A stretch of 64,000 nucleotides of DNA from the NCBI RefSeq assembly GCF_014640255.1, contig NZ_BMGP01000002.1:186001-250000 (forward strand), written 5' to 3'. The position numbers and the translations under genes were made by a program. The DNA is from Subtercola lobariae. GTDB lineage: Bacteria > Actinomycetota > Actinomycetes > Actinomycetales > Microbacteriaceae. How positions within the stretch are numbered: the first letter of the stretch is position 1; each line of letters begins with the position of its first letter. Shown piece by piece: positions 1 to 64,000 of the stretch. The notes under the pieces were generated by a model. The model worked only from the letters and a program-made list of their open reading frames with translations. It did not search any database and was not told where the DNA came from.

Positions 1-503
1 GTGGCCGGAAACTGAGACTGGAGCGACCGCTTTATTAGCTGTTGAACGGGATGGCTAGGGTCGACGTAATTATTCGTTCCCCAACCACGATGTCCGGAAA
101 GAATCAGCATTGCCGCATGTTTGCCCGAGCAATTGTTAGATGCTGGACGGCGCGCTACCCAGGATCTGTAAGGCTCGTGTGTTCCGCAGAGTAGGTCAGT
201 TTCGGACAGCCCATTATCGCTGAGCAAAGAGAGCACCTTCTCGACATGCCAATCCTCTCCGTTGTGAGAACTGCCCATGAGAGCCAGTGCATCGGAATCG
301 TGAACCACTTCTGCGAGTCCTCCGTCGAGTAAGGCCGCGATCTGGAACGGCTTCCCGCAACTACGGAGGGCGGTGGTTCGATCTCGTTCACCTCGCAGAT
401 CTAGATCGGACGTAGCGTCCGAAACGACCCACGAGACTTCATGCACCATCTCGACGGAACCACAGCGGCGAACGATGACGCTCGCATTCCCGGCCCTAAC
501 CAA
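1..503 (-). CDS. L-asparaginase II family protein, C-terminus beyond window
   Basis: About 167 N-terminal residues are readable in the frame opposite 503-1. They match the asparaginase II family (PF06089): an opening VIVRRCGSVEMVHEVSWVV segment, then a GKPFQIAALLDGG segment, an S-H-N-GEDWHVEKV stretch, a DLLCGTHEP stretch and the family hallmark NNCSGKHAAML followed by a VDPSHPVQQ segment. Members hydrolyse L-asparagine to aspartate and ammonia. The start is uncertain: TTG at 503 or a TTG a few codons upstream, both overlapping the 3' end of the LDH2-family gene, which implies a two-gene operon. The gene is visibly AT-richer than the right side of the window. It is cut by the left edge, so an intact C-terminus cannot be judged. 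Confidence 0.8.
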   Translation of the reverse strand, partial: MVRAGNASVIVRRCGSVEMVHEVSWVVSDATSDLDLRGERDRTTALRSCGKPFQIAALLDGGLAEVVHDSDALALMGSSHNGEDWHVEKVLSLLSDNGLSETDLLCGTHEPYRSWVARRPASNNCSGKHAAMLILSGHRGWGTNNYVDPSHPVQQLIKRSLQSQFPA

Positions 504-1476
504 TGTCCAGGCCAAGGTCGATTAGAATTTTATCATCCACTGTGATGTCGCCTGGAAGTTCTTTGAGGCGTAAGCCGCCAGGGATTCGAATTGGAATGGA
601 CTCCGAAACCCGCGGCGAATTTGTTATTTCATCAAATAAGGATTCAGCATCGCCATAAACCTCGTCGCGGTCTCTGAATACGTCGGCTCTGATTCCTATG
701 ATGATGGCGCCGTCACCACCGGACACCGCGTCCCGGCCAGCTTTTGCCCCAAGAAGTGGTCCACATAAGAGTTCAATCGCTAGTCCGAGCGCGTATCCCT
801 TGTGCCCAGCCATTGGCAGCTGGCTCCCGTTATCTGCATCAGCGGGGTCGCTCGAGATCTCGCCGGCTGCGCCTTGAACTACTCCTTCCGGGACCGAACT
901 TCCCTGTAGTTCTGCGTTCTTGATTTTGCCGTAGGACCACGCAGCTGTAGCGACGTCTGCGGAAAAGTCAAATTTCTGCGTGGGAAACGCCACTGCGATG
1001 GGATTGGTTCCGAGAATTGCCCTTGCGCCACCGTACGGTGCCACGGCGTATTCCGACCCGCAAAGTGCCAGACCAACGAAACCCTTTGATGCCAACAATC
1101 GCGTGTACGAACCAAGTTCTCCCGTGGTGCCGATGTAGCCCGTTACCCCGGCGAGGACAATTCCAGATCCATCGACGGATTCAGCGACGGCCAGAGCAGC
1201 TTGGTGCAATGCGGCGATACCAAGCTGCCCGTTTGCGTTGTACTTCAGAACCGATGGAGCGACTGCTGAGATCTTTGGGACCGACCATCGGCTTAGTGCC
1301 TCGCCGAGGCCCAATATTCCGCGAAGGCGGGAAATTCCATGCGACCTGTAACCATTCGCCTCGGCATCCAACAGATGATGCGCGACGACTTCGGCATCGC
1401 CTGCATCAACCCCGTTCTGAACGAGTAGGGTCGAAATTTCTCGATTGAGATCTTCTGTCTTGATTGATTTCAGCAT
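496..1476 (-). CDS. LDH2-family malate/lactate/ureidoglycolate-type dehydrogenase
   Basis: A 326-residue protein of the LDH2/MDG2 NAD(P)-dependent oxidoreductase family (PF02615), close to the usual length of about 330-350. Visible motifs are SHGISR near residue 45, GTNPIAVAFP near 156-165 and GHKGYALGLAIELL near 224-237, which form the conserved nucleotide-binding and active-site core. Family members reduce or oxidise 2-hydroxy/2-keto acids (malate, lactate, ureidoglycolate, delta1-piperideine-2-carboxylate); the substrate here cannot be read from sequence. It is followed, with overlap, by the asparaginase II gene, so the pair may handle an amino-acid or keto-acid catabolite. Codon use is less GC-rich than in the chromosomal genes to the right, fitting a cargo gene. 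Confidence 0.85.
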   Translation of the reverse strand: MLKSIKTEDLNREISTLLVQNGVDAGDAEVVAHHLLDAEANGYRSHGISRLRGILGLGEALSRWSVPKISAVAPSVLKYNANGQLGIAALHQAALAVAESVDGSGIVLAGVTGYIGTTGELGSYTRLLASKGFVGLALCGSEYAVAPYGGARAILGTNPIAVAFPTQKFDFSADVATAAWSYGKIKNAELQGSSVPEGVVQGAAGEISSDPADADNGSQLPMAGHKGYALGLAIELLCGPLLGAKAGRDAVSGGDGAIIIGIRADVFRDRDEVYGDAESLFDEITNSPRVSESIPIRIPGGLRLKELPGDITVDDKILIDLGLDIG

Positions 1477-1703
1477 CTTATTTACTCACTTTCTTGGCGC
1501 CAGGCCGTACGCGTCAGTCGTCGCAGATCTGAGCACGAAAACTCGAGTCTGCTTGTACTCGCGTCCGTTGCCCCCGTGAGTCTCGACTAGCAAGACTCTT
1601 GCTCACGATCTTGGCATGTTCGGGCGAGAAGCCGTTCCAGATTTCCAAAGATCGCAATTGAATTTCAGCACGTCCCCGCGCTATGAATCTATTTTACAAT
1701 TAA

Positions 1704-1718
1704 ATGATAAATTATCAT
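1704..1718. promoter_or_regulatory. AT-rich palindrome, candidate operator of the 496-1476 operon
   Basis: The 333-bp gap 1477-1809 holds no convincing gene. Within it is an unusually AT-rich tract (about 1690-1720) containing ATGATAA-A-TTATCAT, a perfect 7-1-7 inverted repeat. It lies about 230 bp upstream of the leftward dehydrogenase gene and upstream of that operon only. Such a palindrome in a promoter-like AT tract fits a dimeric repressor site; the cognate regulator is not in the window. Confidence 0.45.
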
Positions 1719-1809
1719 ATTCCCCAAGTTGAGGCCACAGGTGAGGGAGCCTCGGAATGAGAGATTGGCATCATCGCGTCGGACCAGTATTCAGACCGAA
1801 CACTAATAA

Positions 1810-2997
1810 TCAGCTGGACCTGGCACCAAGCAATTTGTTATAAAGTTCGCCAGCTGAGATCCCTCTCTCAGGCGTAGAGCCGGGACGGTACCAATCCGCG
1901 ATTTTGAGCCAATCCGCGTCAACCCACTGCATGTAGTCGTTGCAAGCTCGAATCGTGAGCCAAACCTGACTATGTTCTTTTTCGGAGTCGGTCGTTAGTC
2001 CAACGCCATCACGCACTAGGTCTTGCCATTTGTCGTGAATCCGCACACCGTCAGGAAACGACAGAATAACTCTCCAAAAATGCTCGAATTCCTCATGCCT
2101 GCTGTCGGCAAGGTTTCTTCTAAGCCAGGACTCGTCTTCCGACGTCAGGTTGTTGTGCCATTCAATTCGGTAGACGGCGTCAGACACTTTTGTCTCAGTT
2201 TCAGAATCCGACATGAGCCATAACCCGCCGTGCTTGCTGCGGAAGCGCTTCACCCCGAGCTGAAACTCGACGAGGTTATAGAGGGCTGCCCGGGCATAGT
2301 GCCTAGCTTGTTTTTCAGGGACATAGGGCGAAATGCTATTTGGATCCCATGGCGGATGGGGGGCGGGCTCCTCCAGGTAGGTATCGAGAGCGGCCTCAAG
2401 GTTCGCGGCGAGCGCGTATGCGGGAGTCCAAAGCCTGTTGTAAGCCTCGAAGCGCTCGACCCATTGCACCGCTAAGCGGCTATCGGCAGGGTGTCGTTGG
2501 TTTTCCATATCAATTCGCGAGCGCCGCAGTCGCGCTTCATGACAGAGCTCAAGGACCGCGTCGGCCATTTGGCGGAGAACCTCGAGCTCTTGACTCTTTC
2601 GGTAGGTGTCTGGCTTTCGGTCGAAGAGGTTGGCTGCTGCCGCACGCCGGGCGGTTTTAGGCCATCGCTGAGTACCACGGACAAGTCCGAGGGAGTATTC
2701 AGCTGCCTCCTGCCATACTCCCCCGCCCAGCCGATCCGCTGCTTCTCTCAGTAGCGAGGAAATCGCGGCCGGCCGTTCCTCCGCTTCGCCGTCAGTCAGG
2801 TCGAGCACGGTGACTGCGCGACTCAACGTGGGGAGGGCGAGATCACGAATGTAACCGGAGCCTCTATCGCGCAGGACCGTGAGGTCGATCATGACGTCGT
2901 CGAAGCGAATTGCCGAATTTTCTCCCACCATGCCCATATATTGCCCGAAATCGTGCCTAGACAAGTTCCGGAATCGGTGACGGCGATTTTTGTCCAA
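1810..2997 (-). CDS. Unknown actinobacterial helical protein
   Basis: Function not recognised. The product is up to 395 residues, with no signal peptide or membrane segment. Its N-terminal 160 residues (an LTVLRDRG start, then DRLGGGVWQEAAEYSLGL, RRAAAANLF and DTYRKSQELEVLRQMADAVLEL segments) recall a helical module I associate with actinobacterial proteins that carry variable C-terminal parts. That resemblance is from memory and is not a family assignment. The C-terminal half is rich in Trp and charged residues and shows no motif I know. The start is unsure: TTG at 2997 gives the longest product and ATG at 2937 is an alternative; neither has a good ribosome site. It is divergent from the rightward mobile-element genes that begin at 3045. 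Confidence 0.7.
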   Translation of the reverse strand: MDKNRRHRFRNLSRHDFGQYMGMVGENSAIRFDDVMIDLTVLRDRGSGYIRDLALPTLSRAVTVLDLTDGEAEERPAAISSLLREAADRLGGGVWQEAAEYSLGLVRGTQRWPKTARRAAAANLFDRKPDTYRKSQELEVLRQMADAVLELCHEARLRRSRIDMENQRHPADSRLAVQWVERFEAYNRLWTPAYALAANLEAALDTYLEEPAPHPPWDPNSISPYVPEKQARHYARAALYNLVEFQLGVKRFRSKHGGLWLMSDSETETKVSDAVYRIEWHNNLTSEDESWLRRNLADSRHEEFEHFWRVILSFPDGVRIHDKWQDLVRDGVGLTTDSEKEHSQVWLTIRACNDYMQWVDADWLKIADWYRPGSTPERGISAGELYNKLLGARSS

Positions 2998-3044
2998 TTG
3001 ATCTAGCCGCAGATCGCGGGAAATTAGGGCAGAAGGGGACGCAC

Positions 3045-3347
3045 GTGTCTCAAGAAATCACCACCCTTTTTGGTGGTACTACGACCGGGTCTGGTCAACG
3101 CATCAGTAATGGTGTCGCTCGACAGACGAAGCGCGAAGCTGAATCGATCGCGGCGCGGACCGAGCTCGCGCAGCTGACCGACAATGCGCGGGCGTTTCTC
3201 ACCTCGAGCGCGCTGACCAACGTCGGGACGCTCGTCTCACAGGCCGAGCAGATGCTGCAGATTGCACCGTCGGGGGCTCGCTACTACGAGCTCATCATCA
3301 ACGCGTACGGTGTCGGCGCTGCCAATGCCATCGCTCGGTTCTCGTGA
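3045..3347 (+). CDS. Small hypothetical protein of the mobile element
   Basis: A 100-residue protein starting at GTG 3045, preceded by an AGAAGGGGA ribosome site. It is largely helical, with an N-terminal Gly/Thr-rich stretch and no cysteines, membrane segment or known motif. It is the first gene of a closely spaced rightward series (3045-9219) that leads to the TraG-like ATPase and replication-relaxation genes, and its stop overlaps the possible GTG start of the next gene. That placement suggests an accessory transfer or maintenance role, which is inference only. Confidence 0.6.
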   Translation: MSQEITTLFGGTTTGSGQRISNGVARQTKREAESIAARTELAQLTDNARAFLTSSALTNVGTLVSQAEQMLQIAPSGARYYELIINAYGVGAANAIARFS

Positions 3348-3361
3348 GGGCGTGCAGTGAC

Positions 3362-3610
3362 ATGGAACAGCTTCTTCTTTGGGTCCTAGTCATCGTGATC
3401 GCTGCAGTTATCGGCGGCGCGATTGCCTTGGTCTGCGAGTGGAATGACGACCGCCTCGCGGCTGTACAACGCGCCAAGGAGGCCGAAAAGCGGCGGATCG
3501 CCACGAATGCTTTCGCAGTCAAGCAGCAGCTTGACGCAGAGGCATACGCCGCCCGCAAGGCGCTCTTCCAGGCTGCGCAACGCCACTCGGGCGGCTCAGG
3601 CAGCAAATAG
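3362..3610 (+). CDS. Small single-pass membrane protein
   Basis: About 82 residues from ATG 3362. A GTG at 3344 overlapping the previous stop is an alternative that adds six residues. The N-terminus holds one strong membrane helix (LLLWVLVIVIAAVIGGAIAL). The rest is a charged, probably coiled-coil cytoplasmic tail rich in Ala, Arg, Lys and Glu. Proteins of this shape accompany conjugation ATPases as small membrane partners; no family was recognised. Confidence 0.6.
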   Translation: MEQLLLWVLVIVIAAVIGGAIALVCEWNDDRLAAVQRAKEAEKRRIATNAFAVKQQLDAEAYAARKALFQAAQRHSGGSGSK

Positions 3611-3695
3611 CCGCACTGCCCAACCTCGAGGCCGTGGCGGCCGTCACCGTCGCCACGGCTTCCTTATTCCTGCGTTTCGAAAGGCGCCGATATTC

Positions 3696-4265
3696 ATGCA
3701 CGGAAACAAAGAAACACGCACCTATCGTCTCGGCTCGGGGCCGAACGGGTCGGGAACAGCACCGTCACCGGCGGAGGTCATCGACTCGTCCATAGAACTC
3801 ATGAACTTCGCCTGGCATCAGGCAGAATCACTTCGCAGGGACGTCGGATTCGGCTGGAAGCTTGCAAATGATGCTCCGAACTGCGTCTCGGATCTTCTGC
3901 GAACGATCGCTTCCTCCACAGTGAGCGGTGATCCGCTGCCAGTCCCTAACAGCCATTCGGGCCCCTTCTTGTCCGTGGGTTTCGACGCAGCCCTGGCGTT
4001 CTGGGGAAGCATCAATCGGTTTCGACGCGACCTAGGCTTCGAGACAATTGACGACCTCAATCTGGCCCTCTGGCAGGTTGCTATGGCCGATGCCAATGCG
4101 CTTAGTAATCAAGCAATATCGTTACTAGAGGCCGACCTCGTCGGCGGTGCGCTCCTTCGGGCAGCGACCGGAACAACCCCTAGCAGCCGCCGCGTTTTCG
4201 CTCTCGACGTGTTGACTTTCGGCATAGCGGACGCAATAAGTCTCGAATCAGAGCGTCATGCCTAG
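3696..4265 (+). CDS. Hypothetical protein of the mobile element
   Basis: The reading frame is open from 3423, but the part before 3696 overlaps the previous gene and reads as low-complexity Arg/Ser-rich sequence. The ATG at 3696, with GAAAGG about ten bases upstream, is therefore preferred, giving 189 residues. The product begins MHGNKETRTYRLG and contains no motif I recognise; the middle is hydrophobic-helical with several Trp. It lies between the small membrane protein and the MT-A70 methylase in the same direction. Confidence 0.5.
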   Translation: MHGNKETRTYRLGSGPNGSGTAPSPAEVIDSSIELMNFAWHQAESLRRDVGFGWKLANDAPNCVSDLLRTIASSTVSGDPLPVPNSHSGPFLSVGFDAALAFWGSINRFRRDLGFETIDDLNLALWQVAMADANALSNQAISLLEADLVGGALLRAATGTTPSSRRVFALDVLTFGIADAISLESERHA

Positions 4266-4522
4266 TAGGTCGACCGTCCGATTGATCTCAAATCCGTATG
4301 TCATTTTCACAACATCGGCTCAAAGCTCAACCTCGCTTCCCAAAGCCGTGCCCAGAAAGGAGAATCGCACTGTCTTATCGCCTACCCGGTGGCTCGATGG
4401 TGACCCCGACCGGCGGATTGGCAACGCTCACGGCCCGGTCTTAACTACGAGTGTTTCCAGGACCTGGCGCTCAGCCGCTCAGATCCCCACTAAGCAACGG
4501 AAGCAAGAGGAGGTGAACCACC

Positions 4523-5098
4523 ATGCCTGAAGAGCAACGAAAATTCAAAACCATTCTGGCCGATCCCCCATGGGATATTCAGCAGAAGGGTGGCCGTGGG
4601 GCACATGCCCACTACAACGTGCTCAACCTCGACCAGATCAAATCGCTCCCAGTGGGAGATCTCGCCGAAGACGATAGCCACCTGTGGCTCTGGGTCACCA
4701 ATGCCACACTTCGCGCCGGCTACGACGTTATTGAGTCATGGGGGTTTGAGCCGAGATCTCCGTTGACCTGGATCAAGCCTCGGTTCACCCTCGGCATGTA
4801 TTTAAGAAATGCGACCGAGCATCTGCTCTTCGCAACGCGCGGTCGAGCACCCGTCAACTTCCGTTCACAGCCCACCTGGTTTTTCGCACCCCTGCAAGAT
4901 CACTCTCACAAACCTGAGGAACAGTTCGCAATCATCGAGCGCGTCAGTCCAGGGCCCTACCTTGAGCTTTTTGCGAGACGAGAACCGCCATCGCAAGCCG
5001 ACTGGTCGGTATGGGGCGCAGAAGTGAAATCAGACGTCACCGTCCCCGGCTTCCCGGTGCCGTCCGATTACGTACGCGACGAAGGGGCCCACTCATGA
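4523..5098 (+). CDS. MT-A70 family DNA N6-adenine methyltransferase
   Basis: A 191-residue protein starting at ATG 4523 behind a strong AGAGGAGGTGA ribosome site. The catalytic motif DPPW sits at residues 14-17, followed by an HYN.L segment, the LWLWVTNATL strand, an EHLLFATRG strand and a C-terminal PYLELFARR element. This is the order of the MT-A70 family (PF05063), which transfers a methyl group from S-adenosylmethionine to N6 of adenine. No restriction endonuclease is adjacent, so it appears to be an orphan methylase, as is common on phages and mobile elements, where it can protect incoming DNA from host restriction. Confidence 0.9.
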   Translation: MPEEQRKFKTILADPPWDIQQKGGRGAHAHYNVLNLDQIKSLPVGDLAEDDSHLWLWVTNATLRAGYDVIESWGFEPRSPLTWIKPRFTLGMYLRNATEHLLFATRGRAPVNFRSQPTWFFAPLQDHSHKPEEQFAIIERVSPGPYLELFARREPPSQADWSVWGAEVKSDVTVPGFPVPSDYVRDEGAHS

Positions 5099-5110
5099 AA
5101 GGCACGTCTC

Positions 5111-5311
5111 ATGTCCGACAATCACAACTCAGGGGGGCCAGTCGCCAGACTATGGCGGGCCAGTCTACTGCTTCTTGGAAGCGTGCTGGCGGTCTGGCTC
5201 GCCTTGCAGGTGCTCGCCACTATCTGGGGCTGGCTGCTGATCGGCGCATTGATCCTGTGCGGCATCGCGGCGCTGATCTTCTTTATGAAGCGCCGTTTGG
5301 GCGGGTGGTAA
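5111..5311 (+). CDS. Small two-helix membrane protein
   Basis: Sixty-six residues from ATG 5111, with GAAAGG upstream, 12 bp after the methylase. Two hydrophobic segments (about residues 16-36 and 39-59) are joined by a very short turn and end in a basic KRRLGGW tail. No family was recognised. Its position between the methylase and the TraG-like gene suggests a membrane partner of the transfer ATPase. Confidence 0.6.
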   Translation: MSDNHNSGGPVARLWRASLLLLGSVLAVWLALQVLATIWGWLLIGALILCGIAALIFFMKRRLGGW

Positions 5312-5397
5312 ATCACCTCTGGCACGTTGCATTTTCCGACTCCCGAATTCTTGAGGTGAGCACCCACCGGCCGCTCCGCCTATCGCTCATTTTGTGC

Positions 5398-5426
5398 TTG
5401 ACAGAACGTATCGAATACCTCATACC
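5398..5426 (+). promoter_or_regulatory. Candidate sigma70-type promoter of the traG-like operon
   Basis: A perfect TTGACA at 5398-5403 is followed after 17 bp by CATACC at 5421-5426, which matches the -10 consensus only 3/6. It lies in the otherwise empty 187-bp gap before the 5499 gene. Confidence 0.4.
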
Positions 5427-5427
5427 C

Positions 5428-5502
5428 ATGAGTGTTGGCATCAATAAAGGGGGCCCGTTGGGACGTTCTTCTCGTCTTTTCGTGGCGGTACGCACGTCAT
5501 GA
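5428..5502 (+). CDS. Possible 24-residue leader ORF
   Basis: An ATG at 5428 opens a 24-codon frame beginning MSVGINKGGPLG. Its TGA (5500-5502) overlaps the ATG of the next gene in an ATGA arrangement, the pattern of translational coupling. The proposed -10 element is almost on top of this ATG, so transcript start and leader cannot both be exactly as drawn. No ribosome site is obvious. It may be chance. Confidence 0.25.
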   Translation: MSVGINKGGPLGRSSRLFVAVRTS

Positions 5503-5699
5503 CGAAGAAAAGTTCCAGACAAGAAAGGTCGAGGGCTGATCGCGAAAGTCGCGTCTCTGTTCGCGGGCCGCAAGTTTACGACCGCGCTCGCGCAAGCCAA
5601 GCGTTCCTTGCAGCCCAAGCCGACGCAGAAACAAAGGCTCGAAAAGAACATCTAGAACGCATTGAGCTCGAAAAGGCGCAGTTCGAGGAGTCGGCATGA
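5499..5699 (+). CDS. Small charged coiled-coil protein upstream of the TraG-like ATPase
   Basis: Sixty-six residues, extremely rich in Arg, Lys, Glu, Gln and Ala, predicted to be one long helix (ARASQAFLAAQADAETKARK and onward). Its stop overlaps the start of the ATPase gene by ATGA, so the two are almost certainly translated together. No family was recognised; a small adaptor of the coupling ATPase is the simplest guess. Confidence 0.6.
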   Translation: MTKKSSRQERSRADRESRVSVRGPQVYDRARASQAFLAAQADAETKARKEHLERIELEKAQFEESA

Positions 5700-7879
5700 C
5701 CGTCTCCGAGAACGCGTCGGGAACGGACATGGTGTGGATGCAAATTCACTGGCCGTCTCCGCTCGACGCGACGCTTGCTCGTGAACTTCTTCGACGATTC
5801 GCTTCAGACCAGCACCGTTCGCCAATTACATTCGAAGTTCGTTCTCTCGAGGGACTCATGTCGCACTACGTCGGAACACAGGCGCATCAAGTGAGACAGG
5901 TCGTCGGCGTCATTGAAGGGCTCGTCCCGGGCGCTACCACCAGCGCGGCGGTGTCGTCATCGATGACAGGTCAGTCAGTCCGATTGAAACTCGCTTCGAC
6001 CCATCTCGCACTCAAGACAGATTCGCCAGCGACGTCTGCCCGTGCGATTCTCGGCGCGCTCGCTGAAGCCCGATACCGCGGAGAATCGTCTCGGCTTCAA
6101 GTCGTGCTTGGCCGGACGGTGCACGCTCGGCTCACACCGGCCAAGCTGCCCGATCCCACCCAGCGCTGGTGGGCTCTGCTTTCTCAAGGCTCGGTGCGCG
6201 CGTCGAATGAAGTCGCAGCGAGTATCCGGCAACGACATAGCGAGGTGGGCTGCTTTGTCGTCCTCCGAGCATCGGCATCCGCCAAGTCTGAAGGACGCAG
6301 AACGTCCATCCTTCGTGGCATCATCGCAGCGCTCCGCACTACGCACACTCCGGGTGTTCGGCTCAAGTTCGTGAGGGACGATCTTCCCCCGCGAGACGGG
6401 TCGGCACTTCGCGGCTCGACGCCTCTTGCCACTTCTGAACTTCTCAGCTTGATTGGCTTCCCACTCGACGCCGAGGATCTTCCCGGTATGCCAGATCCGC
6501 ACCCAAAACTGCTTCGCCTCGTCACAAACAGCGTCGATCTGACTCGACTGTTCGGCGTCACGAACGCGCCCGGCACCTCGAAACCTGTCGGCATCGCAAT
6601 CTCAGACGCGCTCTACCATTCGATCATTATTGGACCGACGGGCAGCGGCAAATCGACCCTCATGCTGAACCTCATCGTCGCGGACCTCCGCGCCAAACGC
6701 GGTGTCGTCGTCATCGACCCGAAATCGGATTTGGTGCGCGACATTTTGGAGCGAATTCCCGAGAGCAGGAAAGACGACGTGGTGGTGCTCGACCCCACAC
6801 AGCTGCAACCGGTCGGACTCAACCCCCTCGCGACGCCAGGGACCAGTCCTGAACTGATCGCCGACGCCATTCTTGGTATTTTTCGAGACCTCTTTCCATC
6901 CGCCTTTGGACCGCGCACGAGCGACGTGATGCACGCGTCGCTACTGACGCTCGCCAGCAGTCCCGGCGCGACGCTCACATGGATTCCGCGGCTGCTCACC
7001 GATGCGCGCTTTCGCAAGCAACTCACCGATGCGCTCGATGACCCGGACGGTCTCGAAGCTTTTTGGGAACAGTTCAACGAACTTTCCGAACGTCAGCAAG
7101 CCCAATTCATCGGACCCGTTCTTTCGCGGCTACGCCAGTTCCTCTTGCGGCCCAGTCTCAAGCGGATCCTTGACCAGAGCGTGCCGCGCTTCAGTCTCAG
7201 CCAGGTGCTGGATGAAAACAAGATCTTACTCGTGCCGCTCAACAGCGGCCTCGTCGGCAACGATGCTGCGCGTCTCCTCGGCAGCCTGTTGGTCAGCCAA
7301 CTCTGGCAATTGACGCTCGGCCGTGCGGCTCAGCCGATAGAGAAACGCTCGCCTATCAGCATCTACATCGACGAGGTGCAGGAGTATCTCCGCCTCGGCG
7401 GGGCCGGCGACCTGAACGACGCGCTCGCCCGGAGCCGTTCACTCGGGGTGGCATGGCATGCGGCGCATCAGTACCGAAAGCAGCTGCCTGAGGAAATGAG
7501 ATCCGCCTTCGACGCGAACGCCCGCAACAAGGTGGTCTACGCGACCGGCATCGACGACGCCAAGGCCATGGCTGCCATGACCTCGAACCTGAAGCCGGAA
7601 GATTTCATGAAGCTCACGCCGTTCGCTTTCTACGCGAACCTGATGCGTGAAGGCGAACAAACCGGCTGGTTTTCGGCCCAAGCAGATCCTGCGCCAAGAG
7701 CAACGTCCGACCCCATCGAAATCATGTCCCTGAGCCAGGCGAGATACGGAGCGCAGATCGACCTGCAAGCGACGGCTACTTCAAAAGAGCGGAATGAATC
7801 TCCCTCCGACCCGCGTGCGAAAGACGATCAGTCTCAGCCCACCAACCACACAATCGGGCGCAAGAGGCGAACAATATGA
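5696..7879 (+). CDS. TraG/VirD4-like type IV coupling ATPase
   Basis: A 727-residue P-loop ATPase of the FtsK/HerA/VirD4 group. Walker A GPTGSGKST lies at residues 313-321. It is followed by GVVVIDPKSDLVRDIL, the usual start of the conjugative DNA-transfer ATPase domain, and an IYIDEVQEYL Walker B near 556-565. An SLGVAWHAAHQYRKQLP segment after it is the TraG/TraM-recognition region. The first 300 residues are a family-variable N-terminal domain and the tail is Arg/Lys-rich. Coupling proteins of this kind bring DNA to a transfer channel or pump dsDNA at the membrane. No membrane helix is seen in this protein itself, so the small membrane proteins encoded upstream may anchor it. Confidence 0.85.
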   Translation: MTVSENASGTDMVWMQIHWPSPLDATLARELLRRFASDQHRSPITFEVRSLEGLMSHYVGTQAHQVRQVVGVIEGLVPGATTSAAVSSSMTGQSVRLKLASTHLALKTDSPATSARAILGALAEARYRGESSRLQVVLGRTVHARLTPAKLPDPTQRWWALLSQGSVRASNEVAASIRQRHSEVGCFVVLRASASAKSEGRRTSILRGIIAALRTTHTPGVRLKFVRDDLPPRDGSALRGSTPLATSELLSLIGFPLDAEDLPGMPDPHPKLLRLVTNSVDLTRLFGVTNAPGTSKPVGIAISDALYHSIIIGPTGSGKSTLMLNLIVADLRAKRGVVVIDPKSDLVRDILERIPESRKDDVVVLDPTQLQPVGLNPLATPGTSPELIADAILGIFRDLFPSAFGPRTSDVMHASLLTLASSPGATLTWIPRLLTDARFRKQLTDALDDPDGLEAFWEQFNELSERQQAQFIGPVLSRLRQFLLRPSLKRILDQSVPRFSLSQVLDENKILLVPLNSGLVGNDAARLLGSLLVSQLWQLTLGRAAQPIEKRSPISIYIDEVQEYLRLGGAGDLNDALARSRSLGVAWHAAHQYRKQLPEEMRSAFDANARNKVVYATGIDDAKAMAAMTSNLKPEDFMKLTPFAFYANLMREGEQTGWFSAQADPAPRATSDPIEIMSLSQARYGAQIDLQATATSKERNESPSDPRAKDDQSQPTNHTIGRKRRTI

Positions 7880-8036
7880 CGCCGAATAACAGAGAGGTGA
7901 GGCGTCCGGTCGCCCACCCGGTCGCTCCGACATTGAAACGCCCCCAGCGCCGATATTTCGGCCCCTTTCACCCATTTCGGGAGTCGACTAACACCGAATG
8001 CACGGTGTTACCAAAGCCCAGAGACGGAGGCCGTTG

Positions 8037-8879
8037 ATGTCTCAGCCAAATCGCAAAGGGACCTTGAGCGTTGCGTCGATCAAACTCTTGCTCACAGCTC
8101 GCGATCGCGCCATCTTGCAGTCGTTATACGCTCATAAGTTTCTAACCGGTTCTCAGATCTACAACCTCCACTTCTGGAACCATCACACCTACGCCTCCGG
8201 GATTCGAGCATGCAATCGTGTGCTCGGCAGACTTCGAGGTCATCGGCTGATCTATCGACTCGAGCGACCCATGGGAGGGGTGGGTGGTGGCTCCTCAAGC
8301 TTCGTCTGGAGTCTCGACGCAGCCGGCGACAGATTCGAACGACGGACGCAAGAGGGAGCAACCACCTCGCGCTCCCGTTCCTTCGTTCCGACCACGATGT
8401 TTCTCCTTCATACCCTCGCCGTTGCTGACGTTCACATTCAGCTGATCGAAACCGAACGCTCTGGCCGAATCAAGATCATCGAGTCGCAGTTCGAACCACG
8501 CAACTGGCGGACATTTCTGACTCGGAACGGTTCACAGCGAGTGCTGAAACCCGACCTTTTCGTATCCCTGTCATCAGCGGACTACGACGACTTCTTTTTC
8601 ATCGAGGTGGACCGCGGCACCGAATCCATCCCAACGCTAATCCGAAAATGCCTTTTGTACGAAGCTCATCGACGGTCAGGGGACGAACAAGAGCGCCTCG
8701 AGGTCTATCCGCTGGTCGTATGGCTGGTACCCACAGCAGCGCGTCGAGATCTGCTGCAAAAGAGTATCGACGCCGAAAAGCACCTCGACCCGCAGTTGTT
8801 CTCGATCTGTGTCAGCGACGATTTTCGCGCTTTCATCGATCAACGGAGTGAACCGCAGTCTGGGGGTGACGGTGTTTGA
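8037..8879 (+). CDS. Replication-relaxation family protein
   Basis: The start is ATG 8037, because GACGGAGG lies six bases upstream; an earlier in-frame ATG at 7998 has no such site. The 280-residue product has an N-terminal winged-helix-like part (LTARDRAILQSLYAHKFLTGSQI, split here by a Lys-Phe) and a C-terminal LKPDLFVSL ... FFIEVDRGTES..TL..KC nuclease-like core. This is the signature of the replication-relaxation family (PF13814), found on plasmids and integrative elements of Actinobacteria and Firmicutes near DNA-transfer ATPases. It probably acts in DNA processing for element replication or mobilisation. Confidence 0.8.
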   Translation: MSQPNRKGTLSVASIKLLLTARDRAILQSLYAHKFLTGSQIYNLHFWNHHTYASGIRACNRVLGRLRGHRLIYRLERPMGGVGGGSSSFVWSLDAAGDRFERRTQEGATTSRSRSFVPTTMFLLHTLAVADVHIQLIETERSGRIKIIESQFEPRNWRTFLTRNGSQRVLKPDLFVSLSSADYDDFFFIEVDRGTESIPTLIRKCLLYEAHRRSGDEQERLEVYPLVVWLVPTAARRDLLQKSIDAEKHLDPQLFSICVSDDFRAFIDQRSEPQSGGDGV

Positions 8880-9219
8880 TGCAGCACTCTCACTCCAGGG
8901 ACACGACGAAGCGGCGGTCCGCAACCGCAATCCAGATGCCAATGACATCACCGCTGCCTTTGAGGGCCTCAGCAGCTGTTCGAACCGTTATAGCGACTCG
9001 AACGTTGAAAGTCGATTCATCGGAGTGTTCAACGACCTCGACGAATTCATCGACGAGCAACTTGAACAGCACGGATGGCAGTCTGAAATACGTCGATTGT
9101 CGGCGCTGGGGGGCCTCAACGAGTTCGTTCATTTCGACCGACAGGCATTCGAAGAGCGCCTGCGCGATGTCTACATTGTCGCGAATTTTAAGAGGTGGGT
9201 CTTCATATTTCGAAGGTAA
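8872..9219 (+). CDS. Small acidic protein, weak resemblance to ArdA antirestriction C-terminus
   Basis: The GTG at 8872 overlaps the previous stop and follows a GGGGGT ribosome site, giving 115 residues. The protein is strongly acidic. Its ending (a FNDLDEFIDEQLEQ helix, then LNEFVHFDRQAFEERL and a WVFIF terminus) resembles the C-terminal part of ArdA-type antirestriction proteins, DNA mimics that inhibit type I restriction. The N-terminal ArdA domains are absent, so this may be a short relative, a remnant or an unrelated acidic protein. The mobile-element setting supports an antirestriction role but does not prove it. Confidence 0.5.
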   Translation: MFDAALSLQGHDEAAVRNRNPDANDITAAFEGLSSCSNRYSDSNVESRFIGVFNDLDEFIDEQLEQHGWQSEIRRLSALGGLNEFVHFDRQAFEERLRDVYIVANFKRWVFIFRR

Positions 9220-9377
9220 AAACTACAACTTCATCGGACCCCTGGGACTGCGCACATTTGGCCCAGATTGGCCCAATTTCGCCTCGACTTGGCTTGCAAT
9301 CAGAGCTACCGTCAGGAGGCCAAATGCCTCTGAACTCGGGCACCTGGGCGGAAAACGGGCAAAGCAGTGGAGGCAAA

Positions 9378-10991
9378 ATGAACTCAACTAACCAACACCA
9401 GAATCGGCCGAAGGCAATCTCGTATCTGCGCGTGTCGACGAAAGAGCAAACCGAACGCGATGGCGATCCAGAAGGCTATTCAATTCCAGCTCAACGTGAG
9501 GCGAATCGGAGAAAGGCGGACGTGCTCGGTGCTGAAGTCATCGAGGAGTTCGTCGACCGCGGCGAGTCAGCCAAAACCGCAGACCGCCCAGAGTTGCTCC
9601 GAATGCTGGAGTTTGTGAAGGAGAATCCGGTCGCCTACTGCATCGTCCACAAGGTCGACCGTTTGGCGCGCAACCGAGCCGACGATGTTTCCATCAATAT
9701 CGCCCTCCGCGCATCGCACGTTCAACTCGTGTCAGCCACCGAGAACATCGACGAGACGCCTTCCGGAATGCTGCTTCACGGCATCATGAGCTCCATCTCG
9801 GAGTTCTACTCCGAGAACCTCAAAGCCGAAGTGTTAAAGGGCATGCAGCAGAAGGCGAAGACCGGCGGCACACCAGGTAGAGCGCCAATCGGTTATCGCA
9901 ATGTGGGTGTGTTCAACGCTGAGGGCAGAGAGGTGCGGTCTGTTGTGGTCGATCCGAAGCGCGCACCCCTGATCGCGTGGGCGTTTGAAGCATACGCAAC
10001 CGGAAAGTGGACGATCCGAAATCTGGTCGATGAGCTAGATGATCGTGGGCTCAGCTCACTCCCGACCCCATCTCGCCCGTCAAAGCCGATCACTGCGACC
10101 CAGCTACATAAGATCTTGACGAACCCGTACTACCGGGGCGAGGTTCGATTTCAAGGCGCAAGATTTCCAGGTCGCCATGAGGCAATTGTCGACTCGGTCC
10201 TATGGCTAAAGGTGCAATCGGTGCTTTCAAACCGTGCAACGGGCGAGAAGGAACGAGAGCACAATCACTATTTGAAGAGCACGCTTTTCTGCCGCAAGTG
10301 CGCTTCGCGCATGATCGTTCACCGCACTACCAATCGCCACGGTGCCTTCTACGAATATTTTGTCTGCAGCGGCCGGCACGAGCGGCGAACCGATTGCAAG
10401 ATGCCCGCTGTCGAGATCGGGCTCATCGAGAATCGGATCTTGGACCTCTACCGCGAGGTTCAGATTCCGTCCGAGGAGCGCTCCGGCCTTGAGCTGCAAC
10501 TTCGCGCCGATCTCGCCGTGGGTTCAGAGCGAGCCCAACGAGTACAGCATGACCTGGTTCTTGAACAGGCTCGATTGCAAGCTCGAAGCAAAAAGCTGCT
10601 CGATGGTCACCTTGAGGGAGTTATTCCAATAGACCTCTATGCAATCGAACAGCGCGACATTACCGAGCAACTCGGCTCCATCTCGGAACGGCTCACGGCG
10701 ACCACGATGCAATTGGATGAGCTCGATCGGAAACTTACCGAGGTGCTGGTGCTGACCCAGAATTGCTTCGAGACTTATCTCAGAGCGTCGGACGACGTGC
10801 GCAGAAAACTCAATCAAGCGTTCTTCCCGAAAATCTTCGTCGATTTCGACGGCGACGTCAGTGGGCCACTAGGCGCTCCATTTTCCGCCGTCATCCCTCG
10901 GATCCTCAGATCCGCAAAATCGTCGGATGCTTCAGAAGCAAACGAACACCCAAACCCCTTTTTTAAGGTCGAGTGTTCGAGAGAGTACGAA
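9378..10991 (+). CDS. Large serine recombinase (integrase); no stop codon before the tRNA
   Basis: ATG 9378 has GGAGG five bases upstream. The N-terminal resolvase domain carries SYLRVS with the nucleophile Ser at residue 20, then SIPAQREANRR and KVDRLARNRADD. A recombinase domain follows (GGTPGRAPIGYRNVG; LTNPYYRGEV), then a zinc ribbon with a CRKC pair and a second VCSGRHERRTDC element, and a coiled coil. This is the full order of large serine integrases, which join attP to attB. The frame reaches the 3' end of tRNA-Arg at 10,993 without a stop and remains open to 12,542. The end given here is only the element boundary. The translated protein may therefore be longer, with a tail encoded by the host tRNA region. 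Confidence 0.9.
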
Positions 10992-10992
10992 T

Positions 10993-11067
10993 TGGTGCCC
11001 CTGGAGGGACTCGAACCCCCAACCCTTTCCTTAGGACGGAACTGCTCTTCCATTGAGCTACAGAGGC
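10993..11067 (-). tRNA. tRNA-Arg (anticodon CCT), with encoded CCA
   Basis: The reverse strand folds as a cloverleaf: acceptor GCCTCTG/CAGGGGC, D stem GCTC/GAGC, anticodon loop GTCCTAA giving CCT, T arm GGGGG-TTCGAGT-CCCTC and encoded CCA. One mismatch closes the anticodon stem (27-43). The anticodon CCT reads AGG, arginine. The 3' end abuts the element and serves as its attachment site; the tRNA is whole, so integration restored the 3' end. Confidence 0.92.
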
Positions 11068-11198
11068 TGACCGCACGAGTTTACCAAGAGCAGAGCCGCG
11101 CCCCCGCCACAGCCCCCGCTCAGCATTCCGACAGGTTGACGAAATGCCGCCGCCCCAACCGGGTGACAACCGCACCAGATGTTAGACATGCCAGAGTC

Positions 11199-12542
11199 AT
11201 GACTAGAGCACCCAGTTTGAAGCGCGGCCGACCTTCCCGATTCCGGATGCTCGGGGTCGGCCTTCTGGCGAGCGCCCTCGTCGCCGCGAGCGCGGTTCTC
11301 GGCGCCCCCGCCGCCTACGCCGACGACTACCCGAGCTGGGCCGACGTGCAGGCCGCTCAGGGCAACGAGAACGCCAAGGCTGCCGAGATCACGACCATCA
11401 ACAACATCATCAGCGACCTGCAGGCCAAGGTCGTGGCCGCGCAGCAGCTGGTCGCGCAGCGCACCTCAGAAGACGACGCCGCAGAGGCCGCCCTCGCCGC
11501 GGGGCAGAGCAAGGCCGACTCGCTCGCCGCGAGTGCCGCTACCTGGAAGACGAAGGCCGACACCTCGAGCCGCCAGGCCGCCCTCATCGCCGCACAGCTC
11601 GCGCGTTCGGGCGGCGGCAACAACATCACCAGCTTGTTGCTCGGCGGTAGCTCCGAACAGCAGACCGACCTGCTCTCTCAACTCAGCGCCATGGGCAAAC
11701 TCACCCAGACCGTCACCGAGATCTACAATCAGGCCAAGCAAGACAGCAACACCGCAGCATCCATCAGCGAACAGGCTCAGGTGGCGAAGGATGCTCTTGC
11801 CGGCCTCGCAGCGGCCGCTCAGGCCGCGCTGCAGGCCGCCGCACAGGCTCAGCAAGACATGATCGCCGCTCTGAACGAGCAAACCGCTCACCAAGAAGAA
11901 CTTCAAGCGCAGCTGGTTTCGCTGCAGCAGAACCTCGCCACGACTCAGCAGCAGTACCAGGCCGGCGTCGCCGCGCGTGCAGCTGCGGCAGCCGCGGCGG
12001 CAGCAGCTGCAGCGGCCGCCGCTCGAGGAGGCGGCGCCGTGAGCGTCGGCCCCGTCTCTTCTGACGCACAGGCCTTGGCAGAAGAGCTCATGGGTGACGT
12101 GGCCGACGGCAACTTCCACGGCTCGACCCCCGACCACATCATGGAGATCGCCTGGATCGCGCAGGGCAAGTCGGTGCAGAACTGTGGCATCGACGTGGTC
12201 ATTCTGCAGGCGATGGTCACCGCCGTGCGCGCTTTCGGCAGCGCAGGCGTGAGCGACATCAACCGTCGCTGCACCGGTCAGATCGAGGGTGCCGGCATCT
12301 ACTCGAACCATTACAAGAACGGCGGCGGTCACGCCGTCGACTTCACGTCAGTTGGCGGCATGGTGCTGAACGGCTCTAACAACGCCTCGATCGCTCTGAT
12401 CAGAACGCTCGACCCGATCATGCCGTACGGCTCCGGCCTCGGGCAGAGCGAATGCCGCGCCTCAGCCGGTACCTCCATCAGCACGAAGAACTTCTCGGGA
12501 TTCTCTGACACCTGCGACCATCTGCACATCGACGACTTCTAG
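11199..12542 (+). CDS. Secreted coiled-coil protein with M15-like (HxH) C-terminal domain
   Basis: From ATG 11199 the 447-residue product has a basic N-terminus, a hydrophobic signal segment and an APAAYADDYPSW cleavage region. A long Ala/Gln-rich coiled coil follows, as in RipA-type and PcsB-type cell-wall proteins, then a poly-Ala run. The C-terminal domain has NHYKNGGGHAVDF and CDHLHIDDF, the spaced His/Asp/HxH pattern of M15/VanY-like zinc peptidases. A role in peptidoglycan remodelling is likely. The domain is shared with the protein at 15026-15871. No stop separates this frame from the upstream recombinase; the start is chosen from the signal peptide. Confidence 0.75.
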   Translation: MTRAPSLKRGRPSRFRMLGVGLLASALVAASAVLGAPAAYADDYPSWADVQAAQGNENAKAAEITTINNIISDLQAKVVAAQQLVAQRTSEDDAAEAALAAGQSKADSLAASAATWKTKADTSSRQAALIAAQLARSGGGNNITSLLLGGSSEQQTDLLSQLSAMGKLTQTVTEIYNQAKQDSNTAASISEQAQVAKDALAGLAAAAQAALQAAAQAQQDMIAALNEQTAHQEELQAQLVSLQQNLATTQQQYQAGVAARAAAAAAAAAAAAAAARGGGAVSVGPVSSDAQALAEELMGDVADGNFHGSTPDHIMEIAWIAQGKSVQNCGIDVVILQAMVTAVRAFGSAGVSDINRRCTGQIEGAGIYSNHYKNGGGHAVDFTSVGGMVLNGSNNASIALIRTLDPIMPYGSGLGQSECRASAGTSISTKNFSGFSDTCDHLHIDDF

Positions 12543-12648
12543 CGTCACTGCTCCGCGCATTACCTCGGCCCGAGGCCCGGTCACCGCCGGCGCCGGCGAT
12601 TTCGGCGCGCGCGGCGCTCGTCAAACTTTTTTTCGCGAAACACCGCCG

Positions 12649-12729
12649 TGTTGCTACTGTTATCTCTGTTGTTGGTGTTATAGGTGTTGCTCGCGATACG
12701 CGTGTTACTCCTGTGACTAATGTGAAACA
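12649..12729 (+). promoter_or_regulatory. Nine 9-bp-phased TGTT-like boxes upstream of the NlpC/P60 gene
   Basis: TGTT or TGTG begins at 12649, 12658, 12667, 12676, 12685, 12703, 12712 and 12721, exactly 9 bp apart, with one degenerate unit (CGATACGCG) at 12694. The last units read TGTTAC-tcc-TGTGAC-taa-TGTGAA. Direct GTTAC/GTGAC repeats of about one helical turn are the type of site used by MtrA, the response regulator that controls cell-wall hydrolase genes in Actinobacteria. The array ends 12 bp before the start codon. Confidence 0.6.
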
Positions 12730-12741
12730 GTCAGAGGCCCC

Positions 12742-14124
12742 ATGCAGACCACGATTCGCCGCACTCCGCGCCTGAGCGCCCGGCTGCGCGTCGCCATCAT
12801 CGCCGTCACCATCACTTCTCTCGCCGTTTCGGCCGCCATCACCGGCGGCAGCCCCGCGTACGCCACCAACTACCCGAGCTGGAACGACGTCATCGCCGCC
12901 AGAAGCAATGCCGCTTCGACGCAAGACGAAATGAACCAGCTGCAGTCGCTCATCTCCGGTTTGCAGGCCGAGGTCGATGCGGCTCAGGCAGCCGCCGACC
13001 AGGCGTGGGCGGCGAATCAAGCAGCTCAGGATGCCCTGAGTGCAGGCAAGGCGAAGGCTGATCAATTGCGGCAGCAGGCTACCGCCGCCCAGACGAAGGC
13101 CGACGCGTCACGTAAGCAGGCGACCGCACTCACCGCGCAGTTCGCACGATCGGCAGGCGGCGGAGACCTCTCCATGCAGCTGATGATCGGCGGCGACAAG
13201 AGCAACGACCTACTCTATCAGCTCAGCGCCATGAGCAAGCTCAGCGAAACGTCGAAGGGCATCTTCACTCAGGCCACGCAAGACGCGAACGACGCGACAT
13301 CGCTGAGCGCACAGGCCGACACGGCCGAAGCCGCGCTCAGCACGCTCGCTGCCGCCTCGCAGGCCTCCCTGAACGACGCGGTCTCTGCACAGCAGCAACT
13401 GAAGTCTGCCCTGCTCGAGCAAGACAGTCACCAAGCCGAACTCACCGTTCAGCTTGACGCCCTCACCAACACGGCAATCACCACCGAAGCCGACTACAAC
13501 GCCGGCGTCGCGGCCGAGCAGCAGCGCCAGCTCGAGGCCGAGCAGGCCGCTGCGGCACAGGCTGCCGCCGCACAAGCCGCTGCCGCCGCTGCCGCCGCGG
13601 CGAATCCGGGCAGCTCGAACTCCGGGTCGTCGAACTCGGGGTCGTCGAACTCCAACTCAGGTTCGAGTAACTCTGGCTCGTCGGGCAACTCCGGCAGTTC
13701 ATCCGGTAGCTCAGGCGGCTCGTCGAACGGCAACTCAGGCGGTGGCTCGTCAGCACCCGTGAACGACGCCCCCACCCAGGCCTTCGACGGCAACGCCGTT
13801 GTCGCCTACGCCGAGCAGTACGTGGGCGTGGTTCCCTACAGCGCCGGCAACACGCCGAGCGAAGGCTTCGGCTGCGACGGATTCACGCAGTGGGTCTACG
13901 GGCACTTCGGCATCTCGTTGCCGCGGCTGGTGAGCCGCCAGACCGCCATGGGCATTCGCGTTTCGTCGTCAGAGGTGCGCGCGGGCGATCTCGTGGTGTG
14001 GCCGAACACGCACATCGGCATCTACGACGGTCACGGCGGGGTCATCCACTCCCCCGACTGGGGCCGCTATGTGACCCACAACCCCGGGCTCTGGGGCAGC
14101 TACATCTTTATTCGCATCGTCTAG
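12742..14124 (+). CDS. Secreted NlpC/P60 peptidoglycan endopeptidase
   Basis: The 460-residue product has a signal peptide ending near SPAYATNYPSW and an Ala/Gln-rich coiled coil. A low-complexity Gly/Ser/Asn linker (repeats of GSSNS) follows, then a C-terminal NlpC/P60 domain. The catalytic Cys is residue 378 in GFGCDGFTQWV and the His is residue 424 in NTHIGIYDG, with an HSPDWGRYV segment after it. Such enzymes cut D-Glu-mDAP or related peptide bonds and are needed for daughter-cell separation. The coiled coil is paralogous to that of the upstream gene at 11199, and the pair are probably co-functional. The stop is shared base for base (CTAG) with the convergent HNH gene. Confidence 0.9.
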   Translation: MQTTIRRTPRLSARLRVAIIAVTITSLAVSAAITGGSPAYATNYPSWNDVIAARSNAASTQDEMNQLQSLISGLQAEVDAAQAAADQAWAANQAAQDALSAGKAKADQLRQQATAAQTKADASRKQATALTAQFARSAGGGDLSMQLMIGGDKSNDLLYQLSAMSKLSETSKGIFTQATQDANDATSLSAQADTAEAALSTLAAASQASLNDAVSAQQQLKSALLEQDSHQAELTVQLDALTNTAITTEADYNAGVAAEQQRQLEAEQAAAAQAAAAQAAAAAAAAANPGSSNSGSSNSGSSNSNSGSSNSGSSGNSGSSSGSSGGSSNGNSGGGSSAPVNDAPTQAFDGNAVVAYAEQYVGVVPYSAGNTPSEGFGCDGFTQWVYGHFGISLPRLVSRQTAMGIRVSSSEVRAGDLVVWPNTHIGIYDGHGGVIHSPDWGRYVTHNPGLWGSYIFIRIV

Positions 14125-14618
14125 GCAGCCGACTGCAGGTAGTTCTCCCACTCAGGCTGAGCGCGCTCCACTCCACGCACGAACCACCCCGCGTGATGCG
14201 GCATGTGCGGCGGGCTCGGCAGCTTCCAGCCCATTTCGGCGGGCGTCTTGTTGCTCTTGACGTTGTTGCACTTGAGGCAGCAGGCCACCAGGTTCTCCCA
14301 GGTGTCTTTACCGCCACGCGATCGCGGCTGAACGTGATCCACTGTCGTGGCGCCCGCTCCGCAGTAGACGCAGCGCTGGTTGTCGCGGCGAAGCACTCCG
14401 CGCCGGCTCACGGGTACTTGCCGTGACGACGGAACTTTGACGTACCGCGTCAGCAAGATGACCGACGGGCGATCGTACGCACCCGAAGACGCCCACACCG
14501 GGTCATCTTCGTCGGCCTCGACGACCTTCGCCTTGTCGTTCATGACGAGCACCAGTGCCCGACGAAATGAGACAACACCCAGCGGTTCGTAGCCCGCGTT
14601 CAGCACCAGCGTTCGCAT
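14121..14618 (-). CDS. HNH endonuclease family protein
   Basis: A 165-residue protein starting at ATG 14618 behind GAAAGGGAAAAG. The N-terminus (MRTLVLNAGYEPLGVVSF) and the core CVYCG ... TTVDHVQPRSRGG ... WENLVACCLKCN form a complete HNH nuclease site with two Cys pairs for zinc. This is a widespread actinobacterial house protein whose biological role is not settled; it is not linked here to a restriction system. It converges with the NlpC/P60 gene, sharing the stop tetranucleotide CTAG, and sits between the two pairs of cell-wall genes. Confidence 0.85.
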   Translation of the reverse strand: MRTLVLNAGYEPLGVVSFRRALVLVMNDKAKVVEADEDDPVWASSGAYDRPSVILLTRYVKVPSSRQVPVSRRGVLRRDNQRCVYCGAGATTVDHVQPRSRGGKDTWENLVACCLKCNNVKSNKTPAEMGWKLPSPPHMPHHAGWFVRGVERAQPEWENYLQSAA

Positions 14619-14630
14619 CTTTTCCCTTTC

Positions 14631-14654
14631 AAAAAGCCCGGTCGGCTACCGGGT
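14631..14654 (-). terminator. Terminator-like hairpin in the HNH leader
   Basis: On the minus strand, CCCGGT-AGCCG-ACCGGG is followed by C and five T, and the T run ends 13 bases before the HNH start codon, just upstream of its ribosome site. It may be a terminator of leftward read-through or an attenuator of the HNH gene. Confidence 0.5.
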
Positions 14655-14719
14655 ATTCGATGTGTGTCGATGTTCGCTTTCCGTCGTCAGAATTTGCGTG
14701 CATCCGCTCGTTTACGCAC

Positions 14720-14751
14720 AAAAAAAGGCGTTGTCATGATGACAACGCCTT
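14720..14751 (-). terminator. Strong rho-independent terminator for the leftward cell-wall operon
   Basis: A perfect 12-bp inverted repeat (AAGGCGTTGTCA / TGACAACGCCTT) with a three-base TGA loop is followed on the minus strand by seven T. It ends transcripts coming from the 15026-16876 gene pair. The rest of the 407-bp gap 14619-15025 holds the HNH leader and a direct repeat of TGTGTATCTGA (about 14776-14803); no gene is seen. Confidence 0.8.
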
Positions 14752-15025
14752 ACCCACGCACAGACGTGCTGCGAGTGTGTATCTGAAATGTGTGTATCTG
14801 ATGCAGATGCACGCGAACGAGTATTCGGGCACGAAGCAGGTAGTCACCCATGGTGGGGATGCTGCCTGGCTCGGTCACGAACTCTCCTGCGCACTTCGAG
14901 GAATATCAGGGCATCAGGCTAACAAACAATTTCGCGTGCGCATATTTTCTGGCGGGGAGTTTCGGCAAGCTGTAACCGACTGTTCACAAACACTCCGCCA
15001 ACAGCGCCGCGAATCGGCGGCTCGC

Positions 15026-15871
15026 CTACGATTCGGGCAGCAGCGACGCGCCCCGTGCGGTGATGAAGTCGATGTGCAGATGCGTACACGAGTCGTTGAA
15101 CTCCGAGAGGTTCACAAAGCCCGAACCGGATGCCCGGCACTCGCTCTGGCCGACGTCAGAGTTCGGCGGAACCAGCGGGTCGAGCACCCGCAGCAACTTC
15201 ATCGAATCAGAATCTCCGCCAGTAAGACTGTGCCCGTTGAGAATGTAGAAGTCGACCGCGTGACCACCGCCATTGCGGTTGTGTGGCGAAATACTGCCCG
15301 CCCCTTCGACCTGGCCGGTGCAGAGCCGGTTGATGTCGCTCACCCCGACCTTGCCGAAGTTGTCGACTGCCACCTTGATGGTTTGCAGCACGCGATAATC
15401 CACACCGCAGTTCGGCACCACCTGGCCATTTGCCAGGTACTGAATCTCTTTGATGTGGTCGGGGTGCGAGCCGACGAGCTTGCCAGAGGCCACGGCATCC
15501 ATCAGCTGTTGCGCAAGCGCCTGAACTTCGGGCGGCACCACCGAGGGGTACGCGTTTGCTGTCACCGCGCTGTTCGACGAGAGCTTGAGCGCTGCGGCCT
15601 GAGCTGCGGCCGCGGCAGCTGCGGCCTCCGCGGCCTGCTGCGCTTGCAGTTCAGCCTGGCTCGGCGCCTCATAGTTATCGCGGGCGACCACCATAGGCCC
15701 TTGCTGTTGGTCACTCGCGAGCGACTGCGATTCTGTGAGCGAACTCGACGTGACCGGGTCGAACGCGCCGTCAACGCTGAACGCGTAGGCCGGAATCGCC
15801 ATGGTAGCAATGAGGCCCACGGCAGCAGTCATGACCAGCACGCTCGCAACGCGGCGGGTCGGCGCTTTCAC
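15026..15871 (-). CDS. Secreted M15-like (HxH) domain protein
   Basis: The 281-residue product has a signal/anchor segment (VLVMTAAVGLIATMAIPAYA), a short linker with poly-Ala, and the same C-terminal domain as the 11199 gene. Shared elements include NCGVDYRVLQTI, VSDINRLCTGQVEGAG, HNRNGGGHAVDF and CTHLHIDF. The spaced His, Asp and HxH suggest a zinc-dependent peptidoglycan peptidase of M15 type; the paired cysteines suggest disulfides outside the cell. It lies 60 bp after the NlpC/P60 gene on the same strand, so the pair repeats in mirror image the arrangement at 11199-14124. Confidence 0.75.
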   Translation of the reverse strand: MKAPTRRVASVLVMTAAVGLIATMAIPAYAFSVDGAFDPVTSSSLTESQSLASDQQQGPMVVARDNYEAPSQAELQAQQAAEAAAAAAAAQAAALKLSSNSAVTANAYPSVVPPEVQALAQQLMDAVASGKLVGSHPDHIKEIQYLANGQVVPNCGVDYRVLQTIKVAVDNFGKVGVSDINRLCTGQVEGAGSISPHNRNGGGHAVDFYILNGHSLTGGDSDSMKLLRVLDPLVPPNSDVGQSECRASGSGFVNLSEFNDSCTHLHIDFITARGASLLPES

Positions 15872-15931
15872 CGGTCACGCCCCAGGCGCGACACGACAGG
15901 TGAAGCCTGGTGCCGATTCAAGCGGGTACCG

Positions 15932-16876
15932 CTAGCTGTTCGGGTAGTACCGCACGAAGTAGTAGCTGCCCCAAACCGGGTCGTACTCAACCATGCGACC
16001 CCAGTCGGGCGCCGTGATGGCTTTCCCACCGCCAGCGTAGATCTCAGTGTGGCCGATCGGATAGATCATCACATCACCCGGTTGCGCCTCGGAGGCTGGG
16101 ATTCGAACCCCCAAGGCCGCCTGGTTACTGACTGTACGCGGAAGATTTACACCGAAATGTTTGAAGACCCACTGAACAAGTCCATCGCAACTGAAGCTTG
16201 TGTCTGGGGTATTGCCATTGCCATACGGCACTTTTCCGACGTACTGCATGGCGTAGTCAACGACGGCCTGCCCATCGTAGGGTGCTGTGGGGGCGTTATC
16301 GTCGACGGCCAGCGACGCGCCGCTCGACGCCGCCGATGTTACCGCCGTCACTTTCAAAGCTGCTGCCTGCGCTGCTGCAGTCGCTGCATCGGCCGCGGCC
16401 TTGGCCTGCGTGGCAGCCAATTCGTCTTTGGTGGGCGCCTGGTAGTTGTCGCGGCCCACCGTGGGCGCCGCGCCGGCCTCGACGGCCAGCGTCTGCTGGC
16501 CCGAGGTGATCGACTGAGTGGATGCGCTCGGGTCGAATGCCCCATTCGTCGAGAAAGCGTAGGCGGGCAGAGCCATGGTCGCCACCAGAGCAGCAGCGGC
16601 GGTCATCACGACCGTGCTGATGATTCCGCGTTTCGTGGGGCGACGCGAGCGCTTCGGCGCCGCGGCGGCGGCCGGCCGGGGAGCAGCGGTCTTCGCCACT
16701 GGATTGGGCTTCACCACGGCGACAGCGGTCGAAGTAGCGGCCTGTGGGCGGGCCGACGCGGCCTGTGCCTCGCGAAGCGAGCGCCGGGTGGGCTGCAATT
16801 CGGTACTGGGCTGAGCTGGGGTTTTCGGGTTGTGCTTCGACTCGGGTGAGCCTAGCGATTCGCTCGAAAAGGGCAA
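15932..16876 (-). CDS. NlpC/P60 family secreted or membrane-anchored endopeptidase
   Basis: The start is taken at TTG 16876, because GGAGGA lies seven bases upstream; a GTG at 16894 would place that site inside the gene. About 70 cytoplasmic residues rich in Pro, Ala, Arg and Lys precede a hydrophobic segment (STVVMTAAAALVATMALPAY). Then come a linker and an NlpC/P60 domain with SFSCDGLVQWVFKHFG (catalytic Cys), an IGHTEIYAGG stretch (His) and APDWGRMV. The long N-terminus suggests membrane anchoring rather than simple secretion. The gene is first of a two-gene operon with the M15-like gene. Its leader (16877-17090) contains the inverted repeat GGCCAG-AAA-CTGGCC at 16995-17009. Confidence 0.85.
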   Translation of the reverse strand: MPFSSESLGSPESKHNPKTPAQPSTELQPTRRSLREAQAASARPQAATSTAVAVVKPNPVAKTAAPRPAAAAAPKRSRRPTKRGIISTVVMTAAAALVATMALPAYAFSTNGAFDPSASTQSITSGQQTLAVEAGAAPTVGRDNYQAPTKDELAATQAKAAADAATAAAQAAALKVTAVTSAASSGASLAVDDNAPTAPYDGQAVVDYAMQYVGKVPYGNGNTPDTSFSCDGLVQWVFKHFGVNLPRTVSNQAALGVRIPASEAQPGDVMIYPIGHTEIYAGGGKAITAPDWGRMVEYDPVWGSYYFVRYYPNS

Positions 16877-17090
16877 AATGTATTCCTCCGGCACGTGTGC
16901 GGCAACGTGCGTGCCACCCCGCCTGACACTGCCGCGCTGGGTAAGAGCGCGAAAACGTCAGGCGAGTTCTTCGGTGTCTTGATCTGGGTCGTGTGGCCAG
17001 TTTCTGGCCGGTCGGACTTGTTCGAGGATACGGGAGGCATCGTCATTTGTCACCCTGAAACGGCCCTTTGCAACAAATTGGTAACGAACG

Positions 17091-17120
17091 AAAAAACCTG
17101 CCCCCCGAATGGGTGACAGG
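17091..17120 (-). terminator. Rho-independent terminator of ideR
   Basis: On the minus strand CCTGTCACCC-ATTC-GGGGGGCAGG (one mismatch) is followed by six T, 25 bp after the ideR stop codon. Confidence 0.7.
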
Positions 17121-17144
17121 TTTCGACGGCGGTCAGATCGTTGG

Positions 17145-17837
17145 TCAGATTCCTACGAAAATGTGGCTCGCGACCTCGTTCGGCAGCTCGAGCCCTTGAG
17201 TGAATCCTTCGACCTCGACGAGCACATACGAGCCCGCCGCCGAGAAGGCCGCGCTGTTGCCGGGAACCACTCCCGACTGTTTCAACTGCAGCAGCAACTC
17301 CGGGTCGACCTGAGCAGGTTCGCCGAGCCGCTTGATGACTTTGGTCTGCGGGCCCACGGCCCCGTGCACGAGCGTCACGATGTTCACGACACCACGAGTG
17401 AACGGAATGGCCTCGACGTCTCCGAGTTCTTCGAGCCCGGGAATCGGGTTGCCGTAGGGCGACTCGGTGGGGTGATCGAGCATCAGCAGAATGCGGCGCT
17501 CGACCTGCTCACTCATTACATGCTCCCAGCGGCATGCTTCTTCGTGCACGAACTCCCAGTCGAGCCCGATCACGTCGCTGAGCAGGCGTTCGGCCAACCG
17601 GTGCTTACGCATCACGTGGATGGCCTTGCGCCGGCCTTGCACGGTCAGTTCGAGGTGCCGATCGGGAGAAACGACCACGAGCCCGTCTCGTTCCATGCGC
17701 CCGACGGTCTGCGACACGGTCGGCCCCGAGTGCCCCAAACGCTCTGAAATGCGGGCGCGCAGGGGGGTGATGTTCTCCTCTTCGAGTTCGAGAATCGTTC
17801 GGAGGTACATCTCGGTGGTGTCGATCAAATCCGCCAA
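17145..17837 (-). CDS. ideR: Iron-dependent repressor IdeR/DtxR
   Basis: The start is placed at TTG 17837 (GGGAG upstream), giving 230 residues, the length of mycobacterial IdeR. A longer open frame extends upstream but does not resemble the family. The N-terminal winged helix DTTEMYLRTILELEEEN ... SGPTVSQTVGRMERDGL is nearly identical to IdeR. Metal ligands are visible: Met10, His79, Glu83, His98, Cys102, Glu105 and His106 (HEEACRWEH). A dimer domain and an SH3-like C-terminal domain follow. With Fe2+ bound, the dimer pairs occupy TWAGGTWAGSCTWACCTWA boxes and control iron uptake and storage. A close match to that box occurs in this window at 53787. It is divergent from serC. Confidence 0.93.
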   Translation of the reverse strand: MADLIDTTEMYLRTILELEEENITPLRARISERLGHSGPTVSQTVGRMERDGLVVVSPDRHLELTVQGRRKAIHVMRKHRLAERLLSDVIGLDWEFVHEEACRWEHVMSEQVERRILLMLDHPTESPYGNPIPGLEELGDVEAIPFTRGVVNIVTLVHGAVGPQTKVIKRLGEPAQVDPELLLQLKQSGVVPGNSAAFSAAGSYVLVEVEGFTQGLELPNEVASHIFVGI

Positions 17838-17868
17838 CGGGCCGCTCCCTGCTTTATTGCGCACGTAG

Positions 17869-19041
<1,173 letters not shown>

Positions 19042-19070
19042 CGCCTCGCCCGCGTCCGCGTCCGCTTTGC

Positions 19071-19109
19071 GAAAAAGCACCTTCTGAGAGCTCAGGAGGT
19101 GCTTTTTCG
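19071..19109. terminator. Bidirectional terminator after serC
   Basis: AAAAAGCACCT (19072-19082) and AGGTGCTTTTT (19097-19107) are perfect complements with an inner CTGAG/CTCAG. Poly-A before and poly-T after make it work on both strands, here between convergent serC and the DUF3027 gene. Confidence 0.85.
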
Positions 19110-19124
19110 TCAAATGGGCGGCAC

Positions 19125-19172
19125 GGATGCCCGGGGTCAGGATGCCCGGGGGGTCAGGATGCCCGGGGGTCA
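19125..19172. repeat. Three tandem copies of GGATGCCCGGGGTCA-type unit
   Basis: Units of 15-17 bp at 19125-19139, 19140-19156 and 19157-19172; the last overlaps the stop codon of the DUF3027 gene. The same sequence, inverted (TGACCCCGGGCATCC), recurs at 36172 and 57271. Confidence 0.75.
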
Positions 19173-20333
19173 GTAGGTACGGTCGATCTCCGGGCCGTGC
19201 GGGTCTTCGTCTGAACCGTCTTCGGTGGCGAGGGCCTCTTCGGTGAGTTCGATGGCGTCGTCGATGTCGTCGATCAGGCGGAGGTGGTCGAGCTCGCCGG
19301 CGTCGAGGCCGTCGATGTCGAGCCCCTCTTCGGCGATGGTGTCGATGTCGATTCCGTCGCGGTCACGGCGGAGCGCGCGTGCGGCGACCTCTTCGGCGTC
19401 GAGCTCGTCGTCATCGCTGTCATCGTCATCGTCGTCTGAATCGTCGTCGTCGTCGTCGTCTGAATCGTCGTCGTCGTCATCGTCATCATCATCGTCAGCG
19501 CTTGAGTCTGCGGAGTCGTAATCCTCGTCTTCGGAGTCATCACCGCCGGCGCGGCCATCCGCCTCGTCAGCCGAGTCATCGTCGTCGTCGGCGAACTCGT
19601 TCTCCGAGTCGTCGATGAGTGACTCGGGAGTCACGCGGTCGGCCCACGGCACCCACGCCGGCGAAAGAATCGCGCCTTCGCCCGGCAGCAGTTCGACCTC
19701 GAGCACGGTCGGCGCGGCGTCGTCGGCGGTTCGGGCGACGGTCGCGGCCCAGTGCCAATCGGGGTAGCCCGAGAGTGTCGACGCGAAGTGCAGGCTCAGC
19801 ACATGCTCGCCCTCGACGACGTGCCCGATCAGCTCGCCGATCGACGTCGCGGGGGTGATCTCGGCGAGCGCAGCGCGAGCCTGATCGACGGCCGCAAGCA
19901 GTACAGGGTCTGCCTCATACACGATCTCGGCAATAGACCCGTCGGCTTCGACGACTTCTGTTAGCTCAACCTCAGCGTCGCCAGCAACTTCACCATCGTC
20001 GGCTACGTCCGCGTCGCCAGGCACGTTCGTTTCATCAGCCACATCGGCGCCATCAACCATGTCAGCGCCATCGGCCACATCCGCGTCGTCAGCCACGTAG
20101 GCGTCGGCCACATCCGCGTCGCCAGGCACATCGATGTCGGCCACGACGTCGATGTCGGCCGCGGGGGCCGAGTCGGGTTCGCCTGCCACCTCGACCGCGT
20201 CGACGTCGTCGGTCACTGCCTCGACGGCGATGATCTCGGCGACCAGGTGCGCCGCGACGACGTGATTCGCGACCGAGTGCTCGGCGGGCGCGGCTGAATC
20301 AGCGGGCCGTTCGCCCGTGTTCTCGTCTGACAA
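19170..20333 (-). CDS. DUF3027 family acidic protein
   Basis: A 387-residue protein whose core LSLHFASTLSGYPDWHWAAT ... TVLEVELLPGEGAILSPAWVPWADRV is the actinobacterial DUF3027 signature (PF11228); function unknown. The core is flanked by extreme low complexity: an N-terminal run of imperfect ADVADDADVADG repeats and a central poly-Asp/Ser-Asp tract of more than 40 residues, giving a very acidic, probably disordered protein. It follows the cold-shock gene by 3 bp on the same strand, an arrangement I recall from related genomes, and may share its regulation. Confidence 0.8.
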   Translation of the reverse strand: MSDENTGERPADSAAPAEHSVANHVVAAHLVAEIIAVEAVTDDVDAVEVAGEPDSAPAADIDVVADIDVPGDADVADAYVADDADVADGADMVDGADVADETNVPGDADVADDGEVAGDAEVELTEVVEADGSIAEIVYEADPVLLAAVDQARAALAEITPATSIGELIGHVVEGEHVLSLHFASTLSGYPDWHWAATVARTADDAAPTVLEVELLPGEGAILSPAWVPWADRVTPESLIDDSENEFADDDDDSADEADGRAGGDDSEDEDYDSADSSADDDDDDDDDDDSDDDDDDDSDDDDDDSDDDELDAEEVAARALRRDRDGIDIDTIAEEGLDIDGLDAGELDHLRLIDDIDDAIELTEEALATEDGSDEDPHGPEIDRTY

Positions 20334-20336
20334 CGG

Positions 20337-20717
20337 CTACGCATCCAGTTCGTCGGCGACCTTGCGCAGCAGCGCAGCGATCTTGCGGCTGTGACTCGCT
20401 TCGGGGTACCGACCGCGTTTGAGGTTCGTGCCGATGCCATCGAGCACCTTCACCAGGTCTTCGATGATGACAGCCATGTCGTCGGCCGGCTTGCGGCTCA
20501 ACTTGACCATGCTGGGCGGCGCTTCGAGCACCCGAACAGACAACGCCTGAACGCCACGCTTGCCGTCGGCGATGCCGAACTCGAGCTTGGTTCCCGCCTT
20601 GACCGTGGCCCCGGCGGGCAGGGCAGACGCGTGCAGAAAGACCTCCTGGCCGTCATCAGAACTGATGAAGCCGAAGCCTTTCTCGTCGTCGTAAAACTTG
20701 ACCTTGCCGGTAGGCAT
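20337..20717 (-). CDS. Cold-shock domain protein with C-terminal extension
   Basis: The first 65 residues form a cold-shock domain: TGKVKFYDDEKGFGFI (RNP1-like), EVFLHASALP (RNP2-like), and KLEFGIADGKRGVQAL. A helical extension of about 60 residues (VIIEDLVKVLDGIGTNLKRG and onward) distinguishes it from the short CspA type encoded at 30360. The product probably binds single-stranded nucleic acid. It forms an operon with the DUF3027 gene. Confidence 0.9.
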   Translation of the reverse strand: MPTGKVKFYDDEKGFGFISSDDGQEVFLHASALPAGATVKAGTKLEFGIADGKRGVQALSVRVLEAPPSMVKLSRKPADDMAVIIEDLVKVLDGIGTNLKRGRYPEASHSRKIAALLRKVADELDA

Positions 20718-20808
20718 TTGTGAATCTCCTCAAGTGTTTTGCCGAAAAAGAGCGCTTCGGCCACAGGTAAGCCTATTCGCTCCCCGCCGTGCCCGTATTG
20801 TTAGAGGG

Positions 20809-21069
20809 GTGACCAACACTAATAAACCGGTGATTCATCGGGCCGAGCGTTCGCTCACCTTCATGATCGCGGCTGTTATCGGCCTGTCTGTCTTGTGCAT
20901 GATCGTCGGGTTCGTCTCGCAGATTGCGAAGATCACTCTGCCGACCGCCGTCTACGACTTCGTCATCGTGCTTCCGCTCATCGGTCTGCCCATCGGCATA
21001 CTGCTTATTGCGGCCCTCGTCATCACCTATGCAACCAGACGCTCCCGCGAGGCGCGTAGCGTCAGATGA
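20809..21069 (+). CDS. Small two-helix membrane protein
   Basis: The GTG at 20809, after AGAGGG, gives 86 residues with two hydrophobic segments (about 18-40 and 50-75) and a basic tail TRRSREARSVR. No family was recognised. Its TGA overlaps the ATG of the helicase-associated gene (ATGA), implying translational coupling. Confidence 0.7.
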   Translation: MTNTNKPVIHRAERSLTFMIAAVIGLSVLCMIVGFVSQIAKITLPTAVYDFVIVLPLIGLPIGILLIAALVITYATRRSREARSVR

Positions 21070-22874
21070 GCGACACGCTCGCTCTGGCCAGTCGGCTGCA
21101 GGCCGAGAGCGACGACGCCCTCATCGAACTTCTGACCTCCCGCCACCTGGCCAAACGAGACCTGCGCGACTTCTTCGACCTGGCAGATGCACTGCTTTCG
21201 CCAGAATCGGTTTCTGAAGCTCTCTCGCACCTCAATCGGCCGACCTTGGCCGCTCTCGTCAGCGGCCAGCAGAGCATCGCCGGCGCATCCGCTTACCTGC
21301 TCGCGGCCTACGCCTCGATGTTGCTGTTCGAAGCCGACGGCGTTCTGAAGCCGTACGACAGCGTGCTCGCGGTGGTTCACTCGTGGCCCGCGCACGGTCT
21401 GCCGAGCGTCGACGACTTGGTGCTCGTGCCCGCTCCCGAGGTACCCACGCACAGCAGCAGCGATCTGCAGGCCCAGGTCGACCTGCGTGCGGGTGAACGC
21501 GCCTTCGAAACGACGGTGGCCGTCACCGAACTCATCATCGCCGTGCTGCAAGCGCCCGCTCGCGAGCTGGCCAAAGGCGGCCTCGCGGTGCCCGACTCGA
21601 AGCGGCTCGCAGTGGCTACCGGCCTCGACGCTTCGCAGATGAACGCCATCATTCGAGTGGCCCAGGCCGCGGGTCTGACGTTTCGAGACGGCGCCACCTG
21701 GTTCGCCGCCGAGTCTGCCCGCGACTTCGTGTTACTGCCGCTCGGCGAGCGCTGGGGTGTGCTCGCTGCTGCGTGGCTCGGCGCTCTGCCTGAGCAGATC
21801 GTCAGTGTGCTGCAGACCCGGGTCGATGCCGTCTGGGGCGAAAATCTCACCGATTACCTCGCCTGGCTCTACCCGGCCGGCGGCCCCGAGCTGACGGCGC
21901 AGATCACCGAACTCACCCTCGACGCCGAGCGACTCGGCGTAGCAAACTCTGGCCGCGCGAGCTCGGCCGGAACGGAGCTGCTCTGCGACAGTCGCGACGC
22001 CGCTGTCGCGCTAGTCTCAGCTCAGCTTCCGCCCGAAGTCAGCACCGTCTACGTTCAGCACGACCTCACCGTGGTCGCTGCGGGGCCGCTGCGCCCCGAC
22101 CTCGACGCCACGCTTCGAGCCATTGCGCAGATCGAGAGCCACTCCATTGCGTCGTCGTATCGCATCTCTGCGGGTTCGATAGCCAAGGCGCTTGCGGCGG
22201 GGTACACGGCCACGAGCATCCGCTCATTTCTCGAAAGCATTTCAAGCACCGGAATACCGCAACCTCTCGAATACCTCATTGCCGAGTCGAGCGCGCGGTA
22301 CGGGCTGTTGCGCGCTGGCAGCGTCGAAGCAGAAGCCGGTGAGCTGGCAAGCAGTTACGTGCGCTCAGACGACCGCGAGTTGCTGCACACCATTGCGGTC
22401 GACCAGAATCTCGGCTCGCTCGGGCTCGTTTTCGTGAACGGCAATCGGCTGGTCAGCCGGTTCGGCCTCGACACGGTGTACTGGATGCTCGTCGACGCCC
22501 GGTACCCCGTCATCGCTGAAAGTGGCAGCGGCACCCCGAAAACCCTCACCCGCGCGCAGCCGAGCCCACCGCATGTCGTTTCGACGACCCGGCCGGTGGA
22601 TGAGCTCGTGAACCGGCTGCGCGGCAGCGGAGTTCAGGGCGGCGCCGATACCGCCGAGGCGTGGCTGGTGCGGCAGCTCGACCTCGCGGTGAAGAACAAG
22701 TCGGCCGTCTTGGTGACGGTGAAGCTGCCGAACGGCACCGAAGTCGCGTTTCCGATGGTGCCGACGAGCATTGCCAGCGGGCGCATGCGTGGCACTGACC
22801 AGAAGGCGGGGGTCGAGCGCACGCTGCCGCTGGCCAGCATCACTCAGGTCGCCGCGGTGAACCCTGTTTCATAA
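21066..22874 (+). CDS. Helicase-associated domain protein (XPB partner)
   Basis: A 602-residue protein of the actinobacterial helicase-associated family (PF13625, 'helicase conserved C-terminal domain 3'). The opening LASRLQAESDDALIELL, then LRDFFDLADALLSPESV and the late VYVQHDLTVVAAGPLRPDLD segment fit that family. It has no Walker motifs of its own. It precedes the XPB-type helicase gene, as in many actinobacteria, so the two probably act together in DNA repair or transcription-linked processes; the precise role is unknown. Confidence 0.8.
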   Translation: MSDTLALASRLQAESDDALIELLTSRHLAKRDLRDFFDLADALLSPESVSEALSHLNRPTLAALVSGQQSIAGASAYLLAAYASMLLFEADGVLKPYDSVLAVVHSWPAHGLPSVDDLVLVPAPEVPTHSSSDLQAQVDLRAGERAFETTVAVTELIIAVLQAPARELAKGGLAVPDSKRLAVATGLDASQMNAIIRVAQAAGLTFRDGATWFAAESARDFVLLPLGERWGVLAAAWLGALPEQIVSVLQTRVDAVWGENLTDYLAWLYPAGGPELTAQITELTLDAERLGVANSGRASSAGTELLCDSRDAAVALVSAQLPPEVSTVYVQHDLTVVAAGPLRPDLDATLRAIAQIESHSIASSYRISAGSIAKALAAGYTATSIRSFLESISSTGIPQPLEYLIAESSARYGLLRAGSVEAEAGELASSYVRSDDRELLHTIAVDQNLGSLGLVFVNGNRLVSRFGLDTVYWMLVDARYPVIAESGSGTPKTLTRAQPSPPHVVSTTRPVDELVNRLRGSGVQGGADTAEAWLVRQLDLAVKNKSAVLVTVKLPNGTEVAFPMVPTSIASGRMRGTDQKAGVERTLPLASITQVAAVNPVS

Positions 22875-22927
22875 GTCGCTGCTGTGTCGTGAGTCGCTGC
22901 CGTGTCGTGAGTCGCTGCTGTGTCGTG
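22874..22927 (+). repeat. Three tandem 18-bp repeats between helicase-associated gene and XPB
   Basis: AGTCGCTGCTGTGTCGTG occurs three times head to tail, with one T/C difference in the middle unit. The first copy begins on the last base of the upstream stop codon. Confidence 0.85.
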
Positions 22928-23060
22928 GCCGGCATGACGTGCGTCTGCGGAGCCACCCCGACGCGGCCCGCCACGGCACCGGCCCGACACGCGGCCACCC
23001 GCGCCCCACTCGTGGCCAGACCCGCCGAGCACACACGATCGCCCGGTAAACTCGATACTT

Positions 23061-24701
23061 ATGCCCGATGGCCCCCTGATCGTTCAAAGCGACCGCACCG
23101 TTCTGCTCGAAGTGGCGCACCCTGACGCCGACAACGCCCGGCACGAACTCGCCGTGTTCGCTGAACTCGAGCGCGCACCTGAACATATCCACACCTACCG
23201 CATCACGCGGCTGGGGCTGTGGAACGCAAGGGCCGCCGGCCACACCTCAGACGAGATTCTGGGCACGCTCGAGCGCTACTCGAAGTTCGCGATTCCGCAG
23301 TCGGTCACCATCGACATCGCCGAAACCGTCGCGCGGTACGGCCGACTGGTGATCGAACGCCAGCCCGACGGTGTGCTGACCTTACGTGCAACCGACACCG
23401 CCGTTCTCGCCGAGATCGTCAAGGGCAAGCGCATCGCTCCCCTGCTGCCCTCACGAATCGACGCCGAGACCTACGTCATCGAGCCCTGGGCGCGCGGTCA
23501 GCTCAAGCAAGAGCTCGTCAAGCTCGGCTGGCCGGCAGAAGACCACGCCGGCTACACGCCCGGTACGCCGCACGAGATCTCGCTGTTCGAAGACGGCTGG
23601 GCGCTGCGCGACTACCAGCAGAAGGCCATCGACAACTTCTTCGAGCGCGGTTCGGGCGTGGTCGTGCTGCCTTGTGGCGCCGGCAAGACCCTCGTGGGCG
23701 CGGGAGCCATGGCCACAGCCAAGACGAACACGCTCATTCTCGTCACGAACACTGTCTCGGCGCGTCAGTGGCGCAGCGAACTGCTGAAGCGCACCTCGCT
23801 CACCGAAGAAGAGATCGGCGAATACTCCGGTCAGGTCAAAGAGGTGCGGCCGGTCACCATCGCCACCTACCAGATTCTGACGGCCAAGCGAAAAGGCGCC
23901 TACGCACACCTCGAGTTGCTGGATGCTCTCGACTGGGGCCTCGTGGTCTACGACGAGGTTCACCTGCTGCCCGCCCCCGTGTTCAAGCTGACCGCCGAAT
24001 TGCAGGCCCGTCGCCGCCTTGGCTTGACCGCCACCCTCGTTCGCGAAGACGGTCGCGAAGGAGACGTGTTCAGCCTGATCGGCCCGAAACGATTCGACGC
24101 CCCGTGGAAAGAGATCGAGGCGCAAGGCTTCATCTCTCCCGCCGAATGCTACGAGGTGCGCATCGACCTGCCGCAGAGCGACCGCCTCGTCTACGCCGCA
24201 GCCTCTGACGACGAACGGTACCGTTTGGCTGCCACCGCGCCGGCGAAACTCGAGGTCGTGAAAGAACTCATCGCCAAGCACGCGGGCGAGCGCATCCTCG
24301 TCATCGGGCAATACCTCGACCAGTTGGATGCCCTGGCCGACGAATTGGGCGTGCCCGAGCTCACCGGCTCGACTCCCATCGCCGAACGTGAGCGCCTCTA
24401 CCAGGCATTCAGAGACGGCGACGAACCCATTCTCGTGGTGAGCAAGGTCGCGAACTTCTCGGTAGACCTGCCCGAGGCCACGGTAGCGATTCAGGTATCG
24501 GGCTCGTTCGGTTCACGCCAAGAAGAAGCACAGCGGCTCGGCCGGCTGCTCAGGCCGAAAGAGTCGGGGCTGTCAGCCAATTTCTACACCCTTGTCGCCC
24601 GCGACACGGTCGACCAAGACTTCGCGCAGAATCGCCAGCGCTTTCTGGCCGAGCAGGGGTACAGCTACACCATTCTCGACGCACAGGCACTCGCCGCCTG
24701 A
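23061..24701 (+). CDS. XPB-type DEAH helicase
   Basis: A 546-residue superfamily 2 helicase of the bacterial XPB group. After a DNA-recognition N-terminal part come WALRDYQQKAIDNF, Walker A PCGAGKT at 204-210, DEVH at 298-301, LGLTATLVREDGREGDVF containing the XPB-specific RED motif, and the second RecA domain ending in RQEEAQRLGRLLRPK (motif VI). Mycobacterial homologues are 3'-5' DNA helicases linked to repair. It follows the helicase-associated gene by 186 bp, a gap containing the 18-bp repeats. Confidence 0.92.
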   Translation: MPDGPLIVQSDRTVLLEVAHPDADNARHELAVFAELERAPEHIHTYRITRLGLWNARAAGHTSDEILGTLERYSKFAIPQSVTIDIAETVARYGRLVIERQPDGVLTLRATDTAVLAEIVKGKRIAPLLPSRIDAETYVIEPWARGQLKQELVKLGWPAEDHAGYTPGTPHEISLFEDGWALRDYQQKAIDNFFERGSGVVVLPCGAGKTLVGAGAMATAKTNTLILVTNTVSARQWRSELLKRTSLTEEEIGEYSGQVKEVRPVTIATYQILTAKRKGAYAHLELLDALDWGLVVYDEVHLLPAPVFKLTAELQARRRLGLTATLVREDGREGDVFSLIGPKRFDAPWKEIEAQGFISPAECYEVRIDLPQSDRLVYAAASDDERYRLAATAPAKLEVVKELIAKHAGERILVIGQYLDQLDALADELGVPELTGSTPIAERERLYQAFRDGDEPILVVSKVANFSVDLPEATVAIQVSGSFGSRQEEAQRLGRLLRPKESGLSANFYTLVARDTVDQDFAQNRQRFLAEQGYSYTILDAQALAA

Positions 24702-24763
24702 CGTTCGCGTGGCCTTGACCGCGCTCCCAGCGTGCATTCAGCCAACCCGCAGATAATAGTGGC

Positions 24764-25453
24764 ATGACCGGACCTCGCATTCTCATCGTCGACGACGAAC
24801 CCAACATCCGCGATCTGCTCACCACCAGCCTCCGTTTCGCCGGCTTCGCCGTGCGCGCCGTGAGCAATGGCGCCCAGACCATCTCTGCCGTGCTCGAAGA
24901 AGAGCCCGACCTCATCATTCTCGACGTGATGCTGCCCGACATGAACGGCTTCGGCGTCACCAAGCGTCTTCGAGCTGCCGGTTACACCGCGCCCATCCTC
25001 TTTCTCACGGCGAAAGACGACACCGAAGACAAGATCACCGGCCTCACGGTGGGCGGCGACGACTACGTCACGAAGCCGTTCAGCCTCGACGAAATCGTGG
25101 CGCGCATCAAGGCGATTCTCCGTCGCACCATGCAGGCCGACGAAGACGCGATCATCCGCGCCGGCGAGCTCACCATGGATCAAGACACGCACGAAGTCTT
25201 CGTCGCCGACACCGCCATCGAGCTCAGCCCCACCGAGTTCAAGCTGCTGCGCTACCTCATGCTGAACCCGAACCGCGTGCTCTCGAAGGCCCAGATTCTC
25301 GACCACGTGTGGGAGTACGACTTCAACGGCGACGCCGGCATCGTGGAGTCGTACATCTCGTACCTGCGCCGCAAGCTCGACCAGTACAGCGAAGAGTCGC
25401 TCATTCAGACCAAGCGCGGCTTCGGCTACATGCTGAAGGTCAGCAAAGCGTAA
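24764..25453 (+). CDS. OmpR/PhoP-family response regulator
   Basis: A 229-residue protein. The receiver domain has the acidic pair in LIVDDEPNIRD, phospho-acceptor Asp54 (LIILDVMLPDMNG), Thr in FLTAKD and Lys in YVTKPFSL. A winged-helix DNA-binding domain follows (LSPTEFKLLRYLMLNPNRVL; KRGFGYML). It is 29 bp ahead of its histidine kinase and very probably its partner. The overall look is of the TcrA/PhoP subgroup of actinobacterial regulators; the signal is not known. Confidence 0.9.
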   Translation: MTGPRILIVDDEPNIRDLLTTSLRFAGFAVRAVSNGAQTISAVLEEEPDLIILDVMLPDMNGFGVTKRLRAAGYTAPILFLTAKDDTEDKITGLTVGGDDYVTKPFSLDEIVARIKAILRRTMQADEDAIIRAGELTMDQDTHEVFVADTAIELSPTEFKLLRYLMLNPNRVLSKAQILDHVWEYDFNGDAGIVESYISYLRRKLDQYSEESLIQTKRGFGYMLKVSKA

Positions 25454-25482
25454 GGCGGTACCGCGTACTCTGGTAACCACTC

Positions 25483-27291
25483 ATGGCCGTCACACCCTCC
25501 ACGTTCTGGAACTCGATATCGCTGCGCACCAAAATCACCGGTGTGACGGTTCTGCTTCTGACGCTGGGTTTGGTCGTCGCCGGGGTGGGCACCATGACGG
25601 TGTTGCGCTCGTACCTGCTCAACCAGATCGACTCGTCGCTCTCGACCGCCTATGACGACTACTCGTCGTTCATGGGGCCGACCGCTACCCGAACCACCTT
25701 CAGCCTGAGTGACGTCACGTCGGCACCGCAAGAGTATTACGTGGGCCTGCTCAGTTCAGACGGTACTCTCGCCGCCAGCAACTGGGGCACTCAGCCCGTC
25801 GCCGAGCAGCCGAATCTCTCTGGATTGCCGCTCGCGCCTTCTGCGAGCGTCATGTCGAAAAAGCCCGTCTACTCCATCGGTTCGACCGGCAATAAGGCCG
25901 AATGGCACGCGATTGTGCAGTCGATCAACTTCGCCGACAACACACAGGGCACGCTGGTCATCGCATCGTCGCTCGACAACACCGATCGCATCACCACCAC
26001 GTATCTTTCGATCTTTCTCGCCTTCAGCATCGGCGTGGTGATCTTGGGCGCGATGCTCACCCGCTTGCTCGTGACGAGCACATTCGCTCCCCTCCGAGCC
26101 GTCGAGAAGACCGCGGCTGAAATCGCGAACGGCGACTTCAGCCAGCGCATGGCAGACGGCACCCCGAACACCGAAGTCGGGCGGCTGAATCGTTCACTGA
26201 ACACAATGCTGAGCCGCATCGACAGCGCGTTCAACGACCGCGCGAAGACCATCGACCAGATGCGTCGGTTCGTGGGCGACGCCAGCCACGAGCTGCGCAC
26301 TCCGCTGGTCTCGGTGCGCGGGTACGCTGAGCTCTATCGCATGGGTGCGTTGCAGACGCCCGAAGAAGTGGCGAAAGCCATGGATCGCATCGAAAAAGAA
26401 GCCATTCGCATGGGCGCACTGGTCGAAGACCTACTGGAGCTCGCGCGCCTCGACGAAACGAAGCCACTCAACCTGACCCGCATCGACTTGGTGCCCATTG
26501 CGGTCGACGCGGCTCTGGATGCCCGGGCATCCGCCCCCGAACGAGTCGTTTCGATCATCTTGCCTCGCTCGTCTCAGCCCGTGAGCTTCGCCCCCGCTGT
26601 AGATGCAACTCTCGGCGCACCCGCGGCCCAACTCCTCCTGACCACGGGGTCTGAGGCCCAAGCCGGCGCCCCCGCGCTCGGAGGCGCTGGTCTCGGCGCC
26701 GACGACAAGACTGCCGTGACGAACCTGACCGGCCCCATCGGGTTCGCGGGGGCCACGCTCGCGCGGCTGCGGCGGCGGCCCCGCGCGGCGGGTGCCGACA
26801 GCACGGCTCCGGTCGGCGTATTCACTGCCATCGACGATGAACGTACCGACGGCGATCACAGCGCTGCCGACGCCGCCTCGACCGACCTGGCTGTGACGAA
26901 TTTCGATTCAGACGACCGCAACGGAACCGCGCCCATCGTCATGGCAGACGAAAACAAAATTCGGCAGGTGGTGGCGAACCTCATCGGTAACGCGCTGCGG
27001 TTCACCCCGAACGACAGCCCCATCGAGGTCTCCGTTCAGGTCGACGAGACGCGGCACGTTGCGGTGCTCGACATCATCGACCACGGCGAAGGAATTCCGC
27101 CGCAGATTCGCGAGAAGATCTTTCAGCGTTTCTGGCGCGCAGACTCATCACGCACCCGCGAAACCGGCGGTAGCGGTCTCGGCCTGGCCATCGTCTCGTC
27201 GATCGTGGCGGCCCACAACGGAACGGTCGAGGCCGTCGAGACAGCCGGCGGCGGCGCCACCTTCCGAGTAACCCTCCCGCTCGCTGGCTGA
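25483..27291 (+). CDS. Sensor histidine kinase with a large insertion in the catalytic part
   Basis: A 602-residue protein with a membrane helix at about 18-40, an extracytoplasmic sensor region, a second helix at about 174-197 and a HAMP linker. The HisKA helix has His269 in GDASHELRTPLVSVRG. The ATPase N box is KIRQVVANLIGNALRFTP, with G boxes DHGEGIPP and GGSGLGLAIV. About 120 residues (roughly 363-482) rich in Ala, Gly, Asp and Arg separate the start of the ATPase domain from the N box; this is not found in typical kinases. It forms an operon with the upstream regulator. Confidence 0.9.
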   Translation: MAVTPSTFWNSISLRTKITGVTVLLLTLGLVVAGVGTMTVLRSYLLNQIDSSLSTAYDDYSSFMGPTATRTTFSLSDVTSAPQEYYVGLLSSDGTLAASNWGTQPVAEQPNLSGLPLAPSASVMSKKPVYSIGSTGNKAEWHAIVQSINFADNTQGTLVIASSLDNTDRITTTYLSIFLAFSIGVVILGAMLTRLLVTSTFAPLRAVEKTAAEIANGDFSQRMADGTPNTEVGRLNRSLNTMLSRIDSAFNDRAKTIDQMRRFVGDASHELRTPLVSVRGYAELYRMGALQTPEEVAKAMDRIEKEAIRMGALVEDLLELARLDETKPLNLTRIDLVPIAVDAALDARASAPERVVSIILPRSSQPVSFAPAVDATLGAPAAQLLLTTGSEAQAGAPALGGAGLGADDKTAVTNLTGPIGFAGATLARLRRRPRAAGADSTAPVGVFTAIDDERTDGDHSAADAASTDLAVTNFDSDDRNGTAPIVMADENKIRQVVANLIGNALRFTPNDSPIEVSVQVDETRHVAVLDIIDHGEGIPPQIREKIFQRFWRADSSRTRETGGSGLGLAIVSSIVAAHNGTVEAVETAGGGATFRVTLPLAG

Positions 27292-27298
27292 TACATTT

Positions 27299-27383
27299 GT
27301 GCGCCGCCGCCTCTGGGCCCACGCCAGCCAGAGGCTCCGCGCGCCGCTCGCGGCGTGTGGAGAGGCCGGTGGGGACGGCGCAC
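27299..27383 (+). repeat. 85-bp palindromic intergenic repeat, copy 1
   Basis: Begins GTGCGCCGCCGCC and ends GGGGACGGCGCAC, so the ends are inverted repeats. Internal CCTCTGG/CCAGAGG and GCCGC/GCGGC stems are present. It starts 8 bp after the histidine kinase stop codon. Together with copy 2 it fills most of the gap 27292-27622, where no gene is seen. Confidence 0.85.
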
Positions 27384-27469
27384 AGTGCGACTGGCAGTAC
27401 GTGGCACCGAATTGGCCGCTACCAACGCGGGAAGTGACGCACACGCCGCCGCTTCCCGCTGACACCGTT

Positions 27470-27554
27470 GTGCGCCGCCGCCTCTAGGCCCACGCCAGCC
27501 AGAGGCTCCGCGCGCCGCTCGCGGCGTGTGGAAAAGCCGGTGGGGACGGCGCAC
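27470..27554 (+). repeat. 85-bp palindromic intergenic repeat, copy 2
   Basis: Same length and orientation as copy 1, starting 171 bp after it and differing at only a few positions (for example CTAGG for CTGGG and AAAAG for AGAGG). Confidence 0.85.
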
Positions 27555-27622
27555 GAGCCGCCCCGTGAGCCCGTTGCGCCGTTGTGAGGCCGGTATAACA
27601 GCCTCACAACGGCTTATTGGGC

Positions 27623-28084
27623 TCACGAAGTGACGAATGACGCCCGAGTTGCCGCAACCACCATCGAGGCGCCCGCCTGACGGGCCGCCTCGCGGCGCCA
27701 AGCGAGGGCACGCTCGATAGCCGCGTCACCGCGACGGCCGGCGTCGACCGTCACGACGAACTCGGGTACGAACAGCGCCCCGGCCTCGGCGAATGCGCGA
27801 TGCGCCGAGCGGATGATCGCTGCACCCCACAGCTCAGGGTGGGGTAACGACGACGCAACGATGAGGCACCGCAGTTCGATCGGATAGACCGAACCAGCAG
27901 GGCCCCACCACACGGCGCGCGCCACCGGTTTGTCGTCGACAAGGGCGAGCCAGATCCATTCGCGGCGAATGCTTCCGGCGGCGAGGCCCAGGCCGAGCTG
28001 TTGAGAGTCGACCCACGCAATGGGGTCTCTGGTTGAGAAGCGCAACAACGACTGGTCGTCGGTGCGTTGTGAAACACGGAACAC
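27623..28084 (-). CDS. Probable GNAT-fold acetyltransferase
   Basis: GTG 28084 is chosen because CGGAGGA lies eight bases upstream; the frame stays open further but reads as Arg/Pro-rich noise. The 153-residue product has strands and helices in GNAT order (IWLALVDDKPVARAVWW, then PIELRCLIVASSLPHPELWG, then a helix and ALFVPEFVVTVD). The Q/RxxGxG/A acetyl-CoA loop is not clear. Assignment is therefore tentative. Confidence 0.55.
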   Translation of the reverse strand: MFRVSQRTDDQSLLRFSTRDPIAWVDSQQLGLGLAAGSIRREWIWLALVDDKPVARAVWWGPAGSVYPIELRCLIVASSLPHPELWGAAIIRSAHRAFAEAGALFVPEFVVTVDAGRRGDAAIERALAWRREAARQAGASMVVAATRASFVTS

Positions 28085-28145
28085 GAGAGGTTTCCTCCGA
28101 AGATTGAAACGGAGGCGCCTCCCGGCGATGCAGCTGTCGCTGCGG

Positions 28146-28277
28146 TTATGCCGTGAGGGGAAGCGCCGAAATGATGGGGGTGTGCCCGATGGGCGTGAGG
28201 TGCGCGCGACGTCGTCGCCCTGACCCGCCTGCGGCCTCAAAGCCTGCATGTGCGGTGTCTGCCGTAAAAATCATCAT
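28146..28277 (-). CDS. 43-residue small ORF with strong ribosome site
   Basis: ATG 28277 (or the adjacent ATG 28274) follows GGGGAGGTGAAACGGA, one of the best ribosome sites in the window. The product begins MMIFTADTAHAGFEA, has a GRRRRAH basic patch and ends LTPIGHTPIISALPLTA. It lies 61 bp upstream of the probable acetyltransferase gene on the same strand, separated by a GGAGGCGCCTCC palindrome. No family was recognised. Confidence 0.5.
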   Translation of the reverse strand: MMIFTADTAHAGFEAAGGSGRRRRAHLTPIGHTPIISALPLTA

Positions 28278-28463
28278 TCCGTTTCACCTCCCCATTTCTT
28301 TCGAAAGTCTTCTGCGGCCAACCTGCCGCGGTTGCCCACACTACCGGCCCCCTCCCGCGCCGCGCAAGACCTCTGCGACAGCGAGCTCGGTGAATCACGG
28401 CGGCGTGTACGTCGCGATTCACGGCCTCCGGCGTCATCCGAAGGTATCAATTCGACTGCCATG

Positions 28464-28548
28464 GTGCGCCGTCCCTACCAGCCTCTCCACACGCCGCAAG
28501 CGGCGCGCGGAGCCTCTGGCAGGCGTGGGCCCAGAAGCGGCGGCGCAC
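28464..28548 (-). repeat. 85-bp palindromic intergenic repeat, copy 3 (inverted)
   Basis: Same 85-bp unit as at 27299 and 27470 in opposite orientation, placed just before the groEL terminator. Its ends again are GTGCGCCG and CGGCGCAC. Confidence 0.85.
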
Positions 28549-28550
28549 AG

Positions 28551-28588
28551 AAAAAGCGGGCCGGCCCCGAAGGGCCGACCCGCTTTTT
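28551..28588. terminator. Terminator of groEL
   Basis: AAAAAGCGGG ... CCCGCTTTTT with an inner GGCC/GGCC stem lies 10 bp beyond the groEL stop; the flanking A and T runs allow action on both strands. Confidence 0.85.
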
Positions 28589-28598
28589 CGCAGCTAAC

Positions 28599-30254
<1,656 letters not shown>

Positions 30255-30265
30255 TCATAAAGGTA

Positions 30266-30292
30266 TTAGCACTCAAGACTGCAGAGTGCTAA
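30266..30292. promoter_or_regulatory. Perfect CIRCE operator upstream of groEL
   Basis: TTAGCACTC, nine bases, GAGTGCTAA: the exact HrcA binding consensus, 48 bp before the groEL start codon. On the minus strand it overlaps a TAATAC -10-like element. Confidence 0.95.
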
Positions 30293-30303
30293 CACCAATA
30301 CTG

Positions 30304-30324
30304 GCACTCACATGGTGAGAGTGC
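30304..30324. promoter_or_regulatory. Second, degenerate CIRCE site
   Basis: GCACTC, nine bases, GAGTGC: the inner two thirds of CIRCE with the same spacing, 11 bp upstream of the perfect copy. Tandem CIRCE sites give tighter HrcA repression. Confidence 0.7.
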
Positions 30325-30359
30325 AAGTGACGCCCGGGCGGCGAGAAGGATGCTCGGGG

Positions 30360-30563
30360 TTATGCCAGGCGAACAGACTCCGCCTGCGGGCCCTTCGAGC
30401 CGGTGCCTACCTCGAAGATCACCTGCTGGCCCTCTTCGAGAACTTTGTAGCCCCCCATGTCGATGGCGGAGTAGTGAACGAAAACGTCCTGTCCGCCACC
30501 TTCTACCGTGATAAAGCCGTAGCCTTTTTCAGCGTTGAACCACTTGACGGTTCCGTTCGCCAT
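30360..30563 (-). CDS. cspA: CspA-family cold-shock protein
   Basis: A 67-residue protein from ATG 30563 (GGGAG upstream), the canonical CspA size. [16 protein letters not shown] carries RNP1 and DVFVHYSAI carries RNP2; the domain ends [17 protein letters not shown]. It binds single-stranded RNA and DNA and acts as an RNA chaperone. A 143-bp upstream region without a gene, with a CGCTTC/GAAGCG hairpin, is consistent with the long leader usual for such genes. Confidence 0.95.
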
Positions 30564-30706
30564 TGTTACTCCCAATTGCTGTGTTACGTGCTCGCCGCTT
30601 CGAGTGAAGCGACCCGTTTTCCTAGTAAAACGGTGCAGCTGGGCAAATCAGGCGTGTGTGACGACAATTCAACAAGAATTAAACAAGTCGGAAATACAAG
30701 GGCCCG

Positions 30707-31258
30707 TCAACCGTTGCCCGGGTCTTTGTAGTCGGCTCCGAGTACCGCCGTGAGATCGGTGCCGAGAAACTGATTCGACTGCGCCACGGCGATTCCGCCC
30801 AGGGTGGCCGCCAGCCCTTTGGCAGCGCCTTCGTTGTTCGCATCGGCGTAGTACACGGTCGAGACAGCGATGTCAGTGGCACTCGCGTTCGCCTCGGCTC
30901 CCACCGACCATCCATCGGTCGTCGCCTGGTCGCCGGCGCGGGTCGCAAGGCCCTCGGTCGTGGTTCCGTTCAGAATCGTCACGGTGGCGGCCGGGTTCAC
31001 CGTGGGCACGACGGTGGGCGTGGGGGTCGGGGTGTCGGCCGCAGACGTCGAGCCCCCCGTGAAGGTGCTGGTGAAGGTGCTGCTGTTGTTGATCGCGAAG
31101 AGCCCGACCGCGCCTAGGCCGACCAGTACGCCGGTGGCCAGGGCGGCCCAGGCGAAGATTATCCAGCCTCTGCCGCGACGTTTGGGGCCTCGATGAGCGC
31201 CGCGACGTGCGACGTCTGACGGCACGCGGTCGAAAGAGTCTCGTGGTTCAGTTGCCAT
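30707..31258 (-). CDS. LytR C-terminal-domain membrane protein
   Basis: ATG 31258 begins MATEPRDSFDRVP; a longer open frame upstream is not protein-like. The 183-residue product has a basic cytoplasmic N-terminus, one membrane helix (IIFAWAALATGVLVGLGAVGLF), a Thr/Pro-rich spacer and an extracytoplasmic LytR_C domain (PF13399: TVTILNGTTTEGLATRAG). Proteins of this build are found with cell-wall polymer attachment systems, but no LytR-CpsA-Psr catalytic domain is present here. It is 29 bp downstream of the DUF3263 gene, likely one operon. Confidence 0.85.
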   Translation of the reverse strand: MATEPRDSFDRVPSDVARRGAHRGPKRRGRGWIIFAWAALATGVLVGLGAVGLFAINNSSTFTSTFTGGSTSAADTPTPTPTVVPTVNPAATVTILNGTTTEGLATRAGDQATTDGWSVGAEANASATDIAVSTVYYADANNEGAAKGLAATLGGIAVAQSNQFLGTDLTAVLGADYKDPGNG

Positions 31259-31287
31259 AGCTAGGGAGGGCGCCGATCTGGTGTTCG

Positions 31288-31599
31288 TTACTCGCCACGC
31301 GGCAAGAGACGAGCGGTACGGGCCGCCAGCCGGGTGTCTCTCAGCCGCCTGAGTCGTTTGATGAGCATGGGGTCTGTCGTGAGCGCAGCAGGTTCGTCGA
31401 TGAGCCTGTTCAGAATCTGGTGGTAGCGGGCTGCCGAGAGACCGAATTCTTCGCGAATGGCCTGTTCTTTCAATCCCGCGTGCTGCCACCAGGCCCGCTC
31501 GAAGGCGAGAATTCGGGCATCGCGCTCAGGGAGCTGCGAGGGCGTCGCCCGTTCTCGGGAGACGGCACGGTCTTGGCTCTGTGCATCGGCCACGATCAT
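31288..31599 (-). CDS. DUF3263 family protein
   Basis: 103 residues. The core ILAFERAWWQHAGLKEQAIR and EFGLSAARYHQILNRLID is the small actinobacterial DUF3263 family (PF11662), probably a helix-turn-helix protein, with a basic C-terminus (LIKRLRRLRDTRL). The ATG at 31599 is only a base or two from its AGAAGG ribosome site, so the GTG two codons in may be the real start. It is operonic with the LytR_C gene. Confidence 0.85.
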   Translation of the reverse strand: MIVADAQSQDRAVSRERATPSQLPERDARILAFERAWWQHAGLKEQAIREEFGLSAARYHQILNRLIDEPAALTTDPMLIKRLRRLRDTRLAARTARLLPRGE

Positions 31600-31716
31600 C
31601 CCTTCTGCCTGCTGCTGGGCATCAGTCTAGGGCTGGCCTGCTTGGCGTCAGGTGAATGCCACGGTGCGCGCCACGAAGTTGTGCGGCCACTATGAACCGC
31701 GCTGTGCCGAATCTGG

Positions 31717-32196
31717 CTACAGGCCCGTCGTTGCCGACACCGCGCCCGGCCGGTACATAGAGGTGTGCAGGATGCCCGCCTCGTCGTAGTCGTCACCGAA
31801 CGGCTCGAAGCCGAACCGGGCGTAGAGCGGGGCGACGTAGCTCTGCGCGTGCAACAGCATCGGCAGCTGCCCGTACTGCTCGAGCACGCGGGCGATCAGC
31901 TGCTGCGCAAGACCGCGGCCACGGTGATCGGCGGCCACGACTACTCGACCGATGAGGTGCCTCGCGTCTTCGTGCTCGGGGGTGTCGTCTTCGATGACAC
32001 GAAGGTAGGCGATGACGCGGGAGCCGTCGGCCAGCCAGAAGTGAACGGTCGTGGGTTCTTGGTCACGGTCATCCAACTCGCTTTCATCGACCTTCTGTTC
32101 GACGTAGAACACGTCTGTTCGAAGTCGAAGGAAGGCGTAGAGCTCGTCGGTGGTGAGTTCGCTCCAGGGTTTCGCGATGATGGAATTGTCAGACAC
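31717..32196 (-). CDS. ElaA-type GNAT acetyltransferase
   Basis: 159 residues with the ElaA opening LTTDELYAFLRLRTDVFYVEQ, an acidic loop, RVVVAADHRGRGLAQQLIAR (the acetyl-CoA Q/RxxGxG/A loop) and the end PLYARFGFEPFGDDYDEAGI. It transfers acetyl groups from acetyl-CoA to an unknown amine. It is divergent from msrB. Confidence 0.88.
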   Translation of the reverse strand: MSDNSIIAKPWSELTTDELYAFLRLRTDVFYVEQKVDESELDDRDQEPTTVHFWLADGSRVIAYLRVIEDDTPEHEDARHLIGRVVVAADHRGRGLAQQLIARVLEQYGQLPMLLHAQSYVAPLYARFGFEPFGDDYDEAGILHTSMYRPGAVSATTGL

Positions 32197-32277
32197 GCTG
32201 GTCAGTTTACTGTGATGATAGAAGGCGCTAAAGCGTCGGCCACTTGGCGTTGGGTGCGCACGAATAGAGGGAATCAG

Positions 32278-32679
32278 ATGAGCTACGACGTATCGAAATC
32301 AGACGACGAATGGCGTCACGAGCTTGCGCCCGAAGAGTTCGCCGTTCTGCGTGAAGCAGCCACCGAACGCCCGTGGACGGGCGAGTTGCTCGATGAGAAG
32401 CGCGAGGGCATCTACCGCTGCAAAGCGTGCGGGCAGGAGCTGTTTCGCAGCGACACGAAGTTCGACTCGCACTGCGGCTGGCCGAGCTTCTACGCGCCGA
32501 AAGAGTCAGATTCGGTCGAGCTCATCGAAGACCGTTCGCTCGGCATGCTGCGCACCGAGGTGCGCTGCTCGAACTGCGGTTCGCACCTGGGGCACCTTTT
32601 CAATGACGCTCCGCAGACGCCCACCGGCGACCGGTTCTGCATGAACTCGGTGTCGCTGTCGTTCGACGAGTCGGCGTAG
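32278..32679 (+). CDS. msrB: Peptide methionine (R)-S-oxide reductase
   Basis: 133 residues from ATG 32278. Zinc ligands Cys48/Cys51 (CKAC) and Cys97/Cys100 (CSNC) are present. FDSHCGWPSFY is the substrate loop and Cys121 in GDRFCMNSVSLSF is catalytic. It repairs oxidised methionine in proteins. The nitroreductase gene starts 9 bp later, followed by a GNAT gene, a compact three-gene operon. Confidence 0.95.
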   Translation: MSYDVSKSDDEWRHELAPEEFAVLREAATERPWTGELLDEKREGIYRCKACGQELFRSDTKFDSHCGWPSFYAPKESDSVELIEDRSLGMLRTEVRCSNCGSHLGHLFNDAPQTPTGDRFCMNSVSLSFDESA

Positions 32680-32688
32680 TTCGCGCTG

Positions 32689-33321
32689 GTGTCGGCCTAC
32701 GACGCTCTGCTTCACCGGCGGTCGCACTCGAAGGTGGGGCTTCGGGCCCCCTCGCACACGGAGTTGCTGCGGCTGATTGACGCCGCCGCGACGGTGGCCG
32801 ATCACAGTTCGCTTCGACCGTGGCGGCTCATCGCGTTGCGCGGCGAGCAGCGCGATGCGCTTGGGCAGGCGTTCGCGAACGCGGCGGCGGCGGGCGGCGG
32901 CTCGGCCGGCGCGGGTGGTGGTGGCGGTGCGTGGGCGGCAGCGGAGTCTCGGGGCGACGCCGCTGGTGGTGCGATGGATGTCGACGGCCCCGCGCGCGAC
33001 AAGTTCGTCGCTAAGGCGCGCCGAGCTCCGCTACTGATCGCGATTGTCGCCTCGCCCAAGCCGAGCGAGAAGGTAGCGGAGTGGGAGCAAGCGGCGGTTG
33101 CGGCCGGGGTGGCACACAACTTGACGCTGCTGCTCGACGAAGCGGGGTGGGGCGTCATCTGGCGCACCGGCAACCTCACGCGCACTGAGCCTGTTCGACG
33201 GCTGCACCGGCTCGCACCGAACGAGCAGTTGCTCGGCTGGCTGTACGTGGGCGATGCGCCGCCCGGGCGTGAGATGCGGCGCAAGCGGCCGAACCCGGCC
33301 GATTTTCTGACCGAACTGTGA
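32689..33321 (+). CDS. Nitroreductase family protein
   Basis: GTG 32689, 9 bp after msrB. The product has 210 residues: YDALLHRRSHSKV at the N-terminus (FMN phosphate contacts), DHSSLRPWRLIAL, and the late segments AAVAAGVAHNLTLLLDEAGW and LLGWLYVGDAPP typical of the fold. A run rich in Gly and Ala (about residues 64-95) is inserted after the second helix and looks like a recent low-complexity expansion. Family members reduce nitro-aromatics or quinones with NAD(P)H. Confidence 0.85.
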   Translation: MSAYDALLHRRSHSKVGLRAPSHTELLRLIDAAATVADHSSLRPWRLIALRGEQRDALGQAFANAAAAGGGSAGAGGGGGAWAAAESRGDAAGGAMDVDGPARDKFVAKARRAPLLIAIVASPKPSEKVAEWEQAAVAAGVAHNLTLLLDEAGWGVIWRTGNLTRTEPVRRLHRLAPNEQLLGWLYVGDAPPGREMRRKRPNPADFLTEL

Positions 33322-33872
33322 GCGAGGCCGTGCTCGTTCGGCGAGCCACCATCGACGACCTCGATGAGGCCGCACGTTTGTTCGCCCTCTACCGGGAGTT
33401 CTACGGGTACCCGCTCGACGACACAGCTGCTCGAGAGTACCTGCGCGCCCGCATCGAGGGCGCCGATTCGGTCATCTTGCTCGGCTATCGCCCATCCGAC
33501 GGCGATGCGGTGGCGGGCGCCCAGGCGGTGGCAGGCGGCTTTGCGCTGGCTGACGGCGACGTAGCGGGGCGCGGGCAGGCGGCGAGCGGCCAGGCGGTGG
33601 GGTTCTGCCAGCTCTACCCCTCGTACTGCTCGCTCGATCTGGCGCCTATCTTCGTGCTCTACGACCTGTTCGTCGACAGCTCCGCGCGACGTTCCGGGGT
33701 TGCGCGGTCGTTACTCGCTGCGGCCGCGGCCCACGGGGTCGAGGTGGGCGCATCCCGACTCGAACTCTCGACTGCCAACGACAACTCGGCCGCGCAGCAG
33801 TTGTACGAGTCGCTCGGGTGGATGCCCGACGAAACCTATCGGCACTACGAATTGCCCGTGCCGCGAACCTGA
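33318..33872 (+). CDS. GNAT acetyltransferase
   Basis: The GTG at 33318 overlaps the nitroreductase stop (GTGA). The product has 184 residues: VLVRRATIDDLDEAARLF, a low-complexity Ala/Gly/Gln insertion at about residues 62-92, FVLYDLFVDSSARRSGVARSL (acetyl-CoA loop) and a STANDNSAAQQLYESLGW ending. It is the last gene of the msrB operon. Substrate unknown. Confidence 0.88.
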   Translation: MSEAVLVRRATIDDLDEAARLFALYREFYGYPLDDTAAREYLRARIEGADSVILLGYRPSDGDAVAGAQAVAGGFALADGDVAGRGQAASGQAVGFCQLYPSYCSLDLAPIFVLYDLFVDSSARRSGVARSLLAAAAAHGVEVGASRLELSTANDNSAAQQLYESLGWMPDETYRHYELPVPRT

Positions 33873-33929
33873 CGGCGGGGCTAACTCGGCCGGGGCCTAG
33901 CAGGAGCTGCTCGTCGGCAAGACATTTCG

Positions 33930-33977
33930 TCAGCGGCGCTCTGGCTCAGCGGCGCTCTGGCTCGGCGGCGCTCTGGC
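33930..33977 (+). repeat. Three tandem 16-bp repeats
   Basis: TCAGCGGCGCTCTGGC twice and TCGGCGGCGCTCTGGC once, then a degenerate fourth unit to 33993, in the gap between two convergent genes. Confidence 0.85.
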
Positions 33978-34009
33978 TCGGCGGCTCGCGCCGTGGGCGC
34001 TGCTCGTAG

Positions 34010-34336
34010 TCAGCGGCGTTCGTGCAGCCCGAGCGGGTTCACGGGGTCGGGAGCGAGCCGCCTCGAGTGCGCGATCAAGTCGTGCACGTGTTCGGCCATA
34101 TACGACGCTGCCGCCTCGAGGGTGGTGGTCGATGTCAGCCACACCCGAAGGCCCTGCGAATCGCAGCCGTGGGTGTAAACACCGAAGAGTGTGTGCGATT
34201 TTTCGGTGTACCGATGGATCCAGCCGAGGCAACGCCCGTCGTTTGCAAGAAACCACACGTCTTCGCTCCAGGGCGTCGGCGCGTAGACGACGTACGGCTG
34301 GGTTTGGTCTGCGGTGGTACCGGTTGGGGTGCTCAC
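34010..34336 (-). CDS. Small hypothetical protein
   Basis: 108 residues with no signal or membrane segment. WSEDVWFLANDGRCLGWIHRY and LRVWLTSTTTLEAAASYM suggest a small alpha/beta domain; no family was recognised. It ends in a basic LGLHERR tail. Codon use looks chromosomal. Confidence 0.65.
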   Translation of the reverse strand: MSTPTGTTADQTQPYVVYAPTPWSEDVWFLANDGRCLGWIHRYTEKSHTLFGVYTHGCDSQGLRVWLTSTTTLEAAASYMAEHVHDLIAHSRRLAPDPVNPLGLHERR

Positions 34337-34381
34337 CTGATTAGAATATGACCGGCCCCTGACAAAACCCTTTGAAACGCT

Positions 34382-34816
34382 CTACGACGCGCTGAGAAAG
34401 ACGTCGATGGCGTCTTCACGTTGGAAGACAAAACCAGTGCGTTCGTACAGTCGGCGAGCCGGGCTGCCTTGCATCACGTCGATGCGAAAGGGCCGGGCAT
34501 CCCGCGTCAGATTCATGACGTGAACCAGCACTTCTCCCCCAATGCCGCGGCCGTGAAATGCCGATGCGAGGTAGAAGTGCTCGATCCACTGAGCATCGGG
34601 TTCTGGGCGCACGGCGATGAGGCCGGCGTCGAGGCCGTCGACCACGATGACCCAGGTGAACTCCGGGCGATAGGCATCGAGAAACCGCGTGCGCACCCGG
34701 GTTTCGCTCCAGCGGCCGAGGCGCTCGAGATCGGGGCGCATCACGAGGGCGCGAAGCTCGGCCATCCAGTGCGCGTCACCCACCAGGGCCGGCCGGAGCG
34801 CCCATGAAACTGCCAT
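34382..34816 (-). CDS. GNAT acetyltransferase
   Basis: 144 residues with LRPALVGDAHWMAELRALV at the start, IEHFYLASAFHGRGIGGEVL (acetyl-CoA loop R-G-I-G) and RRLYERTGFVFQREDAI at the end, the complete GNAT order. Substrate unknown; divergent from the next GNAT gene. Confidence 0.88.
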   Translation of the reverse strand: MAVSWALRPALVGDAHWMAELRALVMRPDLERLGRWSETRVRTRFLDAYRPEFTWVIVVDGLDAGLIAVRPEPDAQWIEHFYLASAFHGRGIGGEVLVHVMNLTRDARPFRIDVMQGSPARRLYERTGFVFQREDAIDVFLSAS

Positions 34817-34874
34817 CTACCCAGTCAACGTTTCTCAGCCGGCGAGGTCAAATCGCCGTGTAGCGTTGGGCGAC

Positions 34875-35489
34875 ATGGTGCCCGATGCCCCACAGCTCGA
34901 GACCGCACTGATCGTGTTAGTGCCATTGCGCGTCGAGCATGCGGTCGAAATGCAGAGCGTGCTCGCTGACCCAGCGCTCGGCGAATTCACCGGAGACACG
35001 CCACCGACGCTCGCTGAACTCGAAGCGCGCTATCGGCGGCAGACGCGCGGCCACTCTCCCGACGGCACCTCTCCCGACAGCTACTCCCCCGACGGCACCT
35101 CTCCTGACAGCCACTCCCCCGACGGCATCTCTCCTGACAGCATCGAGCAGTGGCTGAACTGGGTCATAGCCGAACGGCCCGGCAACGCTCTCGTCGGCTT
35201 CGTTCAGGCGACGGTTCGCGAAGTGGATGCCCGTGCCGAACTCGCCTGGGTGGTGGGTACTTCGTGGCAGGGTCGCGGGTACGCGAGCGCGGCGGCGGTG
35301 GCCGTGCTCGAATGGTTGCGGAGCGTCGGCGTGCGCGAGTTCGAAGCGCACATCCACCCCGCGAACCTAGCGTCTGAGCGCGTTGCGAGGCGACTCGGCA
35401 TGCAGCCGACCGCCGAGCTGGTCGACGGCGAGCGGAGGTGGGTCAGAGTGGTTGCTGCGACCGAGCTGGTCGACGGCGAGCGGCGGTAG
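34875..35489 (+). CDS. GNAT acetyltransferase with tandem-repeat insertions
   Basis: ATG 34875 gives 204 residues: LIVLVPLRVEHAVEMQSVL, then an inserted run of three SPDGTSPDSY-like decapeptides, then ELAWVVGTSWQGRGYASAAA (acetyl-CoA loop) and SERVARRLGMQPT. The C-terminus is a duplicated TELVDGERR segment whose second copy ends in a stop. Both oddities come from DNA tandem repeats (35051-35140 and 35413-35555). The catalytic fold seems intact. Confidence 0.85.
   Translation: MVPDAPQLETALIVLVPLRVEHAVEMQSVLADPALGEFTGDTPPTLAELEARYRRQTRGHSPDGTSPDSYSPDGTSPDSHSPDGISPDSIEQWLNWVIAERPGNALVGFVQATVREVDARAELAWVVGTSWQGRGYASAAAVAVLEWLRSVGVREFEAHIHPANLASERVARRLGMQPTAELVDGERRWVRVVAATELVDGERR
35051..35140 (+). 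repeat. Three 30-bp in-frame tandem repeats
   Basis: Units at 35051, 35081 and 35111, each 30 bp (10 codons, S-P-D-G-T-S-P-D-S plus one), differing by one to three bases, inside the GNAT gene. Confidence 0.9.
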
Positions 35490-35555
35490 GTCAGGGTGGT
35501 TGCTGCGACCGACCGGGCTGTCGAGGGCGAGCGCAGTCAAGGCGAGCACGTAGCC
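35413..35555 (+). repeat. 48-bp tandem repeat across the GNAT stop codon
   Basis: Units at 35413 and 35461 are nearly identical; a third from 35509 is degenerate. A TGG in unit 1 is TAG in unit 2, so the duplication sets the end of the protein. Confidence 0.8.
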
Positions 35556-35591
35556 GCCTCGCGGGTTCTCCCTGGTGGCCGTCGCAGCGCG

Positions 35592-36089
35592 TCAGTCGAG
35601 CGCCAGGCGCATGTGCTTCAGGTCGAGCCAGCGGCCGAATTTGAAACCGACAGCCTCGATGGTGCCCGCATCGACGAAGCCGAGATTCTCGTGCAGACGG
35701 ATCGACGCCACATTGCCCGCCTCGATCGCCGCGATCATGGCATGAAAGTCGCTCTTTTTCGCGTCGGCGATCAGAGCGTTCATGAGTTCACGGCCATACC
35801 CACGCCCGGCCTGGTCGGTGCGAACGTAGACCGAATTCTCGATGGTGAAGCGATATCCCTCTTTGGCACGCCACGGGCCGTAGGTGGCATAGCCGAGCAC
35901 CTCATCGCCCTCGGCGGCGACGATGGCGAGCTGCCGAGGCGTTTGATGCTCAGCGAGCCAGGTCTGGCGCTCGGCGAGGGTGGCGAGAGTGTCTGTCCAG
36001 ATCGCGGTGGAGTGCTCGATGGCGTCGTTGTGGATGGCGAGAATTTGCGGTAAATCGGCTTCGACAGCGGTACGAATCTGCATGCTCAC
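35592..36089 (-). CDS. Phosphinothricin-acetyltransferase-like GNAT
   Basis: 165 residues. IRTAVEADLPQILAIHNDAI, TAIWTDTLATLAERQTWL, then VYVRTDQAGRGYGRELMNAL (acetyl-CoA loop) and NVASIRLHENLGFVDAGT match the Pat/Bar/MnaT branch of GNATs, which acetylate amino-acid analogues such as phosphinothricin or methionine sulfoximine. The native substrate is not certain. Confidence 0.9.
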   Translation of the reverse strand: MSMQIRTAVEADLPQILAIHNDAIEHSTAIWTDTLATLAERQTWLAEHQTPRQLAIVAAEGDEVLGYATYGPWRAKEGYRFTIENSVYVRTDQAGRGYGRELMNALIADAKKSDFHAMIAAIEAGNVASIRLHENLGFVDAGTIEAVGFKFGRWLDLKHMRLALD

Positions 36090-36171
36090 GGCCCCTCGAT
36101 CTCGCGGCTGAACGGTGGATCGATTCTATGAGGTGGGCGAGCCCCGGAGGTACCTGGCCCCAGAGATGCGC

Positions 36172-36202
36172 TGACCCCGGGCATCCAGTGGGCCCGGGGT
36201 CA
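36172..36202. repeat. Perfect 11-bp inverted repeat downstream of the hydrolase gene
   Basis: TGACCCCGGGC (36172-36182) and GCCCGGGGTCA (36192-36202), no T run. It contains the same TGACCCCGGGCATCC motif found at 19125-19172 and 57271. Confidence 0.7.
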
Positions 36203-36217
36203 ACGGGAAAGCAGGTG

Positions 36218-36943
36218 CTACTCGCCGACCGCTTCGACCGCCGCGAGAATCGCAGCGAGTGCGACCTCAGGGTGCGACACCATCGAAACGTGCGAGGCCG
36301 CGACCTCGGTGATGGTGGCGTTCGCGCGCTCAGCCATGCTGCGCTGCGTCGCGGGCGGAATCACACGGTCTTCGGTGCCGACAACGGCCCAGACCGGAAT
36401 GGTCTTCCACGATTCCACGGACGAGGGCGAGGTATTCGCGCCGAGCGTGATGGGTCGCTGGCTCGCCACGATAAGCCAGCGGTCGGCCTCGCTTAGGTCT
36501 TGGGCGAACGAGTTGAACACGGTGTCGTGCTTCAAGAACGCCTCAGCATCGCCCTCGGGCGCGCCCGGGTAGCCGACGATGTCGAGAACCGCGGTGGGGT
36601 CTGGCACGTCGAGCGCCGAACCCGAGCCGCCGAGAATCTGGAAGACGGTCTCACCGATCGCAGGGATGAACGCGTCGACATAGACGAGGGCGCGAACGTC
36701 GCCACCTTCGGTTCCGGCGTTCGTGATGACGAACCCGCCGTACGAGTGGCCGACGAGAACAACCGGGCCCGTGGTGCGCTGAGCGATGAACGACGCCACG
36801 TAGGCGGCGTCACCTGCACCGTGCAGCAGGTTCGGCGGGGTCAACACGGTGAAACCTTGCGCCTGCAGTTCGGTCGAGACGGCGTTCCAGCTCGAGCCGT
36901 CGGCCCAGGCACCGTGCACCAATACGATCGTGGGTTTTGCCAT
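36218..36943 (-). CDS. Alpha/beta hydrolase
   Basis: 241 residues. IVLVHGAWADGSSWN is the oxyanion loop, the nucleophile Ser67 sits in VLVGHSYGGFV, an Asp is in VVGTEDRVIPP and the His is in ASHVSMVSHPE. This is the small esterase/haloperoxidase-like group with no signal peptide. Substrate unknown. Confidence 0.9.
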   Translation of the reverse strand: MAKPTIVLVHGAWADGSSWNAVSTELQAQGFTVLTPPNLLHGAGDAAYVASFIAQRTTGPVVLVGHSYGGFVITNAGTEGGDVRALVYVDAFIPAIGETVFQILGGSGSALDVPDPTAVLDIVGYPGAPEGDAEAFLKHDTVFNSFAQDLSEADRWLIVASQRPITLGANTSPSSVESWKTIPVWAVVGTEDRVIPPATQRSMAERANATITEVAASHVSMVSHPEVALAAILAAVEAVGE

Positions 36944-37049
36944 TGTCGTTTCCCTTTTTTTGGCGTGAGTGAGTGCGATGTGGCCGTGAGAGCGCGGCCA
37001 CCACTCGGGAGCTTACGCCCGGCCGGTCAGGCCGCGATAGGTTCGAGTC

Positions 37050-37982
37050 ATGCGACTAGGCGTTCTCGACATTGGTTCGAATACCGTTCATCTGCTGTTA
37101 GTCGATGCGCACCCCGGAGCACGCCCGATTCCATTCGGTTCGCACAAGCGGGCGCTGCAGCTCGTGGCCTATCTCGATGCCGATGGCGCCATCAACGAGG
37201 CCGGCCAGCGCGAACTCATCGACTTCATCGGCGAGGCGGCGGAGTTCGCTCGCACCAACGAGGCCGAAGATCTGCTGGCGTTCGCCACCTCTGCGATTCG
37301 CGAGTCGGCCAACGGCGTCGAGGTGCTCGCCCGGGTGTATGCCGAAACCGGAATACGTCTCGAAGAACTCAGCGGGCCCGACGAGGCCGCCGCTACGTTT
37401 CTGGCGGTTCGGCGGTGGTACGGCTGGGGGTCGGGCAACATTCTCAACCTCGACATCGGCGGTGGTTCGTTCGAGCTCGCCATGGGTGCCGACGAGCATC
37501 CTGAGCTTGCTGTTTCTGTACCTCTCGGTGCTGGCCGGCTCACCTGGGACCACCTCGAAGCCGACCCGCCCACCGCGAAAAGCGTGAAGGCTGCGCGCAA
37601 ATACATTCGCGCCACCCTCGCCGAGCCCATTGCGGCGTTCGCCGAGCTCGAGCCTGCAACCATCGTGGCCGCGACGTCGAAGTCGTTCCGCTCGCTGGCC
37701 CGCATCACGGGTGCCGCGCCGCGAGCCGCCGGGCCCTACGTGAAGCGTGAGCTTCGCCTGAGCGACCTCACCCTCTGGTCGAGCCGGCTCGCCGCCATGT
37801 CATCGGCTGACCGAGCCGAACTGCCCGGGGTGTCGGATGTTCGGGCCAAGCAGTTGCTCGCCGCCGCGCTCGTGGCGGAGGAGGCCATGGCAGGGCTCGG
37901 CGTCGACGTTCTGCAGATCTGCCCCTGGGCGCTGCGCGAGGGCCTCATTCTGCGGCGCTTCGACCACCTGCAGTCGGCCTGA
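37050..37982 (+). CDS. Ppx/GppA family phosphatase
   Basis: 310 residues of the ASKHA fold: LGVLDIGSNTVHLLLVDA (phosphate 1), AFATSAIRESANG, GPDEAAATFLAVRRW and NILNLDIGGGSFELAMG (phosphate 2), the order of exopolyphosphatase/ppGppase enzymes (PF02541). The short form without the C-terminal domain is common in Actinobacteria. It acts on polyphosphate and/or pppGpp. Confidence 0.92.
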   Translation: MRLGVLDIGSNTVHLLLVDAHPGARPIPFGSHKRALQLVAYLDADGAINEAGQRELIDFIGEAAEFARTNEAEDLLAFATSAIRESANGVEVLARVYAETGIRLEELSGPDEAAATFLAVRRWYGWGSGNILNLDIGGGSFELAMGADEHPELAVSVPLGAGRLTWDHLEADPPTAKSVKAARKYIRATLAEPIAAFAELEPATIVAATSKSFRSLARITGAAPRAAGPYVKRELRLSDLTLWSSRLAAMSSADRAELPGVSDVRAKQLLAAALVAEEAMAGLGVDVLQICPWALREGLILRRFDHLQSA

Positions 37983-38019
37983 GCGCTGCCGCCGCCGCTC
38001 AGGGGCGTCTGCTGCGACG

Positions 38020-38065
38020 TTTGCGGACGAGAGCGACCGCCCCGGCTATCGCTCTCGTCCGCAAA
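38020..38065. repeat. 17-bp perfect inverted repeat after ppx
   Basis: TTTGCGGACGAGAGCGA (38020-38036) and its exact complement (38049-38065) around a 12-base loop, about 40 bp beyond the ppx stop. There is no T run. The remainder of 37983-38449 contains only a weak ORF (38148-38375). Confidence 0.85.
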
Positions 38066-38147
38066 GCTCGCGCTCACGCAGCAGGCCGCGCTCGCTGGTT
38101 CGCGCCTTCAAGCTCGTCACCACGAGCATGTCGACCTCATCGTCATT

Positions 38148-38375
38148 GTGATTCGTCGTGCCTTACCCGCGCTCACCGAGCGCGACTGCGTCGACACCAT
38201 CGCTGCGGCCACATCGCTGTCGGGAGCGCTCTTTCAGATGGCAACACCCAGCGCCGAAATAGCGGAGCTCTACCGCAGTGACCCGCGACTCTCGCCCGTG
38301 GTAATCGATGTCGAGCCCCGGGTGGCGCGGATGCTCGGTGCGATGCTCGCCGGGTTCGTCGCTTCGGCGGGGTGA
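38148..38375 (+). CDS. Doubtful small ORF
   Basis: A GTG at 38148 opens 75 codons with chromosomal-looking codon use (MIRRALPALTERDCVDTI start, VIDVEPRVARMLGAMLAGF end). There is no clear ribosome site and no recognised family. It could be a remnant of a larger gene. Confidence 0.3.
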   Translation: MIRRALPALTERDCVDTIAAATSLSGALFQMATPSAEIAELYRSDPRLSPVVIDVEPRVARMLGAMLAGFVASAG

Positions 38376-38449
38376 CGTGGGTCACGAGCATCCACTCGTC
38401 CATGAGCAGGAGCACCCGCAGCCCATGACTAGAATGAGTTGTTCGATCT

Positions 38450-38525
38450 GCCGGCGTGGCGCAATTGGTAGCGCACCGCTCTTGTAAAGCGGGGGTTGCG
38501 GGTTCAAGTCCCGCCGCCGGCCCCA
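38450..38525 (+). tRNA. tRNA-Thr (anticodon TGT), with encoded CCA
   Basis: Acceptor GCCGGCG/CGCCGGC, D stem GCGC/GCGC, anticodon stem CCGCT/AGCGG with loop CTTGTAA (TGT, reads ACA), T arm with TTCAAGT, CCA encoded. Confidence 0.95.
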
Positions 38526-38557
38526 CACCCCTCTGCCAGAGACGGGCGAGAGAAGTC

Positions 38558-38851
38558 ATGGATGAAGTGAGCTTCGCGCGCCCTCGTGGCACTACGGTGG
38601 CCAGCGGGGCGGGCCTCGAGGTCGCTGCGGTTTTGTGGTCGCTGGGTGTTGTTAGTGCTCGAACTGGCTACACCCTGACCGTGGCCCGATTCATGTCGAG
38701 GCTCGGCCCGGAATTGGTCATGCCTGCCTCGGTGTTTCTCCTCGGGGCCGTCTACGTCTCGTACCGACTCGTCGCCCTTCGTATCGGCGCCGAGAGGTCT
38801 TGCTGCAGTGCAAGATTCACCCCAACGGAGGCTGCGCGCGAACCGCCCTGA
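38558..38851 (+). CDS. Possible small membrane protein
   Basis: ATG 38558, just after the tRNA, opens 97 codons: two hydrophobic stretches (GLEVAAVLWSLGVVSARTGY and PASVFLLGAVYVSYRLVAL) and a Cys-containing tail. No ribosome site is obvious and no family is known. The frame also runs backwards through the tRNA, so chance is possible. Confidence 0.35.
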   Translation: MDEVSFARPRGTTVASGAGLEVAAVLWSLGVVSARTGYTLTVARFMSRLGPELVMPASVFLLGAVYVSYRLVALRIGAERSCCSARFTPTEAAREPP

Positions 38852-38937
38852 CACGCGAGATTTGCCGGGGGCCGGTGGACCCGCTCGCCATACTCGCCGT
38901 CGCCGGGCGGCTGCGCCGGGCGCGTAAGCTCGACGCC

Positions 38938-39555
38938 ATGATGAGCAATCAGCGCCTCGAACCGCTGCTCGAGCAGTACGACTGGGCGACCGAGCGGCTG
39001 CTCACTCGCCTCGCCGGGCCCACCAGCAACTCGGGCGACGGGCGCGATGTCGAAGTGCCGGTGCTGACTGACGCCGAATACCTCTGGGAGCCGGTCGACG
39101 GCTGCTGGTCGGTGCGCAGGCGCGCCGATGGCCCCGGGCCCGGTGCAACGAAGCTCATCGGCGCGGGCGAGTGGGGCCGCGACGGCTCACCCGAAAGCCC
39201 GTGGCCGCCGCCCTTCACCACCATCGCGTGGCGACTCGACCACCTCACCGAGACGCTGTTGGGCCGGGCGAGCCACTTCGGAGGCGACCGGATGTTCGAC
39301 CGCACGACATACGAATCGCGACCAGATGCGGCCGGTGCTATCGAGAGGTTTCGCGAGGCCGCCGCCGACTGGCGCCAGGCGCTGCTCAGCATCGACGAGG
39401 CTGACTACGACCGAACCGGGCTCAGCAGCTACCCCTATGGCAGCGACTCGGAGGAGACGTTTTCGACAATCGTGTGGTGGGAAAACCAAGAGATTCTGCA
39501 CCACGGAGCCGAAATCGCGCTACTGCGCGACCTCTACGCTCGCCGCACTCGCTAG
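38938..39555 (+). CDS. DinB-superfamily protein
   Basis: From ATG 38938, 205 residues. EQYDWATERLLTRLAG, TTIAWRLDHLTETLLGR with a metal-type His, and WWENQEILHHGAEIALLRDLY with further His match the DinB/mycothiol-dependent four-helix group (PF12867 type). Members are thiol-dependent enzymes or detoxification proteins; activity is not predictable. Confidence 0.85.
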   Translation: MMSNQRLEPLLEQYDWATERLLTRLAGPTSNSGDGRDVEVPVLTDAEYLWEPVDGCWSVRRRADGPGPGATKLIGAGEWGRDGSPESPWPPPFTTIAWRLDHLTETLLGRASHFGGDRMFDRTTYESRPDAAGAIERFREAAADWRQALLSIDEADYDRTGLSSYPYGSDSEETFSTIVWWENQEILHHGAEIALLRDLYARRTR

Positions 39556-39612
39556 CACTCGCTAGCATTCGCTAGCCGCGATGACCAACACGCGAAAGAC
39601 CGAGGGTAGGTT

Positions 39613-39834
39613 GTGAACATGAATAGTCGTGGTGGTCGAATCGTGATGGTGGTCGTCGGCGTGATCGCTCTGATCGTGGGCGCCGTATTCGCCGGGCAAG
39701 GCGCAAACGTCATTCCGGGCAGCTCCATGACGGGTGAACGCATGTGGTTGTACATCGGAGTCGTTGTTGCGGTGGTCGGCATCGTTCTCATTGTGCTCGG
39801 CGTGCGCCGACCACGGCGGCCGAACGAGAGCTAG
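39613..39834 (+). CDS. Small two-helix membrane protein
   Basis: 73 residues from GTG 39613 (or ATG 39619). Two membrane helices (IVMVVVGVIALIVGAVFAG; YIGVVVAVVGIVLIVLGV) flank a short polar loop, with a basic tail RRPRRPNES. The 3' end overlaps that of the convergent gene by 4 bp. Confidence 0.7.
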   Translation: MNMNSRGGRIVMVVVGVIALIVGAVFAGQGANVIPGSSMTGERMWLYIGVVVAVVGIVLIVLGVRRPRRPNES

Positions 39835-40364
39835 TCCCAGTCGAGGTAGTCTTCGATCGCCCAGGCCGTTTCGCCGGCACGCGTCTCGGGGAAGCGATGG
39901 CCCCCGCCGGGAATGGTGACCACACTCACGACGCCTGGAGCTGAATCTCTCAGGGCATCCCCGTTGGCCGACGGCGTGGTCTCGTCGTCGCTCGCCTGCA
40001 CGACAAGCACCGGAATGCCGCCCGACAGCTCTGGAGCACCTGCTTCCACGCCGAGCAGCAACACGCCATTCACGCGTTCGTGCGTTTCGAGTGCTGCCGC
40101 GCGCGCCACGACTCCCCCGGTGCCGTGGCCGCCGATCCAGGCATCGGCGATGTCGAGGTGATCGAGAACGGCAAAGACGTCTGCGGCCGTGCCGGTCTGC
40201 AAGCGCACGACACGAAAGTCTGCCGCCGAGACCAAATGCGAGAGCGTCGCAAGACTCTCGAGCTCAGCGCCGCTGTCGATCACGAGTGCGACGGCGGGGC
40301 CGGCCCCTTCAACGGCGAAGGCGATCTCACGGCCATCCGCCTCGAAGATCTGCTTGTCGGTCAT
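39831..40364 (-). CDS. Alpha/beta-hydrolase-fold protein lacking the nucleophile serine
   Basis: 177 residues. The fold is recognisable (FEADGREIAFAVEGAGP, VLDHLDIADAWIGGHGTGG, PVLVVQASDDETTP, then GGGHRFPETRAGETAWAI). The nucleophile elbow reads G-H-G-T-G-G, so glycine 81 replaces the serine of GHSxGG. The late His is present. It is shorter than active family members (about 250), with the lid region missing. It is probably non-hydrolytic, perhaps a binding protein or a decaying gene. Confidence 0.75.
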   Translation of the reverse strand: MTDKQIFEADGREIAFAVEGAGPAVALVIDSGAELESLATLSHLVSAADFRVVRLQTGTAADVFAVLDHLDIADAWIGGHGTGGVVARAAALETHERVNGVLLLGVEAGAPELSGGIPVLVVQASDDETTPSANGDALRDSAPGVVSVVTIPGGGHRFPETRAGETAWAIEDYLDWD

Positions 40365-40531
40365 CCCGCTCCCATTCGATTTTCGGTGCGAGGCAAACGA
40401 GCACAGGCACCGAGAAAGGATATACGAGCGAGCGTGGGGCAGACTGACGCCGCGGCTGTCGTGCCAGCATGGGAGCGTGCGACGGCTCGATGAGCGAGCA
40501 ACGAAACACGCCGAGATGCAAAGGAGCAGTC

Positions 40532-41707
40532 ATGGCCTTCGGTGACTATCAGAACGAGATCTACTTCGGTGGCTTGCGCGGAAGCGTGCCACCGTATCCC
40601 GTGGCGTTCGCGGCATTAGAACTCACCGCTGAAGCAGCTCTGCCGACGTCGGTCTGGTCGTACGTCGCCGGCGGCGCGGGCGACGAGCGTACCCAGCGAG
40701 CCAACGTCGAGGCGTTCGCCCGGTGGGGCATCGTGCCGCGGATGCTCGTGGGCGCCACCGAGCGCGACCTCTCTGTCGATCTGTTCGGCATACAGTTGCC
40801 CTCCCCGATCTTTCTGGCGCCCGTGGGGGTTGTGGGTATCGCCGCTCAAGACGGTCACGGCGACCTGGCTGCGGCTCGAGCATCCGCTGCCACCGGCGTG
40901 ACGATGATCGCCTCAACACTGTCAGAAGACCCGCTGGAGGCGGTGGGCGATGCACTCGGCGAAACGCCAGGGCTCTTTCAGTTGTACACACCGAAAGACC
41001 GAGACCTCGCCGCCAGCCTGGTTTCTCGCGCCGAGGCGGCAGGGTACAAGGCGATCGTGGTCACCCTTGACACGTGGATGACCGGGTGGCGGCCGCGCGA
41101 CCTGACCACCGCAAACTTTCCGCAGCTGAGAGGCGCGGCGCTGGCGAACTACGTGACAGACCCGGTATTCCGAGCCGCTCTGCCCGAGTCATCGCGAAAT
41201 GACCCGAGGGCGATCGTTGAGCAGTGGGCTAGCGTCTTCGGCAACCCACTGACTTGGGCGGATTTGCCGTGGCTGCGGTCGCTGACGACACTTCCGATCA
41301 TCCTCAAAGGCATTTGCGCAGCCGACGACGCGCGACGTGCCATCGATGTCGGCATCGACGGCATCTACGTCTCGAATCACGGCGGCCGGCAGGCCAACGG
41401 GGGTCTGCCCGCTCTCGACATGCTGCCAGACGTGGTCGCGGCCGTGGCGGGGTGCGTGCCCGTATTGTTCGACTCCGGCGTGCGTTCCGGAAGCGATGTT
41501 GTCATCGCTTTGGCCATGGGGGCAACCGCGGTCGGCATCGGCCGCCCGTACGTTTACGGGGTCGCTGTCGGTGGAACCGCGGGGGTCATCCACGTTCTCC
41601 GCTCGATTCTCGCCGAGGCAGACCTGCTCATGGGCGTCAACGGCCTTCCCACTATCGCGTCGCTCCGAACGGCCGACCTGCGCCGTGTGGGAGCCTTGAG
41701 CGACTGA
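40532..41707 (+). CDS. FMN-dependent alpha-hydroxy-acid oxidase, lactate 2-monooxygenase-like
   Basis: ATG 40532 has AAGGAG seven bases upstream and is preferred to an in-frame ATG at 40490. The 391-residue TIM barrel shows FFGL-type opening NEIYFGGL, PIFLAPVGVVGIAAQDGHGD, LFQLYTPKDRDLA, VTLDTWMTGWRPRDL, ILKGICAADDARRA, the catalytic SNHGGRQANGG and GIGRPYVYGVAVGG. The long LDTWMTGWRPRDL loop is that of lactate 2-monooxygenases/oxidases rather than glycolate oxidase. It oxidises L-lactate or a similar 2-hydroxy acid. The YCII gene follows. Confidence 0.88.
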   Translation: MAFGDYQNEIYFGGLRGSVPPYPVAFAALELTAEAALPTSVWSYVAGGAGDERTQRANVEAFARWGIVPRMLVGATERDLSVDLFGIQLPSPIFLAPVGVVGIAAQDGHGDLAAARASAATGVTMIASTLSEDPLEAVGDALGETPGLFQLYTPKDRDLAASLVSRAEAAGYKAIVVTLDTWMTGWRPRDLTTANFPQLRGAALANYVTDPVFRAALPESSRNDPRAIVEQWASVFGNPLTWADLPWLRSLTTLPIILKGICAADDARRAIDVGIDGIYVSNHGGRQANGGLPALDMLPDVVAAVAGCVPVLFDSGVRSGSDVVIALAMGATAVGIGRPYVYGVAVGGTAGVIHVLRSILAEADLLMGVNGLPTIASLRTADLRRVGALSD

Positions 41708-41778
41708 TCCGACCTGAGCCTCGATGTCGGCGGCTCAGCGAGCTAAGCGAAGACCTCACGCGAAAGGATGCCCTCCAC

Positions 41779-42120
41779 ATGTCGTTCTACCTGATTTCCT
41801 TCCCCAGTTCGGCCATGACTGTCGACGAGTCGGAGCTCGCCGAAGCGAGCCGTGACAGCCACGCCGTAATCGCCGAAATGAAGGCTGCCGGTGTCTACCG
41901 ATTCGGCGGCGGCATCGACGAAAGCGTCGCCGCAGTGCACGTGGCCGCCGACGGCACGCTGAGCGAGCAGACCTATCCGCAGAGCCGTGAACTCAACGGC
42001 GGAATGACCATCATCGAGGTCGCCACTCGCGAAGAAGCCCTTGACTGGACTCGGCGAATGACGGTCGGCTGCCACACCGTGCAGGAGCTTCGCGAGTTCA
42101 TGTACGACCCCGAAATCTAA
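41779..42120 (+). CDS. YCII-related domain protein
   Basis: ATG 41779, 113 residues. FYLISFPSSAMTVDESEL, SHAVIAEMKAAGVYRFGGG and GMTIIEVATREEALDWTRR fit the YCII-related family (PF03795), small dimeric proteins with a conserved His-Asp pair. Function unknown; it follows the oxidase gene by 71 bp on the same strand. Confidence 0.8.
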   Translation: MSFYLISFPSSAMTVDESELAEASRDSHAVIAEMKAAGVYRFGGGIDESVAAVHVAADGTLSEQTYPQSRELNGGMTIIEVATREEALDWTRRMTVGCHTVQELREFMYDPEI

Positions 42121-42179
42121 CCGCCCGAGCGATTTCGCGTTTTCGGCCCATCCTGCATAATTGGCCCATGAAGGCATCC

Positions 42180-42209
42180 ACCGACCGCTTGAGGGCCGTA
42201 GCGGTCGGT
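42180..42209. repeat. 10-bp perfect inverted repeat upstream of the LysM gene
   Basis: ACCGACCGCT, ten-base loop, AGCGGTCGGT. It lies 40 bp before the LysM gene and 60 bp after the YCII gene; there is no T run. Confidence 0.65.
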
Positions 42210-42249
42210 CGAGGCGATCGACGCCGTTGCGCCTGGCGAAAACATACCG

Positions 42250-42534
42250 GTGATGCCTGAACCGGTCTACATACTCGACGTACTGCACACATCGGTCGAC
42301 GAGGCGAAGACGGGCGCCGAGGGATCCGTGACCACCGACGCCAACGGAGCCCTGCACTACACCATCACCACCGGAGACTCAGCACTAGCTATCGCCGACC
42401 GTTTCAGAGTAGACACAACCGACCTTCACATCAGCCGCTGCAACGGATTTCTCGATCTCCAGCCCGGCGATGTTCTCGACGGGCGCTTCACGACGTACGC
42501 CGACGTTCACGCTCCCTACCCCGTGTGCTACTAG
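42250..42534 (+). CDS. Small LysM-domain protein without signal peptide
   Basis: GTG 42250 or ATG 42253, 94 residues. HYTITTGDSALAIADRFRVD and LQPGDVLDGRF form one LysM peptidoglycan-binding domain at the C-terminal half. No signal peptide is seen in front. A frame at 42168-42254 upstream is in a different register, so a frameshift hiding the N-terminus is possible but unproven. Confidence 0.7.
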   Translation: MMPEPVYILDVLHTSVDEAKTGAEGSVTTDANGALHYTITTGDSALAIADRFRVDTTDLHISRCNGFLDLQPGDVLDGRFTTYADVHAPYPVCY

Positions 42535-42575
42535 CCCGTGCACCGAGCATCCGTAGCCCGACGCTCGCGCCCACG

Positions 42576-43685
42576 TCACGGCTTAGTGTCGATGAGATTC
42601 TGCTCCGCTTTGTTCTGAATGCCGTCGATGACGGCGGGTGAGACAGCTGCGTCGTCTGTTGCGGCCACGAACACCTCGGTTCGCAGCACCATATTGTCGT
42701 GGCGCATGTCGACGACGTAGAGCTTGCCCGGCGTGCCGTCGAACACCCCATCGATGATCCACGCCGCATGCGGAGTGATCGTGCCCGCGTTGTCCGATAA
42801 CACCGAACCCTGAAGATCACCGACGTCGATCGTCGTGCAGCTCGATGCCGCCTTCTGCAGCCGCGATATGTACGCACCGGCCTCCGCGGCGTTCGAGAAC
42901 ACTCGCGCCGACTGGTTCACCGCCGATGATGTCGCCAAGGCGGCAACACCGTTCACGCTGGACACAGCTTCACCGGCACCGCCCGGTTTCTCGTCTCCGA
43001 AGACCGGCATCGTCGACGACGCGAACCGACACGTCGTGTCGGCGGGTTGTGCGGCGCGAGTGGCCCAGAGCTGCGCTAGCACTGCTGAGGCTTCGCCTGC
43101 GGTCGAGTGGATGCTCGTTGCCTGACCCGCGCGCCCGAAACCGGCTGCCTGCTGAGCGGTGAAGAACGCATCATCCACCGCAGCAGCCCCAAAAACGGCC
43201 TCGCCCGGCGACGGTGCGTACGGCGCGGCCTGCGGTGTACCACCGTTGCCGCTCGCACTCGGCGAGGTCTGCGATGCGCCCACACTTTTCGCCGCATGCT
43301 CCACGCCGTCGGCGACCACAGTTGCGGTGACGATGAGCGCCCCCACCACCAGAATGCCGGCGGCGATCGCCAGAGCGACGAGCGGAGACGCTCCTTGATT
43401 CTTTCGAGTCGGCGGTTGTGGTGCAGGGCCCGATGGGTCTTCACCGGGCGTCAAGGCGTTCGCCTCCCCGATCACCGGAGCAGCCCCAGCCACGACGGGC
43501 TGTGGTCGCGCCAGAATCCAGTCGCGGAGCCCCGGGTACGTCGCGGGATTGGCGAGAATAACACCACGAAGCTCGGGATACCGGTAGGCGATATCGGCCA
43601 AAATGCGAGCATCCGTTCGCGCATCGCACGCCGCCTGCCCCGCAGAATCGGCATCGCCCGAAACGCCCGTCGAATCAAAAGCCAT
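42576..43685 (-). CDS. Membrane-anchored protein with variant leucine-rich repeat N-terminus
   Basis: ATG 43685 (MAFDSTG) is preferred; a GTG six codons upstream is possible. The N-terminal module AYRYPELRGVILANPATYPG and LRDWI is the actinobacterial variant leucine-rich repeat. It is followed by a Pro-rich stretch, one membrane helix (PLVALAIAAGILVVGALIVT) and a 220-residue extracytoplasmic domain with two Cys. No enzyme motif is visible. A cell-surface sensory or binding role is a guess. Confidence 0.75.
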   Translation of the reverse strand: MAFDSTGVSGDADSAGQAACDARTDARILADIAYRYPELRGVILANPATYPGLRDWILARPQPVVAGAAPVIGEANALTPGEDPSGPAPQPPTRKNQGASPLVALAIAAGILVVGALIVTATVVADGVEHAAKSVGASQTSPSASGNGGTPQAAPYAPSPGEAVFGAAAVDDAFFTAQQAAGFGRAGQATSIHSTAGEASAVLAQLWATRAAQPADTTCRFASSTMPVFGDEKPGGAGEAVSSVNGVAALATSSAVNQSARVFSNAAEAGAYISRLQKAASSCTTIDVGDLQGSVLSDNAGTITPHAAWIIDGVFDGTPGKLYVVDMRHDNMVLRTEVFVAATDDAAVSPAVIDGIQNKAEQNLIDTKP

Positions 43686-43788
43686 AGCCAAACTATGGCG
43701 CACCCAACGAGTTCAGACGAACACGTCGCCCGGTATGACGCCTCTAGATCTGGTTGACTAGCCTCAACGACATGGGGATGGGTGCGAA

Positions 43789-44436
43789 GTGACCAACACG
43801 AAGAGGCTCGTGCGCCATCGCCTGGCGTGGCGGGCGCTAAGCTTCGTCGCCTTCGCCATCGTCGTCGTGTCGGGCATCGCCGGCCTCCGATCGAGCAATC
43901 AGTTCTTCATCGTGTTCGGCACGTTTGTGACCATCATGGTTCCGCTGATCATTTTCACTGTCTTGCGGGTACGATTCGTGCTGCGCAGCGGCGAGAGACA
44001 AGCGCAGAAAGTGGCAGACGCGAATCCGCTCGACTTCGTTTTCCGTGCCAGCTGGACGCCGCTGTTGTTGCCCGCGATCGTGATCGACGACGTCTCACGA
44101 GGGGCGTCGCCTCGCGGCTGGGGCGTCGTTGTCTGCGTGTCATCGGCCGGCGTCGAGGTGTGGAGAAGCTCGCCGAAGAAGCTTGTTGACGCTGGGCTCG
44201 TCAGCTGGGATCGCATAACCGCGATCCGAGCCGAAAACGTGCCAGCGGCCGTCGGCACGCGCGAGGTACCTGCCGTGACGTTCGACATTGATCCAACCGG
44301 CACTCGACTCGCACCGGCGGTAACGCTGCTGCTGAACAACGGTTCGAAATACATCACTTTCGCAGCGCGCGACACCCTGGTGGCTCGAATTCTGGCGTAT
44401 CGGCCTCCGACGAATCAGCCGGTCGCCTCTAACTGA
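43789..44436 (+). CDS. Hypothetical membrane protein
   Basis: GTG 43789, 215 residues. Two N-terminal membrane helices (ALSFVAFAIVVVSGIAGL; FIVFGTFVTIMVPLIIFTVL) precede a soluble beta-rich domain (GVVVCVSSAGVEVWRSSPKK; SWDRITAIRAENV) that resembles PH-like domains of small membrane proteins. That resemblance is weak. Confidence 0.65.
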   Translation: MTNTKRLVRHRLAWRALSFVAFAIVVVSGIAGLRSSNQFFIVFGTFVTIMVPLIIFTVLRVRFVLRSGERQAQKVADANPLDFVFRASWTPLLLPAIVIDDVSRGASPRGWGVVVCVSSAGVEVWRSSPKKLVDAGLVSWDRITAIRAENVPAAVGTREVPAVTFDIDPTGTRLAPAVTLLLNNGSKYITFAARDTLVARILAYRPPTNQPVASN

Positions 44437-44465
44437 ACAGTGCTCGGCGTCTCCTGAGCGTCGGG

Positions 44466-45365
44466 CTACGGGGTCGGGGTGGGCGTCGGAGTTGCGGTGG
44501 AGTCTTGACCGGAGACCTGAAGCACGAAGTTCGCGAAGGCGTTGGCGTCAGTGAGCGAGCCCTGGTACTGCTGCCCGTTGACGAGAACGGTGGGCGTGCC
44601 GGTCACCTTCGACACCGTCGAGCCCGGTAGCGGCTCTGTGGTGGCCCGGGTGGTGGAGTCGGCGACCCAGCCCTTGAAGTATTGGTTCGTTATGCAGCTG
44701 TTGATCTGGTCGCCAGAACTCACCCCCGCCTGCGTCGCGTAACCCTGCAACTGTGCGTCGGTCAGCCCGCTGGAGTTCTCTTGCGGCTGATTAGCATAGA
44801 GCAACGAGTTGAAGTCGAAGAAGTTGTTCGGAGAGTAGTTGGCCACGCACGCGGCAGCGTTTGCCGCCCGGGTCGAGTACTTTGTTCCCTGCGACGAACG
44901 GTCGAGCAGGGAGAGCGGATGCACTTCATAGGTAGCAGCGCCCTGATTCACCCATTTGTCGATCTGGGTCAGGTTCGTGGTCTCGAACTGGCCGCAGTAG
45001 GGGCACATGTAGTCGATGTACACCCGAATGTCGAGCACGCCTTCGGGGTTGGCTGCACTGGGGGTGGGCTGCTGACCGGCAGCGAGCGCCGGAGTGGTCA
45101 CCGCGATGTTGCCGGTGCCGATCTTGATGCCGTCGCTGGCCATGTTCAAAGGGCCGGGGCCTGCGGTCTTCACCGAACTCGCCACGATCAGAACGACGCA
45201 CACGACAATCGCGATGACGACCACACCGATGCCGCTGAAGAGAATCGCGCGGTTGCGAACGTCTTTCTTGTGCTGAGCCTCGCGCAGCGCCTTCGCCTTC
45301 TCGCGGGCCGCCTCGCGTCGCTGATTCTTGCTCTGGCGAGAGTCGTCAGGTTGGCCGTTGGTCAT
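44466..45365 (-). CDS. DsbA-like membrane-anchored thiol-disulfide oxidoreductase
   Basis: 299 residues. A charged N-terminus (REAAREKAKALREAQHKKD) precedes one membrane helix (AILFSGIGVVVIAIVVCVVL). The extracytoplasmic thioredoxin-like domain has the active site CPYC in VYIDYMCPYCGQFE, a helical insert with two further Cys and the cis-Pro segment TGTPTVLVNG. It probably forms disulfides in exported proteins. The end is a Thr/Pro repeat. The 267-bp gap to the ABC gene holds only promoter-like sequence. Confidence 0.9.
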   Translation of the reverse strand: MTNGQPDDSRQSKNQRREAAREKAKALREAQHKKDVRNRAILFSGIGVVVIAIVVCVVLIVASSVKTAGPGPLNMASDGIKIGTGNIAVTTPALAAGQQPTPSAANPEGVLDIRVYIDYMCPYCGQFETTNLTQIDKWVNQGAATYEVHPLSLLDRSSQGTKYSTRAANAAACVANYSPNNFFDFNSLLYANQPQENSSGLTDAQLQGYATQAGVSSGDQINSCITNQYFKGWVADSTTRATTEPLPGSTVSKVTGTPTVLVNGQQYQGSLTDANAFANFVLQVSGQDSTATPTPTPTP

Positions 45366-45632
45366 TCGTAGTGCTCCGGTGCTCGGGTGAGAGAAGAGGG
45401 GCCCTGGCCGCGAGAAAAGCGGCGGGCATCCATCGATAGTAATGAATCTGACTGGGAATGCACCAGACGGCAGCTGACCCGCTGCTGGATGCCCGCTGCC
45501 CTGCTAGCCCCCTGTCACACCCATATGGGGCACCCGTGCCATACTGGTAGACGGGTCACCATCGATGCTGGCCCATCTTCCATCACAACGGATCGTCCGG
45601 CACGTACCTGCCGGTGAAGGAGTAGTAGAACC

Positions 45633-46736
45633 ATGGCATCTGTCACGTTTGATCACGCCACACGGCTTTACCCGGGCTCGACTCGGCCGGCCGTCGATCA
45701 GCTCAACCTCGAGACCGCAGACGGCGAGTTTCTCGTTCTCGTCGGCCCCTCGGGTTGTGGAAAGTCAACCTCACTGCGCATGCTCGCGGGCCTCGAAGAG
45801 GTCAACGCAGGCCGCATTCTCATCGGCGACCGCGACGTCACCGATGTTCCGCCGAAAGACCGCGACATCGCGATGGTCTTTCAGAACTACGCGCTCTACC
45901 CGCACATGACGGTGGCCGAGAACATGGGCTTCGCGCTCAAGATCGCTGGCGTCAACAAAGACGAGCGCGCCAGCCGCGTGCTCGAAGCCGCGAAGCTGCT
46001 CGACCTCGAGCCCTACCTCGGCCGCAAGCCGAAGGCGCTCTCGGGTGGTCAGCGTCAGCGCGTTGCCATGGGCCGCGCCATCGTTCGCCAGCCCCAGGTG
46101 TTCTTGATGGATGAGCCGCTGTCGAACCTCGACGCGAAGCTGCGCGTGCAGACCCGTACTCAGATCGCCTCGCTGGTTCGCCGCCTGGGCGTCACCACGG
46201 TCTACGTCACCCACGACCAGACCGAGGCGCTCACCATGGGCGACCGCATCGCCGTGCTGAAAGACGGTCTGCTGCAGCAGGTCGGCACCCCGCGCGACCT
46301 GTACGAGAAGCCCGAGAACATTTTCGTTGCAGGCTTCATCGGCAGCCCCGCGATGAACCTCATCGTGGCCGACGTGGTCGACGGCGGAGTTCAGTTCGGC
46401 ACCTCGGTCATTCCGGTCGAGCGCGACCTGCTCGCTTCGGTCAACGCCAAGACCGTCACCATCGGCGTTCGCCCCGAAGACATCGTCGTCGCCTCGGCGT
46501 TCGGCGAGGGCCTGCCGGTCGACATCGACCTGATCGAAGAGCTGGGCGCCGATGGGTACCTCTACGGTCACTCCGAGATCAACGGCAAGCGCACCGACCT
46601 GGTCACCCGGGTCGACGGCCGCGTGCACCCGAACGCCGGCGAGAAGGTCTACCTCACCGCCAAGCCCGGCCACTTGCACCTGTTCGACAACGAGTCTGGT
46701 CAGCGCATCGGCAACAAGCCGGTCGTCACCGCCTAA
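45633..46736 (+). CDS. Sugar ABC transporter ATPase (UgpC/MsmK/MsiK type)
   Basis: 367 residues behind GAAGGAG. Walker A GPSGCGKST, Q loop FQNYALYPHMTV, signature LSGGQRQRVAMGRAI, Walker B VFLMDEPLSNLDAKL, the switch His in VTHDQTEAL and a C-terminal MalK/TOBE regulatory domain are all present. Enzymes of this group energise several carbohydrate ABC importers; no permease or binding protein is adjacent, consistent with a shared multi-transporter ATPase. A strong terminator follows. Confidence 0.95.
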   Translation: MASVTFDHATRLYPGSTRPAVDQLNLETADGEFLVLVGPSGCGKSTSLRMLAGLEEVNAGRILIGDRDVTDVPPKDRDIAMVFQNYALYPHMTVAENMGFALKIAGVNKDERASRVLEAAKLLDLEPYLGRKPKALSGGQRQRVAMGRAIVRQPQVFLMDEPLSNLDAKLRVQTRTQIASLVRRLGVTTVYVTHDQTEALTMGDRIAVLKDGLLQQVGTPRDLYEKPENIFVAGFIGSPAMNLIVADVVDGGVQFGTSVIPVERDLLASVNAKTVTIGVRPEDIVVASAFGEGLPVDIDLIEELGADGYLYGHSEINGKRTDLVTRVDGRVHPNAGEKVYLTAKPGHLHLFDNESGQRIGNKPVVTA

Positions 46737-46747
46737 CAAACCATTTC

Positions 46748-46806
46748 GTCGGGCCTGCCGGCCTCGCTGCCCCCCGCAGTCGAGTTCGGCAGGCCTGACG
46801 TTTTTT
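46748..46806 (+). terminator. Rho-independent terminator after the ABC ATPase gene
   Basis: GTCGGGCCTGCCG and CGGCAGGCCTGAC form a 13-bp stem with one G-T pair around a 26-base loop, followed by G and six T. Confidence 0.85.
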
Positions 46807-46849
46807 CGCCGGGCGAGTGTCGTTCCCGGTGCACAGGTAAGGAGCATCC

Positions 46850-48142
46850 ATGAGCGGCTCACTGAATATCACATCGGCAACGGTCGACCCTGCCCTGCTC
46901 GACCTGCCCTGGCAGCTGCCGCTCGACGAGTGGCCCACCGAGAACATCGCGTCGTTGCCGAAGGGCATCTCGCGGCACCTGGTGAGGTTCGCGCACCTCA
47001 GCGGCCACGTCATCGCCATCAAAGAAACCACCGATGAAATGGCCAAGCGTGAGTACGCCATGCTGCGAACGCTGCAAGGCCTCGAGATACCGTGCGTCGA
47101 CCCGCTCGCCGTGATCACGAACCGAACTGATGCCGACGACGATTCTCTGAACTCGGTGCTCGTCACGCGCCACCTGAAGTTCTCGCTGCCCTACCGCGCC
47201 CTCTTCTCACAGACCTTACGGCCCGACACGGCGACGAGGCTGGTGGATGCTCTGGCCGTTCTTCTGGTGCGCCTGCACATCATCGGCTTCTTCTGGGGCG
47301 ACGTCTCGCTCTCGAACACGCTCTTTCGCCGCGACGCCGGGTCATTCGCCGCCTACCTGGTCGACGCCGAAACCGGCCAGCTCTACTCCGGCGGCCTGTC
47401 GAACGGCCAGCGCGAGAACGACCTCGAGATCGCGCGCGTGAACATCGCCGGCGAGCTGATGGATCTCGAGGCCGGCGGCCGCGTCGCCGACGAACTCGAC
47501 CCCATTCGCATCAGCGACGGCATCGTGGCCGCCTACCGCTCGCTCTGGAAAGAGCTTACCGGCTCTGAATCGTTCTCGTCATCTGAGCGCTGGCGCATCA
47601 ACGAGCGCGTCGACCGCCTCAACGACCTCGGCTTCGACATCGAAGAACTCGCCATCAAAACCGACGCCGGCGGAACGACCGTGCGCATCCAGCCCAAGGT
47701 TGTAGATGCGGGGCACCACCAGAGACGCCTGCTTCGCCTCACCGGCCTCGACACCGGCGAGAACCAGGCCAGGCGCCTGCTCAACGATCTCGACTCGTAC
47801 ACGCTGCGCTTCGGCCGCAAAGACTACGACGAAGAGATGCTTGCCCACGAGTGGCTCGCGAAGGTGTTCGAACCGGTGATGCGGGCGATTCCGAAAGATC
47901 TGAAGGGCAAACTCGAGCCGGCCGAGGTGTTTCACCAGCTGCTCGAACACCGTTGGTTCATGAGTCAGCAGCAGAACCGCGACGTGCCGCTCTCTGAGGC
48001 GCTCAGCTCGTACGTCAACGACATTCTGCGGCACCGTCGTGACGAGGCCACCGTCGTAGGCCCGCCCACCGGCACCATCACGCTGCCCATCCCGGTGCAG
48101 GCCGGCGCGGTCGCCGACGACGACTGGCGCCTCACGGTCTGA
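46850..48142 (+). CDS. DUF4032 kinase-like protein
   Basis: 430 residues with the actinobacterial DUF4032 layout (PF13224). An N-terminal kinase-like part has HVIAIKETTDEMAKREY (lysine and glutamate) and LHIIGFFWGDVSLSNTLF, in which WGDVSLSN stands at the place of the HxDxxxxN catalytic loop, then YLVDAETGQL (DxD metal site). A long helical C-terminal domain follows. The His of the loop is replaced by Trp-Gly. Related to LPS-kinase/aminoglycoside-kinase folds; substrate unknown. Confidence 0.88.
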   Translation: MSGSLNITSATVDPALLDLPWQLPLDEWPTENIASLPKGISRHLVRFAHLSGHVIAIKETTDEMAKREYAMLRTLQGLEIPCVDPLAVITNRTDADDDSLNSVLVTRHLKFSLPYRALFSQTLRPDTATRLVDALAVLLVRLHIIGFFWGDVSLSNTLFRRDAGSFAAYLVDAETGQLYSGGLSNGQRENDLEIARVNIAGELMDLEAGGRVADELDPIRISDGIVAAYRSLWKELTGSESFSSSERWRINERVDRLNDLGFDIEELAIKTDAGGTTVRIQPKVVDAGHHQRRLLRLTGLDTGENQARRLLNDLDSYTLRFGRKDYDEEMLAHEWLAKVFEPVMRAIPKDLKGKLEPAEVFHQLLEHRWFMSQQQNRDVPLSEALSSYVNDILRHRRDEATVVGPPTGTITLPIPVQAGAVADDDWRLTV

Positions 48143-48152
48143 TTTCAACGGT

Positions 48153-48185
48153 GTACAACTGAATTGTGCACAACTGTGTTAGTGT
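48153..48185. promoter_or_regulatory. Candidate OhrR operator
   Basis: TACAACTGAATTGTG (48154-48168) is an imperfect TACAA/TTGTA dyad as bound by OhrR; an overlapping CACAACTGTGTTAGTG follows. Both lie directly upstream of the ohrR start, fitting autorepression. Confidence 0.6.
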
Positions 48186-48192
48186 CGCTGAT

Positions 48193-48639
48193 GTGAACAC
48201 CGAAACATCCGCAGCCCCACTGCTCGACGAGCAGATCTGCTTCGCGCTCTACAACGCCTCGCGTGCGATGACGGCGCGTTACAAGACCCTGCTCGAGCCC
48301 CTCGGGCTCACCTATCCGCAGTATCTCGTGATGCTCGTGCTCTGGGAGTCGCAGCCCGTCACCGTGTCGCAGCTCGGCGAGCGGCTCCAGCTCGACTCGG
48401 GTACTCTCTCGCCGCTGCTGAAACGGCTCGAGTCAGCCATGCTGATCACGCGTGCTCGAAGCGTCGACGACGAGCGTTCGGTGCTGGTTTCGCTCACCGC
48501 CGCCGGCGACGCGCTGCGCACTAAGACGGCACGATTTGCCGAGCTCGTCTGCTCGGCCAGCGGGCTCGATGTCGCCGGCATCCAATCGCTTCGCGACCAG
48601 GTGGTGGCGTTTGCTTCGGGGCTTCGCTCGGCCCCCTGA
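48193..48639 (+). CDS. ohrR: OhrR-type MarR-family peroxide sensor
   Basis: The GTG at 48193 (MNTETSAAPLLDEQICFAL) is favoured over GTG 48166, which would lie inside the operator. The product has 148 residues. LDEQICFALYNASRAMTARY contains the redox Cys (residue 16) and YPQYLVMLVLWE, LGERLQLDSGTLSPLLKRLE and DDERSVLVSLT are OhrR hallmarks. Oxidation of the Cys by organic hydroperoxide releases DNA. The target gene, an OsmC/Ohr peroxidase, lies 93 bp downstream. Confidence 0.92.
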   Translation: MNTETSAAPLLDEQICFALYNASRAMTARYKTLLEPLGLTYPQYLVMLVLWESQPVTVSQLGERLQLDSGTLSPLLKRLESAMLITRARSVDDERSVLVSLTAAGDALRTKTARFAELVCSASGLDVAGIQSLRDQVVAFASGLRSAP

Positions 48640-48732
48640 ATTCTGTCTCGCGAGGTCTGTGTCCTGAGTTCTGCGAGTTTTGCCTGCTCCAGTTTCAACC
48701 GATAAAGCGCAACACAACGAAAAGAGAACACG

Positions 48733-49173
48733 ATGCCCACACGTACCGCCCGCACCGCATGGAACGGCAGCCTAGAGACCGGTGAAGGCCAAGTCGAGCT
48801 CACGAGCTCGAAGCTCGCCACGTTCGACGTCTCATTTCCGAAGCGTGCTGCCGAAGAGGCGAACGGATTCACGAGCCCCGAAGAGTTACTCGCTGCCGCT
48901 CACTCCGCGTGCTACGCCATGCAGTTCTCGGCCGTACTGGGTGCCGCGGGTGGCACGGTAGAGGCACTAGATGTAAAGGCTGATGTGACGCTGGCCCCCG
49001 ATCCCGCCGGTGGCTTCAGGCTTTCGGGCATCCACCTCACCGTCTCTGGCGAGGTCACGGGCATCGATGACGCCGCCTTCCAGGCTGCCGCGCTCGATGC
49101 GAAGGCGAACTGCCCCGTCTCGAAGGCCCTCACCGGTGTCGACATCACCCTCGACGCAACCCTCGAGCGCTAA
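48733..49173 (+). CDS. OsmC-family hydroperoxide reductase
   Basis: 146 residues. The peroxidatic Cys60 lies in SPEELLAAAHSACYAMQF and the resolving Cys127 in KANCPVSKALTGVDITLDA; these patterns fit the OsmC branch more than Ohr. It reduces organic hydroperoxides with thiol donors. Placement after ohrR indicates control by that repressor, although Ohr rather than OsmC is its usual partner. Confidence 0.92.
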   Translation: MPTRTARTAWNGSLETGEGQVELTSSKLATFDVSFPKRAAEEANGFTSPEELLAAAHSACYAMQFSAVLGAAGGTVEALDVKADVTLAPDPAGGFRLSGIHLTVSGEVTGIDDAAFQAAALDAKANCPVSKALTGVDITLDATLER

Positions 49174-49238
49174 CTCGCACCGTCGAGCACATCACGAACC
49201 GCAAAACGCGCCCGTTCAACGGGAAAACGGCGCGTCTC

Positions 49239-49288
49239 GGTTGCGCAAAAGCACCCTCGCGGCGAAGTCGAGGTGCATTTTGCGCAAC
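49239..49288. terminator. Bidirectional terminator-like palindrome, osmC/rlmB
   Basis: GGTTGCGCAAAAGCACC and GGTGCATTTTGCGCAACC surround a 16-base loop; the A and T runs flank a GCACC/GGTGC core. A direct repeat (CTCGCGGCGAAGTCGAGGTG and onward, about 42 bp) continues to 49340. Confidence 0.75.
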
Positions 49289-49349
49289 CCCGACGGACTC
49301 GCGGCGAAGTCGAGGTGCATGTGCGCAACCCCGACGGCTCGCGGGCGCG

Positions 49350-50436
49350 CTAGTTCTTTTTGGTGGAGAGGGCGCGCAGGCGCGAGATCTCGTAGAGCGT
49401 GACGCTCGCCGCGATGCCCGCGTTGAGCGACTCGGTCGCGGCGCTGATGGGAATCGAGACGATGGCGTCGCAAGTCTCGGTGACGAGCCGCGAAAGGCCC
49501 TTGCCTTCGCTGCCGACCACGATCACCACGGGCCCGCGCGCCAGGTCGAGCTCTGGCAGTTGAACGTCTCCCCCGCCGTCGAGCCCGATGACGAACGCGC
49601 CCTTCTGTTTCAGTGCCTTGAGGCTCTGCGTGAGGTTCGGCGCCATGGCGACGGGCGTACGCGCGGCGGCGCCGGCCGAGGTCTTCCACGCCGAAGCCGT
49701 GAGCCCCACCGAGCGCCTGGCCGGAACGATGACGCCCTGGCCACCGAACGCTGCGGTCGAGCGGATAATCGCCCCGAGGTTACGCGGGTCGGTGATGCCG
49801 TCGAGCGCCACCAAGAGCGGCACCTCGCGACGGCTGAGAATCTCGTCGTACAGGTCGACGGGGTGCGCGTATTCGTACGGCGGCACCTTGAGCGCCACGC
49901 CCTGGTGCACAGCGTCGAACCCGGCGAGCCGGTCGAGCTCGGGCTTCATCACTTCGAGAATCGGGATGCCCCGGTTGGTCGCCAGCGACAGAATCTCTTT
50001 AACGCGCTCGTCGTATTCGACGCGCGTTCCGATGTAGAGCGCGGTCGCCGGAATCTTGGCGCGCAGGGCTTCGACCACCGAATTGCGGCCGGTCACCACT
50101 TCGCTCTCTTCGCCCTTCGCTGCGGGGCGGCGCTGCTGGCGCGAAGGATCTTGTGGGCCCGTTCCGCGCCCACCGGGGCGCCCGGCACCGGCGCGACCCT
50201 CACCCGCAATGCGCTGACGCTGCACCGGAGCAGCGCCCGGCTTGCCCTTGCCGCCGGCGGCGGCGTAACGCTCTTTGGCCGCCTTTGCCTTGCCCGCGGG
50301 GTGGTAGGGCCGGTCTTCGGCCTTCGGCGTGGGCTTCTTGCCCTCGAGCGCCTGGCGGCCTTGGCCACCTGAGCCCACAGCGGGGCCCTTGCTGGTGCGG
50401 CGAACGGCGCCGGGGCGACCGGGCTTCTTGCCTGAA

Positions 50437-50444
<8 letters not shown>
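49350..50444 (-). CDS. rlmB: 23S rRNA (guanosine-2'-O)-methyltransferase RlmB
   Basis: ATG 50444 overlaps the end of cysS by 8 bp. About 110 N-terminal residues are basic and low-complexity (Lys, Pro, Gly, Arg-rich). Then come a SpoU substrate-binding domain ([20 protein letters not shown]) and the SPOUT knot: [35 protein letters not shown] and [19 protein letters not shown], the three SpoU motifs. It methylates G2251 of 23S rRNA by homology. The long basic N-terminus is typical of actinobacterial RlmB. Confidence 0.95.
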
Positions 50445-51855
<1,411 letters not shown>

Positions 51856-51899
51856 CGCCCTAGTTTAGAAGGCCCGTGCCGTCTGTGACGCGCGGTGGG

Positions 51900-53183
51900 T
51901 CAGCGGGGGTAGACCAGGGCGCTGGCGATGGCGACCACACCCTCGGTGCGACCGGTGAAACCGAGGCCGTCGGTGGTGGTGGCTGAGATGCTGACGGGGG
52001 CGGTGAGGATGCCCGAGAGCACCTCTTCGGCCTCAGCCCGTCTGGCGGCGAACCGGGGCCGGGCAGCCACCAGCTGCACCGACACGTTGCCGATACGGTA
52101 CCCGGCGGCAGCGACGAGCCGCGCGGTCTCGGCCAGAAACACGTCACCGTGGGCACCCGCGAACCGCGGATCGGAGGTACCGAATGTGCTGCCGATGTCA
52201 CCGAGCCCTGCGGCCGAGAGCAGTGCGTCGCAGATGGCATGTGCTACCGCATCGCCGTCGCTGTGCCCGACGAGCGCCGGTTCGCCGGGCCAGCACAGGC
52301 CTGCGAGCCAGAGCTCTTTCGTGGTGCCTGGCGCGACATCCGGCGAGTCGACCGCTGCAGGAGCGGCCGCGGGTCTCGCGCCGCCAGACGCAGAGTCGAC
52401 CGTGGCCGGTGCGGCCGCCGTGTCGGCCCCTGCAGCTGGTGTCACGAAGGCGTGAGCATCCACCCCCAGGCCGGTGCGCGGCAGCGCCAGGGGGGCCGCG
52501 TCGGCGAGCAGCTGCTCGGCACGCCGTAAGTCCCACGGGGTGGTGATTTTGAACGCCAACGGGTCGCCCGAAATGATGGTCACGTCGTGCCCTGCGGTCT
52601 GAATGAGCGCCGCGTCGTCGGTGAAGTCTCCCGACGCAGCGGCGTAGGCGGCCTCGAGCTGCGCGCGGGGAAAGCCCTGCGGTGTCTGCACCGCCGACAG
52701 CTCAGACCGGTCGACCGTCGCCACCACCCGGCCGAATCCGTCGGTGCGCTTGATGGTGTCGCTCACCGGCAGGCCCGGAATCGCGGCCAGACCCGTTTCG
52801 GTGACCGCAGCGATGATCGCCTCGAACTGAGCCACCGGCGTGAGCGCCCGGGCCGCGTCGTGCACGAGCACAACCTCGATCGAAGGCTCGAGCGCGGCAA
52901 GCCCGGCGGCCACCGACTCCTGCCGGCTTACCCCACCCACCACAATGCTGCACGACGTGGATGCCCGGCCCGCCGTATCGCGAACGATCTGCTCAGCGAG
53001 TGCCGAATGCTGGCGCGGAACCACCACCACGAGCTGCACCTCGCGCTCGAGCGCGAACACGGGGTCGAGCGAGCGCGACAGAATCGGTCGTTGCGCCAGA
53101 CTCACCAGCGCCTTGGGCAACGAGTACCCGAGACGGGTACCGCTGCCGGCGGCGACCACGATGACGGCAACAGAGACGGTCAC
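51900..53183 (-). CDS. ispDF: Bifunctional IspD/IspF of the MEP isoprenoid pathway
   Basis: 427 residues. The N-terminal IspD domain has [20 protein letters not shown] and [12 protein letters not shown]; it makes CDP-methylerythritol. The C-terminal IspF domain has GLGVDAHAF (metal Asp/His), [26 protein letters not shown] and [12 protein letters not shown]; it makes the cyclodiphosphate. IspE is not part of the fusion. About 45 residues of Ala/Pro/Val/Asp low complexity, an imperfect internal duplication, separate VDAHAF from the next strand ([11 protein letters not shown]) in IspF, in a surface loop next to the metal site. Confidence 0.95.
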
Positions 53184-53254
53184 GTGATCGGCGCGGCTTC
53201 GAATGGAGGAGTCGGTCAGCGGTAGCTACGTTGCAGGGCTTCGTCGCTACGCGA

Positions 53255-53737
53255 CTAAGAAGCCAGAACTTCGTCGAGAACCAGCGAGGCCTTCTCTTCG
53301 TCGGTCTTCTCGGCGAGAGCCAGCTCAGAGATTAAGATCTGCCGCGCCTTCGCGAGCATGCGCTTCTCTCCGGCCGAGAGGCCGCGGTCTTGGTCACGAC
53401 GCCAGAGGTCGCGAACGACCTCGCTCACCTTGATGACATCGCCAGAGGCGAGCTTCTCGAGGTTCGCCTTGTACCGACGAGACCAGTTCGTGGGCTCTTC
53501 GGTGAACGGAGCGCGCAGCACCTCGAACACCTTGTCGAGTCCCTCTTTACCGATGACGTCTCGAACACCGACCAAGTCGACGTTGTCTGCGGGTACTTCG
53601 ATGGTGAGGTCGCCCTGCGTTACACGCAGTTTGAGGTAGATTTTCTCCTCACCCTTGATGATGCGGGTCTTCACCTCAGAAATCGTCGCCGCGCCGTGGT
53701 GCGGGTATACGACTGTCTCGCCAACCTCAAAAAGCAT
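53255..53737 (-). CDS. carD: CarD-family RNA polymerase-binding regulator
   Basis: 160 residues. The N-terminal RNAP-interaction domain is [19 protein letters not shown] ... [18 protein letters not shown], and the C-terminal helical DNA-minor-groove domain carries [17 protein letters not shown] with the key Trp. CarD stabilises open complexes, notably at rRNA promoters. It heads the ispDF-cysS-rlmB gene series. A close match to the IdeR box lies 50 bp upstream (53787). Confidence 0.95.
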
Positions 53738-53786
53738 GTAGTGATGTCCCTTCTAGACTGTCAAGTTTACCACAGGCGACTTGTAG

Positions 53787-53805
53787 TAAGGTTCGCCTAA
53801 CCGTC
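53787..53805. promoter_or_regulatory. Candidate IdeR/DtxR iron box upstream of carD
   Basis: The 19 bases at 53787 read TAAGGTTCGCCTAACCGTC against the consensus TWAGGTWAGSCTWACCTWA, 16 matches of 19 with an intact GGT...ACC core. It lies between carD and the divergent lipoprotein gene, near the expected -35 region of a leftward promoter whose -10 may be TAAACT. Confidence 0.6.
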
Positions 53806-53891
53806 TCGGCCCCGCCCACCCGATAGGCTAAACTCGTAGCGTTTTACCGCCCGTGTAACTTGACCGGCGGCAGCCACTTCTGGAGGGTTTT

Positions 53892-54392
53892 GTGAGAACA
53901 CGGTCACGGTACGCGGCATCCATTCTGGTGGCTCTGGCGATCGGTGCGTCTGCTACAGGATGCGCGTTCATCACGCCTCAGGCGACGACCACCATCGTCG
54001 AGTCGGCCAACGGCGTCAACGGTAACGTCGCCCCGAACCTCGCCATGCGCAACGTCACGCTGATCAGCGATGACGGCAAGACGGCGAGCCTCTTGGCCAC
54101 CCTCGTGAACACCGACATCACGGGCAACCTCGTCACGATTCAGTACGTCAATTCGGCGGGCGCGAGCGTCACCGAGTCAGCCTACGTCGACGCGGGCGCC
54201 ACGCTGCAGATCGGCGGCGTTCCCGACAAGAAGATCATCTTGACCGGAATCGACGCGAAGGCCGGCACCCTGTTCCCCGTCTTCTTCCAGTACGGCGACC
54301 AGACCGGCACGAAGCTCCTGGTTCCCGTGCTCACCAGCGACTGGCCGCAGTACAAGGGCCTAGCCCCGGCCGACGCCGCCATCAACCCGTAA
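53892..54392 (+). CDS. Probable lipoprotein
   Basis: GTG 53892 after TGGAGGG, 166 residues. The signal peptide SILVALAIGASATGCAF ends in a lipobox-like A-T-G-C. The mature part is Val/Thr/Ala-rich beta sequence (MRNVTLISDDGKTASLLATL, VTESAYVDAGATLQIG) of the type seen in small copper-chaperone-like or unknown actinobacterial lipoproteins, without His/Met metal motifs. Divergent from carD. Confidence 0.8.
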   Translation: MRTRSRYAASILVALAIGASATGCAFITPQATTTIVESANGVNGNVAPNLAMRNVTLISDDGKTASLLATLVNTDITGNLVTIQYVNSAGASVTESAYVDAGATLQIGGVPDKKIILTGIDAKAGTLFPVFFQYGDQTGTKLLVPVLTSDWPQYKGLAPADAAINP

Positions 54393-54457
54393 CCGCCGCT
54401 AGCCACTCACCCGCTGAGCGTGGTCTGGCGCGACGGAATGCAAGGCGGAGGCGGAGG

Positions 54458-54476
54458 GTCGCACTGCTAGTGCGAC
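54458..54476. repeat. Short perfect hairpin between convergent genes
   Basis: GTCGCACT-GCT-AGTGCGAC between the lipoprotein and regX3 genes; there is no T run, but it may still end transcription. Confidence 0.6.
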
Positions 54477-54516
54477 TGACGCCGACAACGCCGCAGGCCG
54501 ACGTGCCAGGCCGCGC

Positions 54517-55197
54517 TCAGGCCTCGAAGCGGTAACCGAGGCCTCGTACGGTGACGAGCAGCACGGGGTCGCTGGGCGCCTTCTCGATTTTCGAGCGGAT
54601 GCGCTTGATGTGAACATCCAGCGTCTTCGTGTCGCCGAAGTAGTCTGAGCCCCAGACCCGGTCGATCAACTGACCTCGAGTCAAAACGCGCCCGGCGTTG
54701 CGCAGCAACAGTTCGAGCAGCTCGAACTCCTTCAGCGGCATGGGGGTGTCGACGCCGCCGACCGCTACCGTGTGGCGCTCGACATCCATGCGCACGGGGC
54801 CGGCCTCGAGCACGGGTTCACCCAGATCATCCGCTTCGGTGCGACGACGCATGACGGCACGGATGCGCGCCAGCAGCTCGCGTGACGAGTACGGCTTCGT
54901 GACGTAGTCGTCGGCGCCCAGCTCGAGTCCCACCACCACGTCGACCTCGGAGTCTTTGGCGGTGAGCATGATGATGGGCACCTGCGAGCGCGTACGGATC
55001 TGCCGGCACACCTCGGTACCCGGAATACCCGGAATCATCAGGTCGAGCAGAATCAGGTCGACTCCCCCGCGATCGAATTCGACTAGCGCGCTCGGCCCGT
55101 CGGGCGCGAGCGTGACCTCGTAGCCTTCCCGCCCGAGCAGGTAGGCCAGTGGCTCGCTCAAAGACGCTTCGTCTTCGACCAGCAGAATGTGTATCAC
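54517..55197 (-). CDS. regX3: Response regulator RegX3
   Basis: 226 residues. The receiver has VEDEASL, Asp52 in LILLDLMIPGIPG, Thr in MLTAKD and Lys in YVTKPYSSRE. The winged helix MPLKEFELLELLLRNAGRVL ... TVRGLGYRFEA follows. Overlap with the kinase gene (4 bp), divergence from phoU and the nearby gpmA reproduce the senX3-regX3 phosphate-starvation locus of mycobacteria and relatives. Confidence 0.93.
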   Translation of the reverse strand: MIHILLVEDEASLSEPLAYLLGREGYEVTLAPDGPSALVEFDRGGVDLILLDLMIPGIPGTEVCRQIRTRSQVPIIMLTAKDSEVDVVVGLELGADDYVTKPYSSRELLARIRAVMRRRTEADDLGEPVLEAGPVRMDVERHTVAVGGVDTPMPLKEFELLELLLRNAGRVLTRGQLIDRVWGSDYFGDTKTLDVHIKRIRSKIEKAPSDPVLLVTVRGLGYRFEA

Positions 55198-56348
55198 TGT
55201 TGTTCTCCTAGTGAGGCCGTTGCGGCGTGAGACGCCGCAGGCAACCGGATGGTGAAGGTCGAGCCGTGCAACGGCTGCGACCAGACGCGAATATCTCCGC
55301 CGTGGTTTTCGATGACGTGTTTGACGATGCTGAGGCCGAGCCCCGTGCCGCCGGTGTTACGCGAACGGGCCTGATCGACGCGAAAGAAGCGCTCGAACAC
55401 CCGCCCGAGATCTTCTTCGGGTATACCGACACCCTGGTCGGTGACGGCGATCTCGACGATACCCTCAGTGACTCGTACTCCGACGCCGATGCGGGTGCCC
55501 TCCCCCGAATACTGCACGGCGTTCGCAATGAGGTTGTGCAGAGCCAGCACGAGCAGGCCCTCGTCGCCGAAGACCTGGGCGCCTTTTTCGCCCCCAGACA
55601 CAATGGTCACCATGCGAGCATCCACTTGCACATGATTCTGGTCGATGGCGTTGGCCACGACTGTGTCGACGTCGACGAGTTCTGCGCTGGTGAGCACGTC
55701 AGAGGCCTGCAGGCGTGAGAGCTCGATGATCTCGCGCGTGATGCGGCCCAGGCGCTGAGCCTCGGTTTCGAGGCGCTTGGCGAATTTGCGCACCTGCACG
55801 GGGTCGTCTGAGGCCGGTTCGAGCGCCTCGGCGAGCAACGAGATCGCGCCGATCGGGGTTTTGAGTTCGTGGCTGATGTTGGCGATGAAGTCGCGCCGCA
55901 CCTCTTCGAGGCGGTGCGCCTCGGTGCGGTCGTCGGCGAGCAGCAAAAGGTAACGGCTGCCGAGTCGGGCGACCCGCACCTGCAGGTGAATGGTGGCGTC
56001 GCCGAACGGGCCCCGGGCGAGGCTGACGTCTCGCGACACGGGTTCGCCGGTGCGCCTGACCGAGTCGACCATGTCGACGAGCTCCGGATGCACGAGACCC
56101 TGGTTCCAGACCAGGCCGAACGCCAAGGCGGCCGGCGACACCTTGACGACGTTATTCGAGGCGTCGAGCACCACGCCCGCAGAATCGATGGCATCGATCA
56201 CCTGGTCGACACCATCGGGAACAGAGGGGTCGACGATGATCGCGGCACGTTCTGAGCGGCGTGCCGAGGCAAACAGAATGAACACGAAAACCGAGCCGAC
56301 GGCGAGGCCGAGTGCCACAGAGAGCAGCACCAACAAGCCTGAATCCAT
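55194..56348 (-). CDS. senX3: Sensor histidine kinase SenX3
   Basis: ATG 56348 (MDSGLLVLLSV) is chosen; the upstream open frame is basic and not family-like. The 384-residue product has one N-terminal membrane helix, a PAS-like domain, HisKA His160 in FIANISHELKTPIGAISLL, N box HNLIANAVQYS, and G boxes DQGVGIPEEDL and GGTGLGLSIV. It senses phosphate status together with PhoU and the Pst transporter by homology. Confidence 0.93.
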   Translation of the reverse strand: MDSGLLVLLSVALGLAVGSVFVFILFASARRSERAAIIVDPSVPDGVDQVIDAIDSAGVVLDASNNVVKVSPAALAFGLVWNQGLVHPELVDMVDSVRRTGEPVSRDVSLARGPFGDATIHLQVRVARLGSRYLLLLADDRTEAHRLEEVRRDFIANISHELKTPIGAISLLAEALEPASDDPVQVRKFAKRLETEAQRLGRITREIIELSRLQASDVLTSAELVDVDTVVANAIDQNHVQVDARMVTIVSGGEKGAQVFGDEGLLVLALHNLIANAVQYSGEGTRIGVGVRVTEGIVEIAVTDQGVGIPEEDLGRVFERFFRVDQARSRNTGGTGLGLSIVKHVIENHGGDIRVWSQPLHGSTFTIRLPAASHAATASLGEQQ

Positions 56349-56505
56349 AGCGACTACACTAATGACTCGCGCCAGTCGCCTGATCTTCTTTGCCGCCCGT
56401 GGGCAGGCGCGCCGCTCGATGTTCAAGCGTTCGGCACCTTCTGTTAACCTCGGATAGGCAAGATGGCGGCATATGCCCGGCGCGCCACGCTCGACGAATA
56501 CGCGT

Positions 56506-56537
56506 CAGTGACTCGATCGTGACAGTGACTCGCTCGT
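56506..56537 (+). promoter_or_regulatory. Direct repeat in the senX3/phoU intergenic region
   Basis: CAGTGACTCGATCGT and CAGTGACTCGCTCGT, start to start 17 bp, about 80 bp before phoU. The 268-bp gap 56349-56616 has no gene and must hold both promoters; such repeats could be response-regulator sites. Confidence 0.45.
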
Positions 56538-56616
56538 TCGAACGAAGCACTGTGGCATCGGTTCGGTGCAACCGCGCCACATCAGCACGAAGCACCGCAG
56601 AGAGGATCCACCACAC

Positions 56617-57273
56617 ATGCGCGAGGTATTTCAGCAAGAGCTGCGCGAGGTTCAAGAGCGTCTGGTCGAAATCAGCAAGCTCGTTGTGATCGCCATCACC
56701 AACGCCACGGCCGCCTTCAACGAGTCGAACGTGTCGCTGGCCGAACAGGTGATCGCCGACGACCCCAAGATCGACGCGCTCGCCTCAGACCTCGACGAGC
56801 TCGCCATCAGCATCATGGCGCTGCAGCAGCCCGTGGCGCGCGACCTGCGCATCGTGGTGAGCGCTCTGCGCATGAGCGCGTCGCTCGAGCGCATGGGCGA
56901 CATCGCCCAGCACATCGCCCAGCTGGCGCGGTACCGCTACCCCGAGAAGGTGGCTCAAGACAAGCTGCTCGGCACATTCAACGAGATGGGCCGCCTCGAC
57001 GTAGAGGTCGCCGAGAAGCTCGCGCGCCTCATCGAGACCGAAGACCTCACCCTCGCCGACGAGATGCGCGACATCGACGACCGCATCGACGAGCTGCACC
57101 TCAGCGTCTTCGAGACCGTACTCAGCGAGAGCTGGGCGGGAACATCCGTCAACACGGTCGACGTCACCCTCGCGTCGCGGTACCACGAGCGCTTCGCCGA
57201 CCACGCGGTCAGCATCGCGAAGAAGGTCAAGTACCTCGCCACGGGCGAGTGGACGGGCGCCGGCCAGCGCTGA
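56617..57273 (+). CDS. phoU: Phosphate-signalling protein PhoU
   Basis: ATG 56617, 218 residues, two repeats of a three-helix bundle: LALASDLDELAISIMAL-type and RDLRIVVSALRMSASLERMGDIAQHI in the first, RYHERFADHAVSIAKKVKYL in the second, with the conserved E/DxxxD metal patches. It restrains phosphate uptake and SenX3 signalling. It is divergent from senX3. Confidence 0.95.
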   Translation: MREVFQQELREVQERLVEISKLVVIAITNATAAFNESNVSLAEQVIADDPKIDALASDLDELAISIMALQQPVARDLRIVVSALRMSASLERMGDIAQHIAQLARYRYPEKVAQDKLLGTFNEMGRLDVEVAEKLARLIETEDLTLADEMRDIDDRIDELHLSVFETVLSESWAGTSVNTVDVTLASRYHERFADHAVSIAKKVKYLATGEWTGAGQR

Positions 57274-57353
57274 CCCCGGGCATCCGGAACCACCCGCTGA
57301 CGCACACAAACCTTGCCCCGCACCTCGAGCTGCCGAGCCGATGCGCGCGAGGG

Positions 57354-57399
57354 TTGCGCAAAGGCACCTACAGGCGCGGGCGCGGGTGCTTTTGCGCAA
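57354..57399. terminator. Bidirectional terminator-like palindrome after phoU
   Basis: TTGCGCAAAGGCACC and GGTGCTTTTGCGCAA, one G-T pair, 16-base loop. The same design and core as 49239-49288. Confidence 0.75.
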
Positions 57400-57428
57400 C
57401 GCAGGCGACGGGGGTGGCGGGTAGCGCG

Positions 57429-57459
57429 AAAAAGCCCCGCAGCCGAGAGGGTGCGGGGC
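57429..57459 (-). terminator. Rho-independent terminator of gpmA
   Basis: On the minus strand GCCCCGCA, ten-base loop, TGCGGGGC, then five T; 21 bp beyond the gpmA stop. Confidence 0.85.
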
Positions 57460-57479
57460 CTTCGGAAGGCGGGGCCCGC

Positions 57480-58229
57480 TTACTTTTTGCCCTGGGCGGC
57501 TACGGCGGCGGCGCCGGCAGCGGCGGCCTCGGGGTCGAGGTACGCGGCGGGCGCGAGGGGTGCGAAGTTCTCGTCGAGCTTGTAGACCAGCGGGATGCCC
57601 GTGGGAATGTTGAGCTCGGCGATGTCGTCGTCTGAGATGCCATCGAGGTGCTTCACGAGCGCACGCAGCGAGTTGCCGTGGGCGGTGACCAGCACGGTCT
57701 TGCCGGCAGCCAGGTCGGGTGTGATGTCGCTGTGCCAGTACGGGAGCATCCGCTCGACCACGTCTTTCAGGCACTCGGTGCGCGGAACGGCGTCACCGAG
57801 GTCTGCGTAGCGCGGGTCGTGCACTTGCGAGTACTGGTCGTCGTCGGCCAAGGGGGGCGGCGGAACATCGTACGACCGGCGCCAGATCTGAAACTGCTCC
57901 GGGCCGTACTCGGCGAGCGTCTGCGCCTTGTCTTTGCCTTGCAGTGCGCCGTAGTGGCGTTCGTTGAGGCGCCACGAGCGCTTCACGTCGATCCAGAGGC
58001 GGCCGGCGCCTGCCAGCGCGTAGTTCGCGGTCTCGATGGCGCGCACCAGGCGCGATGTGTAGAGCACGTCGGGGGTGAGCCCCGACTCGGCCAGCAGCTG
58101 CCCGGCGCGCTTGCCCTCGGCGACACCCTGCTCGCTCAGCCCCACATCGACCCAGCCCGTGAAAAGGTTCTTCTGGTTCCAGTCGCTGTTGCCGTGGCGC
58201 AGCAGTATCAAGGTGTAAGGCTCAGTCAT
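57480..58229 (-). CDS. gpmA: 2,3-bisphosphoglycerate-dependent phosphoglycerate mutase
   Basis: 249 residues. The catalytic [45 protein letters not shown] and [15 protein letters not shown] (second His) are all present. It interconverts 3- and 2-phosphoglycerate in glycolysis. An Ala-rich tail is unusual but short. Its position by phoU/senX3 is conserved in related species. Confidence 0.95.
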
Positions 58230-58312
58230 GCTCTCAGTCTAGCGAGCAGTGGATGCCCGGCTCAGGCCGCGCGTACCCCTCAGCCGCTCGCCCCTGGCCA
58301 TAGGCTTTGGGT

Positions 58313-59299
58313 ATGCCTATCGGCGCCATCACGCGGGGAACCACCAACACGAATCGCCTGCGCCGCGTCGACCGCTTCATCGCCGCAGAGCCCCTGCTGC
58401 GCCACGTGCACGACCCGCTCGTGGTGGATCTCGGCTACGGTGCCAGCGGGGTGACGACCTTCGAGTTGCAGCAGCGGCTGGCGAAGGTGCGCTCTGATGT
58501 GGCGGTGGTGGGGCTCGAGATCTCGCCCGAGCGGGTGGCGACGGCGCGGCAGCAGCTCGAGCTGGTGCGCGCGGGTTCCACTGGGTTCGCCGCTGAGGCG
58601 CGAGTGAGTTTTGCGCTGGGAGGGTTCGAGGTGCCGCTGCCGCGGGGTCGGCGGGCGGCGGTCATCCGTGCGTTCAACGTGCTGCGGCAGTACGACGAGG
58701 GTCAGGTCGTTGAGGCGTGGCAGCGCATGGCGAGCCGCCTGCAGGCCGCCGCGCCGGTCGGCGGCGCGGCGGGCGGCGGCGGCACGATCGGCGGCGGCGC
58801 GGGTCGCGGCACGGCGGTCGGTGGCGGCGCGCCGGACGGCGGCACGGCGGTCGGTGGCACGGCGGTCGGTGGCGCGGCGGGTGTGCAACCCAGGGGTGGC
58901 GCTGGCGGCGGGATGCTCGTGGAGGGCACCTGCGACGAAATCGGCCGCGTGGCGAGTTGGGTATCGCTCTCGGCAGCGGGGCCCCAGACGTTCACCGTTT
59001 CGTTGCGGCTGGCGGGGCTCGAGCATCCGTCGATCGTGGCCGAACGGCTGCCGAAAGTGTTGATTCACCGTAATGTGGCGGGCGAGCGCATCCACTCTCT
59101 GCTGCTCGACCTCGACGACGCGTGGCAGCGAAATGCTCCGCTCTCGGTGTACGGGCCACGGCAGCGCTGGGTCGCGAGCATCCACGCCCTCGCCGCAGCG
59201 GGCTGGCCGGTGCTCGGCACGCCCGCCCGCTGGCGGCTCGGCGAGCTCACCCTGCCCTGGGCCGCGGTTGAGCCCCTCGGGTTCGCTTACCCGAGCTGA
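58313..59299 (+). CDS. Class I SAM-dependent methyltransferase-like protein with Gly-rich insertion
   Basis: From ATG 58313 (GTG-like alternative two codons upstream), about 328 residues. VVDLGYGASGVTTFELQQRL is motif I, VVGLEISPERVATARQQL motif II, AVIRAFNVLRQYDE motif IV. About 55 residues of Gly/Ala/Thr repeats (TAVGG, GGAAGG) are inserted at roughly 150-205, then LVEGTCDEIGRVASWV resumes the fold. Substrate unknown; divergent from gpmA. Confidence 0.8.
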   Translation: MPIGAITRGTTNTNRLRRVDRFIAAEPLLRHVHDPLVVDLGYGASGVTTFELQQRLAKVRSDVAVVGLEISPERVATARQQLELVRAGSTGFAAEARVSFALGGFEVPLPRGRRAAVIRAFNVLRQYDEGQVVEAWQRMASRLQAAAPVGGAAGGGGTIGGGAGRGTAVGGGAPDGGTAVGGTAVGGAAGVQPRGGAGGGMLVEGTCDEIGRVASWVSLSAAGPQTFTVSLRLAGLEHPSIVAERLPKVLIHRNVAGERIHSLLLDLDDAWQRNAPLSVYGPRQRWVASIHALAAAGWPVLGTPARWRLGELTLPWAAVEPLGFAYPS

Positions 59300-59318
59300 C
59301 AAACGGGCCGCTCGCCGA

Positions 59319-60407
59319 TCAGAGGGTGGGGAGCGCCGCCTGCGCCTGGGCCGAGGTGAGGCCAGTGGCGGTGAGGAGGTCCATGACGAGGGGGCGCAAG
59401 TCCATGACAACGGAGTCTTCTTGCAGGGTTCCGTCGGGAAAGGTCTCGTCGGGGTTGAGCTTCACGGCCACGAGAATGAGGTTCTGCCGAACGAGCGGCA
59501 GCACCATCGCGTCGTCGAGGCTCTGCTCGAGCAGGTTCACGGCGCTGACCAGAACCGAGAGCAGGTCGGCGAACTCGTGGCGCGGTGCGCCGTCGCGCAT
59601 CACCACACTGAGCCGCCGGGTGACGACGCGAAGGTCGCGCACGGCGAGATCAACGCCGGTGAGCAGCCGCCGCTGTCGATGCAGTTCGGGCAGCCGGCGC
59701 CTCAGCCATGGCGAGATACTGGCGATGCCGATGGCCGAGTCGAGCGACGTGCGCCACTGATCCATCAGAGGCTGCGTCGATCGTGCCTCGTCGAGCACCT
59801 GGCCGATGTCGCTGTCGGGGCCGCGGCGAAGCTCGATCACCAGATCGTCGACGATGCGCGAAAACGTGCGCAGCACCCGCCGGGCGTCTTTCAGTGCGAC
59901 CTTCGACGCGTCTCGCGGCACCAGCGCGGTCACGATCAGCGCGATCGCCCCGCCTACGAGCCCGTCGATCGTGCGCGTGAACGGCCCGCCCGGCGCAATC
60001 GGCAGCATGGCGACGAGAGCCGATTGCACGGCGGCCACGATGGCGAATCCCGGCTGCGGCGAGATGAATCGCGCCACGAAGAGCGTCACCACGAGACTCA
60101 AGCCGAGCTGCCAGAGCCCCTGCCCGAAGCCGAGCAGAATGAGCTCGCTGAGGGTGATGCCCAGGGTGACGCCCAGAGCGGTCTCGAGAACCCGAATGGG
60201 TCGGGCATCCCGAGCGAAACCGAGGCTCGACAGGGTGACCGTCACGGCCGTGATGGGCGCCGCATGGGCGAGTCCGTAGTGCGACACCGAGTACGCCGCG
60301 ACCACGGCGATGACGAGCTGCAGGATGGCCGGGGCAGACCCTACCGACCGCCGAAACCCGGTGCGCGAGGTGACCCTCATCCACCGCGAGCCCGCCTTGG
60401 CTATCAC
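59319..60407 (-). CDS. FUSC/aromatic-acid-exporter-like membrane protein
   Basis: 362 residues. Five or six hydrophobic segments in the N-terminal half (ILQLVIAVVAAYSVSHY; GLWQLGLSLVVTLFVARF; FAIVAAVQSALVAML; GLVGGAIALIVTALV) are followed by a helical cytoplasmic domain, the layout of FUSC family (PF13515) transport proteins. Substrate unknown. It follows the ygfZ gene by 22 bp on the same strand. Confidence 0.85.
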   Translation of the reverse strand: MIAKAGSRWMRVTSRTGFRRSVGSAPAILQLVIAVVAAYSVSHYGLAHAAPITAVTVTLSSLGFARDARPIRVLETALGVTLGITLSELILLGFGQGLWQLGLSLVVTLFVARFISPQPGFAIVAAVQSALVAMLPIAPGGPFTRTIDGLVGGAIALIVTALVPRDASKVALKDARRVLRTFSRIVDDLVIELRRGPDSDIGQVLDEARSTQPLMDQWRTSLDSAIGIASISPWLRRRLPELHRQRRLLTGVDLAVRDLRVVTRRLSVVMRDGAPRHEFADLLSVLVSAVNLLEQSLDDAMVLPLVRQNLILVAVKLNPDETFPDGTLQEDSVVMDLRPLVMDLLTATGLTSAQAQAALPTL

Positions 60408-60429
60408 GGTCGCGTCTCAGCCACGCCGA

Positions 60430-61755
60430 TCAGCGCCGCTGGGCGCTTAAGCGCGGCAGGCGCGGAATGCGCCCGACGGCCGCCCCCGCCTCGGGCGGAA
60501 CGATGATCTCTTGCGCAGCCGGCACCAGAATGCCCTCGCTCGCCACGACGAGCACGGCGTCAACCGGAGTGCTGCGCTTCACGATGGCCAGGGCGATGGG
60601 CCCGAGTTCGAAGTGCTGGGCGCTGGCGGTGATCGTTCCGACTGAGTTCGGCCCTGCAGAGTTCAGCCCCGCAGAGTTCGGGCCCGCAGAGTTCGGCCCC
60701 GCTGAGCCTGACCCCACGGCGCCTGACCCCGCAGCGTCTGAGTCGGCGGAGTCTGAGCCCGCGGAGCCTGACCCGGCAGCGGCCGGCGTCGCCTCGGCAT
60801 CGGCCCGGGCATCCTGAACCCGCACCTCGTCGCCAGGGGCCGGCAGCACCGAATCTGAGCCGTCGAGGTGCAGCAGCACGAGCCGGCGGGGCGGATGCCC
60901 GAGGTTGTGCACCTTCGCCACCGTCTCTTGCCCGCGGTAGCAGCCCTTGTTGAGGTGCACGGCCGAACGCATCCAGTCGACCTCGTGCGGAATCAGCCGC
61001 TCGTCAGCTTCCGTCGCCAGCCGCGGCCGCCACGCCGCGATGCGCAGCGCCTCGGCGGCCAGGGTTCCGGCCACTTCGATCTCGCCACGCGAAGCAGCGG
61101 CCGCGAGCGCGGGCAGTTCGTCGCGGGCGACCAGCACCTCGCTCCAGCTGTAGTCGGCACCCGGATGCTCGTCGATCTCTGCGTACTGATGACCACCCGT
61201 GACGACCGCACTCCACGGGTCGCGCCACACCACCGCAAGCCCGTTCGGAGCGGAGACGAACGCCTCCACAGCAGCAGCCGCTCCGGCCTCGCCCTCGCCC
61301 GCACTTTCGAGTGCGGAGTCTGCAACCGGCGCCCACCCCACCGTGGCGAACTCGTCCGTACGGTCGGCCACCTCGACCCGCAGCGTGAACCGCATGCGGT
61401 CAAGCCAGGTGTAAAGAGGCAGCGTCTCGGCAGAATCGATCAGCAGCCACGCCGTCACGCCGTCGTCGAACACCCGAATGGCGTGCTCGATGCGTCCGCT
61501 CGGGTCGAGCAGCAGCGTTTCGGCCGACGAACCAGGTGTGAGGTTCTTGAGACTCTGGCTGGTGACCGAGTCGAGCCAGCTCAGCCGGTCGACTCCGGTC
61601 ACCGAGAGAACTCCGCGGTTGGAGAGGTCGACGATGGCCCCGCCGAGCAGGCGCCGCTGCTCTCGCAGGGGGTTTCCGTAGTGAGCGGGCACCCCGGCGG
61701 CGTCGCCACTGCCTTCGACGGCGCCGGGAAGGGCGAGAAACGGCGAAGCGGTCAT
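60430..61755 (-). CDS. ygfZ: YgfZ/GcvT-like folate-binding protein
   Basis: ATG 61755 (MTASPFLALPG) is preferred to the ATG three codons earlier. The 441-residue product has GVLSVTGVDRLSWLDSVTSQ, the tetrahydrofolate-binding core, the YgfZ signature HLNKGCYRGQETVAKVHNLG and PPRRLVLLHLDG. It helps assemble or repair Fe-S clusters. An insertion of pentapeptide-like repeats (SAGPN, SAGLN) with Ser-Asp-Ala runs of about 60 residues lies before the final strand. Confidence 0.9.
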   Translation of the reverse strand: MTASPFLALPGAVEGSGDAAGVPAHYGNPLREQRRLLGGAIVDLSNRGVLSVTGVDRLSWLDSVTSQSLKNLTPGSSAETLLLDPSGRIEHAIRVFDDGVTAWLLIDSAETLPLYTWLDRMRFTLRVEVADRTDEFATVGWAPVADSALESAGEGEAGAAAAVEAFVSAPNGLAVVWRDPWSAVVTGGHQYAEIDEHPGADYSWSEVLVARDELPALAAAASRGEIEVAGTLAAEALRIAAWRPRLATEADERLIPHEVDWMRSAVHLNKGCYRGQETVAKVHNLGHPPRRLVLLHLDGSDSVLPAPGDEVRVQDARADAEATPAAAGSGSAGSDSADSDAAGSGAVGSGSAGPNSAGPNSAGLNSAGPNSVGTITASAQHFELGPIALAIVKRSTPVDAVLVVASEGILVPAAQEIIVPPEAGAAVGRIPRLPRLSAQRR

Positions 61756-61790
61756 GGCGAGCATCCAGTCAGTTGTTATGTCGACTCGGG

Positions 61791-61880
61791 CATCGAATCA
61801 ACGAAAGTCATCGAATCAACAAAAGTCATCAGATCAACAAAAGTCATTCGATCGACGCGAGTCACTCAGTCGACCCGGGC
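61791..61880 (+). repeat. Five 18-bp tandem repeats
   Basis: CATCGAATCAACGAAAGT-type units at 61791, 61809, 61827, 61845 and, degenerate, 61863. The last two run over the stop codon and last residues of the nitrobindin-like gene. Confidence 0.85.
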
Positions 61881-62462
61881 CAGACGGGCCGAAGCGTGTG
61901 TGCGCAGATCTTGGCCGAGGGCCGCGATGTCCCACGCCCACAGAAGATGACCCTGCACTAGACCATAAATGCGAGTGGCTGCCGAATATTGCTTCGCCGA
62001 GTGAGACCGCATCACGGCATCGGTCGCCAAATCGATGCGAGCCGACTTGACCTGGCCGATGTACAGCTCGTCGACGCCGCCTGGGTGCAGGAGGGAGACT
62101 TCGATGTCGAAGCCCTCATCAGCGTTGCGCAGGGTCTCGACCGCCTCGGTGCTGGCGTACGGCCGCGGGTCGGCGCCGGGCAGCATTGCCGGGCCCGGGT
62201 CGCCATCGACCGCGGGGCGGCTGAGCCGCCAATAGCCCATCTCGGTGACGAGCGGCGTCTGCTTCTCGTCGAGCAGCCAGGCATACGAGCTGTAGTTCAG
62301 GTACGGCAGGCCGTCTTGGCTGAAGCTGATGCGCTGGCCGAACTCGTAGTTGACCTTCTCGTCACCGATCGTGTAATCGATGACACCCGTACCCTCCCAG
62401 ACGCCCAGCAAGAACGACAGGGGAACGATCTCCGGCGGCAGGCCGGTGGGAATCTCGATCAT
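61866..62462 (-). CDS. Nitrobindin-like heme-binding beta-barrel (FABP-like)
   Basis: 198 residues. LSFLLGVWEGTGVIDYTIGD is the GxWxGxG signature of the nitrobindin/THAP4 family (PF08768); YSSYAWLLDE, EMGYWRLSRP and GGVDELYIGQVKSARIDL follow. Members bind heme b in an open barrel and convert peroxynitrite or nitric oxide; the proximal His near the C-terminus of the family is not obvious here. It is operonic with ygfZ and the 37-residue ORF. Confidence 0.85.
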   Translation of the reverse strand: MIEIPTGLPPEIVPLSFLLGVWEGTGVIDYTIGDEKVNYEFGQRISFSQDGLPYLNYSSYAWLLDEKQTPLVTEMGYWRLSRPAVDGDPGPAMLPGADPRPYASTEAVETLRNADEGFDIEVSLLHPGGVDELYIGQVKSARIDLATDAVMRSHSAKQYSAATRIYGLVQGHLLWAWDIAALGQDLRTHASARLARVD

Positions 62463-62471
62463 GAGAAGCGC

Positions 62472-62585
62472 TTAGCGCTGGCCGCGAAAGAGCCTCAAGA
62501 TGACGACGACCGAGGTGAACGCGATGCCGATACCCGCAAGGCCCAGCAACCCGAGATAGAAAAGTTCAAGAGGCACATATGACAT
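62472..62585 (-). CDS. Conserved-looking 37-residue membrane peptide
   Basis: ATG 62585, product MSYVPLELFYLGLLGLAGI then GIAFTSVVVILRLFRGQR. One membrane helix with a basic RLFRGQR end. I recall similar 35-40 residue proteins ending in KGQR or RGQR in related genomes. It is 9 bp upstream of the nitrobindin-like gene. The ribosome site is weak. Confidence 0.6.
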   Translation of the reverse strand: MSYVPLELFYLGLLGLAGIGIAFTSVVVILRLFRGQR

Positions 62586-62661
62586 GCACCAATTCTAGAG
62601 GGAACTTGATCTCGAACAGCACCAGCGTGGCCGGAAGGCCTGCGTCGGAGCCCCGTCAGCG

Positions 62662-62910
62662 TCAGAGTAGCACCAGCGTCGCTACGGCCAGAATGACCAC
62701 CGCCCCCGCCACACTCGCAGCCACCCGGTCGACGAACCCCTCGGGCCGGCCGAGCCCGAGCTGCACCACAAACGTGAGAATCACGATGACGCCCAGAACA
62801 ATAGGCAACATCACGAAATACTGACCCGGATGCGACAGTATGCCCACCAAAAGGGCACCCACGAGCGCTACCAGCCAGATGGGCGTCACGCTTTTCACGA
62901 GCAAGTTCAC
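62662..62910 (-). CDS. Small three-helix membrane protein
   Basis: 82 residues, three hydrophobic segments ([56 protein letters not shown]). No family was recognised. Divergent from glnR. Confidence 0.7.
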
Positions 62911-62986
62911 ACGCCCATTCTGCCCTGTCCACGGGCACGCAGGTCAAGCCGCTAGTATTGCGTCAGGCATTATCTGGAGGATCTCT

Positions 62987-63679
62987 GTGGCGCAGTTGTT
63001 GATCCTGACCTCTGCGGTCGACAAAGAGGTGCTTCCTGCGCTCTCGCTGCTCAGCCACCGCACCCGGCACATTCCTGCCGAGGCGGCACAGCTGGTGAAC
63101 ACTCCCAACTGCGACTTGATCTTCATCGACGCCCGCCGCGATCTGGCGAGCGCTCGTTCGCTGTGCAAGATTTTGAAAACCACGGGCATCGGCGTGCCGA
63201 TCGTGCTCGTGCTCACCGAGGGCGGCCTCACCGCGGTCAGCGCCGAGTGGGGTGCGGCAGATGTCGTGCTCGAGAGCGCAGGGCCCGCTGAGGTCGACAC
63301 GCGCATCCGTCTCGCCATCGGCCGCCAAGTTCAAGAGCAGTCGTCGTCGAAGATTCAGGCCTCAGGCGTGGTCATCGACGAGGCCAGCTATTCGGCCCGC
63401 GTGCACGGCCGGCCGCTCGACCTCACCTTCAAAGAGTTCGAGCTGCTGCGCTTCTTCGCCCTCAATCCTTCCCGTGTCTTCACCCGCGAGCAACTGCTCA
63501 GCGAGGTGTGGGGGTACGACTACTTCGGCGGCACGCGCACCGTCGACGTGCACGTGCGGCGGTTACGCGCGAAACTCGGCGACCTCGAGTCTCTCATCGG
63601 CACGGTGCGTAATGTCGGCTATCGCTTCAACTTCTTCGAGGACGAAAATGAGCGACTCGCTCAAGCTCGAAACGCTTAG
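62987..63679 (+). CDS. glnR: Orphan response regulator GlnR
   Basis: GTG 62987 with CTGGAGG upstream, 230 residues. [48 protein letters not shown] and the DNA-binding [20 protein letters not shown] ... [18 protein letters not shown] are those of actinobacterial GlnR, the global nitrogen regulator. The receiver keeps the Asp but lacks the acidic pair and the Lys-Pro of true receivers, as known for GlnR. mshD overlaps its end, as in mycobacteria. Confidence 0.93.
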
Positions 63680-64000
63680 GGCCGGCGACAGAGCGGCACT
63701 GCTTGATTCGCGCGGGTACCGTGACCTCGTGGCGCTCGGCGCCGAGGTCGTGGCCGCCGACGGTCAGCCTCCGTTCAACGATCAGACGCTGGTGGATGCC
63801 CGTGCCGGCCGCTGTGTCTTCACCCTCGCTTATCTCGACGAAACTCTCGCCGGTGCGGCCGTCGTGAATGGTGACACCCTCGAACTCGTGATCGCCCCCG
63901 CACTGCGGGGCCGAGGGCTCGGGGCCGCGCTCACCGCGCACATGCTCGACGAAGACAAAGTTCTGGTCGGCCGACGCCGACCGCACGTGTCGTATCTGTC
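63648..64000 (+). CDS. mshD: Mycothiol synthase MshD, N-terminal part
   Basis: ATG 63648 lies inside the last codons of glnR (32-bp overlap). The 117 readable residues contain [34 protein letters not shown] and RGRGLGAAL, the first GNAT domain of MshD, which acetylates Cys-GlcN-Ins in mycothiol synthesis. The last dozen codons lose resemblance, whereas the +1 frame gives K-F-W-S-A-D, close to the family FWSH-D segment, so a frameshift near 63955 is possible. The gene runs off the window. Confidence 0.8.

Follow-up and report, generated by a model that had tools for sequence, protein, structure and literature searches.

A tRNA-targeting large serine recombinase of Subtercola lobariae with a putative attP inside its own gene and a helix-turn-helix tail predicted to be split off on integration

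Archaeal suicidal integrases carry attP within the integrase gene, and integration splits that gene; a 2021 review states, in the excerpt that treats these enzymes, that recombinases disrupting their own genes are exclusive to archaea (PMC8371274). In the integration-dependent immunity of mycobacteriophages, attP lies instead in the repressor gene, and some of the attB sites overlap tRNA 3′ ends (PMC8092301, in excerpt). For large serine recombinases (LSRs), the excerpted literature describes integration into tRNA genes as rare (PMC3218068), places the zinc-ribbon motif of attB 5 bp closer to the centre than that of attP (PMC3783163), and reports that C-terminal fusion changes the direction of the enzyme in engineered LSR-RDF proteins (PMC5737554). 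In a search of the open-access literature we came across no LSR reported to carry attP within its own coding sequence.

The locus examined here lies in a stretch of 64,000 nucleotides from Subtercola lobariae (NZ_BMGP01000002.1, positions 186,001 to 250,000), referred to as the window. The original prediction held that a single frame runs without a stop from the recombinase start at 9378, across the antisense strand of a tRNA-Arg(CCT) gene, to 12542. Translation of window:9378-12542:+ bore this out, giving 1054 residues with a single stop, at the terminus, and ARAGORN identified the tRNA. The ORF opens at GTG 9195 in the program-made listing, and by eye the ATG at 9378 is preceded by GGAGG. 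Pfam detected Resolvase, Recombinase and Zn_ribbon_recom domains, in that order and above cut-off, within 9378-10976, and the LSR core is also matched by PHROG 95 integrase and by protein alignment. The features of the locus are collected in Table 1, in which attachment-site positions are given as an index (idx) that starts with the CCA end of the tRNA, its first base on the antisense strand being idx 0 (window 10993).

Table 1. Coordinates of features at the recombinase locus, numbered by window position
Feature	Position	Strand	Basis or remark
T4SS coupling-protein-like ATPase, element gene	5696..7879	+	Pfam PF02534, DUF87
Replic_Relax (replication-relaxation) protein, element gene	7998..8879	+	Pfam PF13814, E=4e-42
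Large serine recombinase core	9378..10997	+	540 codons including GTG at att core; PF00239, PF07508, PF13408
Proposed P arm of attP (GTTCGAG...)	10975..10992	+	Fixed 18 nt from tRNA 3′ end
tRNA-Arg(CCT), attB target	10993..11067	-	ARAGORN; all but CCA end taken as chromosomal
att core GGTGCCCCT	10994..11002	+	Common to attR and proposed attL at G000:C2:125,779 (outside window)
Integrated-state LSR tail	10998..11067	+	Antisense-tRNA codons (PLEGLEPPTLSLGRNCSSIELQR...); translation
Antisense T-loop CTCGAAC, proposed B′ arm	11010..11016	+	idx 17-23; 5 bp nearer centre than P arms
Spacer, fortuitously open in LSR frame	11068..11198	+	Null model, same-genus comparison
Secreted coiled-coil cell-wall-type host gene	11199..12542	+	Outside element

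The element forms an island of ∼71 kb, the left end of which falls outside the window. The position assigned to this end, G000:C2:125,779, coincides with a drop in GC content, lies ∼4 kb from the end of synteny with relatives, and carries an orphan helix-turn-helix (HTH) ORF. When the two ends were rejoined in silico, the crossover fell within one ORF of 683 aa, in which the LSR (540 aa) is followed by an HTH tail of ∼143 aa with two HTH-like segments; in the attP rebuilt in this way the integrase frame has no stop at the junction and continues into the tail. We propose that attP lies inside the integrase gene, that the circular element would encode LSR and HTH as a single ORF, and that integration would split off the HTH, a tRNA-derived tail taking its place. 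Frame agreement in rebuilt circles, together with natural fusions, is what places attP within the gene, and we assign this reading a probability of about 0.78.

With the pairs taken as non-independent trials, since frame agreement is inherited among relatives, and with tail queries drawn partly from rebuilt frames, LSR and HTH frames agreed in 18/19 Microbacteriaceae pairs (23 pairs, four of them dropped for absence of a tRNA), in 25/28 named-genome pairs (same contig not required; one natural fusion and one pair lacking a tRNA excluded), and in 10/12 same-contig pairs (contigs matched by their length). Scoring of the Microbacteriaceae and named-genome circles made use of arm or position, and the same-contig pairs were scored without frame or position; two of the latter (G444, G406) also occur among the named-genome pairs with other HTH loci. 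Choosing the core more strictly, by exact match length alone, lowered the agreement to 15/19, 21/28 and 9/12 (2, 5 and 1 out of frame, and 2 tied in each set), which remains far above the chance value of 1/3. Rebuilt lengths fell between 664 and 720 aa in 17/19, 23/28 and 7/12 cases, and in all three rebuilt phase-2 elements (G057, G061 and G130) the core is read in phase 2 on both sides. Among the discordant cases, G083 was out of frame in every rebuild; among the named-genome pairs, G424, G427 and G432 were out of frame, and G446 was in phase but its rebuilt ORF ends at 538 aa. In the same-contig analysis, G130 came into frame when its core was re-placed, and G411 and G400 were out of frame with the top core candidate and in frame with the second.

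Uninterrupted, in-frame LSR-HTH genes also occur without any rebuilding in four deposited genomes, namely those of Gulosibacter chungangensis (L191 and L272, with the tail directly after the LSR), Propionicicella superfundia (L279), Sediminivirga luteola (L337), and Kibdelosporangium aridum (L177, with one recognised HTH only). A Propionicimonas MAG (L211) carries an LSR-HTH fusion with a frameshift within the HTH. Structure prediction for the Gulosibacter fusion, from an alignment of 27 rows, gave a model (mean pLDDT 75, pTM 0.38) in which a linker of low confidence is followed by helices compatible with two HTHs; in the same genome a second LSR of this clade lies ∼42 kb further on, against a tRNA-Lys, so that the two form a tandem array. 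Phage records yielded no full-length fusion, none of them covering 80% or more of LSR-HTH. As far as comparison of deposited genomes can establish it, the joining of LSR and HTH in one frame is demonstrated for most of the rebuilt circles and for the natural fusions.

The same observations bear on the alternative that survives best, in which LSR and HTH are separate genes lying side by side. On this view the HTH would be translated from a start of its own, such as the GTG of the core, and the continuity of the frame across the core would be incidental. The HTH is a separate ORF in the integrated state, for which either this GTG or an in-frame ATG beside it could serve as the start. However, this alternative is at odds with the frame agreement in all three sets, under the stricter choice of core as well, with the narrow range of rebuilt lengths, with phases matched on both sides of the core in the phase-2 elements, and with the four deposited fusions, and we regard it as unlikely.

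The attachment sites have a recurrent geometry. At the right end, GTT occupies idx -18 to -16 in 93/97 aligned sequences. Based on the 5-bp rule (PMC3783163, in excerpt) and the position of the T-loop, a second P arm would be expected to end near idx 28, and AAC was found at idx 26-28 in 33/41 distinct left ends, for which the position of the core was taken solely from aligning the HTH ORF as protein. GTT at -18 and AAC at 26-28 together give an attP centred on idx 5. The arms so predicted show the 5-bp offset between attP and attB motifs of LSRs, with the T-loop as the putative attB arm, and the arm positions themselves we take as established. The crossover is predicted to lie in or beside the GTG of the att core.

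Left ends were sought in several ways. A scan for the core with a mirrored arm, covering 75.7 kb to the left of the window LSR, gave one match (0.4 expected), at G000:C2:125,779; over 15 stretches, the left end that was later supported was matched in two (G000 and G242), the other matches falling elsewhere, and on its own such a scan is weak evidence for a left end. Candidate attL sites were ranked on core and arm before any HTH search, and the HTH ORF starts were located later. A ranked candidate coincided with the HTH ORF start in five of the ten elements with an HTH inside the scanned stretch (top-ranked in G000, G242, G391 and G171, second-ranked in G234), and the top candidates missed it in G347, G385, G198, G008 and G230. 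Searches for long repeats found none at the left end of the element, as expected given that the core of a serine integrase is short. An empty site was sought for the window element, G171, G347 and G385, and none was found. A match at C6:349,589 was rejected as an attachment site as it lies inside a coding region. We also rejected a left end of G347 at a 13-bp repeat at 870,991, where a stop follows the core; the HTH search places this end at ∼866,995, with the circle open. By eye, the DNA just before the left end of G347 resembles an LSR P arm and C-terminus, and tblastn found no LSR there; the site looks like an old tandem junction.

The HTH tail is widespread among genomes with this type of LSR. 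With a single-sequence query (E<=1e-6) it was found in 39/66 LSR-bearing family genomes, where the matches are mostly orphan ORFs of 150-300 aa, many of them upstream of the LSR on the same strand and some elsewhere. A profile search recovered it in 49/49 searched LSR-bearing named genomes, drawn from 50 of the best 80 loci, as compared with 12/66 LSR-negative family genomes. The tail is under purifying selection: among 38 tails compared in 134 non-independent pairs, pN/pS had a median of 0.28 and a maximum of 0.53. NCBIfam holds no specific family for it.

The LSR belongs to an actinobacterial clade. Relatives of it were found by protein search (E<=1e-30) in 66 of 398 genomes of the family Microbacteriaceae, and the named-genome set comprises the best 80 of at least 581 relatives. 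We examined 30 loci of the family set and all 80 of the named-genome set, at least three being common to both. An antisense tRNA or tmRNA lies at the 3′ end of the LSR, within 900 nt of the match, at 27/30 and 70/80 loci; of the loci that lack one, 1 of 3 and 4 of 10 end no more than 300 nt from the LSR match. The targets in the clade are Ala, Arg, Val, Lys, His, Leu and Pro tRNAs and one tmRNA. Of 16 viral loci, 13 were examined; twelve have no antisense tRNA and one has no LSR match, no usable attP form was obtained, and a search for the tail at these loci gave no confirmed case. Plasmids yielded only LSRs of <60% identity.

Entry of the LSR frame into the tRNA, seen at 26/27 and 70/70 tRNA-flanked loci, is a feature of the clade and unlike chance. 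The frame ends inside the tRNA at 9 of 27 and 44 of 70 loci, past it at 15 of 27 and 25 of 70, and is open to the end of the locus at two and one, respectively; at one of the 27 a stop precedes the core. These figures bear on the possibility that selection maintains the tRNA-derived tail as a functional C-terminus for the LSR in its integrated state. That all 70 tRNA-flanked loci of the named-genome set use a single frame (frame A, read as GFEP/GLEP) would fit such selection, but frame A is used at 20 of the 27 family loci, frame B at six and frame C at one; moreover, the tail after the core varies across the clade from 1 to 379 aa, where it is not open to the locus end, its residues are set by whichever tRNA is hit, and the frame would already be fixed if LSR-HTH is one ORF. 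We consider a selected tail improbable.

We also considered the element as the donor of the 3′ part of the tRNA. This was rejected on the grounds that the same variant is present in LSR-free genomes of the family, and it is further disfavoured by the proposed crossover, which precedes the tRNA body. The window tRNA differs from those of same-genus relatives at five bases.

Beyond the tRNA, the 131-nt spacer is open with P=0.40 under a first-order Markov model, or 0.13 after multiplication by 1/3 for a matching phase. Eleven same-genus relatives were searched; G009 was excluded, and the other ten retain the gene and the DNA around it well enough for comparison. The frame reaches the cell-wall gene in 0/10; nine have a TAA within their tRNA variant that terminates it, and in the remaining relative (L016) the 3′ half of the tRNA is replaced and the cell-wall gene is out of frame. 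In same-genus relatives where this LSR was not found at the tRNA, the cell-wall gene adjoins the tRNA all the same. Given this probability and the 0/10 relatives, the run from the tRNA into the cell-wall gene is compatible with chance and unconserved, and this far half of the observation is ordinary. A functional fusion of the LSR frame with the cell-wall gene, for which the frame open to 12542 in this S. lobariae strain would speak, is therefore very improbable. The original prediction had named two possible consequences, a recombinase C-terminus differing before and after integration, as a built-in state sensor, or transcription from the element into the cell-wall gene. Neither such transcription nor a meaningful fusion to that gene finds support in the chance-compatible spacer, the ten relatives or the tail lengths, whereas a recombinase C-terminus that differs before and after integration is supported by the in silico circle and the natural fusions. 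An origin of the whole frame by chance or through a sequencing error is very improbable, since chance could account for the part after the tRNA but is contradicted for the tRNA part by the same entry at nearly every tRNA-flanked locus.

Returning to the single ORF divided by integration, the following course of events can be envisaged. In the circular form, one ORF would encode a complete LSR followed by a C-terminal domain with two HTH segments, and the crossover would take place near a GTG codon at their boundary. When the circle recombines with a tRNA gene at its acceptor end, the LSR part would come to lie against the antisense tRNA and acquire a tail that is not under selection, encoded by the tRNA and here extended by chance DNA and the neighbouring gene; the HTH part would be stranded at the opposite end of the element, as an orphan ORF. 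The T-loop of the tRNA may be read by the enzyme as the B′ arm, which would permit many tRNA targets. As LSR-HTH would be encoded by the circle only, it is presumably the integration-proficient form, and from the presumed tailless state of the resident enzyme we infer an effect of the tail on binding, synapsis, direction or expression. Loss of the HTH may then alter activity or direction and act as an integration-coupled switch. We suggest tentatively, and at somewhat less than even odds, that LSR-HTH made from the circle integrates, that the resident tailless LSR differs in direction or activity, that the stranded HTH is a separate DNA-binding regulator at attL, and that the whole represents a widespread bacterial class. 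The before-and-after switch looks like one common to many actinobacteria.

If this architecture holds, a clade of bacterial serine integrases performs a milder self-splitting in which only the HTH tail is lost, and the att site doubles as a protein-domain junction, with directionality written in the DNA state of the gene. Recombinase frames ending in GFEPLT- or GLEPPT-like residues would be explained as products of the integrated state, and use of the T-loop suggests how one LSR can target many tRNAs. For engineering, such enzymes would offer a natural directionality switch and tRNA-targeting integrases. The statement that self-disrupting recombinases are confined to archaea, as worded in the excerpt of PMC8371274, would be challenged.

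Actinomycete ICEs (AICEs) combine integrase, replication and transfer genes; at the present locus, a Replic_Relax gene and a T4SS coupling-like gene lie close to the LSR. Serine integrases at tRNA genes are likewise known from phiRSM1 (tRNA-Ser) and Mycobacterium AICEs (tRNA-Leu), for which the excerpt of PMC3218068 describes neither an HTH tail nor gene splitting; here the targets are many tRNAs and one tmRNA. The engineered LSR-RDF proteins (PMC5737554, in excerpt) are artificial and have an RDF as partner, whereas the tail described here is a natural HTH that integration would remove. In the integration-dependent immunity of M. abscessus prophages (PMC8092301, in excerpt) and of BPs-like phages, integration similarly changes the C-terminus of the protein whose gene contains attP, but the gene split is that of a repressor and the integrase is of the tyrosine type; here the gene containing the putative attP is the integrase itself. 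The archaeal suicidal integrases of the SSV1, pTN3 and pT26-2 types (PMC8371274, in excerpt) share with this LSR an attP inside the integrase ORF, seen here in the in silico circles and natural fusions, and a gene split on integration. They differ in being tyrosine recombinases with split halves described as inactive, whereas the bacterial enzyme has serine recombinase domains, all those recognised lying on one side of the core, and would lose the C-terminal HTH tail alone. Given this difference in recombinase type, we set LSR-HTH apart from the archaeal family and regard it as a separate, putative form of self-splitting integrase.

In two different genera, Subtercola lobariae and G171, the attL flanks (loci L253 and L256) share 31 bp at 84% directly left of the att core, the short GTG-containing sequence common to both ends of the element. 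This common flank carries an in-frame ATG shortly 5' of the core GTG, and could reflect a B-arm preference or provide a start codon for the orphan helix-turn-helix (HTH) part.

The sole persistent exception to the agreement of the large serine recombinase (LSR) and HTH frames in the rebuilt circle is locus L254 of genome G083. By eye, a sense-strand tRNA-Pro-like 3' fragment lies upstream of the HTH ORF there, an arrangement suggestive of insertion in the reverse direction or of a rearranged locus.

In Kibdelosporangium aridum (L177), two LSRs of the clade follow in succession; the first carries a fused HTH tail and the second lies against tRNA-Ala(CGC). At L259 of genome G347, residues resembling an LSR C-terminus and a P-arm-like stretch are found in frame before the HTH, and 13 bp of the tRNA 3' end are repeated 4 kb further out; this locus is likely a decayed tandem array.

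In the window, secreted cell-wall-type genes are clustered on both strands, one member having an NlpC/P60 domain, and a similar C-terminal segment is common to 11199-12542 and 15026-15871 (by eye and DNA match).

Coordinates of genes and loci discussed in the text
Feature	Location	Remark
MT-A70-family methyltransferase gene	window 4523-5098	within island
tRNA-Arg(CCT)	window 10993-11067
Secreted cell-wall-type gene	window 11199-12542 (+)
Secreted cell-wall-type gene	window 12742-14124
Secreted cell-wall-type gene	window 15026-15871
Secreted cell-wall-type gene	window 15932-16894
tRNA-Arg of relative G011	G011:C19:39498-39574	intact copy
L259	G347:C3:866,000-872,000

In one same-genus relative, the tRNA-Arg adjoining the cell-wall gene (L016, G011:C37) retains its 5' half only, the sequence being unrelated from the anticodon loop onward, and an intact copy is present on a separate contig. 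The truncated copy possibly records a different integration, with crossover in the anticodon loop. Compared with its counterparts in the genus, the window tRNA-Arg(CCT) has five base differences, which fall in the anticodon stem and the variable loop; counterparts whose CCA end also differs show five more. Its sequence nevertheless matches a variant that is common in other parts of the family.
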